64,000 bases of DNA, taken from NCBI GenBank assembly GCA_019449635.1, contig JAGRPI010000018.1:124001-188000 (forward strand), in the 5' to 3' direction. The notes under the pieces were generated by a model. That model was not told the DNA's origin, ran no database searches, and was given only the letters and a program-made list of their open reading frames with translations. The DNA comes from Candidatus Ferrigenium bremense (GTDB lineage: Bacteria; Pseudomonadota; Gammaproteobacteria; Burkholderiales; Gallionellaceae). Each line of letters begins with the position of its first letter. Position 1 is the first letter of the stretch. Of this stretch, positions 1-64,000 are shown piece by piece. The translations under genes and the position numbers were made by a program.

Positions 1-1056
1 CTGCTGCTGGTCGGCATCGGGCTGGCAATCATCTTCCATGTCTACGGCAAGGATGCGCTGGCGGCCTTGTCACTCACCGCGGCGCTGTACCACAGTCTGA
101 ATCACACCTTCTTCAAGAGCCTGCTGTTCATCGGCACGGGTGCTATCCTGCATGCGACCGGCGAACGCAACATGGGGCGCCTCGGCGGACTGATCCACAA
201 GATGCCGTGGGCCGCGGCGCTGATGCTGGTCGGAGTGCTGGCCATCGCCGGGTTGCCGCCCCTCAACGGTTTCGTCTCGGAATGGCTGCTGCTGCAGGCT
301 TTCCTGCTGTCGCCGGGCCTGCCGAACAGCTACATCAACATGCTGATCCCGGTGGCGGCGGCGGTGATCGCGCTGGCTGCCGCGCTGGCCGCCTATGTGA
401 TGGTGAAATTCTACGGGATCATTTTTCTCGGCCAGCCGCGCGAGCAGGCCCTGGAGCATGCGCACGATGCCGGTATCTGGGAGCGCATCGGGCTGGGCTG
501 GCTGGCGTTCGGTTGCGTGGTGCTCGGGTTGGCGCCGGTTGCGGTGGTTCAGCAGCTCGACATGGTCACGCAGATGCTGATCGGGGAGGGGCTCGGCAAT
601 GCAGCCGGTGGCTGGCTGTTCCTCACCCCGGTGGATACCGAGCGCGCCAGCTACAGCCCGGTGTTCTTCCTGATGGCGGTGCTGGGCGTGATGCTGGTGA
701 CCGTATTGGTGGTGCATCGTTTCTATCATGGCCGGCTGCGCCGCGGTCCGGCTTGGGACTGCGGTTTCCCGGCGCAGACCGCGCGCATGCAGGATACTGC
801 CGAGGGGTTCGGCCAGCCGATCAGGCGCATCTTCGAGCCGTTCTTCAAGATTGAAAGCGAGTTGCCGGGCGCGTTCGATACCCACCCGCGCTATCACGGC
901 CGCAGCGACGACCGCATCTGGTTTTTCTTCTATCTGCCGATCAAGCGGATCACCGAAAGACTGTCGTCCTGGGCGGCGTTGTTGCAGCACGGACGCATCC
1001 ATTTGTACCTGAGTTATACCTTTGTCACGCTGGTCGTGTTGTTGGCGTTCGTGTGA
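1..1056 (+). CDS. hyfB: HyfB/NuoL-like proton-translocating membrane subunit (5' end outside window)
   Basis: C-terminal part of an antiporter-like membrane subunit of a group-4-hydrogenase/complex-I-type complex in the inner membrane. The frame is open from base 1, so the true start lies upstream. The visible 351 residues carry the family signature YHSLNHTFFKSLLF, with channel His and Lys residues, then IAGLPPLNGFVSEWLL, followed by several further hydrophobic segments and a soluble tail. By family knowledge such subunits move protons or Na+. The stop overlaps the next start, and the gene heads a B-C-E-F-G-I series, which supports a single operon. HyfB, rather than NuoL or MrpA, is chosen from the gene order. 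The family is secure; what it pumps is unknown. Confidence 0.88.
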   Translation: MLLVGIGLAIIFHVYGKDALAALSLTAALYHSLNHTFFKSLLFIGTGAILHATGERNMGRLGGLIHKMPWAAALMLVGVLAIAGLPPLNGFVSEWLLLQAFLLSPGLPNSYINMLIPVAAAVIALAAALAAYVMVKFYGIIFLGQPREQALEHAHDAGIWERIGLGWLAFGCVVLGLAPVAVVQQLDMVTQMLIGEGLGNAAGGWLFLTPVDTERASYSPVFFLMAVLGVMLVTVLVVHRFYHGRLRRGPAWDCGFPAQTARMQDTAEGFGQPIRRIFEPFFKIESELPGAFDTHPRYHGRSDDRIWFFFYLPIKRITERLSSWAALLQHGRIHLYLSYTFVTLVVLLAFV

Positions 1057-2015
1057 TGGAAAACACAAATCCGACTCTCGGCATCCTGTTCCAGCTCTAC
1101 CAGTCGCTGCTGGTCGTGCTGCTCGCGCCGCTGCTGACGGGATGGGTGAACCAGTGCCGCGCCTGGCTGCAGAACCGCTCCGGCCCCGGCCTGTTGCAGC
1201 CCTTCCGTACGCTGCGCAAGCTGTTCCACAAGGATGCGGTCATCGCCCATAACGCTTCGCCGCTGTTCCGCGTCACGCCCTATATCCTGTTCGGCTGCAT
1301 GTGGCTGGCCGCGGCGATCATTCCCATCATCGCGGTGGACTTGCCGTTCTCGCCCGCCGCCGACGTGATCGCGCTGGTCGGCGTGTTTGCGCTGGCACGG
1401 ATGTTCATCGCGCTCGCCGCGATGGATATCGGCACCGCGTTCGGTTCGCTCGGCGCACGGCGCGAAATGCTGGTGTCGTTTCTCGCCGAACCGGCGTTGC
1501 TGATGGTGCTCTTCAGCGCTTCGCTGATCAGCCATTCGACACAGTTGCCGCGCATCGTGGAAGTGCTGGCGCATCAGCAATTCGTGCTGTACCCCAGCCT
1601 CGCTTTCGCCGCGCTGGCTTTCGTGATCGTACTATTGGCCGAGAATGCGCGCATCCCGGTGGATAACCCAAGCACGCACCTGGAACTGACCATGATCCAC
1701 GAGGCGATGATCCTGGAATATTCGGCGCGCCATCTGGCGCTGATCGAATGGGCAGGCAGTCTCAAGCTGTTCGCCTATATCTCGCTCGGCATCGCCCTGT
1801 TCTTTCCGCACGGCATCGCCGAGGTGGGCAACTGGGGCGCAGTGCCGGCGGCCATCCTCGCGCTGCTGGGGAAGTTGCTGTTGGCCGGTGCCGGGCTGGC
1901 CTTGCTGGAGACGCTGCTCGCCAAGATGCGCATCTTCCGCGCACCGGAGTTTCTGGGCACCGCATTCCTGCTGGCGGTGCTGGGGTTGTTGATCCACTTT
2001 TTATTGGGCGCGTGA
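1056..2015 (+). CDS. hyfC: HyfC/NuoH-like membrane subunit
   Basis: A 319-residue integral membrane protein of the HyfC/HycD/NuoH family, which anchors the peripheral arm of complex-I-like and group 4 hydrogenase complexes. The diagnostic stretch ENARIPVDNPSTHLELTM and IHEAMILEYS is present near residues 195-230, along with an N-terminal RSGPGLLQPF motif. At least seven hydrophobic segments can be read. The ATG at 1056 overlaps the TGA of the preceding gene; a GTG one codon earlier is possible. Length is normal for HyfC. Tight packing with its neighbours implies co-translation and co-assembly. Confidence 0.92.
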   Translation: MENTNPTLGILFQLYQSLLVVLLAPLLTGWVNQCRAWLQNRSGPGLLQPFRTLRKLFHKDAVIAHNASPLFRVTPYILFGCMWLAAAIIPIIAVDLPFSPAADVIALVGVFALARMFIALAAMDIGTAFGSLGARREMLVSFLAEPALLMVLFSASLISHSTQLPRIVEVLAHQQFVLYPSLAFAALAFVIVLLAENARIPVDNPSTHLELTMIHEAMILEYSARHLALIEWAGSLKLFAYISLGIALFFPHGIAEVGNWGAVPAAILALLGKLLLAGAGLALLETLLAKMRIFRAPEFLGTAFLLAVLGLLIHFLLGA

Positions 2016-2016
2016 T

Positions 2017-2679
2017 ATGCCGATGACTTACACCGTCCAGTTCATCAACCTGCTCGCGGCAATCCTGCTGCTCATTGTGTTCGCGATGCTGTCGCAGCGG
2101 CGCATCCTGTCGCTGATCAACCTGTTCGCCTGGCAGGGGCTGGTGTTGTCGGTCAGCACCTTCGTGGTGGCCTATTCGACGGTACAGCATCATCTGTATT
2201 ATTCCGCCGCGCTGACCCTGCTGCTGAAAGTACTGGTGCTGCCGTGGCTGCTGCATCGCCTGATCCGCAAACTGAACGTGAGGTGGGATGTCGAGACGCT
2301 GATCAACATTCCCACCACCATGCTGGTCGGCATCGCACTGGTGATTTTCTCCTTCAATCTGGCCACTCCCATCTCCGAGTTGTCCGAAAGCATCACCCGC
2401 GGCCTGATCGGTATCGCGCTGGCCAGCGTGCTGCTGTCGCTGCTGATGATGCTCACAAGGCGCAAGGCGATTTCGCAGGTGGTCGGCTTCCTGTCCATGG
2501 AAAACGGCCTGTTCTTCGCCGCGACCAGCGCCACGCACGGCATGCCGCTGGTAGTCGAGCTGGGTATCGCGCTGGACGTGCTGGTGGCCACCTTCATCTT
2601 CGGCATCTTCTTCTTCCAGATCCGCGAGACCTTCGACAGCCTGGACATCACCCACATGGAGAAACTCAAGGATGATTGA
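2017..2679 (+). CDS. hyfE: HyfE/NuoK-like membrane subunit
   Basis: A 220-residue, very hydrophobic protein in the position and of the length of HyfE, the NuoK-like subunit of hydrogenase-4-type complexes. It has about six or seven predicted helices. A conserved-looking block, VVGFLSMENGLFFAA near residues 155-170, carries the membrane Glu typical of NuoK-like subunits. It starts one base after the upstream stop and ends in an 8-base overlap with the next gene. The assignment rests mainly on hydropathy, length and gene order, since this subunit is poorly conserved in sequence. Confidence 0.85.
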   Translation: MPMTYTVQFINLLAAILLLIVFAMLSQRRILSLINLFAWQGLVLSVSTFVVAYSTVQHHLYYSAALTLLLKVLVLPWLLHRLIRKLNVRWDVETLINIPTTMLVGIALVIFSFNLATPISELSESITRGLIGIALASVLLSLLMMLTRRKAISQVVGFLSMENGLFFAATSATHGMPLVVELGIALDVLVATFIFGIFFFQIRETFDSLDITHMEKLKDD

Positions 2680-4129
2680 CCTGCAGCTTACCGCGTTGCT
2701 GCTGGCCCCATTGCTGGGCGGCCTGCTGCTGACCCTGTTCGGCTCGCGCAACTGGGCGGCGGAGCTGAATTCGCTGATGAGTTTCTGCACCTTCGCCGCA
2801 GCGGTGGCGCTGACCGTGCGCGTGGTCGAAGCCGGGCCGCAGGTCGCGTTCAACGAACAGTTCTTCATCGACCAGTTCAACGTGTTCCTGGTTGCGCTGA
2901 CGGCCTTCATCGCGTTCACCACTTCGCTGTTCTCGCGCCCCTACATGCGCATCGAGCAGGATCACGGCAGGCTCAGTACGCCGATGCTGCACCTCTACTA
3001 CAGCATGTACCAGCTCTTCACCCTCGCGATGCTGGTCGCGCTGACCGCCAACAACATGGGCATCATCTGGGTGGCGATGGAAGCGGCCACGCTGACCACG
3101 GTGCTGCTGGTCAGCCTGTATCGCACTCCCGCCAGCCTCGAGGCGGCGTGGAAATATTTCATCCTGTGCGGCGTGGGCATCGCGCTCGCGCTGTTCGGCA
3201 CCATCCTGCTGTATTTCGCTGCCGAGCGCGTGCTCGGCCAGGGCGGCACCGCCCTGCTGTGGACACACCTCAACGAGGTCAAGGGCGAGCTGGAGCCCAC
3301 CGTGCTCAAGCTGGCGTTCATCTTCCTGCTGGTCGGCTACGGCACGAAGATCGGCCTGGTGCCGCTGCACAGCTGGCTGCCGGATGCGCATGCGGAAGGC
3401 CCCACGCCGGTTTCCGCGGTGCTTTCCGGTCTGCTGCTGAATGTCGCGCTGTGTGCGGTGATGCGCAGCAAGGTGCTGGTGGACGGCTCGCTGGAAACGC
3501 ATTTTGCGGGCAACCTGATGATGGGTTTCGGCCTGCTGTCGGTAGTGGTCGCCGCATTGTTCCTGTCGCGGCAGAAGGACATCAAGCGCATGTTCGCCTA
3601 TTCCTCGATCGAGCACATGGGATTGATCACGTTCTCCTTCGGCATGGGCGGGCCGGTGGCGACCTTCGCGGCGCTGTTGCATATGACCGTGCATTCGCTG
3701 ACCAAGTCGGCGATCTTCTTCGCGGTCGGACATGCGGTGCAGAAGGCCGGCACCCAGCAGATGGAGAATATCCGCGGCATGCTGCAGATCAGCCCGACAG
3801 TCGGCTGGGGGCTGATGCTCGGCACGTTCGCCATCCTCGGCATGCCGCCGTTCGGCGTGTTCGCCAGCGAATTTCTGATCATCACCACGGCGATGCACGA
3901 CCACCCGTGGACTACGCCGATACTACTGGCTGCGCTGGGTATCGCGTTCGCCGCTATTTTCGGCAGGGTGCAGCCGATCGTGTTTGGCGAGACCACTGCG
4001 CGCCGCCTGCCGCACCCGCCCGCCCTGCTGCCGGTGTTCGCGCACTTGCTGCTGGTGCTGATCCTCGGGCTGTATATGCCGCCCTATCTGGCCAACTGGT
4101 ATCGCCAAGCGGCGGCTTTGCTGGGGTAA
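2672..4129 (+). CDS. hyfF: HyfF/NuoM-N-like proton-translocating membrane subunit
   Basis: A 485-residue antiporter-like subunit, the second ion-pumping module of this complex besides HyfB. It carries GLVPLHSWLPDAHAEGPTPV near residues 230-250, KRMFAYSSIEHMG near 307-320, and LGMPPFGVFASEFL near 388-402. These contain the conserved Lys, His and Glu of the proton channel, and about 14 hydrophobic segments are present. The start overlaps hyfE by 8 bases, so translational coupling is likely. Two antiporter-like subunits in one operon are typical of hydrogenase-4-type complexes; hydrogenase-3 (Hyc) has only one. Confidence 0.92.
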   Translation: MIDLQLTALLLAPLLGGLLLTLFGSRNWAAELNSLMSFCTFAAAVALTVRVVEAGPQVAFNEQFFIDQFNVFLVALTAFIAFTTSLFSRPYMRIEQDHGRLSTPMLHLYYSMYQLFTLAMLVALTANNMGIIWVAMEAATLTTVLLVSLYRTPASLEAAWKYFILCGVGIALALFGTILLYFAAERVLGQGGTALLWTHLNEVKGELEPTVLKLAFIFLLVGYGTKIGLVPLHSWLPDAHAEGPTPVSAVLSGLLLNVALCAVMRSKVLVDGSLETHFAGNLMMGFGLLSVVVAALFLSRQKDIKRMFAYSSIEHMGLITFSFGMGGPVATFAALLHMTVHSLTKSAIFFAVGHAVQKAGTQQMENIRGMLQISPTVGWGLMLGTFAILGMPPFGVFASEFLIITTAMHDHPWTTPILLAALGIAFAAIFGRVQPIVFGETTARRLPHPPALLPVFAHLLLVLILGLYMPPYLANWYRQAAALLG

Positions 4130-4132
4130 GCC

Positions 4133-5701
4133 ATGCCGATCGCCCACCCCAATCTGCATCTGACCCGGCTGGGCGGCGCGATTCCCGCATGGCTGGGCGA
4201 GATCGAGCCGGACGATCTGCTGCCGGTCTGCCGGAACGTGTCCGACGGCGGCGGGCGGCTGGTGGCATTGTGGGGCAGCGATGCGCGCGGCGATGTTGGC
4301 GTACGGGGCAACGGTTTCGTGCTGCACGTCGCGCTGGTCAACGAATCCGGCCTGATCTGTTTAAGCATGGCGCTGGACGCCGGGCAGCCCGCCTATCCGG
4401 ACATCAGCCGGGTTTTTCCGGCGGCCGGCCGGATGCAGCGCGCGACCTATGACCTGCTCGGTATCTATGCGCACGAAGGCCACGATCACCGCAAATGGCT
4501 GCGCCACGGTGCGTGGCACGGCTTTCCGCTGCGCAAGGATTTCGATGCCGCGCAGAGCCGTACGGATGAGCCGGATGCCTATCCGTTCGTGCAGGTCGAA
4601 GGACAGGGGGTGCATGAGATTCCGGTGGGGCCGGTGCATGCCGGCACCATCGAGCCGGGGCACTTCCGTTTTTCCGTGGTCGGCGAAAAAGTGTTGCGTC
4701 TTGAAGAACGTCTGGGCTATACGCACAAGGGCATCGAGAAACGCTTCGAGAGCCTGACCTTGCAGCAGGGCGCGAAACTTGCGGGGCGGGTGAGCGGCGA
4801 CAGCACCGTCGCCTATGCCTGGGCGTATGCGATGGCCGCCGAGAGCATCGCCGCCGTGAAGCCGCCGGAGCGTGCCTTGTGGCTGCGCGCGCTGTTCCTG
4901 GAGCGCGAGCGCATCGCCAATCACCTGGGCGATCTCGGTTACCTTGGCAACGACGTCGCGCTGGCGTTCGGTTTTGCGCAGTTCTGGATATTGAAAGAAC
5001 AAGTGCTGCGCAACAATGCCGCGTTGTTCGGGCATCGCTACCTGATGGACAAGATCATGCCGGGCGGCGTCGCTGCAGACCTGGCGGAATCGGGCAAGCA
5101 AACGCTGCGCGACGAATGCGCCATGCTGGAACGCGAAGTGCGCCTGTTGCGCGGCATCTACGAGGAACATGCCGGGATGCAGGATCGCTTCATCGCGGCC
5201 GGGCGCGTCGAGCCGAAGCTGGCCGCACAGCTCGGCTTGTGCGGACTGGCCGGGCGCGCCAGCGCGCAGGCCTGGGATGCGCGCGTGCAGTTTCCCTGCG
5301 CGCCCTATGACAGGTTGGATGTGCAGATGGCGACCTACCGCAACGGCGATGTGGCGGCGCGCGTCATCGTGCGTTTCGATGAGCTGTTCGAATCGTTGCG
5401 CCTGCAGCGCGAGATTCTGGGCCGTCTCGCACATGAAGGCGCCCAGGAGGATGCCCGGCCGGAGCCGCTGGAAAAATTACCCGGCAACGGCTTCGGCGTG
5501 GGCATGGTGGAAGGCTGGCGCGGCGAAGTGCTGGTGGCGATCCACACCGGTGCGGACGGCAAGCTCGCGCGCGTCCATCCGCATGATCCGTCCTGGCAGA
5601 ATTGGCCGGCGCTGGAACATGCCGTGCTGGGCAACATCGTGCCGGATTTTCCGCTCATCAACAAATCGTTCAATCTCAGCTATTCGGGACAGGATCTGTA
5701 A
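4133..5701 (+). CDS. hyfG: HyfG-like fused NuoC/NuoD large subunit lacking NiFe-binding cysteines
   Basis: A 522-residue fusion of a NuoC-like domain (about residues 1-150) and a NuoD/hydrogenase large-subunit domain (about 155-522). The block RLEERLGYTHKGIEKR at 189-204 fixes the family. Active group 4 hydrogenases have RxCGxC shortly after this block; here the aligned residues read GRVSGDST (218-225), with no cysteine. At the C-terminus the usual DPCxxC is replaced by PDFPLINKSF with no cysteine. The protein therefore should not bind a NiFe centre, and no maturation protease site is expected. It matches the hydrogenase-related (Ehr-type) complexes that sit between complex I and hydrogenases. 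The reaction is unknown. Confidence 0.93.
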   Translation: MPIAHPNLHLTRLGGAIPAWLGEIEPDDLLPVCRNVSDGGGRLVALWGSDARGDVGVRGNGFVLHVALVNESGLICLSMALDAGQPAYPDISRVFPAAGRMQRATYDLLGIYAHEGHDHRKWLRHGAWHGFPLRKDFDAAQSRTDEPDAYPFVQVEGQGVHEIPVGPVHAGTIEPGHFRFSVVGEKVLRLEERLGYTHKGIEKRFESLTLQQGAKLAGRVSGDSTVAYAWAYAMAAESIAAVKPPERALWLRALFLERERIANHLGDLGYLGNDVALAFGFAQFWILKEQVLRNNAALFGHRYLMDKIMPGGVAADLAESGKQTLRDECAMLEREVRLLRGIYEEHAGMQDRFIAAGRVEPKLAAQLGLCGLAGRASAQAWDARVQFPCAPYDRLDVQMATYRNGDVAARVIVRFDELFESLRLQREILGRLAHEGAQEDARPEPLEKLPGNGFGVGMVEGWRGEVLVAIHTGADGKLARVHPHDPSWQNWPALEHAVLGNIVPDFPLINKSFNLSYSGQDL

Positions 5702-6243
5702 TGTATCAACTCGTCAGGCAGGTCATCAAAACAGGCATCAAGACCGAAGCTGCGCCGCAGCCGGACGAGGCGCTGCGCGCCGGGCCGCAGCGGCTGCAGG
5801 AGGAGATCCTGCACGTGTTCGGCAGCGCCCTGAGCATACGCCATGTGGATGCCGGATCATGCAATGCCTGCGAACTGGAGATCCATGCGGTCAGCAACGC
5901 CTACTACAACATCGAGGGCCTGGGTATCAAGTTCGTTGCCAGTCCGCGCCATGCCGATCTGTTGCTGGTCACCGGGCCAGTGTCGCGGCATATGCTGACC
6001 GCGCTCAAGCGCACCTATGACGCCACGCCGGAGCCCAAGCTGGTGGTGGCGATCGGCGATTGCGCCTGCGATGGCGGCATCTTTTCTTCAAATTGCGCCG
6101 GAGGCGGGGGCGAGAGCTACGCCAGTTGCGGGAAGGTTTCCAACGTCATTCCGGTGGATGTGTTGGTGAACGGCTGCCCGCCCACGCCGACGGCGATCCT
6201 GCAAGGCATCCTCACCGCCATCAGCGCGCCGAAGCAAAAGTGA
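5701..6243 (+). CDS. hyfI: HyfI/NuoB-like small subunit with proximal 4Fe-4S ligands
   Basis: A 180-residue small subunit of the HyfI/HycG/NuoB family that would carry the iron-sulfur cluster nearest the large-subunit cavity. The ligands are visible: C54 and C57 in GSCNACELE, C121 in GDCACDGG and C159 in VNGCPPTP. The spaced CxxC is of hydrogenase type; NuoB has adjacent cysteines. The ATG at 5701 shares one base with the hyfG stop. An upstream in-frame start would run through hyfG and is rejected. No ferredoxin-like HyfH gene lies between G and I, and the operon ends here. An intact cluster beside a metal-free large subunit suggests an electron-transfer role. Confidence 0.93.
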   Translation: MYQLVRQVIKTGIKTEAAPQPDEALRAGPQRLQEEILHVFGSALSIRHVDAGSCNACELEIHAVSNAYYNIEGLGIKFVASPRHADLLLVTGPVSRHMLTALKRTYDATPEPKLVVAIGDCACDGGIFSSNCAGGGGESYASCGKVSNVIPVDVLVNGCPPTPTAILQGILTAISAPKQK

Positions 6244-6280
6244 TAATCGCAAGCAGATTGATTCCAAAAAATCCCGGATG

Positions 6281-6342
6281 AGCCACAGATGAACACGGAT
6301 GAATGATGATTTATCCGTGCTTATCCGTGTAAATCTGTGGCT
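6281..6342. repeat. AGCCAC-GGAT family hairpin repeat, copy 1
   Basis: Imperfect palindrome between hyfI and the convergent ctaA. The left arm AGCCACAGATGAACACGGAT pairs with a right arm ending ATCCGTGTAAATCTGTGGCT. Related copies lie at 8369, 23592 and 58275, with diverged relatives at 21888 and 41132. It could act as a bidirectional terminator here, but has no clear U-tract. Confidence 0.85.
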
Positions 6343-6362
6343 AAGCAAAGCTTCTGGTGGAT

Positions 6363-7433
6363 TTATCTGGCGAGCCGGACCTTGTAATTCAGCATGACCA
6401 GCAGCATCACGAGAAGTGCCGCGCCGCCGTTGTGGATCACCGCCAGCGCCAGCGGGAAATTCAGGAAAACGGTCAGGAAGCCGGTCGTGAATTGCAGCGC
6501 GATCCCGGCCAGCAGCCAGCGCGCGGTCTTTTCTAGTCCGTCGATCTTGCGGGCCTTGAGCGCCAGCCAGGCGACCAGCGCGATCACGGCAAAGGCGAAT
6601 AAGCGGTGCGTCCAGTGGATCGCGGTCAAGGCCGGGAAAGGCAGGAATTCACCGCTGGCGGTCTTGCCCAGGTCGCGCCACAGCGCAAACCCGTGGGTGA
6701 AGTCCATCGCTGGCCACAGCATGCCCTGGCACAGCGGGAAATCCGTGCAGGCCAATGCCGCATAATTGCTGCTGACCCAGCCGCCGAGCGCGATCTGGAT
6801 CGTCAGCAATAGCGCCGCCAGCAGCGCCGGCAAGCGCAGCGCTGTCGCCGCTTGCGCCACCGGCGCATGATCGGTCTGGCGTGCGCCGAGCCAGGCCAGC
6901 AGCGCCAGAAGCGTCATGCCCAGCAGCAGATGGGTGGTTACGATGACCGGTTGCAGTTTCATCGTGACGGTCCATGCCCCGAAAGCGCCTTGCAGGCAGA
7001 CGAAACCGAACAAGGTCGTCGCGAACAGCGGCGCGAAGCGCGTCTCCTTGCGCTCCGCTTGCCGCCATTTGCGCCACGCGATCACCATGATCGAGATGAT
7101 CAGCACGCCGATAGCCATGGCCAGGTAGCGGTGGATCATTTCGATCCATGCCTTCATGACCGTCACCGGGCCGGTCGGCATCGCGGCTTCGGCGGCGCTG
7201 ATGTCCGCATGCGCCCGCATCGGGTCGGCCTGTCCGTAGCAGCCCGGCCAATCCGGGCAGCCGAGGCCGGAATCGGTCAGCCGGGTGAAGGCGCCGAACA
7301 TGATCAGGTCGAACGTCAGGAACAGGGTGACCCATACCAGTTTGCGGTACTTGTCCGGGTCGTTGGACACCCATACGATCGCCAGCGGCAGCATGGCCGC
7401 GATCAACCCGATGATGCCAAGCTGGATCAGCAT
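6363..7433 (-). CDS. ctaA: Heme A synthase, CtaA/COX15 family
   Basis: A 356-residue inner-membrane protein that oxidises the heme O methyl group to make heme A for aa3-type cytochrome oxidases. About eight hydrophobic helices occur in two similar halves. The heme-ligating histidines are in EMIHRYLA, VTTHLLLG, AIHWTHRLFA and VIHNGGAALL. An SGLGCPDWPGCYG loop with two Cys precedes helix 2, and a second Cys pair (ACTDFPLCQG) sits in the matching place of the second half. The gene stands apart from any visible oxidase operon. It implies an aerobic heme-copper oxidase elsewhere. The start ATG at 7433 has only a weak ribosome-binding site. Confidence 0.93.
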   Translation of the reverse strand: MLIQLGIIGLIAAMLPLAIVWVSNDPDKYRKLVWVTLFLTFDLIMFGAFTRLTDSGLGCPDWPGCYGQADPMRAHADISAAEAAMPTGPVTVMKAWIEMIHRYLAMAIGVLIISIMVIAWRKWRQAERKETRFAPLFATTLFGFVCLQGAFGAWTVTMKLQPVIVTTHLLLGMTLLALLAWLGARQTDHAPVAQAATALRLPALLAALLLTIQIALGGWVSSNYAALACTDFPLCQGMLWPAMDFTHGFALWRDLGKTASGEFLPFPALTAIHWTHRLFAFAVIALVAWLALKARKIDGLEKTARWLLAGIALQFTTGFLTVFLNFPLALAVIHNGGAALLVMLLVMLNYKVRLAR

Positions 7434-7532
7434 GATGGATATTCCGAATCAGGCAGCTGGGACCGCGGCAAGGTGCAGCCGGTACGCGAGTTTTTCAGCA
7501 GTTTCATAAGCAGTCGAATTCTGTTTTTGATC

Positions 7533-7609
7533 TGGCGCGCCCGACAGGAGTCGAACCTGTGACCCTTGGCTTCGGAAACCAATACTCTATCCAACTGAGC
7601 TACGGGCGC
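7533..7609 (-). tRNA. tRNA-Arg (anticodon CCG)
   Basis: A 77-base cloverleaf on the minus strand. The acceptor GCGCCCG pairs with CGGGCGC, followed by discriminator G and an encoded CCA. The D arm is AGCTCAGTTGGATAGAG. The anticodon stem TTGGT/GCCAA encloses TTCCGAA (anticodon CCG), and the T arm is ACAGGTTCGACTCCTGT. All stems pair. Confidence 0.97.
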
Positions 7610-7757
7610 GTTCTGTGAAGGCGCGCAGCATAACGGTTTTTGACCGGTTCGTCCATGCTGGCAACCCGCCTCCGTGCGGAACGGCGGGGGCGATGTTTGC
7701 GGCAATGCGGCGCAAAAGTGTTATCTTGTGCGCCTCTGAAAATGCCAGATTGTCAAC

Positions 7758-8351
7758 ATGCCTTCTTCCAGACCGGCCTCCCTGAACAAGCCGCGTTGCG
7801 CCTGGGCGGGCAGCGATGCGCTGTATCAGGCCTATCACGACGGCGAATGGGGTGCGCCGCTGCACGATGACCGGAGCCTGTTCGAATTCCTGATCCTGGA
7901 AGGTGCGCAGGCAGGCTTGAGCTGGATCACCATTTTGCGCAAGCGCGAAAATTATCGCGCCGCCTTCGATAATTTCGATGCGGCGCGCATTGCCCGTTAT
8001 GACGCGAATAAAATAGAATCGCTGCTGCAGGATGCGGGTATCGTGCGCAATCGCTTGAAATTGGAAGCCGCCGTCGTCAACGCGCAAAAATTCCTGGAGG
8101 TGCAGGAAGCGTCGGGCAGCTTCGACGCGTTCATCTGGCAGTTCGTCGAGGGCAAGCCCAGGCAGAACGCATGGCGCAGCCTCGCCGATGTGCCGGCCAG
8201 CACGCCGCAGTCGGATGCGATGAGCCGGGAACTGAAGCGGCGCGGCTTCAAGTTCGTAGGCACAACGATCTGCTACGCACTGATGCAGGCGACCGGCATG
8301 GTCAACGACCACACCATCAATTGTTTTCGGTATGAAGAGTTACGGAGATAA
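7758..8351 (+). CDS. tag: DNA-3-methyladenine glycosylase I
   Basis: A 197-residue base-excision repair enzyme that removes 3-methyladenine from alkylated DNA. The family features are RCAW and YHDGEWG near the N-terminus, the catalytic-pocket block LEGAQAGLSWITIL around residues 47-60, and NDHTINCF near the C-terminus. The Cys and His in RCAW, YHDGEW and NDHTINC fit the Zn site (two Cys, two His) of E. coli Tag. Length is normal. It stands alone between tRNA-Arg and dapF with no apparent operon partner. Confidence 0.95.
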   Translation: MPSSRPASLNKPRCAWAGSDALYQAYHDGEWGAPLHDDRSLFEFLILEGAQAGLSWITILRKRENYRAAFDNFDAARIARYDANKIESLLQDAGIVRNRLKLEAAVVNAQKFLEVQEASGSFDAFIWQFVEGKPRQNAWRSLADVPASTPQSDAMSRELKRRGFKFVGTTICYALMQATGMVNDHTINCFRYEELRR

Positions 8352-8368
8352 ACCTGGAAATGCAATTG

Positions 8369-8495
8369 AGCCGCGGATTCACACGGATAAACACGGATGA
8401 AACCTCGCATTGGGAGAAATTGGCAACCCATTCTGAAGTTCAGAAAAACTGCGGAGACATTATTCATCTGTGTCAATCCGTGTCCATCCGTGGCT
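8369..8495. repeat. AGCCAC-GGAT family hairpin repeat, copy 2
   Basis: Fills most of the tag-dapF gap. The left arm AGCCGCGGATTCACACGGAT and the right arm ending ATCCGTGTCCATCCGTGGCT form an imperfect stem around about 75 bases of unique centre. It ends about 15 bases before the dapF start, so it lies in the dapF leader. Confidence 0.85.
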
Positions 8496-8509
8496 AACTG
8501 AGGCTTGAA

Positions 8510-9337
8510 ATGAATTTGAAATTCACCAAAATGCATGGCGCCGGCAACGATTTCGTGGTGCTGGACGGGGTGCGCCAGAAAATAGAGCTGTCTCCGGAGC
8601 AGTTGCGCCTGCTCGCCGACCGCCATTTCGGCGTGGGCTGCGACCAGGTTCTGCTGGTGGAGAAGGCGCAGCGCCCCGAGGCCGATTTCCGCTACCGGAT
8701 ATTCAATGCGGACGGTGGCGAGGTGGAACAATGCGGCAACGGTGCGCGCTGCTTCGTGCGTTTCGTGCACGACCAGAAGCTCACGCACAAGCGCGAGATC
8801 GTCGTGGAAACGCAATGCGGCCTGATCAGCCCGCGCCTCGAAGACGACGGGCGCGTGACGGTGAACATGGGCGCGCCGGTCTTCGACGCGGCGCTCATTC
8901 CGTTTGACGGCCAGGGCGCGGTGATGGAGCCGTTCGATGTCGCGGGCGAGGCGATCGAGATCAGCGCGCTGTCGATGGGTAATCCGCATGCGGTGCAAGT
9001 GGTGGAGGATGTCGAGCGCGCGCCGGTGGCAAGGCTGGGGCCGCTCATCGAGCATCACCCGCGCTTTCCAAGGCGTGTCAATGCCGGCTTCATGCAGGTC
9101 ATGGATCGCAAGCATATCCGGCTGCGCGTGTATGAGCGCGGCTCGGGCGAGACCCTGTCGTGCGGCACCGGAGCATGTGCGGCGGTGGTGGCGGGTATCC
9201 GGCGCGGCCTGCTGGACAGCCCGGTGAGCGTCGCCACGCGCGGCGGCCAGCTGACCATCGCCTGGGATGGCGAGGGCACGCCGGTGCTGATGACCGGCCC
9301 GGCGATTTCCGTTTTTGAAGGCGAGATAAGTTTATAG
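8510..9337 (+). CDS. dapF: Diaminopimelate epimerase
   Basis: A 275-residue cytoplasmic racemase that converts LL- to meso-diaminopimelate for lysine and peptidoglycan synthesis. The two catalytic thiols of this PLP-independent enzyme are visible: C75 in [11 protein letters not shown] and C218 in [12 protein letters not shown]. The N-terminal [11 protein letters not shown] motif is intact. It begins the conserved dapF-DUF484-xerC run common in proteobacteria; the next gene starts 9 bases after its stop with a GGGAGTTACG leader. The start ATG at 8510 begins the conserved N-terminus. Confidence 0.97.
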
Positions 9338-9346
9338 GGAGTTACG

Positions 9347-9976
9347 ATGAGAGCAGAAGACGTCGCACAATACCTGCAGGACAACCCGCAATTTTTCGAA
9401 GGCTATACCGACCTGCTGACGCAGATCATCCTGCCGCACCCGCACGGCGGGCGCACCATCTCGCTGGGCGAGCGGCAAATGGTCGCGTTGCGCGAGAAGA
9501 ACAAGGAGCTCGAGAAGAAGCTGCAGGAACTGATCGAGTTCGCCAGGGAGAACGATGCGCTGCAGCACAAGGTGCATGAGCTGGTCGTCGCGCTGTTTGC
9601 CGCGCGCGACCTGGCTACCCTGCAGGAAATGATCCCGCATCTGTTGCGCGAGATCTTTGCGGTGCCGCATACGGTGCTGCGCCTGTGGCAGGCCAACCCG
9701 CCCAGCGCGGAAGTGCTGGCGTTCGCCGATGCGCAGGCGCAACCGGTGTGCCTGCATCATGCCGCGCACGATACCGCCAGCTGGTTCGGGGAAGCTGGCG
9801 CACAGCTGCATTCGTTCGCCTACCTGCCGCTGCACGCGGGCAGCGAGACCATCGGTCTGCTGGTACTGGCCAGCGAAGACAAACAGCGCTTCTACCCCGA
9901 GATGGGCACGGTGTTCCTGCAGCGCATCGCCGAGGCGGTGAGCGCCGCGTTGCATCCGTATCTCGCGCACGAATGA
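9347..9976 (+). CDS. DUF484 family protein (GAF-like fold)
   Basis: A 209-residue protein of the DUF484 family, almost always found between dapF and xerC in proteobacteria. The N-terminus MRAEDVAQYLQDNPQFFEGY is typical. A coiled-coil segment (about residues 40-80, rich in Glu, Lys and Leu) is followed by a GAF-like sensory domain (about 85-205). No catalytic residues are known for the family and its function is unresolved. It is probably co-transcribed with dapF. A repeat separates it from xerC. Confidence 0.9.
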   Translation: MRAEDVAQYLQDNPQFFEGYTDLLTQIILPHPHGGRTISLGERQMVALREKNKELEKKLQELIEFARENDALQHKVHELVVALFAARDLATLQEMIPHLLREIFAVPHTVLRLWQANPPSAEVLAFADAQAQPVCLHHAAHDTASWFGEAGAQLHSFAYLPLHAGSETIGLLVLASEDKQRFYPEMGTVFLQRIAEAVSAALHPYLAHE

Positions 9977-10000
9977 GCCAAGCAATAACAAGTTTTAAAG

Positions 10001-10101
10001 CCGTTCGGGCTGAGGTATCGAAGCCCTTCTCCAGCTATGGTAGCCCTTCGATACGCTCTGCGTACCCCGTACTGAGCCTGTCGAAGTATCAGGGTGAACG
10101 G
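10001..10101. repeat. TGAGCCTGTCGAAG family repeat with inverted ends
   Basis: Begins CCGTTCGGGCTGAGGTATCG and ends with the reverse-complementary GTATCAGGGTGAACGG, with two further TCGAAG cores inside. It lies between the DUF484 gene and xerC. Related copies occur at 45620 (inside cbbO), at 61215, as shorter cores at 10140 (xerC start) and 62677, and within the long inverted repeats at 12417 and 13204. Confidence 0.8.
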
Positions 10102-10117
10102 AGCTCTGTTATTTACC

Positions 10118-11044
10118 ATGACTGATACAGCCGCGCCCGTCCTGAGCCAGGCCGAAGGGCTTAACCAGAAATATCTGGACGGCTACCTGGCGTGGCTGCG
10201 CAACGAGAAGCAATACTCCGCACTGACCGCCGAGAACTACGCGCGTGATCTGCGCCACTTGTTCGAGCTGGCCGCCGCGACGCCGCTCGCCAGCATCAAG
10301 ATCCACCATATCCGCCGTTTTATCGCACAGCTGCACAGCCAGGGCCTGGGCGGCCGCTCGCTGGCGCGCATGCTGTCTGCGTGGCGCGGTTTCTTCACTT
10401 ACCTGATGCGCGACCACGGCCTGGCCGACAACCCCTGCATCGGCCTGCGCGCGCCCAAATCGCCGAAGACCCTGCCGCAGGCGCTGTCGCCCGACGAGGC
10501 GGCGCGCATGGTCGATTTGCCGGCCGACACGCCGGAAGCGATCCGCGACAAGGCGATGTTTGAGCTGTTCTATTCCTCCGGCCTGCGCCTGGCCGAACTG
10601 GTCAACCTCGATCCGGCGCAGCTCGACCTGAGCGCCGGTGAAGTGCGCGTTACCGGCAAGGGCAGCAAGACGCGCATCGTACCGCTCGGCAGCCACGCCA
10701 GCGCCGCGCTGCAGGCGTGGCTGGCGGTGCGCGGCCAATTCGCCAGGCCGGACGAACCCGCGCTGTTCGTCGGGCAGCGCGGCAGCCGCATCTCGCCGCG
10801 CGTGGTGCAACTGCGCATGAAGCAGTGGGGCGTCAGGCAGGGCATCGCCAGCAACGTGCATCCGCACCTGCTGCGCCATTCGTTCGCCACGCATGTGCTG
10901 CAATCTTCCGGCGACCTGCGCGCGGTGCAGGAGATGCTCGGCCACGCCAGTATCTCCACCACGCAGGTCTACACGCACCTCGATTTCCAGTACCTCAGCA
11001 AGATCTACGATGCGGCGCATCCGCGCGCCAAGAAGAAGACATGA
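10118..11044 (+). CDS. xerC: Tyrosine recombinase XerC
   Basis: A 308-residue site-specific recombinase that resolves chromosome dimers at dif with XerD. It has an N-terminal SAM-like DNA-binding domain (YLDGYLAWLRNEKQYS onward) and a C-terminal catalytic domain carrying Arg in SSGLRLAELV, HLLRH, a later His in LGHASIS and the nucleophilic Tyr in TTQVYTHLD. The ATG at 10118 is the first after the repeat. The first dozen residues, including VLSQAEG, are encoded by a CCTGAGCCAGGCCGAAGGG repeat core, so the native N-terminus has been extended or replaced. The stop overlaps the rlmI start (ATGA). Confidence 0.95.
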   Translation: MTDTAAPVLSQAEGLNQKYLDGYLAWLRNEKQYSALTAENYARDLRHLFELAAATPLASIKIHHIRRFIAQLHSQGLGGRSLARMLSAWRGFFTYLMRDHGLADNPCIGLRAPKSPKTLPQALSPDEAARMVDLPADTPEAIRDKAMFELFYSSGLRLAELVNLDPAQLDLSAGEVRVTGKGSKTRIVPLGSHASAALQAWLAVRGQFARPDEPALFVGQRGSRISPRVVQLRMKQWGVRQGIASNVHPHLLRHSFATHVLQSSGDLRAVQEMLGHASISTTQVYTHLDFQYLSKIYDAAHPRAKKKT

Positions 11045-12408
11045 GCAAGCACGACAACAACGCGCGCCGACCGACCGGCAGCAAGAGAGACTTTCGCAAC
11101 AGATCGCGCCACGGTGCGAGCGAGCGGCATCCCGCACAAACCCATCACCCGGCCTTTCGGCCACCCTCTCCCGCTCGCGGGAGAGGGGCTGGGGGAGAGG
11201 GCACTCCCGCCGTCTTGCTGAAGGAAGGCCGCGAGAAGTCCCTGCTGCGCCGCCATCCCTGGGTGTTCTCCGGTGCGGTAGAGTTCGTCGATGGTTCACC
11301 TTCGAACGGCGACACTGTCGCGGTGTGCGACGTGCAGGGCGGCTTCCTCGCGTGGGCGGCCTATAACGCCAGTTCGCAGATCACCGCACGCGTCTGGTCG
11401 TGGGATGAAAGCGAATCCATCGACGCGGCATTCTTCCGCCGCAAGATCGCCGCCGCATTGAATGCGCGCGATGCTCTGCTCCCCTCGCCCGCATGCGGGA
11501 GAGGGGCTGGGGGAGAGGGATTGCGCCTGATTCATGCCGAATCGGACGGCCTGCCGGGGCTGGTCGTCGACCGCTATGGCGACACGCTGGTAATGCAGAT
11601 CGGCAGCGCGGGAGCGGAACGCTGGCGCGACGTCATCGCCGACATCCTGCAAGAGCTGTGCAGCCCCGTCTGCATCTACGAGCGTTCCGACTCCGATTCG
11701 CGCGGACTGGAAGGCCTGGAGCCGCGCAACGGCGTGCTGCGCGGCGCGCTGCCGGAACGTGTCGAAGTCGTCGAGCACGGCCTGCGCTTCAAGGTGGATG
11801 TGGTCGCGGGGCAGAAGACCGGCTTCTTCCTCGACCAGCGCGACAACCGCGCGCTGACCGAAACCCTGGCCGCCGGCCGCGACGTGCTGAACTGCTTCTG
11901 CTACACCGGCGGTTTCTCGCTGTACGCGCTGCGCGGCGGCGCGAAATCGGTGCTGTCGATCGACGCCTCGGGCGGCGCATTGCGCATCGCGCAAGAAAAT
12001 CTGGCAGCGAATAATTTGGATGCAGCGCGCGCCGAGTGGCAGGAAGCCGACGTGTTCCAGGCGCTGCGCAAGCTGCGCGACCAGGGCCGCTCCTTCGACT
12101 TCATCATCCTCGACCCGCCCAAATTCGCCCCCACCGCCGCGTTCGCCGAAAAGGCCGCGCGCGGCTACAAGGACATCAACCTGCTCGGCTTCAAACTGCT
12201 CCGTCCGGGCAGCCTGCTCGCCACCTACTCCTGCTCCGGCGGCATCAGCGAAGACCTGTTCCAGAAGATCGTCGCGGGCGCCGCGCTCGACGCCGGGGTG
12301 GATGCGCAGATCGTGCACCGCCTGCACGCGAGCGCCGATCATCCGGTGCTGCTGAGTTTTCCGGAGGGGGCGTATTTGAAGGGGTTGGTGTTGAGGGTGG
12401 CGGGATAG
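11041..12408 (+). CDS. rlmI: RlmI-like 23S rRNA (cytosine-C5) methyltransferase with two in-frame repeat insertions
   Basis: A 455-residue class I SAM-dependent methyltransferase of the RlmI/RlmK family, which methylates 23S rRNA (C1962 in E. coli). A PUA-like N-domain starts at LKEGREKSLLRRHPWVFSG. It is followed by AESDGLPGLVVDRYG, a SAM-binding NCFCYTGGFSLYAL and the catalytic block ILDPPKFAPT. The ATG at 11041 is coupled to the xerC stop. Two related insertions are odd: PSPARGRGAGGEG at about residues 41-53, in an unusual basic N-terminal extension, and PSPACGRGAGGEG at about 148-160, just before the conserved LRLIHAESDG. Both are translated repeats, and the reading frame survives. Confidence 0.92.
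   Translation: MSKHDNNARRPTGSKRDFRNRSRHGASERHPAQTHHPAFRPPSPARGRGAGGEGTPAVLLKEGREKSLLRRHPWVFSGAVEFVDGSPSNGDTVAVCDVQGGFLAWAAYNASSQITARVWSWDESESIDAAFFRRKIAAALNARDALLPSPACGRGAGGEGLRLIHAESDGLPGLVVDRYGDTLVMQIGSAGAERWRDVIADILQELCSPVCIYERSDSDSRGLEGLEPRNGVLRGALPERVEVVEHGLRFKVDVVAGQKTGFFLDQRDNRALTETLAAGRDVLNCFCYTGGFSLYALRGGAKSVLSIDASGGALRIAQENLAANNLDAARAEWQEADVFQALRKLRDQGRSFDFIILDPPKFAPTAAFAEKAARGYKDINLLGFKLLRPGSLLATYSCSGGISEDLFQKIVAGAALDAGVDAQIVHRLHASADHPVLLSFPEGAYLKGLVLRVAG
11164..11202 (+). repeat. GGGAGAGGGGCTGGGGGAGAGG repeat inside rlmI, copy 1
   Basis: A GC-rich repeat with the internal hairpin CTCCCGCTCGCGGGAG followed by AGGGGCTGGGGGAGAGG. It is translated as PSPARGRGAGGEG in the RlmI N-terminal extension. 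A near-identical copy lies about 310 bases downstream in the same gene. Confidence 0.9.
11478..11520 (+). repeat. GGGAGAGGGGCTGGGGGAGAGG repeat inside rlmI, copy 2
   Basis: The second copy. The hairpin core is CCCGCATGCGGG, followed by AGAGGGGCTGGGGGAGAGGG. It is translated as PSPACGRGAGGEG between the PUA-like and methyltransferase parts of RlmI. Same orientation and same reading frame as copy 1. Confidence 0.9.
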
Positions 12409-12416
12409 CTCATGGC

Positions 12417-12538
12417 CCGTTCGTCCTGAGTAGGCGTAGCCGTATCGAAGGATGGGCGAAGCCCGCAGGCTTGTAACACCAACACCGCCGGGGGTAGCCC
12501 GGCAGCTAGTCACCTTCTTTTGCGTCACCAAAAGAAGC
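12417..12538 (+). repeat. Long inverted repeat, left copy
   Basis: About 122 bases repeated in inverted orientation at 13204-13324 with few differences. It contains TCCTGAGTAGGCGTAGCCGT, GCGAAGCCCGCAGGCTT, CCGGGGGTAGCCCGGCAGCTA and the small inverted repeat CTTCTTTTGCGTCACCAAAAGAAG. The pair frames an AT-richer orphan gene, so the interval could have moved as a unit, but no transposase is present. Confidence 0.85.
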
Positions 12539-12595
12539 CGCCTCGACACCGGCCACTAGACTCTGTGGTTAATCCATAACTGAGGGAAAATATAA

Positions 12596-12922
12596 GTGGA
12601 TAAAGATGTTGATACCCCGCTGATCAAAGATCGCGATAGGCAAAATAAATTTATAGCAGCGCTGTGGATCCTATACTTTGTGGTTTTGTTAGGCGTTTTA
12701 TTTTTAGAAAAAGACCTGACGAGGTTCATAGATGGACCATTTTTCTCTTTGCTACTGCTTTTATATGCTACCTATTACTTCGCGTGTCGGGCTAAAGGAA
12801 AAAACTTCTTGTTTCCATCTTTTGCATTCAAGCCTTATACGAAGGCTTGGTTGATAGCCTCAGACATAGGCGCTGTTGGTTTTTACATATTATGTTTAGT
12901 AATCACATTTGCCCGATTATAA
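12596..12922 (+). CDS. Small hypothetical membrane protein, AT-richer than surroundings
   Basis: A 108-residue protein I do not recognise. It has a charged N-terminus (MDKDVDTPLIKDRDRQNK) and then three hydrophobic segments at about residues 20-37, 47-62 and 86-105, so it is probably an inner-membrane protein. The start is a GTG at 12596 with TGAGGG about 10 bases upstream. Base composition and codon use (many TTT, ATA and AAA codons) differ sharply from the GC-rich neighbours. The gene sits between 120-bp inverted repeats, which suggests horizontal arrival. It could still be a chance open frame, but the hydropathy pattern and ribosome-binding site favour a real gene. Confidence 0.6.
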   Translation: MDKDVDTPLIKDRDRQNKFIAALWILYFVVLLGVLFLEKDLTRFIDGPFFSLLLLLYATYYFACRAKGKNFLFPSFAFKPYTKAWLIASDIGAVGFYILCLVITFARL

Positions 12923-13033
12923 AACCGATGAGAATTAAAAGGGGTCGGCATCACATTTGATGTTATGCATGGAGGGCGACCGCCCGCCATGCCTTAACGC
13001 TTTTGGGTTTCGCTTTTCATTCCCCTGAGCGCT

Positions 13034-13157
13034 GCCTCGATAGTTCGCAAACGAGCGGAGGTTTAGGCGAGCACTGTTCGAGTTCCGCGGTGGGGCACGT
13101 TTTGTGTGCCCCGCTAGGGCGAGTTGCACAGCCCCGCTTGTTTGCGAACTATCGAGG
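13034..13157. repeat. Nested palindrome in the 12923-13342 gene-free stretch
   Basis: The 420 bases between the orphan gene and rlpA hold no convincing gene. Their core is a 24-base inverted repeat, CCTCGATAGTTCGCAAACGA and its complement TCGTTTGCGAACTATCGAGG with one or two differences. These arms enclose a smaller hairpin, GGGGCACGTTTTGTGTGCCCC. The right long inverted repeat follows. Short open frames here are made only of repeat sequence. Confidence 0.85.
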
Positions 13158-13203
13158 GAACCGCGCAGCGGCGGCAAACCGGGGTCGCCTTTTCTTGGGT
13201 TAC

Positions 13204-13324
13204 CTTCTTTTGGCGACGCAAAAGAAAGTGACTAGCTGCCGGGCTACCCCCGGCGGTTTTGGTTTTGTAAGCCTGCGGGCTTCGCCCATCCTTCGATACG
13301 GCTACGCCTACTCAGGACGAACGG
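13204..13324 (-). repeat. Long inverted repeat, right copy
   Basis: Reverse complement of 12417-12538, differing by small substitutions (for example CTTTCTTTTGCGTCGCCAAA here). It ends about 18 bases before the rlpA stop codon. Confidence 0.85.
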
Positions 13325-13342
13325 CCGTATGTGATCTACCAC

Positions 13343-14290
13343 TTACCGCAAATTCACCAGCGGCTTGAACCCCAGCTTCCCTTGCAGGTTATCCGCGCTG
13401 CTGCGCGCCGCCTCCTGGCTCGCATACGGCCCGAGGTGGACGCGATTAAGCCCATCCTTGACGAACACGCTGAGCTGTTTGCCGGCATCGCCCAGTTTGG
13501 CGCGCATCTGCGCCATGAAATTCTCCGCGGCTTCCGGTGACTTGAATGCGCCGAGTTGCAGGTAAACGTTGCCGCCTGCGGATGCAGTGGTGGCGGGTGG
13601 CGCGCTGGCGGCAGGCGCGGGAGCAGGCGCTTCGGCCTTTTCCAGCGGTTTGCTCTGCACGGCATCGGGCTTGGCGAGGGTGTTCAGGCTGGCGTCGGGA
13701 GCCAGGCTCTCGACTTCCACTTCCGAACTGCCGTTGCCGATGATGCCGAGCTTGTGTGCGGCGGTATAGGACAGGTCCATCACGCGTTCATGCAGGAACG
13801 GGCCGCGGTCGTTGACGCGCACTATTACGGATTTCTTGCTGGCGGTGTTGGTCACGCGCGCATAGCTCGGGATCGGCAGGGTGGGGTGCGCGGCGCTCAT
13901 GCCGTACATGTCGTACACCTCGCCGCTGGAGGTGCGCTGGCCGTGGAATTTCTTGCCGTACCACGAGGCGATGCCGCGCTCCCTGTAGTTGCCCGCGACG
14001 GTCAGCGGCGTGTAGGTCTTGCCCAGCGCGACATAGGGGCGGTTGGCGTAACGGTGCAGCGGTTCGCTCTTAGGCACGGCATCGGGAATATTGTCGAGGT
14101 TGGCCGGTGCATCCGCGCCGGGGCCGTCCCCGGCGAGATAGCCGCCGCCAGTCGAAGTCGCGGCTGCACCGGCCGCGTGGTCTTCGACCGGCGCGGGGGG
14201 GCTGCGCGTTTCCACCTTGCGTTGCGGCGTGCTGCCGCAGGCGGCGAGGATCAGGGTTGCCAATGCCAGGGTTGCTGCTTGCTTGTTCAT
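13343..14290 (-). CDS. rlpA: RlpA-like septal ring lytic transglycosylase lipoprotein with SPOR domain
   Basis: A 315-residue outer-membrane lipoprotein that cleaves peptide-free glycan strands at the septum. A signal peptide ends in the lipobox LILAAC at C18. A Pro/Ala-rich linker follows. The double-psi beta-barrel domain (about residues 95-190) contains GIASWYGKKFHGQRTSSGE and VRVNDRGPF with the catalytic-type Asp. A C-terminal SPOR domain (about 240-315, YLQLGAFKSPEAAENF onward) binds denuded glycans. It lies just downstream of rodA on the same strand, separated by a palindromic element, consistent with a cell-wall operon. Confidence 0.93.
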   Translation of the reverse strand: MNKQAATLALATLILAACGSTPQRKVETRSPPAPVEDHAAGAAATSTGGGYLAGDGPGADAPANLDNIPDAVPKSEPLHRYANRPYVALGKTYTPLTVAGNYRERGIASWYGKKFHGQRTSSGEVYDMYGMSAAHPTLPIPSYARVTNTASKKSVIVRVNDRGPFLHERVMDLSYTAAHKLGIIGNGSSEVEVESLAPDASLNTLAKPDAVQSKPLEKAEAPAPAPAASAPPATTASAGGNVYLQLGAFKSPEAAENFMAQMRAKLGDAGKQLSVFVKDGLNRVHLGPYASQEAARSSADNLQGKLGFKPLVNLR

Positions 14291-14301
14291 GCGATCTCCT
14301 G

Positions 14302-14392
14302 TAACCAGCCACTTGGCTGTTGTGTTTGTTGTCCTGGTGGAGTGGCTATAACCAATGACTTAGCCAGATGGCCGGTTGTTCCACCAGTTGTT
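14302..14392 (+). repeat. Palindromic element A (type 1 + type 2 tandem)
   Basis: Fills the rlpA-rodA gap. Unit 1 starts TAACCAGCCACTTGGCT and ends GGAGTGGCTA; its arms AGCCACT and AGTGGCT pair. It runs directly into unit 2, TAACCAATGACTTAGCCAG, with the tail GGTTGTTCCACCAG. Unit 2 looks shortened in its central stem. The same type 1-type 2 order and the shared TTCCACCAG tail recur in xthA at 52667. Confidence 0.8.
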
Positions 14393-14395
14393 TTA

Positions 14396-15493
14396 TCAAG
14401 TCTTGACCAGCTTTTTATGCGTTTCGATGCTCATCAGCATACCAAAACCCAGCAGCAGGGTCAGCATCGATGTGCCGCCGTAGCTCACCAGCGGCAGCGG
14501 CACGCCGACCACCGGCAGGATGCCGCTGACCATGCCCATGTTGACGAATGCATAGGTGGCGAAGGTCAGCGTGATGGAGCCCGCCATCAGACGCGTGAAA
14601 TAGGTCGAGGCATTCGCGGTGATGATGAAGCCGCGCCCGATCACGAACATATAGATCCCCAGCAGGATCAGGTTGCCGAGCAGGCCGAATTCTTCCGAAT
14701 ACACCGCGAAGATGAAGTCGGTGGTGCGCTCCGGCAGGAAGTCGAGATGGGTCTGCGTGCCGTTCAGGTAGCCCTTGCCGAGGATGCCGCCGGAGCCCAC
14801 CGCGATGGTCGCCTGGATGGTGTGGTAACCCTTGCCCAGCGCATCCTGCGAGGGATCGAATAACATTTCGATGCGATGGCGCTGGTAGTCGTGCAGCATC
14901 GACCACAGCACCGGCACGCTGGCGAGCGCCGCGACGAACACCCCGCCCAACACGCGCCAGCTCAGCCCGGCCAGGAACAGCACATAGAAGCCGCTGGCGG
15001 AAATCAATACCGCGGTGCCCAGGTCGGGCTGGCGCACGATCAATGCCACCGGCATCAGCAACAGCAGCGTGGCGACAAAATAATTTTTCAGGGTGAGCGT
15101 GGCTTCGTGCTTCTCGAAGTACCAGGCCATCATCAGCGGTATGCCGATCTTCATCAGCTCGGACGGCTGGATGGTGATGACGCCCAGGTTCAGCCAGCGC
15201 CGCGCGCCGTGGCTGATCTCGCCGAACAGCGCCACGCCGATCAGCAGCACCATGCCCAGCGCATAGATCGGCACGGCGGTGCGCATCAGGTAATGCAGCG
15301 GCAGGTTGGCGATCAGCCACATGCAGGTGAACGCCACCACGATGTTGAGCAGCTGGCTCAGCGGCCTGCCCCAGCCGGCATTGTCCGCGCTGTATAGCAC
15401 CAGCAGGCTGACCAGCATCAGCAGGCCGATGCCGAGCAGCAACGGCAGGTCGAGGTGCGTGATGAAGCGCAGCCATAACTGGCGTCTAGTCAT
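14396..15493 (-). CDS. rodA: Peptidoglycan glycosyltransferase RodA (MrdB)
   Basis: A 365-residue SEDS-family membrane glycosyltransferase that polymerises glycan strands during rod elongation with PBP2. It has ten hydrophobic helices. Signature blocks are GARRWLNLG, IQPSELMKIGIPLMMAW and, near the end, VVGVPLPLVSYGGTSM. The ATG at 15493 is preferred over a GTG at 15502 because an AGGAGG lies at good spacing upstream. It overlaps the 3' end of mrdA by 8 bases, which indicates coupled expression with its partner transpeptidase. Confidence 0.96.
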   Translation of the reverse strand: MTRRQLWLRFITHLDLPLLLGIGLLMLVSLLVLYSADNAGWGRPLSQLLNIVVAFTCMWLIANLPLHYLMRTAVPIYALGMVLLIGVALFGEISHGARRWLNLGVITIQPSELMKIGIPLMMAWYFEKHEATLTLKNYFVATLLLLMPVALIVRQPDLGTAVLISASGFYVLFLAGLSWRVLGGVFVAALASVPVLWSMLHDYQRHRIEMLFDPSQDALGKGYHTIQATIAVGSGGILGKGYLNGTQTHLDFLPERTTDFIFAVYSEEFGLLGNLILLGIYMFVIGRGFIITANASTYFTRLMAGSITLTFATYAFVNMGMVSGILPVVGVPLPLVSYGGTSMLTLLLGFGMLMSIETHKKLVKT

Positions 15494-17387
15494 GTTCCTC
15501 ACCCTCCTTGTCAGCCGTATCCGGCAACGGCTGCGGCACTTTGCCGAGCAGGTAGTAATCCATCACCTTGCGTGCGATCGGGGCCGCCGTGCCGCCGCCG
15601 TGTCCGCCGTTCTCGGCCAGCACCACCAGCGCGATCCTGGGTTGCTCGGCGGGGGCAAAGGCGATGAACCAGGCATGGTCGCGATGACGTTCGTCGATCT
15701 TGCTGGCGTCATATTTTTCGCCCTGCTTCATGGCGATCACCTGTGCGGTGCCGGTCTTGCCGGCGATGCGGTAGGGCGCACCCGCGGCCGCCCCTGCCGC
15801 CGTCCCGCCCGGCTGGTTGACTGCGACCATGGCCCGCTTCACCAGATCGAGGTGTGCCGGGGCGATCTGCAGGTCGAACTCCGGCTTGCTTTCGATCAGG
15901 CGGTTTTCATTGCTGCGTGAACTGCGCACCTCCCTGACCAGGTGCGGCTTGTAAGCCACGCCGTTGTTGGCCAATGTCGCGGTGGTATAGGCCAGCTGCA
16001 TCGGCGTGACCAGGTTGTAGCCTTGCCCGATGCCGACCGATACGGTATCGCCGGCATACCACTTCTGCTGGTAGCGCCGCATTTTCCATTCCTGCGAAGG
16101 CAGCAGCCCGGATGTTTCGCCTTCCAGGTCCAGACCGGTCTTCTTGCCGAAACCGAAGCGCGACAGAAAATTGTAGATATTGTCTATGCCCAATTCATTG
16201 GCCAGCCCGTAATAGTAGGTGTCGCAGGACACCACTATGGATTTGAACATATCCACGCTGCCGTGTCCGCCCTTTTTCCAGTCGCGATACTGGTGGCCGC
16301 TGCCGGGCAGGTTGAAGTAGCCCGGGTCGCCGATGGTATGGCCGGGCGAGCGAGTGTTGTAATACAGCCCGGCCAGCGCCATGAACGGCTTGACCGTGGA
16401 GCCGGGCGGATACTGCCCGCGCAGCGCGCGATTGTTGAGCGGTGTATCGGGCGAGTTGTTCAGCTCGTCCCAGTTCTGCGTGTCGATGCCGTCGATGAAC
16501 AGGCTGGGGTCGTAGCCCGGTTTGCTGACGAAGGCCAGCACTTCGCCGTTGTTCGGATCGATCGCCACCAATGCGCCGCGGTAGTTGCCGAACGACTGTT
16601 CGGCGATTTCCTGCAGCTTCGCGTCGATGCTCAATACCAGCGTGTTGCCGGAAGACGGGGGGGTGCGCGACAGCATGCGCACCGCCCGCCCTCCCGAATC
16701 CACTTCGACCTGCTCCACGCCGGTGGTGCCGTGCAGCTCGCTTTCGTAGCTCTGTTCCAGGCCGGTCTTGCCGATGTAATCCGAGCCGCGGTAGTTGGCT
16801 GCCAGATCGTTCTCTTCGAGTTGCTCCACATCGGTCTGGTTGATGCGCCCGATATAGCCGATCAGGTGTGCGGTCTTCGCGCCATACGGATAATTGCGGA
16901 ACAGCCGCGCCTTGATCTCGACACCCGGAAAGCGGTATTGCTGCGCGGCAAAGCGCGCGACTTCCTCGTCGGTGAGCCGGTTGCGGATCATCAGGGTCTC
17001 GAAATTGCGCCGTTCGGCGAGCAGCTTGTTGAAGCGCTTGCGGTCCTTGTGGGTGATCTCGACCAGCGTGGCCAGCTCGTTGATCGTGTCTTCCAGGTCG
17101 GCAGTCTTGTTCGGCGTGATCTCCAGCGTATAGCCGGAGTAGTTGTGCGCCAGCACCACGCCGTTGCGGTCGAGTATCATGCCGCGGTTCGGGACGATGG
17201 GCACGATGGAGATGCGGTTGCTCTCTGCCAGCGTCTGGTAATAGCTGTGGCGCACTACTTGCAGGTAGAAGAAGCGCACCAGCAGGACCGACAGCAGCAC
17301 CAGCACAAAACCGATGCTGATCGCCAGCCGCAGCCGGAAGTAAAAGATTTCGCGCTGATGGTTTTTTAGTTCGACGTGCTTGTTCAT
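15486..17387 (-). CDS. mrdA: Penicillin-binding protein 2 (elongation transpeptidase)
   Basis: A 633-residue inner-membrane D,D-transpeptidase that cross-links peptidoglycan in the elongasome. It has one N-terminal membrane anchor (about residues 19-42), a pedestal/dimerisation domain and a transpeptidase domain. The active-site motifs are S330-T-V-K333 in PPGSTVKPF, SCD in VVSCDTYYYG, and KTG in IAGKTGTAQV near residue 545. The ATG at 17387 overlaps the mreD stop (ATGA); a longer open frame reading back through mreD is rejected. It is followed by rodA. Confidence 0.97.
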   Translation of the reverse strand: MNKHVELKNHQREIFYFRLRLAISIGFVLVLLSVLLVRFFYLQVVRHSYYQTLAESNRISIVPIVPNRGMILDRNGVVLAHNYSGYTLEITPNKTADLEDTINELATLVEITHKDRKRFNKLLAERRNFETLMIRNRLTDEEVARFAAQQYRFPGVEIKARLFRNYPYGAKTAHLIGYIGRINQTDVEQLEENDLAANYRGSDYIGKTGLEQSYESELHGTTGVEQVEVDSGGRAVRMLSRTPPSSGNTLVLSIDAKLQEIAEQSFGNYRGALVAIDPNNGEVLAFVSKPGYDPSLFIDGIDTQNWDELNNSPDTPLNNRALRGQYPPGSTVKPFMALAGLYYNTRSPGHTIGDPGYFNLPGSGHQYRDWKKGGHGSVDMFKSIVVSCDTYYYGLANELGIDNIYNFLSRFGFGKKTGLDLEGETSGLLPSQEWKMRRYQQKWYAGDTVSVGIGQGYNLVTPMQLAYTTATLANNGVAYKPHLVREVRSSRSNENRLIESKPEFDLQIAPAHLDLVKRAMVAVNQPGGTAAGAAAGAPYRIAGKTGTAQVIAMKQGEKYDASKIDERHRDHAWFIAFAPAEQPRIALVVLAENGGHGGGTAAPIARKVMDYYLLGKVPQPLPDTADKEGEEHD

Positions 17388-17905
17388 TGATGGTTGCGAT
17401 CCACGCGCATCTGCCGCACCGCACGGAACATCAGGCTGAGCGGCACCCACAACAAGGTCGAAGTCAGGCAGCCGAGGAAGTACGGCCACACCACATAGCC
17501 GTTCACCTGCCAATGCACCAGCGCATAGACCGCGTAGGTCAGCGTCAGGATGCCGAACACCTGCGTGGTCTGCTGGCGCAGGTCGAACATCTGCAAGCGG
17601 TTATGCAGCACCACGCCGCCAAAGGCGAGCAAGGTGTAGGCCAGCGCATGCTGGCCGAACAGGCTGGCATCGGCCACATCGGCAAGGATGCCCACCGCCC
17701 AGGATAGCCCGATGCCGATGCGCAGCGGTTTATGCGTGCACCAGTACAGCATCACCACGGCCACGAAATCAGGGCGCAGCATCAGCCAGATCCCCTCCCA
17801 CGGCAGCCCGTTCAGGAACAGCGCAAGCAGCACGCTGAACACGATCAGGGTGGTGCTGACCGGGCGCTGGATTTCCGGATTGGCGGGAGCGAGGTAGGCC
17901 ATCAT
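17384..17905 (-). CDS. mreD: Rod shape-determining protein MreD
   Basis: A 173-residue, strongly hydrophobic inner-membrane protein of the MreBCD elongation complex, with about five membrane helices. The sequence MLYWCTHKPLRIGIG and, later, FGGVVLHNRLQMF are in keeping with proteobacterial MreD. Its start overlaps the mreC stop and its stop overlaps the mrdA start, each by four bases. This gives the standard mreB-mreC-mreD-mrdA-rodA order. Confidence 0.94.
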   Translation of the reverse strand: MMAYLAPANPEIQRPVSTTLIVFSVLLALFLNGLPWEGIWLMLRPDFVAVVMLYWCTHKPLRIGIGLSWAVGILADVADASLFGQHALAYTLLAFGGVVLHNRLQMFDLRQQTTQVFGILTLTYAVYALVHWQVNGYVVWPYFLGCLTSTLLWVPLSLMFRAVRQMRVDRNHQ

Positions 17906-18804
17906 TTTTTCGGCTTCGTTTTCGGATTCTGCACCGCCGCAGGTTCTTCTGCCGGCCGTTCGGGCAGCTTGGGCAGACCGGACAGGATCAGCAGGTGGCG
18001 GTGCCTGTCCACGCCGGCCACCGGCAGGCAGGTCACGCGCGCAAACGGGTAGGCGGGGTCGCGCTCGATCTTGACCACCCTGGCGACCGGGATCCCCGGC
18101 GGATAGATGCCATCGATGCCCGAAGTGACCAGCATGTCGCCATCCTGGATATCGGAACTGATCGGCATGTAGCGCAGCGACAGCTGGCTGGTATCGCCCG
18201 CGCCGAACACGATGGTGCGCAAGCCGTTGCGCAGCACCTGCACCGGCACGGCATGGTCTTTCTCGGTGACCAGCGTAACCTCGGAAAGCCAGGGGTAAAC
18301 CCGGGTGATCTGGCCGACGATGCCGATGTCGTCCATCACCACTTGCCCGATCAGCACGTTGGCATTCGCGCCTTTGTCGATAAGCACCTTGCGCTTGAAT
18401 ATATCGCGCTCGGCATATACGATTTCGGCCGGTTGCACAGTGAGTGCGCCGCGCTGCGGCAGTGCCAGCAAGTTGCGCAATTGCTGGTTCTCCTGCTGCA
18501 GCGCCTGCAACTGAGACAATTGCGCAGCATCGCGCTCATGCTGTTGATGCAGCGATCTGTTGTCTTCCACCAGGCTGCGCTGCGTGCTGAGGAAATCGCC
18601 GGTCTGCTGCCACAGCACGCCAGGCATGGTCGCCAGCCGTTGTATCGGCGAAACCAGCACGGACAGCGCGCTTCGCGTGGATTCCAGATAGCGGTAGCGC
18701 GCGTCGATGAACAATAGCAGCAATGAGAGTACCGCGAAGAACACCAGCCGCACTGCAGGGCTGGGGCCGCGATGGAAAAACCGGAAGGATTGTGTGTTGT
18801 CCAT
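17902..18804 (-). CDS. mreC: Rod shape-determining protein MreC
   Basis: A 300-residue bitopic protein linking MreB to periplasmic PBP2. There is a short cytoplasmic N-terminus, a membrane segment (about residues 18-36), then a periplasmic coiled coil (about 70-110, QHERDAAQLSQLQALQQENQ) and the two-barrel MreC core (GQVVMDDIGIVGQITRVYPW, then VTSGIDGIYPPGIPVARV). The C-terminus is a Pro/Lys-rich tail (KLPERPAEEPAAVQNPKTKPKK in part). An 85-base gap with a hairpin repeat separates it from mreB. Confidence 0.95.
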   Translation of the reverse strand: MDNTQSFRFFHRGPSPAVRLVFFAVLSLLLLFIDARYRYLESTRSALSVLVSPIQRLATMPGVLWQQTGDFLSTQRSLVEDNRSLHQQHERDAAQLSQLQALQQENQQLRNLLALPQRGALTVQPAEIVYAERDIFKRKVLIDKGANANVLIGQVVMDDIGIVGQITRVYPWLSEVTLVTEKDHAVPVQVLRNGLRTIVFGAGDTSQLSLRYMPISSDIQDGDMLVTSGIDGIYPPGIPVARVVKIERDPAYPFARVTCLPVAGVDRHRHLLILSGLPKLPERPAEEPAAVQNPKTKPKK

Positions 18805-18816
18805 CTTCAGGCGGTA

Positions 18817-18889
18817 AGTGGAGAGTAGGAGGTGGTGCGTGGGGGAGAGCCGGTTTTCCCACTGCCTATTTCCTACTTCCCGCTCTCCA
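18817..18889. repeat. Imperfect palindrome between mreB and mreC
   Basis: The arms AGTGGAGAGTAGGAG and CTACTTCCCGCTCTCCATT face each other across the short mreB-mreC gap. It may attenuate or process the mre transcript, giving more mreB than mreC message. That role is inference. Confidence 0.6.
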
Positions 18890-19948
<1,059 letters not shown>

Positions 19949-20015
19949 TCAAAGAGGTGCGTCTGCAAAGGCCTTTATGATACCCTATTGGCCTTATTTC
20001 AATAAAGTTTTTGCT

Positions 20016-20315
20016 ATGTCCCCTACTATGTTTTTGGCCAATGCAGATGTCCGCAAAGTCGCCAGCCTGGCGCGGCTGGCGATGAGCGAGGCGGAAATCG
20101 AGACTGCCCGTTCACAACTGTCCGGTATTTTTGCCCTGATTGAGGAAATGCAGGCTGTCGATACCCAGGGTATTGAACCGATGTCCCATGCCCAGGACGT
20201 GGCGCAACGGCTGCGCGAGGATGTCGTCACCGAAACCAACCAGCGCGAGTTGTTCCAGGCTATCGCCCCGCAAGTCGAAGCGGGGCTGTATCTGGTTCCG
20301 CAAGTCATCGAATGA
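20016..20315 (+). CDS. gatC: Asp/Glu-tRNA amidotransferase subunit C
   Basis: A 99-residue subunit that stabilises GatA in the GatCAB complex, which makes Gln-tRNA and/or Asn-tRNA by transamidation. [19 protein letters not shown] and a following helix with [16 protein letters not shown] are typical. The C-terminal part [15 protein letters not shown] packs on GatA in known structures. The ATG at 20016 fits the family length; an upstream start overlapping mreB would add non-conserved residues. It is the first gene of gatCAB. Confidence 0.94.
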
Positions 20316-20321
20316 AGCAGG

Positions 20322-20414
20322 GAAACGAGACTCGCCATTGCATGGCTCAAGTGAAACGGGAAACGAAAGAGCCGATTTTGCGTTTCTCCTTTCCCGTTTC
20401 CCGTTTCCCCCAGG
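20322..20414. repeat. CGGGAAACG hairpin repeat between gatC and gatA
   Basis: Copies of GGGAAACG on the left (AACGGGAAACGAAAGAG) face TTTCTCCTTTCCCGTTTCCC on the right and form a long imperfect stem. It occupies the whole gatC-gatA gap. Confidence 0.65.
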
Positions 20415-20418
20415 CAGC

Positions 20419-21879
20419 ATGAACATGATAAATGCAAGCATCAAACAACTTTCTGCAGCCCTTGCTGCAAAGACAATATCCAGCGTCGAACTGACGCAGC
20501 TCTACCTCGAGCGCATCGCCAGGCTCAATCCCGGGCTCAATGCCTACATCACGCTGAACCCGGAAGTTTCGCTGGCGCAGGCACGCGCAGCCGATGCCCG
20601 CATCGCCGCCGGCCAGGCCGATACGCTGACCGGCATCCCGCTAGCCCAGAAGGATATCTTTTGCGCCAAGGGCTGGCTCACGACTTGCGGCTCGAAGATG
20701 CTGCACAACTTCGTCTCGCCCTACGACGCGCATGTCATCGAACAGTTCAACCGCGCGGGCGCGGTGAATCTCGGCAAGACCAACATGGACGAGTTCGCGA
20801 TGGGTTCGTCGAACGAGACCTCGCATTACGGCCCGGTGAAGAACCCGTGGGACACGGCGCGCGTGCCCGGCGGCAGTTCCGGCGGTACGGCGGCGGCGGT
20901 CGCGGCACGGCTGTGCGCCGCTGCGACCGGCACCGATACCGGCGGATCGATCCGCCAGCCCGCCGCGCTGTGCGGCATCTCCGGCCTGAAACCCACCTAT
21001 GGCGTGGTATCGCGCTACGGCATGATCGCCTTCGCCTCCAGCCTCGATCAGGCCGGGCCGATGGCGCGCGGCGCGGAAGACCTCGCGTTGCTGCTGAACA
21101 CCATGGCCGGTTTCGACGAACGCGATTCCACCTCGCTGCAACGCGACAAGGAAGACTATGCGCGCGATCTGGCGAAACCACTGGACGGCCTGCGCATCGG
21201 TCTGCCCAAGGAATTCTTCGCCGAGGGGATGGGCAGCGACGTGGCTCAGACCGTCGGGACCGCCATCGCCGAATACAAGAAACTCGGTGCGTCCGTGGTC
21301 GAGGTCAGCCTGCCGAATTCCAAATTGTCGGTGCCGGTGTATTACGTGCTCGCACCGGCGGAAGCGTCGAGCAACCTGTCGCGCTTCGACGGCGTGCGCT
21401 ACGGCTACCGTGCGCCGGAATACGGCGACCTCGCCGACATGTACGAAAAGAGCCGCGCGCAGGGCTTCGGCGCGGAAGTGAAGCGCCGCATCATGATCGG
21501 CACCTACGTGCTGAGCCACGGCTACTACGATGCCTATTATCTGCAGGCACAGAAGATCCGCCGCCTGATCGCGCAGGACTTCACCGAGGCATTCCGGCAA
21601 TGCGATGTCATCATGGGTCCGACTGCGCCGTCCACCGCGTTCGAGCTGGGCGAGAAGGGCGACGACCCGGTGCAGATGTACCTGTCCGACATCTACACGA
21701 TCGCGGTGAATCTCGCCGGGTTGCCCGGCATGTCCATCCCGTGCGGTTTCGGCGCGGCCAATATGCCGGTCGGCCTGCAGATCATCGGCAATTATTTCGA
21801 CGAGGCGCGCATGCTGAATGCCGCGCACCAATATCAACTGGCGACGGACTGGCACAGCCGCGCGCCGAATGGAATTTGA
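20419..21879 (+). CDS. gatA: Asp/Glu-tRNA amidotransferase subunit A
   Basis: A 486-residue amidase-signature enzyme that releases ammonia from glutamine for GatB. The Ser-cisSer-Lys triad is visible: Lys in PLAQKDIF (about residue 77), Ser in [15 protein letters not shown] (about 152) and Ser in [16 protein letters not shown] (about 176). The Lys/Ser spacing and total length are normal. The ATG at 20419 starts the conserved [17 protein letters not shown]; the longer open frame upstream crosses gatC and a repeat and is rejected. Confidence 0.97.
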
Positions 21880-21887
21880 AAATCATT

Positions 21888-21956
21888 AGCCACAGAGATC
21901 ACAGAGTACACAGAGAAAACCCTCTGCACTTCCTCTGTGATCTCTGCGTGCTCTGA
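21888..21956. repeat. AGCCACAGAG hairpin repeat (diverged relative of the AGCCAC-GGAT family)
   Basis: The left arm AGCCACAGAGATCACAGAG and the right arm CTCTGTGATCTCTGCGTGCT pair. It sits after gatA, directly beside palindromic element B. Confidence 0.7.
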
Positions 21957-21960
21957 ATAT

Positions 21961-22016
21961 AACAACTAGCCATTCGACTAGGCCGGCAAAAGACGCCAGC
22001 CAGATCGCTGGTTATG
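21961..22016 (-). repeat. Palindromic element B (type 1), reverse orientation
   Basis: On the minus strand it reads ATAACCAGCGATCTGGCTGG, a GTCTTTT loop, and GCCGGCCTAGTCGAATGGCT. Inner stem GGCTGGC pairs with GCCGGCC using one wobble. It lies in the gatA-gatB gap about 20 bases upstream of gatB. Confidence 0.9.
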
Positions 22017-22036
22017 TGGCAAAAAGGGGTTAAACA

Positions 22037-23560
22037 ATGCAGTGGGAAATCGTCATCGGACTGGAAGTGCATGCGCAGCTCTCGACCGGCAGCAAGATCT
22101 TCTGCGGCGCTTCGACCGCGTTCGGCGCGGAGCCCAACACGCAGGCGGACGCGGTGAGCCTGGCGCTGCCCGGCGTGCTGCCGGTGCTGAACCGCGGCGC
22201 GGTGGAGCGCGCCATCCGGTTCGGCCTCGCGACCGGCGCGCATATCGCGCCGCGCTCGGTGTTCGCGCGCAAGAATTATTTCTACCCCGACCTGCCCAAG
22301 GGCTACCAGATCAGCCAGTTCGACCTGCCGGTGGTGGGCAACGGCCAGCTCGTCATCCAGGTGCCTGCGCAGGACAAGAGTCCGGCTTATGAGAAAGTGG
22401 TGCGCCTCACCCGCGCGCATCTCGAAGAGGACGCGGGCAAGTCGCTGCATGAGGATTTCCACGGCATGACCGGCATCGACCTGAACCGTGCCGGCACGCC
22501 GCTGCTGGAGATCGTCTCCGAGCCGGACATGCGCTCTGCCGCAGAAGCGGTGGCCTATGCCAAGGCGCTGCACTCGCTGGTGCGCTGGATCGGCATCTGC
22601 GACGGCAACATGCAGGAAGGCTCGTTCCGCTGCGACGCCAACGTCTCGGTGCGCCGCCCCGGCGCGCCGCTCGGCACGCGGCGCGAGATCAAGAACCTCA
22701 ATTCGTTCCGTTTCCTCGAACAGGCGATCAACTACGAGGCGCAATGGCAGATCGACACGCTGGTGAACGGCGGCGCGATCCATCAGGCCACCGTGCTGTT
22801 CGACCCGGACAAGGGCGAGACACGCATGATGCGCAGCAAGGAAGAGGCGCACGACTACCGCTACTTCCCCGACCCCGACCTGCTGCCGCTCGAAATAAGC
22901 GAAGAATGGAAAGCGCAGGTACGCGCAACCTTGCCGGAATTGCCTCAGGCCAAACAGGCGCGCTATGTCGGCGAACTCGGTCTGTCGGCCTATGACGCGA
23001 GCATCCTCACCGCCTCGCGCGAGATGGCGGATTTTTTTGAGACCGCACTTAACCCCTCCCCAACCCTCCCCTTGTCAGGGGAGGGAGCCGTACCTACTCC
23101 TCTTATGACAAGGGGAGGCCGGGAGGGGTTCGCCGGAATCGAAGCGAAACTCTGTGCGAACTGGCTGATTGGCGAAGTGAGCGCCCAACTGAACCGCGAC
23201 GGCTTGGACATGGCGCAATGCCCGATCACCGGGCAACAACTCGGTGGCATGCTGCAACGCATCAGCGATGGCACCATCTCCAACTCCGGTGCGAAAGAAG
23301 TGTTCCGCACGATGTGGGCGGAAGGCGGCGAGACTGATGCGATCATCGAGTCGAAGGGGCTCAAGCAGGTCTCCGACAGCGGTGCGATCGAAGCGCTGGT
23401 GGACGAGATCATCGCGGCCAACTCCGACAAGGTGGCGGAGTACCGCAGCGGCAAGGACAAGCTGTTCGGCTTCTTCGTCGGCCTCGCGATGAAGGCCAGC
23501 AAGGGCAAGGCCAACCCGGCCCAGCTCAACGAGGTGCTGAAGCGCAAGCTCGCCGGTTAA
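22037..23560 (+). CDS. gatB: Asp/Glu-tRNA amidotransferase subunit B with in-frame repeat insertion
   Basis: A 507-residue subunit that activates the mischarged tRNA and transfers ammonia. The N-terminal [36 protein letters not shown] and [15 protein letters not shown] are all intact. The C-terminal tRNA-binding domain runs from about residue 366. A stretch of about 28 residues (about 338-365, [12 protein letters not shown] then [13 protein letters not shown]) has no place in the family. It is encoded by an AACCCCTCCC-type repeat at 23050-23130, in a loop before the tail-domain helix. Without it the length would match ordinary GatB (about 480). Confidence 0.96.
23050..23130 (+). repeat. CCTCCCCTTGTCA...GGGAGG repeat inside gatB
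   Basis: Two facing GC-rich arms: AACCCCTCCCCAACCCTCC and, at the far end, GGCCGGGAGGGGTT. The inner part has CCCCTTGTCAGGGGAGG and TTATGACAAGGGGAGG. It is translated in frame in GatB. Related copies occur in the SDR gene (24080) and metH (63730). Confidence 0.9.
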
Positions 23561-23591
23561 CTTACGGCGTGTTAACCCCTGAACACCAGTT

Positions 23592-23675
23592 AGCCACGGA
23601 TTTACACAGATAAGCACGGATAAAATCGCATTGTGATGGGATTGTGTCCGTGTCAATCCGTGTTCATCTGTGGCT
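23592..23675. repeat. AGCCAC-GGAT family hairpin repeat, copy 3
   Basis: The left arm AGCCACGGATTTACACAGAT and the right arm ATCCGTGTTCATCTGTGGCT pair. It lies between the convergent gatB and SDR genes. Confidence 0.85.
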
Positions 23676-23704
23676 CAATTGCGATTTTCAGGTTGAAGCG
23701 CCGG

Positions 23705-24508
23705 CTAGAGAATGTTGCGCGGCTTGTGCGGCGCATGGGCGAACAGCCGGTCATACATCCAGCGCGGCAACAGTCTGAGCACTCGCCCGGCCAGGCCCAT
23801 CTGCCACGGGATCACGGCGAAGGCGGTCTGCCGTTCGATGGCGCGCGCCATGCGTCTCGCCGCCTCGTCCGCCTTCAGCATGAAAGGCATCGGATAGGGG
23901 TTGATGGCGGTCATCGGGGTCTCGATGTAGCCCGGACAGATCGTGACGACCCTTACACCGCTGTCGTACAGTTCGACGCGCAAGGATTCCAGATAGGATA
24001 TCGCAGCAGCCTTGGAGGCGGAGTAGGCGCCCGCCCCCGGCAGGCCGCGGAAGCCGGCTACGCTGGCGATGCCGACCAAAATCCCTCCCGGCCTCCCCTT
24101 ATCATGGGAGGAGTTGGCGCGCATCGAAGCGATGAAAGGCTGGAAGGTTTTCACCATGCCCAGCATGTTGATGTCCATGATGTCCTGGAACACCGCTTCA
24201 TCCTCGACGTATTCTGTGAGCGTGCCGACGCTCACGCCGGCATTGGCGATGACGATGTCCGGCACGCCGACGCGCGACATGAAATCGCTCGCCGCCTGTT
24301 GAATGGCAGGCGCATCGCGCACATCCAGCGCGTAGCAAAAAACCTGACCGGGAAACTCTGCAGCGAGCTTTTCCAGCAATTCGCCGCGTCGGGCGAAGGC
24401 GGCGACGACGGCGCCGCGCTCGAGATAATGGCGTGCGAGCGCCAGGCCCAGGCCGCCCGATGCGCCGCTTATGACCAGTTTTGGTGAAGTGGCAGAATGG
24501 CTATGCAA
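23705..24508 (-). CDS. Short-chain dehydrogenase/reductase family protein
   Basis: A 267-residue classical SDR. The cofactor motif SGASGGLGLALA is at residues 14-25, DVRD near 62, NAG at IVIANAGVS, the catalytic Ser in GIASVAGF, and the catalytic pair in AYSASKAAAIS. It probably uses NADP(H), given the Arg pair in FARRGELLE after strand 2; the substrate is unknown. About ten residues (NSSHDKGRPGG) between MRA and ILVGIAS, just ahead of the catalytic Ser strand, derive from a repeat shared with gatB and metH. The position is a surface loop in SDR folds, so activity may survive. Confidence 0.88.
   Translation of the reverse strand: MHSHSATSPKLVISGASGGLGLALARHYLERGAVVAAFARRGELLEKLAAEFPGQVFCYALDVRDAPAIQQAASDFMSRVGVPDIVIANAGVSVGTLTEYVEDEAVFQDIMDINMLGMVKTFQPFIASMRANSSHDKGRPGGILVGIASVAGFRGLPGAGAYSASKAAAISYLESLRVELYDSGVRVVTICPGYIETPMTAINPYPMPFMLKADEAARRMARAIERQTAFAVIPWQMGLAGRVLRLLPRWMYDRLFAHAPHKPRNIL
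24080..24115 (-). repeat. CCTCCCCTTATCATGGGAGG repeat inside the SDR gene
   Basis: Plus-strand core ATCCCTCCCGGCCTCCCC, then TTATCATGGGAGGAG. It is a shorter copy of the gatB/metH repeat and is translated in frame as part of NSSHDKGRPGG on the minus strand. Confidence 0.85.
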
Positions 24509-24553
24509 CGCTGTTTATCGGTCAGGCCGATTGACCATGCAAAGCGGCTGGTT

Positions 24554-25189
24554 TTACTTGGCCTTCGGTTTGGCGGAATGCTCATTGCGCGCCATCGCGA
24601 TCAATTCATTCAGCACGCGGATGGCATCTGCCGGCTGCAATCCGGTGATGAGATATTTGCCATCCACGACCAGGGTCGGGGTGCCGTTGATGCCATAGCT
24701 GCGAATCATCTGCTTGGCGCGCACCACCTTGCTCTGCATCGAGAACGAGTTGTAGGCCGCGGAGAACTTGGCGCGATCCACGCCGCGTTGCGCGACGAAA
24801 TCCAGTATTTTCGCCTCACTGCTCAGGTCCAAGTTGGTCACATTCCATGCCTGATACAACGCATCGTGCAACTGATGCTGCTGCCCAAGCGATTCGAGCG
24901 CGTAGAAAGTGCGCGCCATCGGCTCCCACGAATCGCGGAAGATGGTCGGCACATAAATCAGTTCCACGTCCTTGGGTATGGTCTTTTCCCAAGTGCTCAA
25001 CGCCGGATGCAGGTGGAAGCAGTGCGAGCAACCGTAGAAGAAAAACTCCAGCACTTCGATCTTTTTGGTGCTGGCCGGCTGCGGCGGATTCAGTAATTTG
25101 TAGTCCCTGCCCAGTTCCACGGCGGCTGATGCCGTGCCGCCGATCAGCAATGCTGCCGCAACAAACAGGTTCTTGATCATGCTCTTCAC
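24554..25189 (-). CDS. dsbA: Thiol:disulfide interchange protein DsbA
   Basis: A 211-residue periplasmic oxidase that introduces disulfides into exported proteins, such as the pilins and PilY1 encoded here. It has an N-terminal signal peptide (residues 1-22, ending GGTASA), a thioredoxin fold with C54-S-H-C57 in FFFYGCSHCFHLHP, and the cis-proline in GINGTPTLVV. The GTG at 25189 is chosen because AGGAG lies six bases upstream; an ATG three codons later is the alternative. Its downstream neighbour on the other side is the SPOR gene, in the same orientation. Confidence 0.95.
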   Translation of the reverse strand: MKSMIKNLFVAAALLIGGTASAAVELGRDYKLLNPPQPASTKKIEVLEFFFYGCSHCFHLHPALSTWEKTIPKDVELIYVPTIFRDSWEPMARTFYALESLGQQHQLHDALYQAWNVTNLDLSSEAKILDFVAQRGVDRAKFSAAYNSFSMQSKVVRAKQMIRSYGINGTPTLVVDGKYLITGLQPADAIRVLNELIAMARNEHSAKPKAK

Positions 25190-25225
25190 TGGTCGCTCCT
25201 TTAAAAATTGGGATGGTGAATACGC

Positions 25226-25852
25226 CTACTGCACCCGCATTGGAGTGGCGTCCACCCCGTTTTGTTTCAGCAAACTGCGCGCCTGGTTCATCTCTTCGAC
25301 ATTTTTATATGGCCCCAGGCGCACACGATGCCATACGCCCTTATCGGGAATAGTCGCCGTTTGGGTGCTGGCCTCGATACCCAGTAACGCGAGCCTGGCC
25401 TTGAGCTTTTCGGCATCACCCGCATTGGAAAACGATCCTGCCTGCAAAAAATAGGGTTCATTGGCGGCCGGTTTGTTGTCCGCAGTCTGGGGTTTGGCCG
25501 GCTGCGGCTTGTCGGCAGGCTTGGCCGGCGCTGTCACGGTCGCGTCCTGCTTGTCGGTCAGCACCTTGTAGAACTCGAAACGCGGCTTGCCTTCAACCAC
25601 GCCGGAGGCTGCTGCAGGCGATTGCGCACTGGGTGCCGAGGCCCCGGCCGGCGCCACCGGTTTGGCAATATCTGCCGGCGGCTTGGCGACCACCGGCTCC
25701 TTCTGCACGAACGGGCTGGGTGATTTCATGATGTACCAGGCCAGCCCGGCAGCCATGCCGACGCCGATGACCATGCCGACGAGAACACCGGTCAATAACG
25801 GATTGCCGTTCTTGCGCGGTGCGGAGGATTTGTTGCCTGTGTTTCTGCTCAT
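25226..25852 (-). CDS. SPOR-domain membrane protein
   Basis: A 208-residue protein with a cytoplasmic basic N-terminus (SRNTGNKSSAPRKNGN), one membrane helix (about residues 19-40, LLTGVLVGMVIGVGMAAGLAW), a Pro/Ala/Lys-rich periplasmic linker and a C-terminal SPOR domain (about 128-205, EPYFLQAGSFSNAGDAEK onward). SPOR domains bind septal glycan lacking stem peptides, so a division role is likely; the layout resembles FtsN. It lies between argS and dsbA, a common betaproteobacterial order (argS, SPOR, dsbA). A good GGAG precedes the ATG. Confidence 0.9.
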   Translation of the reverse strand: MSRNTGNKSSAPRKNGNPLLTGVLVGMVIGVGMAAGLAWYIMKSPSPFVQKEPVVAKPPADIAKPVAPAGASAPSAQSPAAASGVVEGKPRFEFYKVLTDKQDATVTAPAKPADKPQPAKPQTADNKPAANEPYFLQAGSFSNAGDAEKLKARLALLGIEASTQTATIPDKGVWHRVRLGPYKNVEEMNQARSLLKQNGVDATPMRVQ

Positions 25853-25868
25853 TTCTGCTCCCTTTACA

Positions 25869-26008
25869 GGACATCTCTAAAAAACCAGATTTCATCCCGA
25901 CTGCTGCGTTGCGGAAAAAAATTTCTTGCTTACATATAAAGCATTTGCGGCGCGGCGAAATTTTTCCGCGCCTTGCATTCAGGCGAACTCTGAATTTTTA
26001 GAGATGCC
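25869..26008. repeat. About 140-bp element with ATCTCTAAAAA terminal inverted repeats
   Basis: Fills the argS-SPOR gap. The ends GACATCTCTAAAAA and TTTTTAGAGATGCC are inverted repeats. Inside is a second pair, GCGGAAAAAAATTTC and GAAATTTTTCCGC. The size and ends resemble a MITE-like element, but no coding capacity or target duplication is obvious. Confidence 0.7.
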
Positions 26009-27772
26009 CTACATTTTTTCCGGCGCGCTCACGCCAATCAAAGCCAGACCGTTCTTCAGTACCTGCGCCACCGCTGCGATCAATGCCAGCCGCGCGCATT
26101 TGACTGCCCTGTCCTCGACCAGAAAGCGCGAGGCATTATAGTAGCTGTGGAAATCGGCGGCCAATTCCTTCAGGTAAAAGGCGATCAGGTGCGGAGCCAG
26201 ATCCTGCGCGGCGTTTTCGATCATGGGCGGATAATCGATCAGCCTTTGCAACAACGCCATTTCGTAATCGCTGTCCAGCAATCTGGCTTCCGCATCGAGC
26301 AATTCCGCGCGCTCGCCATTCCATTGCGCCAGCACGCTGTGCACGCGCGCATGCGCATATTGCACGTAATACACCGGGTTCTCGTTGCTCTGCGATTTGG
26401 CCAGATCCATATCGAAATCGAGGTGCTGGTCGCTCTTGCGCAGCACGTAGAAGAAGCGCGTCGCGTCGTTACCTACCTCGCTGCGCAATTCGCGCAGGGT
26501 GACAAATTCGCCGCTGCGCGTGGACATCGCCGCCTTCTGTCCGTTGCGGTACAGCACCGCGAATTGCACCAGCGCGACGGTCAGCCTGTTGCTGTCCAGT
26601 CCCAGCGCATTGAGCGCGCCGTTGACGCGCGGAATGTAGCCGTGATGGTCCGCACCCCATACGTTGATGATGCGGTCGAAGCCGCGTTCGAACTTGTTCA
26701 GGTGGTAGGCGATATCGGAGGCAAAGTAGGTATACAGGCCGTTGTCGCGCTGCACCACGCGGTCTTTTTCGTCGCCGAATGCGGTGGAACGGAACCACCA
26801 TGCGCCGTCCTGAAGATACAGATGGTCATTGGCTTTGAGCGTTTCCACAACACGTGCCACCAGTCCGTTGTCGAACAGCGACTGCTCGGAAAACCACTCG
26901 TCGAAATGTACGCCGAATTCCGCCAGGTCGTTGCGGCAATCACCCAGCTGTTCGGTCAGCGCATGATTGTGGATGTAGGCGTAATCCTCGCCCAGCAGGC
27001 GTTTGGCGTTGGCGATCAGCACGTCCAGATGCGCGTCTGCATCCTCGATCGCCGACGGGGCGCCATGCATCGCTTCGGCGACCGTGCGCACATAGCGCGT
27101 GCCATGTGCCGCGCTGACCTGTTGTGCCATGTCGCGCACATAGCCGCCCTGATAGGCGTTTGCCGGGAACGCCAGTTGCGCGCCGTGCAGCTCCAGATAG
27201 CGCAGCCAGGTGGACAGCGCGAGAATATCCATCTGCCGCCCGGCATCGTTCACATAGAATTCGCGCGTCACCGCATAGCCCGCCGCATCCAGCACATTCG
27301 CCAGGCTTGCGCCGTACGCCGCGCCGCGCCCGTGCCCGACATGCAGCGGGCCGGTCGGGTTGGCCGAGACGAACTCCACCTGTACCTTGCGTCCCGCACC
27401 CAACGTACTGCGCCCATAGCCGTCAGCCGCCTGCAATACCGCTTTGACGGCCGCCTGCTTGGCGGAAGCGGTGATGAACACATTGATAAAGCCGGCACCG
27501 GCGATCTCCACTTTCTCCACCACTTCGGAGGTGGGCAAGGCCGCGATCAACGCCTGCGCGATGTCGCGCGGGGATTTGCGTAACGGTTTGGCAAGTTGCA
27601 TCGCGAGATTGCAGGCATAGTCGCCATGCGATGCCTGCCTGGAGCGCTCGACAGATGGGCCGACAGCCAGGGCCAGATCGGCGTGCCCGGCATCTTGCTC
27701 ATCGAGAACAACGCCCAGGGCCTGTGTGAACAATTCATTCAGGTGTGATTGGAAATTCAAGGTAACGGACAT
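26009..27772 (-). CDS. argS: Arginyl-tRNA synthetase
   Basis: A 587-residue class I aminoacyl-tRNA synthetase. It has the N-terminal Add-1 domain, the HIGH-type motif H144-V-G-H147 in ANPTGPLHVGHGRG, the KMSKS-equivalent region at KAAMSTRSGEF, and a C-terminal DALR anticodon-binding domain starting near YVQYAHARVHSVL. ArgS proteins often lack a canonical KMSKS, as here. Length is normal. It is divergent from the nitronate monooxygenase-like gene and precedes the SPOR-dsbA pair. Confidence 0.97.
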   Translation of the reverse strand: MSVTLNFQSHLNELFTQALGVVLDEQDAGHADLALAVGPSVERSRQASHGDYACNLAMQLAKPLRKSPRDIAQALIAALPTSEVVEKVEIAGAGFINVFITASAKQAAVKAVLQAADGYGRSTLGAGRKVQVEFVSANPTGPLHVGHGRGAAYGASLANVLDAAGYAVTREFYVNDAGRQMDILALSTWLRYLELHGAQLAFPANAYQGGYVRDMAQQVSAAHGTRYVRTVAEAMHGAPSAIEDADAHLDVLIANAKRLLGEDYAYIHNHALTEQLGDCRNDLAEFGVHFDEWFSEQSLFDNGLVARVVETLKANDHLYLQDGAWWFRSTAFGDEKDRVVQRDNGLYTYFASDIAYHLNKFERGFDRIINVWGADHHGYIPRVNGALNALGLDSNRLTVALVQFAVLYRNGQKAAMSTRSGEFVTLRELRSEVGNDATRFFYVLRKSDQHLDFDMDLAKSQSNENPVYYVQYAHARVHSVLAQWNGERAELLDAEARLLDSDYEMALLQRLIDYPPMIENAAQDLAPHLIAFYLKELAADFHSYYNASRFLVEDRAVKCARLALIAAVAQVLKNGLALIGVSAPEKM

Positions 27773-27988
27773 TGCGCAATGCTTTCAAGAAAGGTGCAAA
27801 TTATAGCATCCCGAAGTTTTGCGGGAGTTTGCGCGCTTTCTACACCCTCCCAAGCCTGATTCCGCAATGGCGATATTGGCAGGCGGCTTTCCGTATTACC
27901 CCATCTGTGGCATCCTTCACATCTTGAAAGTGCATATAATAATTTTTGACTCTCTTGCGGGAATATAACCAGGAGGGCGGCTTGGGGG

Positions 27989-29242
27989 ATGGCAGTAATG
28001 AGATGTGTGGATGATTTCCGCCTGCGCTTTGGTAGGCGTGAGTTGGTGCCGATCATGATCGGCGGGATGGGCGTGGATATTTCTACCGCAGAATTGGCGC
28101 TGGAAGTCGCGCGGCTGGGCGGGGTCGGGCATATCTCAGATGCGATGCTGCCGACCGTGACGGACCGCCGCTACAAGACTAAATTTGTCAGCACCAAGCA
28201 AAAGCAATACAAGCTCAACGTCCATAAGGCCGACAAGGCGATCGTGCAATTCGATCTGGCACAGGTTGCCGAAGCGACGCGCCTGCACGTCGGCAAGACC
28301 ATGGAAGCTAAGCGCGGCAACGGCATGATTTTCATCAACTGCATGGAAAAGCTCACCATGAATTCGCCGCGTGAGACCCTGCGTACGCGCCTGTGCAGCG
28401 CGCTGGATGCGGGTATCGACGGCATCACGCTGGCGGCCGGCCTGCATCTCGGCTCGTTCCCGTTGATGGAAGACCACCCGCGTTTCCGCGATGCCCAGCT
28501 GGGCATCATCGTCTCTTCGTTGCGTGCCTTGCAGTTGTTTTTGCGCAAGAATGCCAAGCTGAACCGGCTGCCCGATTTTATCGTGGTGGAAGGGCCGCTG
28601 GCAGGCGGCCACCTGGGGTTTGGCATGGATTGGGCGCAATACGATTTGCGCACCATCGTCGCCGAGATCCAGCAACATCTGCAAGCCGAAAAACTGGACA
28701 TTCCGGTGATCCCGGCGGGGGGCATTTTTACCGGTAGCGATGCGGTCAGTTATCTGGAAACCGGCTCTGCGGCAGTGCAGGTGGCGACGCGTTTCACCGT
28801 CGCCCAGGAGTGCGGCATCCCCGAAGCAGTGCGCCAGGAATATTTCAAGGCCAGCGAAGCAGACATCGAGGTCAACATGCTGTCGCCGACCGGCTACCCG
28901 ATGCGCATGCTGAAGAACTGCCCCGCGATCGGTTCCGGTATCCGCCCCAACTGCGAAGCGTTTGGCTATATCCTCGACGCCAACGGCAACTGCTCGTACA
29001 TCGATGCCTATAACCGCGAGCGGGCATTGCATCCCGAGGTCAGAAGGATTTCCGTCAAGGACAAGATCTGCCTGTGCACCCACATGCGCAACTATGACTG
29101 CTGGACTTGCGGGCACTATACCTACCGCCTCAAGGATACGACCCGCCGCAATGCCGACGGCACGTACCAGACGCTGGCCGCGGAGCACATTTTCCGCGAT
29201 TATCAGTTCAGCACCGACAACAAGATCGCCCTTCCCGCGTAA
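27989..29242 (+). CDS. Nitronate monooxygenase-like FMN protein with C-terminal Cys/His cluster
   Basis: A 417-residue TIM-barrel flavoprotein of the nitronate monooxygenase/2-nitropropane dioxygenase family. Typical elements are IMIGGMGVDIST at the start, VEGPLAGGHLGFGMDW mid-protein, PVIPAGGIFTGSD (FMN phosphate binding) and a following GSAAVQVATRF. Beyond the barrel, at about residues 355-417, is an extra tail with C361-x-C363-x7-C371-x2-C374-x-H376 that is not part of usual nitronate monooxygenases and looks metal-binding. Substrate is unknown; enoyl-ACP reductase (FabK-like) relatives share the fold. A GGAGG lies upstream of the ATG at 27989, and a second ATG three codons on is possible. 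Confidence 0.85.
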   Translation: MAVMRCVDDFRLRFGRRELVPIMIGGMGVDISTAELALEVARLGGVGHISDAMLPTVTDRRYKTKFVSTKQKQYKLNVHKADKAIVQFDLAQVAEATRLHVGKTMEAKRGNGMIFINCMEKLTMNSPRETLRTRLCSALDAGIDGITLAAGLHLGSFPLMEDHPRFRDAQLGIIVSSLRALQLFLRKNAKLNRLPDFIVVEGPLAGGHLGFGMDWAQYDLRTIVAEIQQHLQAEKLDIPVIPAGGIFTGSDAVSYLETGSAAVQVATRFTVAQECGIPEAVRQEYFKASEADIEVNMLSPTGYPMRMLKNCPAIGSGIRPNCEAFGYILDANGNCSYIDAYNRERALHPEVRRISVKDKICLCTHMRNYDCWTCGHYTYRLKDTTRRNADGTYQTLAAEHIFRDYQFSTDNKIALPA

Positions 29243-29289
29243 AAATAATCTCTTGCCTGCCCTTGAAATCGGGCAGGCCATCCCAATAG

Positions 29290-29316
29290 TTGGCACTCGC
29301 AGGCCTGGAGTGCTAA
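29290..29316 (+). promoter_or_regulatory. CIRCE operator upstream of groES
   Basis: Inverted repeat TTGGCACTC, nine bases, GAGTGCTAA. It matches the CIRCE consensus TTAGCACTC-N9-GAGTGCTAA with one mismatch. It lies 47 bases before groES, in the expected place for HrcA repression of groESL. Confidence 0.95.
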
Positions 29317-29362
29317 ACTTCGCCTCCGCATTTTTTCAACCCATTGTCCCAGGAGAAATAGT

Positions 29363-29653
29363 ATGAAAATTCGCCCTTTACACGACCGTGTGATCGTCAA
29401 GCGTATGGAAGAAGAGCGCAAAACCGCTTCCGGTATCGTGATTCCCGATGCCGCTGCCGAAAAACCCGATCAAGGCGAAATCGTCGCTGTGGGCAACGGC
29501 AAGATCGGTGACGACGGCAAAGTGCGCCCGATGAATGTCAAGGTCGGCGACCGCATCCTGTTTGGCAAATATGCCGGCCAGGCATTCAAGATGGACGGTC
29601 AGGAATATATGACCATGCGCGAAGATGACATCATCGGCGTGGTCGAAGCTTAA
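29363..29653 (+). CDS. groES: Co-chaperonin GroES
   Basis: A 96-residue co-chaperonin forming the heptameric lid of GroEL. It has [18 protein letters not shown], the mobile loop around [16 protein letters not shown], and a C-terminal [21 protein letters not shown] sits seven bases before the ATG. It is co-transcribed with groEL, 27 bases downstream, and is probably heat-inducible through the CIRCE element. Confidence 0.98.
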
Positions 29654-31327
<1,674 letters not shown>

Positions 31328-31361
31328 TAGAATCTGTTGCACGGTTCTACCGCTGAAATAA

Positions 31362-31387
31362 ACAAACCCCGCTTCGGCGGGGTTTGT
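31362..31387 (+). terminator. Rho-independent terminator after groEL
   Basis: The 11-base stem ACAAACCCCGC, loop TTCG, GCGGGGTTTGT is followed by a short T-containing stretch (CATTTG). The TTCG tetraloop and position 35 bases after the groEL stop make it convincing. Confidence 0.92.
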
Positions 31388-31469
31388 CATTTGGCGCGTT
31401 ACCGGTATAATGCGCGGCTTCCAAAGTTGGCCGCGCTTGTCAGGTCAACGGAGAGAAATGCAGCACAAC

Positions 31470-31563
31470 GGCCTGGTAGCTCAGTCGGTATAACCAGCGA
31501 CTTAGCGAGAGTTGTTTCTCGCTTAGTCGAATGGCTAGTAGTTCCTTCAGAGCAGAGGATTGA
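31470..31563 (+). pseudogene. Interrupted tRNA-Phe copy (tRNA pseudogene)
   Basis: Bases 31470-31490 (GGCCTGGTAGCTCAGTCGGT plus A) are identical to the first 21 bases of the intact tRNA-Phe at 31691. A 58-base palindromic element then interrupts the D arm. The tRNA sequence resumes as AGAGCAGAGGATTGA (31549-31563) and ends in the anticodon loop; what follows (CAACACGG) cannot form the 3' half of the anticodon stem. It is therefore a duplicated tRNA gene broken by the element, with the 3' half lost. Confidence 0.9.
31490..31548 (+). repeat. Palindromic element C (type 1), inside the tRNA-Phe copy
   Basis: ATAACCAGCGACTTAGCGAG, a GTTGTT-containing loop, then CTCGCTTAGTCGAATGGCTA and the tail GTAGTTCCTTC. 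The inner stem AGCGAGA/TCTCGCT is perfect. The tRNA sequence on both sides gives the exact insertion point, because the unbroken sequence CGGTAGAGCAG is known from the intact gene. Confidence 0.95.
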
Positions 31564-31641
31564 CAACACGGCCCGCTTGCGGGACTTGTTGCGGCGTAGG
31601 CTAACTTGCAACGCAAGTTAAGTTTGGCGAAAGCCAAACGG
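31561..31641 (+). other. String of three hairpins between the tRNA-Phe copies
   Basis: The 489 bases between groEL and prfC hold a terminator, the tRNA fragment, these hairpins and the intact tRNA. The hairpins are CAACA...CCCGC-TT-GCGGG...TGTTG (31563-31590), AACTTGC-AAC-GCAAGTT (about 31604-31620), and GTTTGGC-GAAA-GCCAAAC (about 31622-31639). The last has a GNRA tetraloop. They may terminate, process or regulate; no function is assigned. Confidence 0.6.
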
Positions 31642-31690
31642 CCGAAACCAAAATCCCTGTGTGAGTTGCGAGGTGGTGTTTCAAAAATTT

Positions 31691-31766
31691 GGCCTGGTAG
31701 CTCAGTCGGTAGAGCAGAGGATTGAAAATCCTTGTGTCGGTGGTTCGATTCCGCCCCGGGCCACCA
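31691..31766 (+). tRNA. tRNA-Phe (anticodon GAA)
   Basis: A 76-base cloverleaf. The acceptor GGCCTGG pairs with CCGGGCC (one G-T pair), followed by discriminator A and encoded CCA. D arm AGCTCAGTCGGTAGAGC. Anticodon stem GAGGA/TCCTT with loop TTGAAAA (anticodon GAA). T arm CGGTGGTTCGATTCCGCC. It lies 51 bases upstream of prfC. Confidence 0.97.
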
Positions 31767-31816
31767 AATTACCAGGGTTGCAGCGATGCAGCCCTTTTGT
31801 TTTTCCGCCAAACCCT

Positions 31817-33484
<1,668 letters not shown>

Positions 33485-33517
33485 GCAGGCCGGTACGCTT
33501 CGTCGTTTGCCTTGCAT

Positions 33518-33552
33518 AAAACAGAAAGCGGCCCTCGGGCCGCTTTCTGTTT
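33518..33552. terminator. Bidirectional terminator between prfC and pilY1
   Basis: The 15-base perfect stem AAACAGAAAGCGGCC faces GGCCGCTTTCTGTTT with a 4-base loop. An A-tract on one side and a T-tract on the other allow it to serve the two convergent genes. Confidence 0.93.
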
Positions 33553-33568
33553 CAGAACTTCGCCTTCG

Positions 33569-36500
33569 TTACGGTATCAGCTCGCGCCAGATCACCCGTT
33601 TTCCGGAAAATTCGGGCGCTGTGGCCTTAAACGGTACCTCTTTGTTCTGATCGGGCGTGGGGTTCGTCGATGTCACGACACTGACCCTGGGTACGCCTTG
33701 TATGTAGAGCACGTTGACCCCGACGATGGTGGCGTCATACTTCAGCGAGGCTAGGTCAGTTGCCGTATTGATGGCGCCGCCCGTCTTGTAGTCGAAGATA
33801 TTGAGCCAGCCGTATCCGCCTGGCGAACAGACGGTATTCGAAGGAACGATCGAGGGCACCAGCAGGCTACCCTGCACCAGTTCGCTGTCGATGTTCACAC
33901 GCTCCCCGCTGTCCGGGAAGTCGACGAACCAGCCCCGGCCGGTGTAGAAATTCACCGAGTTGATGGGTGTGGTAGCGGTGGTGGCGGACGTACCTGAGGA
34001 AAGACGGGTGGCGGTCCCGGCCGGGTCGTTGATCAGGTACTGACGCACCAAGGTATTGCGCGGATTCACCAGCGTCGTGGTTGCATCGTCATCCTTGATC
34101 GCATACTGGGTCTGCACCTGGGTCGTGGTCAGGTCGCCGGTTTCCAGATACTTACCGGTGCCGATGAAGACGATGCGCTTGCCTGCGATCTTGCCCAGCA
34201 CCGGTGTGGTGGTGATGGGCTGCGGGTTGGTGCCGGCGGTATCCGAGAACAGGGCCGCGAGTTTCATGACATCGCCGGTGCCGATCTCGCCGTCGGCGAC
34301 CGTGGCTGCAACGGGACTGTTGATGTCGAAGCGCCAGAGATTCCCCAGCAGGTCGCCGCCATAGACATAACCCGCCTTGTTGCCGGCTGGCTCGTCGTTC
34401 CAGCCGGCGATCTTGGCCAGCCCGCTCGGGGTGGTGGTGCTGCCCACGTTGGTGGCGATCTTGCTGATGATCGCTCCGGTGCCGGCATTGAGCACGTAGA
34501 GATAGCCCTTGCCGTTGCCCGGACTGGTGTTGTTGTAGCCGGAAGTGACCAGCACCACCCATGTGCCATCATTCTTACGGGTGATAACAGGCTTACCGAA
34601 GCCATAGCCGATATCGTCGTCCCGAACCTTGCCAACTTCGGTGCCGGCACCGGTGGTTGGCGTCAATTCCCACAACAGTACCGGCGTGGCTGGATTGGTG
34701 ATGTCCAGCGCATAATAGCCGCGCCCGCCGCCGTTCAGGCCGGCCACCAGGATGGTCTTCCATACGGCAGTTGCCGCATCGGTGCAGTTGGCAACGCAAA
34801 CGTCCGAGGTGATCGGGCTGCCGTTGACGAAGTTGCGGTGCGCGGTGGCGTAGTTCGTGTCTGCCAGCTTCCACATGTTGGGTATCACCATACTCGGCAC
34901 ATAGGCCCAGCGTTCTGCCCCGGTATCGGCCGCGAAGGCGTGCATCATGCCGTCGTTGGCGCCCATGTACACCGTCCCGACCCGGCTGGCTTGTGCCGTG
35001 AGATATGCACTGTAGCCCGGATAGGGATAGCTGAACACCGGCGGACCGATAAAGGCCGGCTGGGATTCCAGCGCATCGCCCAGCACGGCTTCGCGGAAGC
35101 GATACAGCCGGTTGGCTAATGCGTTGGTAGAGCGGTCTTCAAAGCCGTATTGCCCGCGCAGATAATTGACCAGGTTGTCGCCTGCGGCCGTGGTTTTTTG
35201 CGTGGCGTCCAGCGTATTCCACTGGCTGAGCGTATTGATATATGCCGCGGCGAAATAACCCTGCTGGGTGGCCGTCAGGTTGGCATAAGCAAAATCGACA
35301 AGGGCAGTGCCGGCGCTGTTGGCGGTCTTGATGGTGCGCGTGTCGTTGATGTCGGATACTTTAGCGCTCATCGTGCCGGTGCAGGTGGTCGCCATCTGCA
35401 CCTTGCAGTCCGAGCCGACCAGCACGCCTCCGGTGCAGATGACCGAATTGGGCGTGACGCAGTTATAGACGGTGACGTCTCCGCTGGTCTCGGCCACCAC
35501 GGTGCCCGGCGCCGCGCAGGTTCCTGCGACGACGTTTTCCAAACACCAGGTGGCGTTCTCGCTAACCACGCCGGTATCGGTGTTGATGCCGCGCGCCTCC
35601 AGGTTGCCCTTCCAGGCGACCGTGGTGTAGCTGGCGACGTAGGCAAAATTGTTGCCGGCCACCGGGTTCAGCGTGCTGGTGGCGGCCGCTGCGGCTGCGC
35701 CCTTGCGGGTATTGATGCCGGCCAGCGCGTTGGACAGGCCGCCGGACAGCGAGGCCGGATTGGTGGCGCTGAAATAGGCGCCGCGCCCGTTCACCGCAGC
35801 ATGCCACAGGTCGTCGATGTTCGCGATCAGGCCGTTGCTGCCGGACATGCCGGGGATCGGCCAGTTGCAGACCGTGTCGGCGGCCTGCCAGGTGCAGACC
35901 GTGGCGCTGGCGGTGCTGCCCAGCTTGACTGCGACATAATCCCCGCTAGTGTCGGTCAGGTAGCTGGAGGAATAATTCATCCAGCCGCTCGCGCCCAGCC
36001 CGAGCGTGAAGGTGGTCATGTGCTGCTGGGTGTTGTTGTCATTGCCGCCGATGAACACGTTGTTAGTACACACATCCACCGAACCTCCGAGAGCCCCCGT
36101 GCAATTACCCAGCGTCGAAGTGCGCAGGTCGGTCTGGTAGTAATACATCGCGATGTCCGCCAGGTTGTCGCTGCTTCCTCCACTGGAGCCCGGAGTTGTC
36201 ACCGGCGTGCCGTATTGCACCGGGTTAGTTGGGTTGGGGCTGGGAACCGTTACTGAGCTTGGGCTCACGCAAGTGGCTATATCTGAGGTATAGGGGGCTA
36301 CGTAAACTGCGGGGCCGTTGTTAGCCCATGCAGTACAAGTCCCGGGTACGCTGCAGGTACGGATTTCGGGTTGGTTTACGAGCCGTTTTTTTCTTACGCC
36401 GCCAGACTTGGCACATTGAGCGTCGCTCCCCAAGCCCGCTGACTGGGATGTGTAATTATCTCGCGTATAGGTTGTCACCACGGTGGTAACGGCCTGCGCA

Positions 36501-37834
36501 CCGTCAAACATCGGCCGCCCCGCCGTCCCGTCCTGGTTGCCGACCGCGGTGGTGCCGTCGATCTGATACCCGTCTCCGGTGTTCCAGTAGCCGTCGGTGG
36601 ACAGGATGGTGAAGTTCTGCTGGCAGGAATACTGCACCGGGTCGGTTCCCGACAGCTTGCCGGCATAGTATCTGCCCGCATCCGACAAGGCCCGGCGCAA
36701 CGGCGTGCTGCCGCTGGTGGTCATGCCGTAGAGCGCGCTGTACCAGTTGGTGCGGTGCGCGCCTTCAAAAGTGTCCAGATACACCACCGGGGCGGTCTGG
36801 CTGATCTTCATCATGCCGACGCGGTAGCTGTTGGTGAGGGTGCTGAAGGCGCGTCCGGCGGCGGTCTTCATCATCAGCATGCGGTCGCGGTAATAGCTGT
36901 ACCAGTTGGCGAAATTGGTCAGTTTCGCGGCGTCGGTCTGCGGGAACACGTCGGGGGTGAGCGTCATGCTCCCGGACTGGGTGATCACAGGCAAGTAGTT
37001 TGCCGCCGAGGCCGGGCCGGTGACCGTGACCGTGCCGCCCGAAGCGGTTGCGCTGAAGCCGTTCAGGGTGATCTTGGCGGCGAGGTCGGTGGCCAGGGTG
37101 GTGGTGCTGGTGCTGGACGTGGTGGTGGCAGACAGCAACTGGACGCCATTGACCGTGATGCTGCTGACCGAGGTGGCCGAGCAGGAAGAGCAGGCCAGCA
37201 CGATGGTGGTGGTCATGGTGGTGGCCAGCCTGCGCTTGGTGAACACGCCGGTTCCGGTGGCGGACCCTTGGGCGGCACTGCATTCACTGTAGAAGGTGTT
37301 GGTGGTGCTGTGGTAGTTCTTCTGCAACTGGGTGGTCTGCGCACCGGAATAGTTGTAGTAATAGGCGGATTGCCCAGTCGAGTCGCCATTCAGGCTCTGG
37401 GAGGCCATGAAACCGGAATTCAGATTGACGGTGGTGGAGGCGCTGTCGAACCCGTTTGTCTTTGCAGCGGTAAAGCTCGCATTCGGGTAGCTTGTGCCGT
37501 CCGCATAGACCGGCGGCAGGTAAGTGGTCGCCGGGTCGTAATAGACCTGGTTGCACTGGCTGCTGCGCAGGCCGTAGTAGCCATACTGGAATGTCACGTC
37601 GCTGCCGCCATCGCTATTATCATCCGGCATGTGGTCCCAGTTCATACTCCCCGAGTTGTCCAGCACGAACAGCAGGTTCGGCTTGACCGTGGAGGTGGTG
37701 GAGGTCGCCAATGGCGAGGTCGCCAGCGCGACCGACGCGGCCAGCGCGGGCAGCGGCAGCGCGAAGCTGGCGGCCAGCGCGACGGACAGCAACTGACGAC
37801 GGGTGGTAGGGCGATTTTCAAGATAGTGTTTCAT
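33569..37834 (-). CDS. pilY1: PilY1-like type IV pilus assembly/adhesin protein
   Basis: A 1421-residue secreted protein, the tip adhesin/assembly factor primed by minor pilins. The signal peptide (residues 1-33) contains RRQLLSVALAASFAL and may be Tat-like. A von Willebrand A domain follows, with MIDAS VLDNSGSMNWD near residue 60; it is stretched by a Ser/Thr/Val-rich module (about residues 215-295). The C-terminal half is a beta-propeller (PilY1 domain) with GANDGMMHAFAADTGAERWAY, LVAGLNGGGRGYYALDITNP and YVYGGDLLGNLWRFDIN. The ATG at 37834 has AGGAGG seven bases upstream. It is the last gene of the minor-pilin operon and ends at a shared terminator. Confidence 0.95.
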   Translation of the reverse strand: MKHYLENRPTTRRQLLSVALAASFALPLPALAASVALATSPLATSTTSTVKPNLLFVLDNSGSMNWDHMPDDNSDGGSDVTFQYGYYGLRSSQCNQVYYDPATTYLPPVYADGTSYPNASFTAAKTNGFDSASTTVNLNSGFMASQSLNGDSTGQSAYYYNYSGAQTTQLQKNYHSTTNTFYSECSAAQGSATGTGVFTKRRLATTMTTTIVLACSSCSATSVSSITVNGVQLLSATTTSSTSTTTLATDLAAKITLNGFSATASGGTVTVTGPASAANYLPVITQSGSMTLTPDVFPQTDAAKLTNFANWYSYYRDRMLMMKTAAGRAFSTLTNSYRVGMMKISQTAPVVYLDTFEGAHRTNWYSALYGMTTSGSTPLRRALSDAGRYYAGKLSGTDPVQYSCQQNFTILSTDGYWNTGDGYQIDGTTAVGNQDGTAGRPMFDGAQAVTTVVTTYTRDNYTSQSAGLGSDAQCAKSGGVRKKRLVNQPEIRTCSVPGTCTAWANNGPAVYVAPYTSDIATCVSPSSVTVPSPNPTNPVQYGTPVTTPGSSGGSSDNLADIAMYYYQTDLRTSTLGNCTGALGGSVDVCTNNVFIGGNDNNTQQHMTTFTLGLGASGWMNYSSSYLTDTSGDYVAVKLGSTASATVCTWQAADTVCNWPIPGMSGSNGLIANIDDLWHAAVNGRGAYFSATNPASLSGGLSNALAGINTRKGAAAAAATSTLNPVAGNNFAYVASYTTVAWKGNLEARGINTDTGVVSENATWCLENVVAGTCAAPGTVVAETSGDVTVYNCVTPNSVICTGGVLVGSDCKVQMATTCTGTMSAKVSDINDTRTIKTANSAGTALVDFAYANLTATQQGYFAAAYINTLSQWNTLDATQKTTAAGDNLVNYLRGQYGFEDRSTNALANRLYRFREAVLGDALESQPAFIGPPVFSYPYPGYSAYLTAQASRVGTVYMGANDGMMHAFAADTGAERWAYVPSMVIPNMWKLADTNYATAHRNFVNGSPITSDVCVANCTDAATAVWKTILVAGLNGGGRGYYALDITNPATPVLLWELTPTTGAGTEVGKVRDDDIGYGFGKPVITRKNDGTWVVLVTSGYNNTSPGNGKGYLYVLNAGTGAIISKIATNVGSTTTPSGLAKIAGWNDEPAGNKAGYVYGGDLLGNLWRFDINSPVAATVADGEIGTGDVMKLAALFSDTAGTNPQPITTTPVLGKIAGKRIVFIGTGKYLETGDLTTTQVQTQYAIKDDDATTTLVNPRNTLVRQYLINDPAGTATRLSSGTSATTATTPINSVNFYTGRGWFVDFPDSGERVNIDSELVQGSLLVPSIVPSNTVCSPGGYGWLNIFDYKTGGAINTATDLASLKYDATIVGVNVLYIQGVPRVSVVTSTNPTPDQNKEVPFKATAPEFSGKRVIWRELIP

Positions 37835-37844
37835 GGTTTGCCTC

Positions 37845-38576
37845 CTAGTAGACAAATGACTGCACGTAGCTTACGGTGTTCTTCGGCCCTGTAGCTCTGG
37901 CGGTGATGCGGATCTGCGGGGTTTGACCAGCTTGGGGGCACGCGCCCTTGCAGACCTCTTGGGGCAAGAGAAGATGTTGCGGATTTGGGTCGTCGATAGC
38001 TTTGCTGAACAGGCAAGCCGTTTTAGGCGGTACGGCTAAAGGCTGCGCTTGCGTACCTGGGAGCGTATTGGCGGTAAGGCAGACGCGCTGGATGATATAG
38101 CGTATGGTGTTGCCGCTGCCGTCGGTTCCCACGAGGACGCTGTCGGTGTTATCCCATTGGACTCCAGTCCCATCGGTCAGGCTCAGGGCAGGGTTGAGGC
38201 TGGAGTAGTAACCCGCCGGGAGATTGTCATTGTTGAAGGGGTGGGTTGGGTCGGTCAATACATTGATGGTGCTGTTCGCCAATTGCGTTGCCGCCAGCCA
38301 GGTCATGGCGGCCTCGACCCCCGCGTCGCCTGAAGAAGTAGCCGATTGCTTGAACGCCAGGTTGCCGGCGATCATGGTGCTGGTATCCACCGAGCGTATC
38401 AGCGCCACCGCCGCGAGCGACATGGCAAGCAGGGCGATGAGGGTAAAGAACAGCACCACGCCGCGCTGTTTCATGGCGTGCACCCGCCCGTAACCAATGA
38501 CTTGGCTGTTGTTCCTTAACAGCACAGTCAGATGGCTAGTTGTTTCATCAAAACGTGGTTTGGACAGTGGTTTCAT
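37845..38576 (-). CDS. pilX: PilX-like minor pilin, with palindromic element in its leader
   Basis: Type IV pilus minor pilin. The body begins MKQRGVVLFFTLIALLAMSL (ATG at 38474), giving 209 residues with a prepilin-type hydrophobic helix. The sequence fits PilX better than other minor pilins because it sits between pilW and pilY1. An upstream ATG at 38576 overlaps the pilW stop (ATGA) and is in frame: MKPLSKPRF, then about 20 residues encoded by palindromic element F (DETTSHLTVLLRNNSQVIGYG), then RVHAMKQRG. I infer that 38576 was the original coupled start and that the element has lengthened the leader; which start is used now is open. Confidence 0.85.
   Translation of the reverse strand: MKPLSKPRFDETTSHLTVLLRNNSQVIGYGRVHAMKQRGVVLFFTLIALLAMSLAAVALIRSVDTSTMIAGNLAFKQSATSSGDAGVEAAMTWLAATQLANSTINVLTDPTHPFNNDNLPAGYYSSLNPALSLTDGTGVQWDNTDSVLVGTDGSGNTIRYIIQRVCLTANTLPGTQAQPLAVPPKTACLFSKAIDDPNPQHLLLPQEVCKGACPQAGQTPQIRITARATGPKNTVSYVQSFVY
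38491..38553 (+). repeat. Palindromic element F (type 2), at the start of pilX
   Basis: The plus strand reads TAACCAATGACTTGGCTGTT, loop GTTCCTTA, then ACAGCACAGTCAGATGGCTA and the tail GTTGTTTCATC. The inner stem GCTGT/ACAGC is perfect. It lies between the overlapping pilW stop/pilX start and the MKQRG start, and keeps the reading frame open. Confidence 0.92.
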
Positions 38577-39628
38577 AGCGTATCCTTGGACCAGATCACG
38601 TTGCGCAGCGGAATGATGGTTTCGAACACACGGTAGCGGTAACGCAGCCAGTTCGTGTCGCCGGCGCTCAGGTCGATCGTCGGCGCAGGGGAGGTCGCGC
38701 TCCCCGCCCATGCGCACAGGCCGGTGGGTGCGGCGGCAGTAAGCGAGCTGCATGCGGCAGTCACGGCGGTGGATTCCATCTTCGGGTTGCGCGCCACGAC
38801 CGCGATGCGCACGGCCTTGATGCGGTTGCGGTCGGCGATCGCAGGCGCGGCCCATGTGCCGCCGCTGGCGTTCACCCACTGGGCGACCTGGTTGGAGTTG
38901 GCGGTCGCGGAGACCCCGTATTGCGCCTGGAGGTTGACGATGCCAGCCACGCTGGGGACACCATTGCGCGTCAGGTTGCCGGCATTCACGGCATAGGTGA
39001 CCTCGTTCCAGGCTCCCAGGCAGGCGATGTTGGCGTTGGCGATCGCGACGCCGGCGGCGACGGCGGTATTGTCTTTCAGCGTTATTGTCGAAGCGCCCGG
39101 CACGGCGCTCACTCCGGTCATGGCGCAGGCCGCGCCGTTGATGATTATGGCGATATCGTTGGCCTGACAGCCCAGATTGTTGTCGACGGTTGCATCGTTG
39201 GCAGTCGGCGCGCCCATTGCGGTGATTCGGGTGGGGACGCCACCCATCTGCGAGCTGCCGTAGCGTATGGTGATCGTGTCGCTGGCGCTGACGCCCGGAG
39301 CCGCCACGCCTTCGGTGATGGAGACCGGAGAGATGCCGCCTATGCCCGTGGCGCCGAAAGTCAGTGCTGTGCATTCGAGCGGCGAATCTTCGAGCGGCAG
39401 CAACGGGTAGCCTGCCAGCTGCAGTTCGCGCCCGATGTTGTAGAGCGCGATGCCGCCGTTGGTCTGCGCATCGGCCGTTCCGGTCGTGACGCGTTTTTGC
39501 GTTTCGAAAACGGACATGACCTGCATGATGACCATCGTGGCGAGCATGCCGATGGCCAGGCCGACCATGATCTCCACCAGGGTGAAGCCGGCTTGATGAA
39601 ACGGGGAGGGCTTGTTGCTCGGTTTCAT
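38573..39628 (-). CDS. pilW: PilW-like minor pilin
   Basis: A 351-residue minor pilin. The prepilin peptidase site is in HQAGFTLVEIMVGLAIGM (cleavage after Gly, Glu at +5). A long Ser/Thr/Asn-rich extracellular region follows, with several Cys pairs likely to form disulfides. The length fits PilW. The ATG at 39628 follows the pilV stop by four bases; its own stop overlaps the pilX upstream start. Confidence 0.92.
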   Translation of the reverse strand: MKPSNKPSPFHQAGFTLVEIMVGLAIGMLATMVIMQVMSVFETQKRVTTGTADAQTNGGIALYNIGRELQLAGYPLLPLEDSPLECTALTFGATGIGGISPVSITEGVAAPGVSASDTITIRYGSSQMGGVPTRITAMGAPTANDATVDNNLGCQANDIAIIINGAACAMTGVSAVPGASTITLKDNTAVAAGVAIANANIACLGAWNEVTYAVNAGNLTRNGVPSVAGIVNLQAQYGVSATANSNQVAQWVNASGGTWAAPAIADRNRIKAVRIAVVARNPKMESTAVTAACSSLTAAAPTGLCAWAGSATSPAPTIDLSAGDTNWLRYRYRVFETIIPLRNVIWSKDTL

Positions 39629-39632
39629 TTTT

Positions 39633-40013
39633 CTAGCCTCCGGAGATGGTGGCGATGGTGGTGTAATTATGTTGCGCCTCACCCGGCTGTTGCCAGGTGA
39701 CCGTGACCGTGTACTGGACTCCAGACTGGGCGGTAGTACGCAAGCCGCCGGGCAGCAAATCGGAAATGTTGGTATTGTTCTCAAGGTAAGTGGCGAGGTT
39801 GCCCGGATCGGACCACATCAGGCCGATCCTTTGCTGGGCGATATAGCTGGCATCGGCACGGTATTTGGAATCGCCGGTGTTCTTGATCATGGCAGCCTGC
39901 AAGCCGACTATGGCCAGGATGCCCATGGAAAAGATCAGGATGGCGATCATCGCCTCTACCAGCACGGCGCCTTGCTGCGCGGATCTTGCGGGAAACGCTT
40001 TGCGTCTGTTCAT
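39633..40013 (-). CDS. pilV: PilV-like minor pilin
   Basis: A 126-residue minor pilin. The leader RRKAFPARSAQQG precedes the prepilin helix AVLVEAMIAILIFSMGILA, with Glu at +5. Short, as PilV usually is. The ATG at 40013 has AAGGAA eight bases upstream; longer frames run back into fimT and are rejected. It belongs to the fimT-pilV-pilW-pilX-pilY1 series that primes pilus assembly. Confidence 0.9.
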   Translation of the reverse strand: MNRRKAFPARSAQQGAVLVEAMIAILIFSMGILAIVGLQAAMIKNTGDSKYRADASYIAQQRIGLMWSDPGNLATYLENNTNISDLLPGGLRTTAQSGVQYTVTVTWQQPGEAQHNYTTIATISGG

Positions 40014-40044
40014 GATCTGTTCCTTGTTTATCATGATCGCGGGT

Positions 40045-40575
40045 TTAACATGCCCGCGGGCTGGAAGCGGGTGCATTGGGGTCGCACATTCTGACATTGC
40101 CGCCCAGGCCGATCGTGACCCGCAATTCCTGGCTGGCTGCTGCCGCCAGCACGGATGAATCCAGGTTGACTTGCGTGAAGGGTACGGAAGCATCCGCATT
40201 GGCTGCCTTCAACCCGCCAAAATTGTTGAAAGTGACGGTTGTCGCTCCTGCTGGCGTGACAGCGACGGTAACGTCCCTGGAGCCTTCGCTGCTGGATCTC
40301 GATTCGATATTGGTACCATCGGTCAATTGAACCACCCAGGAAGAACCTGCTCCCAAAACAAACTCCACGTCGGTGTTGCGCCCCACTGCCTCTGCGCGCG
40401 CGCGCTGCAAGCCATTCTGGACTGATTCGGCCGCGTTGCGGATCTGGGCATTCTGAAGCCAAGCCTGGAAGCTGGGCATGGCCAGTCCCGTCAGGATGGC
40501 CAGGATCGCAACAGCGATCATCAGCTCGATCAGTGAAAACCCAAGCGACCTGGATTTTGGCAAAGCGCTCAACAC
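40045..40575 (-). CDS. fimT: FimT/GspH-family pseudopilin
   Basis: A 176-residue type IV pilin-like protein of the GspH/FimT family. The peptidase site is in RSLGFSLIELMIAVAILAIL (Glu at +5), followed by the GspH domain from about residue 45 (IRNAAESVQNGLQRARAEAV). In some bacteria FimT binds DNA for natural transformation; a role in uptake here is only possible. The start overlaps the pilE stop by seven bases. Confidence 0.92.
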   Translation of the reverse strand: MLSALPKSRSLGFSLIELMIAVAILAILTGLAMPSFQAWLQNAQIRNAAESVQNGLQRARAEAVGRNTDVEFVLGAGSSWVVQLTDGTNIESRSSSEGSRDVTVAVTPAGATTVTFNNFGGLKAANADASVPFTQVNLDSSVLAAAASQELRVTIGLGGNVRMCDPNAPASSPRAC

Positions 40576-40970
40576 GTATCCCCTTTACTCATGATCCAGC
40601 ACGTTGCGCCATTACCCCATGGGGTGGCAGAAGTCTTGGTGTTGGCTTGATTGATGGTGTAGCTGTAAGCAGACAGGCTGCCTATGCCGGTTGCGGTGAT
40701 TGTGTAGGTGGTTGTTGTGGCAGCCGGGGTGTTGCAGTCGTATGTGAAATTCTCAGTTGCAGCAGGGCATGTCCCGCCGACATAGGTACGGTTGTCCTGG
40801 AAGAACTGCTCTATCTTGATGCGGCCATCGGAAAGGGTTGAAGTGCCTTCTACCAGTTTGCCGCGTATCACATAATCCCTGTAGGAGGGTATGCCGATAC
40901 CTGCCAGAATGCCGATAATTACCACGACAATCATCAGTTCGACCAGTGTGAAACCTTTTTGCGTTTTCAT
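40569..40970 (-). CDS. pilE: PilE-like pilin at the head of the minor-pilin operon
   Basis: A 133-residue type IV pilin. A short leader precedes QKGFTLVELMIVVVIIGILA, with Glu at +5. Then comes the usual IPSYRDYVIRGKLVEGTSTL helix and a D-region disulfide candidate formed by the C-terminal Cys residues (TCWIMSKGDTC). AAAGGAGAG lies just before the ATG. In Pseudomonas pilE ends the minor-pilin operon; here it is first. It could be a minor or a major pilin. Confidence 0.92.
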   Translation of the reverse strand: MKTQKGFTLVELMIVVVIIGILAGIGIPSYRDYVIRGKLVEGTSTLSDGRIKIEQFFQDNRTYVGGTCPAATENFTYDCNTPAATTTTYTITATGIGSLSAYSYTINQANTKTSATPWGNGATCWIMSKGDTC

Positions 40971-41131
40971 GCGGCTCTCCTTTGGGTGGGCATAGTAGGG
41001 CGCGCATTTTAGGGTTTCTACCCAAAACCGACCAGAGGCGGAAGCATCCTGACGGGCGGCATGCCAAGCATGACGAGCGTGGATTTATGCGGGGGAGCTT
41101 TCTGGAAGATTTATCCTAAATTCCGCAGTTG

Positions 41132-41306
41132 AACCACGAAGAGCACGAAGATCGCGAAAAAGAGCAAAGGGTTATTCCACAAGTGGAATTCACCCTGCTG
41201 GTGATTCCGAAATATCGGGCAGCTCCAGGAATCGGAGCTGGCAGGGATATCGTCCTGTGGACGAAAACTCGCAAATGTTTTCGTAATCTCTGTGTTCTTC
41301 GTGGTG
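41132..41306. repeat. ACCACGAAG inverted-end repeat in the pilE-cbbR gap
   Basis: The 356-base gap between pilE and cbbR holds no gene. Its cbbR-proximal half is framed by ACCACGAAGAGCACGAAGA and TCTGTGTTCTTCGTGGT, which pair. In the middle is TTCCACAAGTGGAA. The pilE-proximal half (40971-41131) should contain the pilE promoter, though none is clear. A diverged relative (ACCACGAAGGGCGC...) lies at 53196. Confidence 0.7.
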
Positions 41307-41326
41307 AGGTGAGTTTTTCAGGTTTA

Positions 41327-42250
41327 TCAGTGCCGGCTTTTTGGCGCGGGGCGGATGACCTCGTTGGCTTCGCCCAGCAAGAACTCCTTGAATGCCAACG
41401 TGGCGCTGGACAGGCGCTTGTTGCTGCGATGCACGACGAACCAGTGGCGCAGCAGCGGGAAGTGTTCGACGTTGAGCATGACGAGCCGTTTGGTTTCCAG
41501 TTCGAGTTCGATGCTGTGCAGCGACAGGATGCCCAGCCCCATGCCGGCCTGCACGGCCTGCTTGATGGCTTCGTTGGTTTCCATCTCCATGCTGATGCGC
41601 GGCTGGATCTGATGTTCTGCAAAGACGCGCTCCATCGCGCTGCGCGTACCGGAGCCCTGTTCGCGCGACAGGAAGGTTTCCTGTGCGAGTTGCGCGAATT
41701 TGACGCGCTTGAGCCTGGCGAGCGGATGTCCGGGGGCGGCGATCACCACCAGCGGGTTCTCCATGAAAGATTCCGCGCTGATGTCCAGCCCTTCCGGCGG
41801 CCGCCCCATGATGGCGAGGTCGGTGCTGTTGTCGGCAAGCTGTTTGAGCACGGCGTCGCGGTTGGCGACTTGCAGGATCACGTTGATGTTGGGGTGGCGC
41901 CGGCAGAATTCCGCCAGCAGCCGCGGGGTGAAATAATTGGCAGTGTTGACCACCGACAGGGTGAGTTTGCCCTGTCCCAGCCCTTTCATTTCATCGAATA
42001 CCGCTGCCATTTCGGCGAGTTGCTGTGCGATGTTGCGGCTGTAATGGAACAACTCGCGCCCGGCTTCGGTGAGAAAGATCTTCTTGCCCATCTGCTCGAA
42101 TAACGGCAAGCCGATGTTTTCCTCCAACTGCTTGATCTGCATGGACACTGCCGGTTGCGATAGGTATAGTTCTTCGGCGGCGCGCGAGTAATTCAGGTGG
42201 CTGGCTGCCTTTTCGAAGACTTGGAGTTGGCGCAGGGTGATGTGGAGCAT
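41327..42250 (-). CDS. cbbR: LysR-family regulator CbbR
   Basis: A 307-residue LysR-type transcription factor divergent from cbbM. The N-terminal winged helix-turn-helix is LRQLQVFEKAASHLNYSRAA then LYLSQPAVSMQIKQLE (residues 5-45). The co-inducer domain (about 90-300) includes FLSREQGSGTRSAMERVF, close to other CbbR proteins. Position and sequence together make CbbR very likely. It should bind the TNA-N7-TNA palindrome in the intergenic region and respond to a Calvin-cycle metabolite. The ATG at 42250 is chosen at the conserved MLHITLRQL. Confidence 0.93.
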   Translation of the reverse strand: MLHITLRQLQVFEKAASHLNYSRAAEELYLSQPAVSMQIKQLEENIGLPLFEQMGKKIFLTEAGRELFHYSRNIAQQLAEMAAVFDEMKGLGQGKLTLSVVNTANYFTPRLLAEFCRRHPNINVILQVANRDAVLKQLADNSTDLAIMGRPPEGLDISAESFMENPLVVIAAPGHPLARLKRVKFAQLAQETFLSREQGSGTRSAMERVFAEHQIQPRISMEMETNEAIKQAVQAGMGLGILSLHSIELELETKRLVMLNVEHFPLLRHWFVVHRSNKRLSSATLAFKEFLLGEANEVIRPAPKSRH

Positions 42251-42287
42251 GGCGCAAGGTATGGATGGAGTGTCGCAATTATAACAA

Positions 42288-42308
42288 ACCATAAGTAAGA
42301 TTTATGGT
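42288..42308. promoter_or_regulatory. Candidate CbbR operator
   Basis: A perfect inverted repeat, ACCATAA-GTAAGAT-TTATGGT, containing the TNA-N7-TNA LysR/CbbR half-site pattern (TAA, seven bases, TTA). It lies 38 bases from the cbbR start and about 150 bases from cbbM, the usual place for an autoregulatory recognition site. Confidence 0.78.
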
Positions 42309-42384
42309 CTTTATAAAAATAATTGACTGTTGTTTATATGTGGATGCCCCTATAGTGGCAGCCACTGCAACTTGAAACCAATCG

Positions 42385-42435
42385 TTGACCAGCGACTTGG
42401 TTGGCGTTTTTTGCCAGCTTAGTCGAATGGCCATG
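42385..42435 (+). repeat. Palindromic element D (type 1), in the cbbM leader
   Basis: TTGACCAGCGACTTGGTTGG, loop CGTTTTTT, then GCCAGCTTAGTCGAATGGCC. The inner stem GGTTGGC pairs with GCCAGCT using two wobble pairs. It lies between the promoter region and the cbbM ribosome-binding site (ACAGGAGAAA), so it is probably part of the cbbM mRNA leader. Confidence 0.92.
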
Positions 42436-42461
42436 TAACGCTAACAACAGGAGAAAAAGCC

Positions 42462-43841
42462 ATGGATCAATCGAATCGTTATGCGGATCTGAGTCTGAGT
42501 GAAGAAGACCTGATCAAGGGCGGCAACCATATTCTGGTCGCTTACACGATGGAGCCAGCCGCGGGCGTCGGCTATCTGGAAGCGGCTGCGCATATCGCGG
42601 CGGAATCTTCCACCGGCACCAACGTTGAAGTGAGCACGACCGATGACTTCACCAAGGGCGTGGACGCGCTGGTGTACTTCATCGATGAAGCCAGGGGCAT
42701 CATGAAGGTCGCTTATCCAAACGACCTGTTCGACCGCAACGTCACCGACGGGCGCGTGATGATCGTATCCTTCCTGACCCTGTGCATCGGCAACAATCAG
42801 GGCATGGGCGATATCGCGAACCTGCAGATGCAGGACTTCTACGTGCCGCCGCGCATGCTGCAACTGTTCGATGGCCCGGCCAAGGATATTTCCGACCTTT
42901 GGCGCATTCTCGGACGCCCGGTCAAGGACGGCGGCTACATCTCCGGCACCATCATCAAGCCCAAGCTGGGCCTGCGCCCCGAACCGTTCGCCCAAGCGGC
43001 CTACCAGTTCTGGCTGGGCGGCGATTTCATCAAGAACGACGAGCCGCAAGGCAACCAGGTGTTCTGCCCGATCAAGAAAGTGCTTCCCCTGGTATATGAC
43101 TCGCTCAAGCGCGCCCAGGACGAGACCGGCCAAGCCAAGTTGTTCTCGATGAATATTACCGCCGACGACCACTATGAGATGTGCGCCCGCGCCGACTACG
43201 CGCTGGAAACCTTCGGCCCGGATGCGGACAAGGTGGCGTTCCTGGTGGATGGTTACGTCGGCGGCCCCGGCATGATCACCACCGCGCGCCGCCAATACCC
43301 GAGCCAGTACCTGCACTACCATCGTGCCGGACACGGCGCGGTGACTTCACCCTCTTCCAAGCGCGGCTATACCGCGTTCGTGCTGGCCAAAATGTCCCGA
43401 TTGCAGGGAGCTTCCGGCATACACGTCGGCACGATGGGCTACGGCAAGATGGAAGGCGGCAAGGATGACCGCATCATCGCCTACATGATCGAACGCGATA
43501 GCTGCACCGGCCCGTTCTATCATCAGGAATGGTATGGCATGAAACCGACCACGCCGATCATTTCCGGCGGCATGAACGCGCTGCGCCTGCCCGGCTTCTT
43601 CGAGAACCTCGGTCACGGCAACGTGATTAACACCGCGGGCGGCGGCTCCTACGGCCACATTGATTCCCCGGCGGCCGGTGCGAAGTCGCTGCGCCAAGCC
43701 TATGAATGCTGGAAGGCGGGCGCCGACCCGATCCAGTGGGCGAAGGAGCATAAGGAATTTGCGCGCGCGTTCGAGTCTTTCCCGAAAGATGCGGACAAGA
43801 TATTCCCGGGCTGGCGCGAAAAGCTGGGCGTACACAAGTAA
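42462..43841 (+). CDS. cbbM: Ribulose-1,5-bisphosphate carboxylase, form II
   Basis: A 459-residue form II RuBisCO, active as homodimers or their multiples without small subunits. Residue numbering matches the Rhodospirillum enzyme: E48, N111, catalytic K166 in [13 protein letters not shown], and carbamylated K191 with Mg ligands D193 and E194 in [21 protein letters not shown] and loop 6 ([11 protein letters not shown]) follow. The form suits high CO2 or low O2 conditions. There is a strong AGGAGA before the ATG. It is followed by a hairpin, then cbbQ and cbbO. Confidence 0.99.
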
Positions 43842-43854
43842 GCGCGCAGTCGGC

Positions 43855-43898
43855 GTAGGGTGCATTCCATGCACCATGGTGCGCGAAGCGCACCCTAC
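43855..43898. repeat. GTAGGGTGC palindrome after cbbM
   Basis: GTAGGGTGCATTCCATGCACC then ATGGTGCGCGAAGCGCACCCTAC: the outer arms GTAGGGTGC/GCACCCTAC pair. It is a dispersed REP-like sequence immediately downstream of the cbbM stop. Confidence 0.75.
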
Positions 43899-43915
43899 CT
43901 GGCCGGCACAAATCT

Positions 43916-43943
43916 CGATGCCCCCAGCTCACTGGGGGCATCG
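43916..43943 (+). terminator. Strong hairpin between cbbM and cbbQ (partial terminator/stabiliser)
   Basis: A perfect 12-base stem, CGATGCCCCCAG, loop CTCA, CTGGGGGCATCG, followed by CTGTTTATAGG. The weak U-tract suggests partial read-through into cbbQ, which starts only 20 bases on. This would give more cbbM than cbbQO message. Confidence 0.8.
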
Positions 43944-43962
43944 CTGTTTATAGGGGCATAAA

Positions 43963-44766
43963 ATGACCAACAAAGAGCAATACAAGGTAAACAAGGAACC
44001 GTTCTATCAGGCGCAAGGCGAAGAAATCGTACTGTACGAGGCAGCCTACGCGGCGCGCCTGCCGGTGATGATCAAAGGCCCGACCGGCTGCGGCAAATCG
44101 CGCTTCGTCGAATACATGGCGTGGAAGCTGGACAAGCCGCTGATTACCGTGGCGTGCAATGAAGACATGACTGCCAGCGACCTGGTCGGGCGCTACCTGC
44201 TCGACGCCAACGGCACGCGCTGGCTGGACGGCCCGCTGACCACGGCCGCGCGCATCGGCGCGATCTGCTATCTCGACGAGATCGTCGAGGCGCGCCAGGA
44301 CACCACGGTGGTGATCCACCCGCTGACCGACCATCGACGCACCCTGCCGCTGGACAAGAAGGGCGAGCTGCTCGAGGCGCACCCCGATTTCCAGCTGGTG
44401 ATCTCCTACAATCCCGGCTACCAGAGCCTGCTGAAGGATTTAAAACAATCCACCAAGCAGCGCTTTACCGCATTCGATTTCGATTATCCGGCACCCGATG
44501 TCGAGGCGCAGATCCTCAGCCAGGAAACCGGCATCGAAGCCGGGTTGTCCGCGCAACTGGTGAAAATCGGCCAAGCGGCGCGCAACCTGAAAGGGCACGG
44601 CCTGGACGAAGGCATATCGACGCGTTTGCTGGTGTATGCGGCGACCCTGATCAAGGGCGGCGTCGCGCCGCGCGCCGCATGCCGCATGGCGCTGGTGCGC
44701 CCGATTACCGACGATGCGGACATTCGCGATACGCTGGATCACGCGATCGACGCGGTGTTCGGGTAG
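43963..44766 (+). CDS. cbbQ: RuBisCO activase ATPase CbbQ
   Basis: A 267-residue MoxR-type AAA+ ATPase. With CbbO it removes inhibitory sugar phosphates from RuBisCO. Walker A GPTGCGKS (39-46), Walker B ICYLDEIVEA (101-110), sensor region VISYNPGYQS, and a C-terminal CbbQ domain (from about 195). It starts 20 bases after the cbbM-cbbQ hairpin. CbbQ hexamers work with one CbbO adaptor, whose gene follows. Confidence 0.97.
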   Translation: MTNKEQYKVNKEPFYQAQGEEIVLYEAAYAARLPVMIKGPTGCGKSRFVEYMAWKLDKPLITVACNEDMTASDLVGRYLLDANGTRWLDGPLTTAARIGAICYLDEIVEARQDTTVVIHPLTDHRRTLPLDKKGELLEAHPDFQLVISYNPGYQSLLKDLKQSTKQRFTAFDFDYPAPDVEAQILSQETGIEAGLSAQLVKIGQAARNLKGHGLDEGISTRLLVYAATLIKGGVAPRAACRMALVRPITDDADIRDTLDHAIDAVFG

Positions 44767-44796
44767 CGTTTGGCTCCGCGGTCTGCGCTGAAAATC

Positions 44797-47142
44797 ATGG
44801 AAACCGCAATTATCCCCGCCGAACTGGAAGCTTACTGGAAACAGCTTGACTGCGGCTTCCCGCGCGTCGAGCCGGTGTTTGCCGATTGCATGCGCGAGGC
44901 ATTGGCGACGCTTTCCAGACAGGGTGTGGATGCCTACCTCGAACACGCGCGCTTCCTCGGCAAGATGGGACGCGGTGCGGAGCCGATCCTGATCTTTCTG
45001 GAGGAATGGCCGGCGGTGGCCAAGACGCTCGGCGAAGAGGCGCTGCCTGCCATCATGGACTTCATTCGCAAGATGTGGAAGTCGCCCAACGGCAATTCCA
45101 TCACGCCGTTTTTGCAATCGTTGCCGGTTACCGCGCGGCGTCTGCAATCGCCGCAACAGTTGCGCGGCTATCTGGACATCGCGCTCGATTTCATGGAGCG
45201 CACCACCGGTTCGATCCACGGCATCCACCAGACTTTTCCCAGCCCGGGGCTGCCGGAATTTTTCAAACAGATCCCGCTGCTGCTCGGCCAGCTTTCGCTG
45301 GCGGGGCTGAAGAGCTGGGTGGAATACGGGGTGCGCTATTACCAGGATCATCCCGACCGGCAGATCGATTATTTCAGCCTGCAATCGGCGGACAGCCGCG
45401 CGGTGTTGCAGCGCGAGCGGCACGGCACGCTGCTGGTGGACAACGAGCGCAAGCTGGATATGTATCTGCGCGGGTTATGGCACGACGAAGGCCAACTGAT
45501 TCCGTACTCAAGCGCATTCGACATACTGCGCCAGCCGGTTCCGTATTACGACAAGCTCGGCATCCGCCTGCCGGATGTGTATGACGACTTTGTTCTGCCC
45601 GCATCAAACAAACCTATAACCGTTCGCCCTGAGCCTGTCGAAGGACTTTGTGGTTCGACCGGCTCACCACGAGCGGTTGAGCGAATTTTGGGCATAGATC
45701 GCTACCGCGCCGTGCTGGCGCATATTGCCGGACACCGCCGCTGGACGGCGGCCATTTTCGCCGACAACTTCAGCCCGTTCCAGCGCATGGCGGCGGAGTT
45801 TCTGGAGGACTCGCGCGTGGAATATCTGGCGATGCGCGAGTATCCCGGCCTGCACCGCATCTTCACGGCATTGCATCCCATCCCCGCCGAAGACGCCTGC
45901 GATCCCGAACAGGAATCCGGTGTGCGCCATCGCCTGGCGATGCTGTCGCGCGCGATCCTCGACCCGCAGCATCCCTATAAAAACCCGCAGATCGTCGAGT
46001 TTGCGCAGCGCTTCCGCGACCTGATGCGGCACGGCGATTCAAGCACTCCGGAGATGGCCGAGCTGGCGGTTGCCTTCATAGTTCAGACGCGCCGCCAGAG
46101 CGACCAGCTCGCCAAAATCCACTTCAAGGACACGGTGGTGGATTACCGTGACGACAACCGCCAGATGTGGAAATTCATCGAGGAGGGCGACGAGGAGGAA
46201 GCCTTCGACGCGCCGCGCAAAATCGAGCCGGGCGAGGAAATCAAAGGCCTGCCGCCGCGCCATTATCCAGAGTGGGATTACCTCAATCAGAGTTACCGCC
46301 CGGACTGGGTGAGCGTGTATGAAGCCTTGCACCCGCCCGGCAATGCGGCGGATATCGACCGGCTGCTGGCCAAGCACGGCGCGCTGGCCAAGCGCCTGAA
46401 GAAGATGCTCGACCTGCTCAAGCCGCAGGACAAGGTGCGCATCCGCTACCAGGAGGAAGGCAGCGAGCTGGACCTGGATGTCGCGCTGCGTTCGCTGATC
46501 GACTACAAGAGCGGCGCGACACCCGATCCGCGCATCAACATGAGCCACAAGACCAGCGGGCGCAACATTGCGGTAATGCTGTTGCTGGACTTGTCGGAAT
46601 CGCTCAACGAAAAGGCCGCGGGCTGCGACCAGACCATTCTGGAGTTAAGCCAGGAAGCGGTATCGCTGCTGGCCTGGGCGATCGAGAAGCTGGGCGACCC
46701 GTTCGCCATCGCCGGCTTCCATTCCAACACGCGGCACGACGTGCGCTACCTGCACATCAAGGGTTACAGCGAGCGCTGGGACGATAGTGTAAAGGGGCGG
46801 CTGGCGGCGATGGAAGCCAGCTATTCCACGCGCATGGGGGCGGCGATGCGCCATGCCGCGCACTATCTGGAACAGCAGCAGGCCGATAAAAAGCTGATGC
46901 TGATCCTCACCGATGGCGAGCCGTCGGACATCGACAGCAAGGATGGCCGGCTGCTGATCGAGGACGCGCGCCAGGCGGTCAAGGAACTGGACCGGCAGGG
47001 CATTTATGCCTATTGCATCAACCTTGACCGCAAGGCCGATGAATATGTTGCAGACATTTTCGGCAAGCAGTACACCATCATCGACAAGGTGAAGCAATTG
47101 CCGGAACGGCTGCCGCAGTTGTTCATTTCACTGACCAAATAG
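44797..47142 (+). CDS. cbbO: RuBisCO activase adaptor CbbO with in-frame repeat insertion
   Basis: A 781-residue VWA-domain adaptor that recruits CbbQ to RuBisCO. The C-terminal VWA domain has an intact MIDAS, D598-L-S-E-S602 in LLLDLSESLN, plus LILTDGEPSDID. The ATG at 44797 begins METAIIPAELEAYWKQLD; an upstream TTG is unlikely. About 25-30 residues around 268-297 (KPITVRPEPVEGLCGS then SPRAVERILG) interrupt an otherwise family-like stretch and are encoded by a TGAGCCTGTCGAAGG repeat. The frame is kept. Confidence 0.95.
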   Translation: METAIIPAELEAYWKQLDCGFPRVEPVFADCMREALATLSRQGVDAYLEHARFLGKMGRGAEPILIFLEEWPAVAKTLGEEALPAIMDFIRKMWKSPNGNSITPFLQSLPVTARRLQSPQQLRGYLDIALDFMERTTGSIHGIHQTFPSPGLPEFFKQIPLLLGQLSLAGLKSWVEYGVRYYQDHPDRQIDYFSLQSADSRAVLQRERHGTLLVDNERKLDMYLRGLWHDEGQLIPYSSAFDILRQPVPYYDKLGIRLPDVYDDFVLPASNKPITVRPEPVEGLCGSTGSPRAVERILGIDRYRAVLAHIAGHRRWTAAIFADNFSPFQRMAAEFLEDSRVEYLAMREYPGLHRIFTALHPIPAEDACDPEQESGVRHRLAMLSRAILDPQHPYKNPQIVEFAQRFRDLMRHGDSSTPEMAELAVAFIVQTRRQSDQLAKIHFKDTVVDYRDDNRQMWKFIEEGDEEEAFDAPRKIEPGEEIKGLPPRHYPEWDYLNQSYRPDWVSVYEALHPPGNAADIDRLLAKHGALAKRLKKMLDLLKPQDKVRIRYQEEGSELDLDVALRSLIDYKSGATPDPRINMSHKTSGRNIAVMLLLDLSESLNEKAAGCDQTILELSQEAVSLLAWAIEKLGDPFAIAGFHSNTRHDVRYLHIKGYSERWDDSVKGRLAAMEASYSTRMGAAMRHAAHYLEQQQADKKLMLILTDGEPSDIDSKDGRLLIEDARQAVKELDRQGIYAYCINLDRKADEYVADIFGKQYTIIDKVKQLPERLPQLFISLTK
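45620..45676 (+). repeat. TGAGCCTGTCGAAGG repeat inside cbbO
   Basis: CCGTTCGCCCTGAGCCTGTC, then GAAGGACTTTGTGGTTCGAC and CACCACGAGCGG. The inverted motifs CCGTTCG/CGAGCGG lie at its ends. It is translated as VRPEPVEGLCGSTGSPRA. Family member of the 10001 and 61215 repeats. Confidence 0.9.
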
Positions 47143-47146
47143 CCTT

Positions 47147-47234
47147 GTAGCCCGCATGAAGCGCAGCGCAATGCGGGGGTGAAGCCGATGACCGAGATGG
47201 CTTCCCGGATTCCACTTCGTTACATCCGGGCTAC
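47147..47234. repeat. GTAGCCCG REP-like palindrome between cbbO and fbp
   Basis: GTAGCCCGCATGAAGCGCAG opens it and CGTTACATCCGGGCTAC closes it (GTAGCCCG/CGGGCTAC pair). The interior has GCGCAGCGCAATGCGGG. It resembles sequences dispersed in many proteobacterial genomes. Confidence 0.8.
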
Positions 47235-47316
47235 GTTACTGGCTAAATAGCGATATAGAGCAACCTGTAAAAGCGGTAAAATCACACTAATTGAAAATCT
47301 TGATAAAGGAAGAAAC

Positions 47317-48318
47317 ATGAGCAAAAGTTTGATCCAGTTCATCATCGAAGAACAGCGCGCCATTCCGGGCGCGAGCGGCGATTTCACCGGCCTGATCAGC
47401 GACATCGTGATCGCCTGCAAGCAGATCGCGCACGACGTCAACAAGGGCGCGCTGATCGGCGTGCTGGGCAGTGCGGGCAGCGAGAATGTGCAGGGCGAAA
47501 CCCAGAAGAAACTGGATATCATCACCAACGAAATCTTCATCAAATCGACCGAATGGGCAGGCCACTTGGCCGCGATGGCTTCCGAAGAAATGGATGATGT
47601 TTATCCTATTCCGGCCAGGTATCCGAAGGGCAAGTACTTGCTGGTGTTTGATCCGCTCGACGGCTCTTCCAACATCGACGTGAACATTTCCGTTGGCACG
47701 ATTTTCTCGATCCTGCGCGCGCCCAAGGGCATTGAAAATCCGACCGCGGAGGACTTCCTGCAACCCGGCGCCACGCAGGTTTGCGCCGGTTATGCGCTGT
47801 ACGGCCCCTCGACCATGCTGGTGATTACCAGCGGGCACGGCGTGAACGGCTTTACGCTGGACGGCGACATCGGCGAATTCATGCTGACCCATCCGAACAT
47901 GAAAATTACCGAGGACACCCGCGAGTTTGCAATCAACGCGTCCAACGAGCGGCACTGGGAAAAACCGGTGCAGCGTTATGTGGAAGAATGCGTTGCCGGC
48001 ACCAACGGGCCGCGCGGCACCAATTTCAACATGCGCTGGGTCGCATCGATGGTCGCCGAGGTGCATCGCATCCTGATCCGCGGCGGCGTGTTCATGTACC
48101 CCAAGGACACCAAGGACCCCACCAAGGCCGGCAAGTTGCGCCTGTTGTATGAGGCGAATCCGATGTCCTTCATCGTCGAACAGGCGGGCGGCATGGCCTC
48201 CACCGGCTACCAGCGCATCATGGACGTCCAGCCTTCCGGCCTTCATCAACGCGTACCGGTGATACTCGGCTCGAAGAATGAAGTCGAGCGCATCGTGCGT
48301 TACCACAAGGAGATCTAG
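47317..48318 (+). CDS. fbp: Fructose-1,6-bisphosphatase class I
   Basis: A 333-residue phosphatase that makes fructose 6-phosphate for the Calvin cycle and gluconeogenesis. Metal-binding blocks EEMDDV and [13 protein letters not shown], then the substrate-binding [20 protein letters not shown] and [13 protein letters not shown]. It stands alone downstream of the cbb genes, separated by a REP-like repeat, so it may or may not share their control. AGGAAG precedes the ATG. Confidence 0.97.
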
Positions 48319-48320
48319 CC

Positions 48321-48815
48321 ATGGGAAAGCAGCTGGTTTCCATCGTAATGGGCAGCGCCAATGACTGGGAGATCATGCAGCAGGCCGCGCGGCAGCTGCA
48401 GGACTTCGGTGTGTCCTATGACGCGCGGGTGATTTCCGCGCATCGCTCGCCCGATTTGTTGTTCGACTACATCAAGGAAATCAGCGCGCAGGGCGTGCAG
48501 TGTTTCATCGCCGGCGCCGGCGGCGCCGCGCATCTTGCCGGCGTGATTGCCGGCAAGACCACGTTGCCGGTGCTGGGCGTGCCGATGCCGTCCAAGTATC
48601 TCAAAGGAATGGACTCGCTGTTATCCACCGTGCAAATGCCCAAGGGCATCCCGGTGGCGACCTTCGCGATCGGCGAGGCGGGCGCGGCGAATGCCGGGAT
48701 GTTCTCCATCTCGATGCTGGCGCTGCACGATGCGCAGCTGGCGCAGAAGCTGGCCGAGTACCGCAAGCAGCAGGCGGCGGCCATCGCGGCGACGGCCCTG
48801 CCGGTTCTATCGTAG
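48321..48815 (+). CDS. purE: N5-carboxyaminoimidazole ribonucleotide mutase PurE
   Basis: A 164-residue class I PurE of de novo purine synthesis. SIVMGSANDWEIM is the phosphate-binding loop; the usual pattern is GSxSDW, so the second Ser is Asn here. The catalytic His is in ARVISAHRSPD, and IAGAGGAAHLAGVIAG and GVPMPSKYLKGMDSLLS are typical. It starts two bases after the fbp stop. No purK follows, though purC lies 550 bases on. Confidence 0.95.
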   Translation: MGKQLVSIVMGSANDWEIMQQAARQLQDFGVSYDARVISAHRSPDLLFDYIKEISAQGVQCFIAGAGGAAHLAGVIAGKTTLPVLGVPMPSKYLKGMDSLLSTVQMPKGIPVATFAIGEAGAANAGMFSISMLALHDAQLAQKLAEYRKQQAAAIAATALPVLS

Positions 48816-48840
48816 GGGCGCAGCGCGCCGCGCCCCTACC
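48810..48840. repeat. GTAGGGGCGC palindrome after purE
   Basis: GTAGGGGCGCAGCGCG then CCGCGCCCCTAC: a 10-base GC-rich stem starting just inside the purE stop. It is REP-like and may end the fbp-purE message. Confidence 0.7.
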
Positions 48841-48867
48841 GAATGCGATATTGCCAGGAGGTAAGAT

Positions 48868-49263
48868 ATGAAAATTGCCATCCAGGATTTCAACCAGAAG
48901 CTGCTCTCGCTGGTAGAGCATATCGGCCTGCTGGTGATCGCCATCGCCACGGTGATTGCGATGACCAGCGAGGTCGCGGCCATGGCGCTTGCGAGGCAAG
49001 TGACCCTGGCCGACCTGCTGCTGCTCTTCCTTTATCTGGAGGTACTCGCCATGGTTGGTGCGTATTACCGGTCCGGCAAGCTGCCGGTGCGATTTCCGCT
49101 GTACATCGGAATGGTGGCACTGGCTCGCTACCTGGTGCTCGACATCAAGGGCATGGACGATTGGCGCATGCTTGCCGTAACCGGCTCGATTCTGCTGCTG
49201 ACGCTGGCGGTGCTGATGGTGCGCATCGGGCATGTGCGCTACCCTTACCCCAGCGACGATTAG
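48868..49263 (+). CDS. PsiE-like phosphate-starvation-inducible membrane protein
   Basis: A 131-residue membrane protein of the PsiE family, with four hydrophobic segments at about residues 17-42, 47-66, 73-90 and 101-122. The pattern LVEHIGLLVIAIATVIAMT, then LLLLFLYLEVLAMVGAYY and VRFPLYIGMVALARYLVLD, is characteristic. No biochemical function is known; in E. coli expression responds to phosphate starvation. GGAGG lies seven bases before the ATG. Confidence 0.85.
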   Translation: MKIAIQDFNQKLLSLVEHIGLLVIAIATVIAMTSEVAAMALARQVTLADLLLLFLYLEVLAMVGAYYRSGKLPVRFPLYIGMVALARYLVLDIKGMDDWRMLAVTGSILLLTLAVLMVRIGHVRYPYPSDD

Positions 49264-49271
49264 GCTTATGC

Positions 49272-49324
49272 AGGTGCGGATTTATCCGCACCTAACCCGC
49301 TGTTCGTGCGAATAAATTCGCACC
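49272..49324. repeat. Pair of AGGTGCGAATTTATTCGCACC-type hairpins
   Basis: AGGTGCGGATTTATCCGCACCT is a perfect small palindrome, followed by GTGCGAATAAATTCGCAC. The outer AGGTGCG/CGCACCT also pair. They lie between the PsiE-like gene and purC. Confidence 0.85.
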
Positions 49325-49360
49325 TACAAGCTCATCAACTGTCATTTTAAGGTTTACCAA

Positions 49361-50248
49361 ATGAACACTCCGATACTCCAATCCAGCATCAACAGCCTGC
49401 CGCTATTGCATCGCGGCAAGGTGCGCGATCTCTATAAGGTCGATGAAAAACATCTCTTGATCGTGCAGACCGACCGGCTTTCCGCCTTCGACGTGATCCT
49501 GCCCGATCCGATTCCGGGCAAGGGCGAAGTGCTGACACGCGTGTCGAATTTCTGGTTCGACAAGCTGCGGCATATCATTCCGAATCACCTGACCGGCATC
49601 GCGCCCGAATCGGTGGTCAACGGCGAACAGGAACAGGCGCAGGTGAAGGGGCGCGCCTTCGTCACCATGAAACTCAAGCCGTTGCCGATCGAGGCGATCG
49701 TGCGCGGCTACTTGGCGGGCTCCGGCTGGAAGGATTATCAGAAGACCGGCACGGTATGCGGGATCAAGTTGCCTGACGGGCTGCGCGAGGCGCAAAAGCT
49801 GCCGCAGTCGTTGTTTACGCCGTCCACCAAGGCAGCGGTTGGCGATCACGATGAGAACATTACCTTTGCGCAGACCGTTGAATTGCTCGGCGAAGCGCGC
49901 GCCAACGAAGTGCGCGACGCGACGCTCGCGCTGTATACCGAAGCGGCAAATTATGCGGCGGGCAAGGGCATCATCATCGCCGACACCAAATTCGAATTCG
50001 GCGTGGATGAGGCGGGCAAGCTATATCTGATCGACGAGGCGCTCACGCCGGATTCCTCGCGTTTTTGGCCGGCCGACCAGTATCACGTCGGCAGCAACCC
50101 GCCCAGCTTCGACAAGCAGTTCGTGCGCGACTGGCTGGAAGCCTCGGGCTGGAACAAGCAAGCGCCCGCGCCGCATATCCCGCAGGAGGTGCTGCAAAAG
50201 ACTGCCGGTAAATACCGCGAAGCGGCGCAACGCCTGACAGGCGCATGA
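49361..50248 (+). CDS. purC: Phosphoribosylaminoimidazole-succinocarboxamide synthase
   Basis: A 295-residue SAICAR synthetase, the purine-pathway step after PurE. Blocks [20 protein letters not shown] in part, [38 protein letters not shown] and [12 protein letters not shown] are typical of the long (yeast-like) form. The final four bases overlap the next gene's start (ATGA), so carbonic anhydrase is translated from the same message. Confidence 0.97.
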
Positions 50249-50874
50249 GTTTGCCCACGCAGCTCATCGAAGGCTTTGCGCGTTTCCGCGAAAAGCATTT
50301 CACCAAGGACGATGTACTGTTCCGCGAGCTGGTCGAGCAGGGGCAGACGCCCAGGACCATGGTGGTCGCCTGTTGCGATGCGCGCGTCGATCCGGCACTG
50401 GTGCTGGATTGTGCGCCGGGCGACCTGTTCGTCATCCGCAATGTGGCCAACCTCGTTCCTCCCGCAGAAAACCAGGGGCACTACCACGGCACCAGCGCCG
50501 CGCTGGAGTTCGGTGTGCGCAAGCTGAATGTCGGGCACATCATCGTGCTGGGGCATGCGCATTGCGGAGGCATCCATGCGTTGCTGGAGGGCGATGTGCA
50601 AAAAGGAGACGCGTTCATTTCAGAATGGATGGGGATAGCCGATACCGCACGGGAACGGGTAAGCCGGGAATTCGCGGATACCGATAACGCGGCGCGCCAT
50701 CGCGCCTGCGAGCAGCAGGCGATCCTGGTCTCGCTGGATAACCTGATGACTTTTTCCTGGATACGCGAGCGTGTCGAACAAGGCACGCTCGCGTTGCATG
50801 GCTGGTATTTCGATATCGAACGCGGCGAGCTGCTGGGTTACAACGCGGCAACCCGCCAGTTCGAAGTGCTTTAA
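50245..50874 (+). CDS. can: Beta-class carbonic anhydrase
   Basis: A 209-residue zinc enzyme interconverting CO2 and bicarbonate. Zn ligands: C43 with the catalytic dyad D45/R47 in [10 protein letters not shown], then H104 and C107 in [11 protein letters not shown]. Its position a few kilobases from RuBisCO and purE suggests it supplies CO2 or bicarbonate for fixation and carboxylation. It is translationally coupled to purC and convergent with the DUF4124 gene; the two stops abut (50874/50875) with no terminator space. Confidence 0.96.
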
Positions 50875-51483
50875 TTACTTGCCGGTCAATTCCTTGTAGC
50901 GCACCTTGTCGGCGTCATAGCGCGCATCCAGTGCGGCCTTTTCCGCCTTGGCTTTTTCCATATCCTGCTGCAGCTTGGTCAGCCGCGCCAGCGATTCATT
51001 CAGGTCTTCCTGCAAGGATACGGGGATTTTCTTGCCCGCTGCATTGTAGCCGTCGGCTTCTTTTTTCAGTGTGGCCAGATTTTCTTCGGCTATTTTGAGC
51101 TGTCTGCTGATGCTGTCGATGCGCGCCTCTACCTGTTGAAGATTGCGGTTACGCGCCAGGTCAATTTCCTTCTCGTTGCTGTAGGTACTGACCAGCGCCT
51201 TGTCGCGGCGTTTGCGTTCCAGCACGGCTTCCTCATCGGCGCGCTTTTTGGCGTCTGCCTGTTCGGCTGTGCGGCGTTCTTCAGGAGTGAGCACCTCCTT
51301 CTTTCCTATCACGCGCCCGGACTTGCCCAGTTCGCTGCGGTCCTTGTTGGCATACTCTGGCGGGATGGTTTCGCCGTAGTGCGTGACACCTTTGTCATCC
51401 ACCCATTTGTACATCTTTGCTGAAACGGGCAAACTGAAAGCGATGCCGGCGACCAATGCGACAAACAATTTAAATCGGGTCAT
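50875..51483 (-). CDS. DUF4124-domain secreted coiled-coil protein
   Basis: A 202-residue protein with a signal peptide (about residues 1-22, ending LPVSA), a short DUF4124 domain ([20 protein letters not shown]) and a long charged coiled coil (about 60-200). Function of the family is unknown; its members are usually periplasmic. A second DUF4124 protein lies in the glnA cluster at 56708. It overlaps the pyrE 3' end by 14 bases. Confidence 0.85.
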
Positions 51484-52123
51484 TTTTTACTCCATAACGA
51501 TTGCGGTAAGATTGCGAAGCGGCCAGATTCTGCACCATATCCGCTTCGCCCTGCAAATAGCCGAGCAAGTCATCCAGCGTAGCGATAGACACCACCGGAA
51601 TGCCATAGTTGCGTTGCACTTCCTGTACGGCGGAGAGTTCGCCTTGCCCGCGCTCCATGCGATCCAGCGCGATCACCACGCCACAAGGCTCGGCGCCTGC
51701 CGCCCCAATCAGCTCAATGGATTCGCGTACCGAGGTGCCGGCGGAGATCACGTCGTCAACGATCAGCACCCTGCCTTGCAGCTTTGCGCCCACCGTTGTG
51801 CCGCCTTCGCCGTGATCCTTGGCCTCCTTGCGGTTGTAGCAATAGGGTACGTTGCGCCCCTGCTCGGCCAATGCGATGGCTGTTCCGGCAACCAGCGGGA
51901 TGCCCTTGTAGGCCGGGCCGAACAGCATATCGAAGGATAATCCGGAGGCAAGGATGGCTTGCGCATAGAACTGCGACAGGTTCCTTAACGCCGCACCGTC
52001 ATTGAACAGTCCGGCATTGAAGAAATATGGCGACAGGCGCCCGGCCTTGGTCTGGAATTCGCCGAAGCGCAATACTTTCTGCTGCACGGCAAAGCGGATG
52101 AAATCCTGCCTGAAATTGAACAT
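51470..52123 (-). CDS. pyrE: Orotate phosphoribosyltransferase
   Basis: A 217-residue pyrimidine-pathway enzyme that joins orotate to PRPP. Typical blocks: [50 protein letters not shown] (flexible catalytic loop) and the PRPP-binding [17 protein letters not shown]. The ATG at 52123 is chosen over a GTG four codons upstream. It is divergent from xthA; the gap of about 70 bases must hold both promoters. Confidence 0.96.
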
Positions 52124-52192
52124 GGTAAGCGGCACAGGTTGAGGTAAGGTTGGTCATTATAATGGCGCATACTCCATCACCGGAAAATTTTC

Positions 52193-53179
52193 ATGCGCAT
52201 CATCACCATCAACCTGAACGGGATCCGTTCTGCCGCCGGCAAGGATTTTTTCGCGTGGCTCGCGCAGCAGGATGCCGACGTCGTCTGTTTGCAGGAGCTC
52301 AAGGCTCAGGCGGCAGACATGACCGGGCAAATGCTTGCACCGCCCGGCTATCATGGCTATTTCCATTATGCGGAAAAAAAAGGCTATAGCGGCGTAGGCA
52401 TTTATACCCGGCACAAGCCGGATGCGGTGATCGAAGGGTTGGGCTTTCCCGAGTTCGATTGCGAAGGGCGTTATCTCGAAGCACAGTTTGGCAATTTGAG
52501 CATTGTGTCGGTTTATCTTCCCTCCGGCTCCAGCGGCGAGGAACGGCAGGCAGTGAAGTTCAGGTTCATGGCGGCGTTCCTGACGCACCTCCGCCACATG
52601 ATGACGTCCTCTCCAGTTTTGGATGGAGGTGCGACGCGGCTGCTCCCGCAATCGGCTGGCTTTGCCATAACCAGCGACTTGGCGAATGTGGTTAAATCGC
52701 CCAGTCGAATGGCTATAACCAATGACTTGGCTGTTGCTGTTGGACAGCCTAGTCAGGTAGCTAGTAGTTCCACCAGTAGTTCTATCAGTGACGTGTCACA
52801 GCCGCATCTGCATGAACTGCGCGCCAGCGGGCGCGAGATGGTGATATGCGGCGACTGGAATATCGCGCACAAGGAAATCGACCTGAAGAACTGGCGCGGC
52901 AACCGGAAGAATTCCGGCTTCCTGCCCGAAGAGCGCGCCTGGCTGACCGGGCTGTTCGATGAGACAGGGTTTGTCGATGTTTTCCGCCGTGTCCATCCTG
53001 AGATGGAGGCATACACCTGGTGGTCAAACCGCGGTCGCGCGTGGGATAAGAATGTCGGCTGGCGCATCGATTACCAGATTGCCACGCCCGGCATCGCCGC
53101 GCGGGCTCAGGCGGCGGCTGTCTACAAGACGCAACGCTTTTCCGATCATGCGCCGCTGATTGTTGATTACGCCGATTGA
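52193..53179 (+). CDS. xthA: Exodeoxyribonuclease III split in frame by palindromic elements
   Basis: A 328-residue AP endonuclease/3'-5' exonuclease of the XthA family (normally about 255). Catalytic blocks are intact: NLNGIRSA, LQELKAQ, VICGDWNIAHKEIDLKNWRG, KNSGFLPEERAW and SDHAPLIVDY. About 74 residues (130-203), from THLRHMMTSS to SSISDVSQ, are foreign. They interrupt a helix that ordinarily reads on from KFRFMAAFL to PHLHELRASGRE. The insert is encoded by a CGCACCTCC palindrome plus a tandem type 1-type 2 palindromic element, with no stop codon. Either the protein tolerates a large loop or the gene is compromised; other repair enzymes could compensate. Confidence 0.95.
   Translation: MRIITINLNGIRSAAGKDFFAWLAQQDADVVCLQELKAQAADMTGQMLAPPGYHGYFHYAEKKGYSGVGIYTRHKPDAVIEGLGFPEFDCEGRYLEAQFGNLSIVSVYLPSGSSGEERQAVKFRFMAAFLTHLRHMMTSSPVLDGGATRLLPQSAGFAITSDLANVVKSPSRMAITNDLAVAVGQPSQVASSSTSSSISDVSQPHLHELRASGREMVICGDWNIAHKEIDLKNWRGNRKNSGFLPEERAWLTGLFDETGFVDVFRRVHPEMEAYTWWSNRGRAWDKNVGWRIDYQIATPGIAARAQAAAVYKTQRFSDHAPLIVDYAD
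52584..52633. repeat. CGCACCTCC palindrome inside xthA
   Basis: The arms CGCACCTCC and GGAGGTGCG are perfect complements about 50 bases apart, end to end. They enclose GACGTCCTCTCCAGTTTTGG. It lies at the 5' edge of the foreign segment of xthA, just before palindromic element E. Confidence 0.8.
52667..52790 (+). repeat. Palindromic element E (type 1 + type 2 tandem), inside xthA
   Basis: Unit 1: ATAACCAGCGACTTGGCGAA, then TCGCCCAGTCGAATGGCTAT; inner stem GGCGA/TCGCC. Unit 2: ATAACCAATGACTTGGCTGT, then ACAGCCTAGTCAGGTAGCTA; inner stem GGCTGT/ACAGCC. Tail GTAGTTCCACCAG, then TAGTTCTATC. Both units are translated in frame (FAITSDLANVVKSP, then RMAITNDLAVAVGQP). Confidence 0.95.
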
Positions 53180-53275
53180 CCTGAGAAAAACATTCACCAC
53201 GAAGGGCGCTGAGACCATGAAGGGGCAGTATCAGGCTTGCCTTCGCACTCTTCGTAGTTCAGAAAGGCTGCAAGG

Positions 53276-53746
53276 CTAACTTTGCTCCCAGGGCAACCCG
53301 GCAACGCGCCACCCACCCAACGTATTGCGGTGCTCATCTGCGTCCTGCTCGCCTTCGAAACCTTCCAGCACGTTGTAGCAGTCGCTGTAACCTGCCTTGG
53401 TGGCGGCCGTTGCGGCGGCATTGGAGCGCATACCGCTACGGCAGATGAATAGCACCAGGGCTTCCTTGTCCACTTGCTGTTCAAGCTGGGCGGTGAAATG
53501 CAGATTGGGTTTCATGCCCGGATAGATGACCCATTCGATCTCCACGGCATCGGGTATGCGCCCGACCCAGTCCAGTTCGGCGCGAGTGCGCACATCCACC
53601 AGCTTGGCGCCGGGCGCAGATTGCAGCACTTCATGAGCCTCGTCGGGGTACAGCGCGCCCTCATAGGGCAGGTTCATTTCCTTGGCGCGTTGTTGCGCTG
53701 CTTGCAGAATGGCGGTAATTTTTCCCATGTGACTTTTTTCTTCCAT
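53276..53746 (-). CDS. Rhodanese-like sulfurtransferase domain protein
   Basis: A 156-residue single rhodanese-domain protein. The active-site Cys is in FICRSGMRSNAAA, and VDVRTRAELDWVGRIPDAVE is the substrate-side motif. It probably handles persulfide sulfur; the partner is unknown. The start could be the first Met or a second at MGKITAIL, which has a better family match. It is divergent from the cation efflux gene with about 40 bases between. Confidence 0.88.
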   Translation of the reverse strand: MEEKSHMGKITAILQAAQQRAKEMNLPYEGALYPDEAHEVLQSAPGAKLVDVRTRAELDWVGRIPDAVEIEWVIYPGMKPNLHFTAQLEQQVDKEALVLFICRSGMRSNAAATAATKAGYSDCYNVLEGFEGEQDADEHRNTLGGWRVAGLPWEQS

Positions 53747-53787
53747 AGCGATATTTAACGAATTTGACGCATACTAGCGCAACAGAC

Positions 53788-54978
53788 ATGAAAAATCACA
53801 CACATTCACATCAGTCCCAGGACGATATCAGGGCTTTTGAACCGATGCACCCGGAGCGTTTTGCCGCCGCACAAAAAAGCACGTGGGTGAGCATCTTCAC
53901 CAATCTGCTGCTGACGTTTTTTCAGGTCATGGGCGGGTTTTTTGCGCATTCGCAAGCGCTGATGGCCGACGGCCTGCATTCGCTGTCGGATCTGCTGTCG
54001 GATGTGCTGGTGCTGTATGCGAACCGGCACGGCAACCGGCACGCCGACGCCGACCATCCTTACGGACATGCGCGGGTGGAAACTGCCGCAACGTTTATCC
54101 TGGGTACCTTCCTAGCGGTGCTCGGCGTGGTGCTGCTGGTGGCTGCCGCGATGCGTCTGCAGCACCCCGAGGCATTGCGGGCGGTCAATCCGCTGGCGCT
54201 CGCCATCGCAATCATCGCACTGGTCGCCAAGGAAGGCATGTTCCGTTATATGCTGGCGGTGGCCAAGCGGGTACGTTCGCAGATGCTTGTGGCCAATGCG
54301 TGGCACGCGCGTTCCGACGCGGCATCTTCATTGGTGGTCATCGTCGGGGTGATCGGCAACCTGCTCGGTTATTCCTTCTTCGACTTGCTTGCCGCTGCGG
54401 TGGTGGGGGTGATGATCGCACATATGGGCGGCAAGCTGGCTTTGGAGGCGATGGCGGAATTGATCGATACCGGGCTGGATGCGGAGGAGGTCGAGGCGAT
54501 CCGGCAAACCCTGCTCAATACCCACGGCGTGCGCGGGCTGCATGAGCTGCGCACCCGCAAGATGGCGGATAGCGCGCTGGTTGATGCGCACATCGTGGTC
54601 GACCCCAAGATCAGCGTGTCGGAGGGGCATTACATTGCCGAGTCGGCACGGCATGCCGTGCTCAACAATCATCAGGTGATGGACGTGATGGTGCATATCG
54701 ATCCGGAAGATGACATGCAAACCAGCTCCAACGCGCATTTGCCCGGACGCCCAAGTTTGCTGGCGCACCTTGCCGAGCGGCTGGGGGATCAGAGTTTGCC
54801 GGACTATCGCGTGGTGTTTCATTACCTGGATGGCAAGATCGATGCCGAGATATATCTGGAGGCCGGCCGCCAACCGACCGAGCAGGCCGACGCGTTGCAG
54901 GCACGCTGCGATGAACTGGTGCGCGATGACGGGTTATTTCGCGCCATTCATGTTCATCGCAGTCACGCACAAAGTTAG
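53788..54978 (+). CDS. Cation diffusion facilitator with extended C-terminus
   Basis: A 396-residue divalent-metal exporter of the CDF family. There are six membrane helices. Metal-site motifs are ADGLHSLSDLLSD in helix 2 and NAWHARSDAASS in helix 5. A His-rich N-terminus (KNHTHSHQSQ) precedes them. After the cytoplasmic dimerisation domain (about 220-300) an extra region of about 85 residues (from LPGRPSLLAHLAERLG) makes it longer than most CDFs (about 300). Substrate could be Fe, Zn or Mn. The ATG at 53788 is chosen over a TTG upstream. Confidence 0.9.
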   Translation: MKNHTHSHQSQDDIRAFEPMHPERFAAAQKSTWVSIFTNLLLTFFQVMGGFFAHSQALMADGLHSLSDLLSDVLVLYANRHGNRHADADHPYGHARVETAATFILGTFLAVLGVVLLVAAAMRLQHPEALRAVNPLALAIAIIALVAKEGMFRYMLAVAKRVRSQMLVANAWHARSDAASSLVVIVGVIGNLLGYSFFDLLAAAVVGVMIAHMGGKLALEAMAELIDTGLDAEEVEAIRQTLLNTHGVRGLHELRTRKMADSALVDAHIVVDPKISVSEGHYIAESARHAVLNNHQVMDVMVHIDPEDDMQTSSNAHLPGRPSLLAHLAERLGDQSLPDYRVVFHYLDGKIDAEIYLEAGRQPTEQADALQARCDELVRDDGLFRAIHVHRSHAQS

Positions 54979-55076
54979 TGCATAGGCGGCTTGCGCCGCC
55001 CACTTTTGGTGCAAATGATTTTGTGCGCCGCGTGTCGGGCTTATGGCACAATGTCACTCTGCCGTATATGAAGAAC

Positions 55077-55091
55077 TGGCACACTTCATGC
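55077..55091 (+). promoter_or_regulatory. Candidate sigma-54 promoter of glnA
   Basis: TGGCAC-ACTTC-ATGC matches the sigma-54 consensus TGGCAC-N5-TTGC with one mismatch and has the exact GG-N10-GC spacing. It lies 72 bases before the glnA start, and the sigma-54 activator NtrC is encoded at the end of the same cluster. Confidence 0.8.
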
Positions 55092-55162
55092 GTATTGAAT
55101 TCCGGATTCTGATTTACTGGTTAAGCTAATTTTAATTTTTTGTATTCTTGTGGGAGAAAGCT

Positions 55163-56578
55163 ATGTCGATGTCGGCAAATGATGTGTTGAAGATGATCAA
55201 GGACCATGACGTCAAGTTTGTGGATTTCCGTTTTACCGATACGCGCGGCAAGGAGCAGCATGTCGGCGTGCCGGCCAAATATGTCGATTTGGACAAGTTT
55301 GAGGACGGCCATGCGTTCGATGGTTCGTCCATTGCCGGCTGGAAAGGCATCCAGGCTTCGGACATGCTGCTGATGCCGGACCCTGCGACAGCCTATCTTG
55401 ACCCGTTCATGGATGAAAACACCCTGGTGATCACCTGCGACGTGATTGAACCGACCGATGGCAAGGGCTATGACCGCGATCCGCGCTCCATCGCCAAGCG
55501 CGCCGAGGCCTACCTGAAGTCCAGCGGCCTCGGCGACACGGCTTATTTCGGCCCGGAACCCGAATTTTTCATTTTCGACTCGGTGAACTGGCATGTCGAC
55601 ATGTCCGGCTGCTCGCTTAAGATCAATTCCGAAGAGGCCGCATGGTCAACCGGCGAGAAATTCGATGGCGGCAACACCGGGCATCGGCCCATGGTGAAGG
55701 GCGGCTACTTCCCGGTTCCGCCGGTCGACAGCCTGAACGATATCCGCGCGGCGATGTGCCTGGCTTTGGAAGATATCGGTATCGAAGTCGAAGTGCATCA
55801 CCACGAAGTGGCGACCGCCGGGCAGTGCGAGATCGGCACCAAGTTCAACACCCTGGTACGCCGCGCCGACCAGACCCAGGCATTGAAGTACGTGGTACAC
55901 AACGTCGCGCACCAATATGGCAAGACCGCGACCTTCATGCCCAAGCCTATCGTCGGCGACAACGGCTCCGGCATGCACGTGCACCAGTCGATCTGGAAAG
56001 ACGGCAAGAACCTGTTTGCGGGCAACGGCTATGCCGGTTTGTCCGAGACCGCGCTGTATTACATTGGCGGCATCATCAAGCATGCCAAGGCGCTGAACGC
56101 GATCACCAATCCGGGCACCAACTCCTACAAGCGCCTGGTTCCGCATTACGAAGCGCCGGTCAAGCTTGCCTATTCGGCGAAGAACCGCTCCGCCTCGATC
56201 CGTATCCCGCACGTGGCCAGCGACAAGGCGCGGCGCATCGAGACGCGTTTCCCTGATCCGACCGCGAACCCGTACCTGTGTTTCGCGGCCCTGATGATGG
56301 CCGGTCTGGATGGCATCCAGAACAAGATCCACCCAGGCGATCCGGCCGACAAGAACCTGTACGATCTGCCGCCGGAAGAAGATGCGAAGATCCCGACCGT
56401 GTGCGCCTCGCTGGATGAAGCATTGGCACATCTGGACAAGGATCGCGAGTTCCTGACGCGCGGCGGTGTGTTCTCCAACGACTTCATCGATGCCTTCATC
56501 ACGCTGAAGATGGAGGAGGTCAACCGCATCCGCATGACCACGCATCCGGTCGAATTCGACATGTATTACAGCATCTGA
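55163..56578 (+). CDS. glnA: Glutamine synthetase type I
   Basis: A 471-residue GSI-beta subunit, forming dodecamers that join ammonium to glutamate. [12 protein letters not shown], the ATP site [19 protein letters not shown] and NRSASIRIP are standard. Tyr400 in [10 protein letters not shown] is the adenylylation site, so GlnE/GlnB control is expected. The ATG at 55163 has GGGAGAAAG upstream. A likely sigma-54 promoter and the downstream ntrBC genes point to nitrogen control. Confidence 0.98.
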
Positions 56579-56608
56579 TTTTCTTGCGCTACTCAAGTGT
56601 GATGGCAG

Positions 56609-56636
56609 AACGGGGCTTATGCCCCGTTTTGTTTTG
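56609..56636 (+). terminator. Rho-independent terminator after glnA
   Basis: AACGGGGC-TTAT-GCCCCGTT followed by TTGTTTT, 31 bases after the glnA stop. The downstream genes therefore need read-through or their own promoter. Confidence 0.92.
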
Positions 56637-56707
56637 GAACCGTCAATGTTTGTCTGAGTCCGATGCTTGCCCTATACTTGCCCGCGACACTTAGCAGGAG
56701 AATGAAA

Positions 56708-57172
56708 ATGAAGCCTGGATACTTGCTTGTGATGATAAGCCTCTGCCCGGTATTGGCGCATGCGGAAATTTACAAGGCTGTCGATGCCGATGGACATGTC
56801 ACTTATTCCAGCACGCCGATCAAGGGCGGCAAGAAGATCATTCTGGAACCGTTGCCCACCATGGTTCCGCCGGCGCGCACCGCTACGCCGGAGGGTTTCC
56901 CGAAGGTGGATGGCGCAACGCAAAAAAGCCGTGATGACACGCGCCGCAAGATTCTGCAGGATGAGCTGGGCACCGAGGAGAAATTGCTCGAGGAAGCCAG
57001 GCAGAACCTGAAAGAGGGCGAAGCGAATCCAGAAGTCTATCGGGGACAGGACGGCAAGACTTATCGCAATGTGGCGAAATATGAAGAGAAAATCAAGACA
57101 TTGAAAGACCAGGTCGATTTGCACAGCAAGAACGTCGAAGCGCTCCAAATCGAGTTGTCCAAACTCAAGTAG
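56708..57172 (+). CDS. DUF4124-domain secreted protein in the gln cluster
   Basis: A 154-residue protein with a signal peptide (about residues 1-20, ending VLAHA), a DUF4124 domain (EIYKAVDADGHVTYSSTPIK) and a C-terminal charged coiled coil (about 90-150). The ATG at 56708 has AGGAG seven bases upstream; an ATG two codons earlier is too close. It lies between glnA and glnL, an arrangement seen in other betaproteobacteria, but its link to nitrogen metabolism is unknown. Confidence 0.85.
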   Translation: MKPGYLLVMISLCPVLAHAEIYKAVDADGHVTYSSTPIKGGKKIILEPLPTMVPPARTATPEGFPKVDGATQKSRDDTRRKILQDELGTEEKLLEEARQNLKEGEANPEVYRGQDGKTYRNVAKYEEKIKTLKDQVDLHSKNVEALQIELSKLK

Positions 57173-57214
57173 AATTTTCCATCTGGCACGTTTCCTGCTG
57201 CGCAACAAGAATGT

Positions 57215-58255
57215 ATGCCTGACCTGCCATCCTTTACGCCGGAGCATCTTGCTACCGCCGTCATCCTGCTGGATGACGAGGCGCGCGTCGTCTATCTCAA
57301 CCCGGCCGCGGAACACCTGTTCGACGTGAGCGGCAAGAGCCTGCTCGGCCAGCCGGTGCAGCAGGTATTCACGGATACCGGGCAATTGACCAATGCGATG
57401 CAGCATGCGATACGGGACAATGCCAGTTATATCGAGTACGACCTGACGCTGGGCACGCATGCGCACGGCAAGCTGCATTTGCGCTGCGCGGCGACGCCGG
57501 TGCAGCTGGACAAGCGCTGTTTGCTGCTGGAATTTCACCCGATGGACCGGCCGCTCAAGCTGGCGCGCGAAGAGCAGATGCTCGACCAGACGCAGGCCAA
57601 TCGCCTGCTGTTGCGCAATCTCGCGCACGAGATCAAGAACCCGCTTGGCGGCATACGCGGCGCGGCGCAATTGCTCGAACAGGAACTGGAAAAACCGGCC
57701 TTGCGCGAATACACCCAGGTCATCGTGCAGGAGGCGGACCGCCTGCGCCTGCTGATGGAGAAATTGCTCTCCCCGCAAAACGCCTCGCACTACAGCGCGC
57801 TCAACATCCACGAAGTGCTGGAGCGCGTGCGCAGTGTGGTGCTGGCGGAAATGCCGGCAGGATTGACGATCCAGCGCGACTACGACATCAGCCTGCCCGC
57901 GCTGATTGGCGACAAGGAGCAGTTGATCCAGGCGATGCTCAACATCGTGCGCAACGCAGCACAGGCGATGCAGGGCAACGGGACCATCGTCCTGCGCACC
58001 CGCATCGCGCGGCAGGTCACGCTGGTCAAGCGCCGCCACCGGCTCGCGGTGATGGTGCAGGTCGCCGACAATGGGCCCGGTATTCCGCCGGAATTGCAGG
58101 ACAAGATTTTCTATCCACTGGTATCGGGGCGCGCCGACGGCCACGGGCTCGGGCTGACGCTGGCGCAGGACTACGTCAGCCAGCATCACGGCGCGATAGA
58201 ATTCGACAGCGAGCCGGGGCGCACCTGTTTTACCGTGCTGCTGCCGCTTCCATGA
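57215..58255 (+). CDS. glnL: Nitrogen-regulation sensor kinase NtrB (GlnL)
   Basis: A 346-residue cytoplasmic histidine kinase/phosphatase controlling NtrC. PAS domain at about residues 10-115. The phospho-acceptor His138 is in LAHEIKNPLGG. The ATPase N-box is IVRNAAQAM, with ADNGPGIPPELQDKIFYP and GLGLTLAQDYV after it. There are no membrane segments, as expected for a kinase that responds to PII. It is followed, after a hairpin repeat, by glnG. Confidence 0.96.
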   Translation: MPDLPSFTPEHLATAVILLDDEARVVYLNPAAEHLFDVSGKSLLGQPVQQVFTDTGQLTNAMQHAIRDNASYIEYDLTLGTHAHGKLHLRCAATPVQLDKRCLLLEFHPMDRPLKLAREEQMLDQTQANRLLLRNLAHEIKNPLGGIRGAAQLLEQELEKPALREYTQVIVQEADRLRLLMEKLLSPQNASHYSALNIHEVLERVRSVVLAEMPAGLTIQRDYDISLPALIGDKEQLIQAMLNIVRNAAQAMQGNGTIVLRTRIARQVTLVKRRHRLAVMVQVADNGPGIPPELQDKIFYPLVSGRADGHGLGLTLAQDYVSQHHGAIEFDSEPGRTCFTVLLPLP

Positions 58256-58274
58256 TTAATAAGAACGGCAATTT

Positions 58275-58351
58275 AGCCACGGATGAACACAGATGAAACA
58301 CGGATTAGTCACTACGGTTTTATCCGTGAATATCCGTGTTCATCAGTGGCT
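58275..58351. repeat. AGCCAC-GGAT family hairpin repeat, copy 4
   Basis: Left arm AGCCACGGATGAACACAGAT, right arm ATCCGTGTTCATCAGTGGCT. It separates glnL from glnG, where most genomes have only a few bases, so it may affect relative expression. Confidence 0.85.
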
Positions 58352-58395
58352 GAATGATTCGTCCGCCAATTAACCAACGACATAGGCGACACTTT

Positions 58396-59798
<1,403 letters not shown>

Positions 59799-59802
<4 letters not shown>

Positions 59803-59852
59803 GAGCGGGCCATGCCCGCGAACCGCCTCATCGCGGCATGGCCCGCTCCTAC
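59799..59852. repeat. GTAGGAGCGGGC palindrome between glnG and mpl
   Basis: GTAGGAGCGGGCCATGCCCG at the left and CATGGCCCGCTCCTAC at the right are complementary. It fills the gap between two convergent genes and may terminate both, though without clear T-tracts. It is of a common REP-like type. Confidence 0.82.
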
Positions 59853-59853
59853 A

Positions 59854-61185
59854 TCAGTTTTGCAGGCGCTTCAGCAGTTTCTCGTGTATCCCGCCGAATC
59901 CGCCATTGCTCATCACCAGCACATGGTCGCCTGAGTGCGCGGCGGCGGCGATGGCGTCGATCAGATCCTCGAGGTCGTCGTTCACCACGGCCTTGCCGCC
60001 CAGCGGCGCGAGTGCGCCGCGCACATCCCAGCCGAGGTTGCCGGCATAGCAGAACACCAGGTCGGCATCTTTCAGGCTGTCGGGCAGCACGTCCTTCATC
60101 ACGCCGAGCTTCATGGTGTTGGAGCGCGGCTCCAGCACCGCGAGGATGCGCGCCTTGCCGACCTTGCGGCGCAGCCCGTCGATGGTGGTGTCGATCGCGG
60201 TGGGGTGGTGCGCGAAGTCGTCGTATACGGTGATGCCGTTGACCGCGCCGCGCACTTCCATGCGGCGCTTCACGTTTTTGAATTCACTTAATGCAGCCAG
60301 CCCCTGCGCGACCGGCACGCCGGCGTGGCGTGCCGCAGCCAGGGCGGCCAGCGCATTCATGCGGTTATGCTCGCCGAGCAGGTCCCATTCGAGCGTGCCC
60401 TGCGGTTTGCCGTTCAGCGTCACGCGGTCGTTGGCATCGATATTCCAGCCCTCGTCCGTGCCGAATTGCTCCACCGGTGTCCAGCAGCCGCGCTTCAATA
60501 CGCGTGCCAGCGACTCCTCGTGCCCGTTGCACACGATCAGTCCGTTGCCCGGCACGGTGCGCACCAAGTGGTGGAACTGTGTCTCGATGCTTGCCAGGTC
60601 GGGGAAGATATCGGCGTGATCGAATTCCAGATTGTTGAAGATCGCGGTGCGCGGGCGGTAGTGCACGAACTTGGAGCGCTTGTCGAAGAAGGCGGTGTCG
60701 TATTCGTCGGCCTCGATGACGAAGAAGGGTGACTCGGTCAGCCGCGCCGAGATGCCGAAATTCTGCGGCACGCCGCCGATCAGGAAACCGGGGTTCAGTC
60801 CGGCATATTCCAGTATCCAGGCCAGCATCGAGGATGTCGACGTCTTGCCGTGCGTGCCCGCCACGCCCAGTACCCAGCGATCGCGCAGTAACGTGTCCGC
60901 CAGCCATTGCGGGCCGGAGACATAGGGCAGGCCGCGGTTGAGGATTTCCTCCATCAGCGGGTTGCCGCGCGACACCACGTTGCCAATGACGAAGATGTCC
61001 GGCCTGAGTTCGAGCTGCTCGACGCCGAAGCCCTCGGTCAGTGCTATGCCCTGCGCCTCCAGTTGCGTGCTCATCGGCGGATAGACGTTGGCGTCGCAGC
61101 CGGTGACGCGGTAGCCCGCCTGCTTGGCGATGGCCGCGATGCCGCCCATGAAGGTGCCGCAGATACCGAGGATATGTATGTGCAT
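59854..61185 (-). CDS. mpl: Murein tripeptide ligase Mpl
   Basis: A 443-residue Mur-ligase that recycles L-Ala-gamma-D-Glu-meso-Dap by joining it to UDP-MurNAc. Mur ligase motifs: HILGICGTFMGGIAAIA (Rossmann N-domain), ATP loop GTHGKTSTSSMLAWI, EADEYDTAFFDKRSKF and EFDHADIFPD. The MGG...IGGVPQNFG pattern separates Mpl from MurC. Length is normal. It stands alone, followed downstream by a repeat and the DUF486 gene is next upstream in genome order. Confidence 0.95.
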   Translation of the reverse strand: MHIHILGICGTFMGGIAAIAKQAGYRVTGCDANVYPPMSTQLEAQGIALTEGFGVEQLELRPDIFVIGNVVSRGNPLMEEILNRGLPYVSGPQWLADTLLRDRWVLGVAGTHGKTSTSSMLAWILEYAGLNPGFLIGGVPQNFGISARLTESPFFVIEADEYDTAFFDKRSKFVHYRPRTAIFNNLEFDHADIFPDLASIETQFHHLVRTVPGNGLIVCNGHEESLARVLKRGCWTPVEQFGTDEGWNIDANDRVTLNGKPQGTLEWDLLGEHNRMNALAALAAARHAGVPVAQGLAALSEFKNVKRRMEVRGAVNGITVYDDFAHHPTAIDTTIDGLRRKVGKARILAVLEPRSNTMKLGVMKDVLPDSLKDADLVFCYAGNLGWDVRGALAPLGGKAVVNDDLEDLIDAIAAAAHSGDHVLVMSNGGFGGIHEKLLKRLQN

Positions 61186-61214
61186 TTTTGCCCTGATTTT
61201 TCGCTATAAGTTGT

Positions 61215-61282
61215 CCGTTCGTGGTGAGGTATCGAACCACAACGGATTGGAAATCCGCCCTTCGATACCTCAGGGTGAACGG
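61215..61282. repeat. TGAGCCTGTCGAAG family repeat with inverted ends
   Basis: CCGTTCGTGGTGAGGTATCG opens and CGATACCTCAGGGTGAACGG closes this palindrome. It lies between mpl and the DUF486 gene. Same family as 10001-10101. Confidence 0.85.
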
Positions 61283-61288
61283 CTTAGT

Positions 61289-61642
61289 TTAAGCCCTGAA
61301 GATAAAATATACCGCACCCATCAGGCACAGCCCCGCATACAGGTAGTCCCATTTCAGCGGCTGGTTCATATACAGCACCGCGAACGGCACGAACACCGAC
61401 AGCGTGATGACTTCCTGCAGTATCTTCAACTGCCCCAGGTCCATTGCGGTATAGCCGATGCGGTTCGCCGGAACCTGCAGCATATATTCGAACAGTGCGA
61501 TGCCCCAGCTGACCAGCGCCGCGATATACCATGGCGATGCCGCCAGGTTCTTCAGGTGCCCGTACCACGCAAACGTCATGAACAGGTTGGACACGGCGAG
61601 CATCAGTGCCGTGACCAGCAGAGGGTGCGAGATCAGGTTCAT
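61289..61642 (-). CDS. DUF486/DMT-family small membrane protein
   Basis: A 117-residue four-helix membrane protein of the DUF486 branch of the drug/metabolite transporter superfamily. MTFAWYGHLKN, ALFEYMLQVPANRIGY and NQPLKWDYLYAGLCLMGAVYF are conserved-family blocks. Four helices resemble half-size, EmrE-like transporters that work as dimers. Substrate unknown. Confidence 0.88.
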   Translation of the reverse strand: MNLISHPLLVTALMLAVSNLFMTFAWYGHLKNLAASPWYIAALVSWGIALFEYMLQVPANRIGYTAMDLGQLKILQEVITLSVFVPFAVLYMNQPLKWDYLYAGLCLMGAVYFIFRA

Positions 61643-61664
61643 CGCCCGTACCTCCGGTGCAGGG

Positions 61665-62120
61665 TTAATTTACGCCCAGCAATTCCACCTCGAACACCAG
61701 TGCCGTATTCGGCGGAATCGCCTCGCCCGCGCCGATCGGCCCGTAACCCAAGTATGCGGGGATGACCAGCGTGCGCTGCCCGCCGACCTTCATGCCGGCC
61801 ACTCCCTGGTCCCAGCCCCTGATGACGCGCCCCCCGCCGAGCGGGAAATCGAACGGCTGGTTGCGATCGTGCGAACTGTCGAACTTCCTGCCCTTGTGGT
61901 TGGGCGCCATTTCGTCGTACAGCCAGCCGGTGTAATGCACCGATACATTGCGTCCTGCGGTGGCCTCGGTGCCTTCGCCCAGCCTGGTGTCGGCCTTGAT
62001 CAACTCTTCCACGATACCGGCTTTCTTTTGTGTCGAGGCCTGTTCGGAGCAAGCGGTGATCGAAAGACTGCCGGCAGTCAGCAGCAATGCCAGTGGTAAA
62101 AACAAAGTACGCTTCATCAT
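61665..62120 (-). CDS. FKBP-type peptidyl-prolyl isomerase, predicted lipoprotein
   Basis: A 151-residue isomerase with a signal peptide and lipobox SLSITAC (Cys about residue 24), so probably membrane-anchored in the periplasm. The FKBP domain (about 40-150) has [35 protein letters not shown] and [11 protein letters not shown]. The ATG at 62120 has GGAG ten bases upstream. It is a tandem duplicate of the next gene, over 60 per cent similar by eye. Confidence 0.92.
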
Positions 62121-62177
62121 ATTCACATTACTCCAAAATCACATTAAGTCGTTGCAGGATATGTGGTGCGGGCCGAC

Positions 62178-62630
62178 TTACCGTACAGCCAGCAACTCCA
62201 CATCGAACACCAGCGTCGCATTCGGCGGAATCACCCCGCCCGCGCCGCGTGCACCGTAGCCGAGATGCGCGGGGATGACCAGCGTGCGCTGCCCGCCGAC
62301 CTTCATGCCTTCCACGCCCTGGTCCCAGCCCTTGATCACATGCCCGGCGCCGAGCGGGAATTCGAAAGGCATGCCGCGATCGCGCGAGCTGTCGAACTTC
62401 TTGCCCTTATGTTCCGGCGCGGCCTCGTCATACAACCAGCCGGTGTAATGCACGGACACCTCGTGCCCAGTGTTAGCCTGGGCGCCTTCGCCCAGTTTGA
62501 TGTCGGTCTTGATCAGTTCGGTCATGGTGCGTTTTTCCTTTTGTGTTGCGGCCTGTTCGGAGTAAGCCGGGGTTGAAAAGATGCCGGCAGTCAGCAGCAA
62601 GGCCAGCGGTAAGAAAGTGATGTGTTTCAT
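62178..62630 (-). CDS. FKBP-type peptidyl-prolyl isomerase, predicted periplasmic
   Basis: A 150-residue paralog of the preceding gene. The signal peptide here ends STPAYSEQA and lacks the lipobox Cys, so it should be a soluble periplasmic protein. FKBP motifs: [48 protein letters not shown]. The ATG at 62630 begins [16 protein letters not shown], nearly matching its paralog's start, so the signal region was duplicated too and then diverged at the Cys. Confidence 0.93.
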   Translation of the reverse strand: MKHITFLPLALLLTAGIFSTPAYSEQAATQKEKRTMTELIKTDIKLGEGAQANTGHEVSVHYTGWLYDEAAPEHKGKKFDSSRDRGMPFEFPLGAGHVIKGWDQGVEGMKVGGQRTLVIPAHLGYGARGAGGVIPPNATLVFDVELLAVR

Positions 62631-62676
62631 TCTGTTCCTTTGATGTTTTGCGCAGTTTTTGTAGGGTGCAATAAGC

Positions 62677-62702
62677 ATGTCCTGAGCATAGTCGAAGGGC
62701 GT
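62677..62702 (+). repeat. Short TCCTGAGCATAGTCGAAGG repeat core
   Basis: TGTCCTGAGCATAGTCGAAG followed by GGCG; a single core of the TGAGCCTGTCGAAG family between the second FKBP gene and metH. Nothing else is evident in 62631-62784. Confidence 0.7.
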
Positions 62703-62784
62703 AGCGCATTGCACCATTCATCTTTTAAAACATCCGGCGCAATGCCCGCTGGTTATTGCGCCCTACGTGAACTCATGTCCTTGG

Positions 62785-64000
62785 CTAATAACCCAGCACC
62801 GACGCCAGCCACCGTTCCGCCTCTTCCACTGTCCACCCTTTGCGCTTCGCATAGTCCGCGACCTGATCCCTGTTCACCTTGCCGGTGGCGAAATACTGCG
62901 CCTGCGGGTGGGAGAGGTAGAAGCCGCTGACCGCTGCGGTGGGCAGCATCGCGTAGCTGTCGGTCAGCGTGATGCCTGCGTTGAGCGGCGCCTGCAGCAA
63001 TTCGAACAACGGCCCCTTTTCGGTATGTTCGGGACAGGCGGGATAGCCGGGCGCAGGGCGGATGCCACGGTAGTTCTCGGCGATCAGCGCGTCGTTGTCC
63101 AAGCCTTCGTCCGCCGCATAGCCCCAGAACTCTCGGCGCACGCGCGCATGCAGCAGTTCGGCGAAGGCTTCGGCGAGACGGTCGGCCAGCGACTTGAGCA
63201 GGATGGCGCTGTAGTCGTCGTGCTGCTTCTCGAACTCGGCGACACGCGTGTCGATGCCGATGCCCGCGGTGACCGCGAACGCGCCGATGTAGTCCTTGAC
63301 CTTCGTTTGCTTCGGCGCGATGAAATCGGCCAGACAATAGTTCGGGATGTCGTCCGGTTTCCTGGTCTGCTGGCGCAGGTTATGCCAGGTCATCGCGACC
63401 TTCTTGCGCGTTTCGTCGGTGTAGATCTCGATGTCGTCGCCCAAACCGCCATTGACAGCCACGCTGTTCGCCGGGAACAGGCCGAACACGGCATTCGCGG
63501 TGAGCCATTTCTCGTCGATGATCTTTTTCAGCATCGCCTGCGCATCGGCGAACAGCTTGCGCGCCTCCTCGCCCACCACTGCATCCTGCAATATCTTCGG
63601 ATAGCGCCCGGACAGTTCCCAGGCATGGAAGAACGGCGTCCAGTCGATGTATGCGGCGATCTTGTCCAGCGGGTAGGCTTCGAATTTGTGCACGCCCGTC
63701 AGCCACGGTTTGGGCGGCGTGTAAGGCTCAAACCCCTCCCGGCCTCCCCTTGTCATGGGAGGAGCGCTGGTCTTCCCCCCTGACAAGGGGGGCTTGAGGG
63801 GGGTTGGGTTTTTGCTCCAATTCGTCTTCAGCCCATGCGCCCGCGCCTCAGCCAGCGTGACGTACACGGCCTTTTCTTTCCTGCCTGCATGCTGCTCGCG
63901 TGCCTGCGCATAATCCGCCTTGATGCCCGCGATATATTCGTCGCGCAGCGTGTCGGAGAGCAGGTTGCTGCATACGCCCACCGCGCGCGACGCATCGGTG
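62785..64000 (-). CDS. metH: Cobalamin-dependent methionine synthase, C-terminal part, with in-frame repeat insertion (5' end outside window)
   Basis: The last 405 residues of MetH, which methylates homocysteine using methylcobalamin. The frame is open to the window end (TDASRAVGVCSNLLS), so the start lies beyond. The SAM-dependent reactivation domain is clear: RPAPGYPACPEHTEKGPLFELL and TDSYAMLPTAAVSGFYLSHP. Before it, about 29 residues (NPTPLKPPLSGGKTSAPPMT then RGGREGF) interrupt the linker. They come from the same repeat family as in gatB. In MetH this lies before the activation domain core, where a flexible insert may be tolerated. Confidence 0.95.
   Translation of the reverse strand, partial: TDASRAVGVCSNLLSDTLRDEYIAGIKADYAQAREQHAGRKEKAVYVTLAEARAHGLKTNWSKNPTPLKPPLSGGKTSAPPMTRGGREGFEPYTPPKPWLTGVHKFEAYPLDKIAAYIDWTPFFHAWELSGRYPKILQDAVVGEEARKLFADAQAMLKKIIDEKWLTANAVFGLFPANSVAVNGGLGDDIEIYTDETRKKVAMTWHNLRQQTRKPDDIPNYCLADFIAPKQTKVKDYIGAFAVTAGIGIDTRVAEFEKQHDDYSAILLKSLADRLAEAFAELLHARVRREFWGYAADEGLDNDALIAENYRGIRPAPGYPACPEHTEKGPLFELLQAPLNAGITLTDSYAMLPTAAVSGFYLSHPQAQYFATGKVNRDQVADYAKRKGWTVEEAERWLASVLGY
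63730..63812 (-). repeat. CCTCCCCTTGTCATGGGAGG repeat inside metH
   Basis: Plus strand: AACCCCTCCCGGCCTCCCC, TTGTCATGGGAGGAGC, then CCCCCCTGACAAGGGGGGCT and a closing GAGGGGGGTTGGGTT. The ends are inverted repeats, and the element is translated in frame on the minus strand. Confidence 0.9.

Follow-up and report, generated by a model that had tools for sequence, protein, structure and literature searches.

Two structured palindromic DNA families, here called A and B, have very probably spread through the Gallionellaceae as non-autonomous elements and inserted in frame into the exonuclease III gene xthA, element A and then a dimer of element B. The occupied gene lies in a stretch of 64,000 nucleotides (the window) of a Gallionellaceae genome, G000 (2.41 Mb, 42 contigs). 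A sequence-only reading of the window had proposed palindromic elements in frame within xthA and, more broadly, protein-invading palindromes outside Rickettsia. The first claim was borne out by extra DNA compared with relatives, dispersed copies and covarying stems. The second is supported by dispersed families with covarying stems and by in-frame copies in many enzymes.

The xthA gene and its insert

The xthA gene (52193..53179, + strand; identified by ORF, family profiles and structure match) encodes an exodeoxyribonuclease III of 328 aa, insert included. Its frame is intact and open throughout, and the earlier statement that the insert brings no stop and keeps the frame was correct. In the NCBIfam/Pfam profile search, the protein was over the cut-off for TIGR00633 and TIGR00195, each match falling in two stretches, and Pfam agreed. 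Residues 1-136 and 202-326 aligned to the Neisseria AP endonuclease 2jc5. The modelled core superposed on the Neisseria AP endonuclease 4b5f with a TM of 0.92 by target, so that family match and fold both place the host protein among the exodeoxyribonucleases III. A scan of viral contigs for XthA found no relative. G000 also has a second, distant ExoIII-like gene at C42:123049-123804, with 31% identity to the XthA query, and XthA may therefore be partly redundant in this genome.

Comparison with relatives placed the whole in-frame insert at 52583..52801 (+), which is 219 bp or 73 codons (residues 131-203) and consists of an A element (99 bp) and a nested B dimer (120 bp). The insert had been recognized from the sequence; its extent had been given as 52584-52790 and about 74 residues (130-203), with the end 11 bases short. 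The 5' part of element A, subtype 'E1', spans 52583..52666 (+) by sequence comparison. The E1 left hairpin is formed by the 5' arm CGCACCTCC (52584..52592, +) and the 3' arm GGAGGTGCG (52625..52633, +), both read from the sequence. The B dimer follows with hairpin unit 1 (48 bp; 52667..52714, +), defined by sequence pattern and covariation, hairpin unit 2 (48 bp; 52715..52762, +) and a tail of two 12-bp units AGTAGTTCYAYC (52763..52786, +), the last two defined by sequence. The 3' end of element A (AGTGACGTGTCACAG; 52787..52801, +; sequence comparison) is parted from the 5' part by B, which lies within the 3' arm of the third A hairpin. The B portion had been described as a 'tandem type 1-type 2' element. 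The tandem arrangement held, and the two types proved to be two head-to-tail copies of a single 48-bp hairpin unit, with two 12-bp tails added (52667-52786). The same B-in-A junction recurred in the phosphoglucomutase (PGM), RecJ and IspE ORFs. The pattern exceeds chance: a BLAST search of the own genome with the 221-bp stretch gave at least 41 other matches at E ≤ 0.001 (best 1.6e-30), a lower bound with 40 of 124 first-look candidates scored.

Empty and occupied xthA sites in relatives

The XthA query matched 70 of the 76 genus genomes, and 66 were readable across the insertion site. The four unreadable ones were G057 (stops), G067 (partial), G016 and G089 (distant paralogue only). Alignment with close relatives, suggested beforehand as a check, showed an uninterrupted XthA in 59 of the 66 genomes, five of which reach a contig end further on; the segment is not shared by all relatives. 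The other seven genomes carried an insert at the same codon. G021 and G083 had one A element each, G013 had two A elements in tandem, G048 had A with one B, and G000 had A with the B dimer. G008 had a divergent A, and G005 (L030) had a divergent A in an xthA gene with in-frame stops, a decayed carrier. The XthA of JAHRYS010000002.1 (Candidatus Ferrigenium altingense) also contained an insert there. Further out, 16 genomes of other families in the order were compared; 15 had the two XthA halves adjoining, and the 16th (G035) was unreadable at the site.

Structure of elements A and B

Element B combines a 48-bp hairpin and a 12-bp tail. Of the G000 left-arm motifs, 49 had a right arm in range, and 44 of these gave a unit of exactly 48 bp (six more were without a right arm); at other loci the count was 48 of 56 (13 left arms without a right arm). 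The length pattern was searched over 39-49 bases and then over 25-97, and the mode stayed at 48. For 37 distinct G000 units of 48 bp, 97.3% of the stem cells were paired, compared with 82.7% in shuffled controls, and double-change cells numbered 71 against 22; these controls, like those for A, take no account of relatedness among copies. Element A has a first helix, a second helix crossing the first (a pseudoknot) and a small third hairpin. In the covariation set (14 copies of length 72 out of 25 distinct ones found), 98.6% of A stem cells were paired, compared with 87.5% after shuffling. The crossing helix was 100% paired, and 7 of its 8 pairs showed double changes; the first helix is nearly invariant and so is little informative. 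Slid structures scored far worse than the proposed ones for both elements. Both A and B are therefore palindromic with conserved secondary structure, and the strong base-pair covariation among copies marks them as structured DNA or RNA elements and not as a protein domain.

The A insertion measured 99 bp both at HisF and at the xthA of G021. GACACG/CGTGTC occurred near the A ends, and short direct repeats were visible by eye at some sites. A guide function, with the variable inner arm of A copied from the target, is disfavoured; the matching outer arm at HisF was absent from nine same-genus empty sites, which indicates that the arm came with the element. The Rfam search of the window matched two tRNAs and no other family, and an Rfam RNA identity of the insert was rejected on this basis.

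Distribution of the elements

Within the genus, the A query matched 45 of 76 genomes and the B query 61 of 76, own genome included in both counts. B was matched in 117 of 158 family genomes, covering 13 of 15 genera. Among 399 genomes sampled from the order, 11 matched B, seven of them in the Gallionellaceae and four outside. Both families are thus dispersed, multi-copy repeats. The window contains further B copies at 14361-14398, 21961-22015, 31490-31543, 38491-38550 and 42388-42431, all intergenic by eye. Contigs C9, C11, C22, C28, C29 and C30 of G000 terminate within B copies, which shows that the repeats break this assembly.

Other repeat types were also seen, at loci L251, L252, L167, L176 and L195. 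A 'LPSPAGGRG...GEG' type looks in frame in MurU-, FolC-, MutS- and KdsB-like ORFs (MurU by eye), and a 'RPEPVKGQ...GSPRT' type looks in frame in a FadB-like ORF (named by eye). B seems to be nested within the 'LPSPAGGRG...GEG' type in several cases.

Insertions in other genes

The stretches around matches in G000, together with the window, held 62 A/B clusters. Nineteen were in frame inside genes, 34 were intergenic (L198 unsure) and nine touched a contig end or came within 125 bases of one. No gene broken by an A/B copy was seen by eye among the 62; this call and the intergenic and contig-end calls were judged by eye from neighbouring ORF ends and protein motifs. Fifteen of the 19 gene-internal inserts were inside, or between stretches of, curated family matches over cut-off. 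These were XthA, phosphoglucomutase, RecJ, peptide deformylase, AroA-Cmk, GlnD, ValS, SucA, RsgA, HisF, farnesyl diphosphate synthase, TilS, KdsB, LpxK and an epimerase; where a family matched in two stretches, the better one is reported. The other four inserts were weak cases in three proteins, PBP4/DacB, ApbE and an apgM-like protein (twice). ApbE and the apgM-like ORF matched below cut-off only, and the latter was without a Pfam match.

We scanned 27 G000 ORFs that read through a copy. Eighteen had a family around the insert, eight had no match and were taken as spurious, and the remaining one was CoaE, which was dropped as a gene-internal case because the element lies upstream of the CoaE family match. 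Ten ORFs from other genomes gave six clear cases (TrpE, MutS, Snf2 helicase, HrpA, FolC and MurC), a likely one (IspE), two weak ones (CopA and an RNase II-like protein) and one without a match. MurC-like ORFs in L129 (G073), L132 (G064) and L138 (G041) had a common A insertion, the MurC family being checked for L132. G073, G064 and G041 group together as a single clade of the xthA tree, which suggests that this insertion was inherited.

Solved structures put the peptide deformylase (Def) and HisF inserts between well-aligned halves. The HisF halves adjoined (within 16 bases) in all 14 other genomes searched, and the G000 site was longer by 33 codons. The ValS halves adjoined in 6 of 8 other genomes searched, G007 and G012 being not cleanly aligned there. 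In-frame insertion was therefore found in unrelated conserved genes that have uninterrupted homologues.

History of the occupied xthA codon

The history of the site was followed on an xthA tree of 45 of the 66 genomes, built from the core without the insert and omitting the broken gene of G005. This is a quick tree with no bootstrap, and 13 of its 42 inner branches are weak. The six intact carriers needed at least five state changes of the insert on it, and G000, G013, G048 and G008 each paired with a non-carrier. A single carrier clade was rejected on the quick tree (lnL lower by 413, p-AU 2.6e-62).

An alternative history would make the segment a domain of the ancestral XthA that descendants either retained or lost. 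All seven carriers share the codon, and outside xthA the E1 left half turned up rarely, namely in the TrpE of G068 and at one place in G045. Distant carrier pairs also had inserts about as diverged as the core: G000 and G021 were 84.7% identical in the insert and 81.4% in the core, and G021 and G008 72.9% and 77.9%. For such pairs an old insertion with later losses may apply, and the insert could moreover diverge more slowly under structural constraint on its DNA. Against these points stand the absence of the segment from most of the genus, the adjoining halves in other families, the rejected single clade and the dispersal of the same DNA in other genes. The G021/G013 pair also argues against it, with inserts identical at 83 of 85 positions (97.6%) and cores at 629 of 738 (85.2%; Fisher p 6e-4). 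The 60-base flanks of this pair (54/60 and 52/60 identical) showed no greater similarity than the remainder of the gene. The insert is thus much closer than core and flanks, which for that pair argues against simple descent and also against a longer gene segment having been exchanged. A universal ancestral XthA domain is refuted by the genomes without the segment and by the tree, and descent from an ancestral domain in general is improbable. An old insertion with many precise losses retains a small residual probability.

Under the preferred reading, in which A and B are invading elements, A would have inserted first into xthA and the B dimer would then have inserted inside A. As a tentative extension, to which we give real but minor weight, the xthA codon would be a preferred target at which E1 was gained independently several times, with insertion directed by sequence or structure and not random, and the same kind of loop would have arisen repeatedly. 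The five state changes and the closely similar inserts of G021 and G013 point that way.

Tolerance of the insert by the host enzyme

The AlphaFold2 model of the window XthA, built from an alignment of the window protein with 39 of 80 XthA loci, had a mean pLDDT of 72.9 and a pTM of 0.75. Residues 140-202 showed a pLDDT under 50. A helix was modelled at residues 116-138 before the insert and another at 204-212 after it, an arrangement that fits the earlier suggestion of a helix split by the insert. The inserted segment would be translated as a disordered surface loop between two helices, and the enzyme would probably stay active. The core dN/dS was 0.065-0.109 between carriers and their nearest non-carriers (0.065 for the window against G020) and a similar 0.127 for a non-carrier pair, values that also span the time before insertion and include several with dS near or above 1. 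Host enzymes appear to tolerate the extra loop.

The gene could instead be a decaying pseudogene that reads through by luck. The G005 copy with stops and the second ExoIII-like gene in G000 point in this direction, and the former implies that the insert is not always harmless or that the gene is sometimes dispensable. The window gene has a full open frame, the residues invariant across 40 XthA are kept, and the core dN/dS is low. Inserts of this kind also occurred in two further G000 enzymes, ValS and HisF, and, in other genomes, in MurC and MutS, which makes general decay very improbable.

The elements are strong hairpins inside conserved genes, and the segment might be removed by RNA-level excision or skipped by translational bypass, which exists as the yeast mitochondrial byp elements. 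Skipped inserts need no open frame, yet all 19 gene-internal copies, which were partly found by being open, are in frame and open. The lack of Rfam matches in the window beyond the two tRNAs also weighs against such removal, and we regard it as highly improbable. An assembly or binning artefact at repeats is barely credible, assembly error having been named beforehand as a way in which the first interpretation could fail; several G000 contigs do end within B copies, yet the xthA copy lies inside a 234-kb contig and six other genomes have inserts at the same codon.

With A and B read as tolerated insertions, the persistence of gene copies would be explained by lengths that are multiples of three, by several stop-free frames and by selection purging damaging insertions. 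Of six possible frames, the mean number open per copy was 3.16 for gene-internal copies, 2.40 for other copies and 2.03 after shuffling. At about 0.40 open per frame, finding 19 of 19 copies in frame would be rare by chance; because an open frame was part of how these copies were found, the result counts as support and not as a test.

Mobilization of the elements

Y1 transposases were present in 63 of the 76 genus genomes. No A/B copy adjoined any of the five Y1 genes of G000. Any A/B match at all was found in only 3 of 45 Y1-holding loci (L219-L263). Two of these matches were short and weak, 20 bp (L242) and 28 bp (some 2 kb away from a Y1 gene of G000); the third, in G091, was a B lying about 1.4 kb from a Y1 gene. 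Neither of the two placed matches was next to a Y1 gene, the 20-bp L242 match being unplaced. B was also present in G022, G059 and G085 (83, 83 and 95% complete), which had no Y1_Tnp match, a result whose weight is limited by the incompleteness of these genomes. RAYT was therefore not supported as the mobilizer, as the copies did not flank Y1 genes in the loci searched and three genomes with B gave no Y1 match. A and B are apparently non-autonomous mobile elements.

Comparison with known systems

Rickettsia palindromic elements (RPEs) were reportedly described by Ogata et al. in 2000 and 2002. In the open-licence literature searched, we found no published account of A/B-type insertions in Gallionella. 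'Palindromic' in the candidate papers occurred in CRISPR passages only, and the literature on cyanobacterial repeats gave nothing useful.

As far as the passages cited here describe them, RPEs are palindromic, dispersed, divided into several families and located in frame inside unrelated genes, enlarging the proteins (PMC10969869, PMC3733652). A and B share all of these features, with many in-frame copies in unrelated genes. They differ in occurring in Gallionellaceae, betaproteobacterial iron oxidisers, and in their design, a 99-bp pseudoknot-like A and a nested 48-bp hairpin B with a 12-bp tail, RPEs being compared by description only.

The intragenic REPs tagged by GTAG/CGTC (Di Nocera et al. 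2013, PMC3733652) are, in the sections bearing on them, 20-40 bp hairpins, single or grouped inside ORFs, including many DNA synthesis and repair genes, and are discussed with RAYT transposases. In Thauera and R. conorii, clusters of them code for 43 to 82 aa (PMC3733652). A and B are likewise hairpin repeats found singly or grouped within ORFs, but they are longer, and no link to RAYT genes was found. MITEs, in the relevant part of a review (PMC10969869), are short non-autonomous repeats that fuse in frame to host ORFs. A and B resemble them in this respect; they differ in that the search for a parent insertion sequence, which covered Y1 only, identified none.

The kind of element is therefore already known, from the RPEs of Rickettsia and from intragenic REPs of several genera, and the Gallionellaceae case is separate from the Rickettsia one. 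What looks new is the A and B families themselves, together with their pseudoknot-like design, the nesting of one in the other and the repeated occupation of a single XthA codon. With many species, and with empty and filled sites of one gene, direct comparison and simple assays of the enzymes could address how these elements move, how frequently proteins accommodate them and whether any come to be of use. Protein-enlarging in-frame palindromes are best known from the obligate intracellular Rickettsia, and a family of iron oxidisers now shows the same habit.
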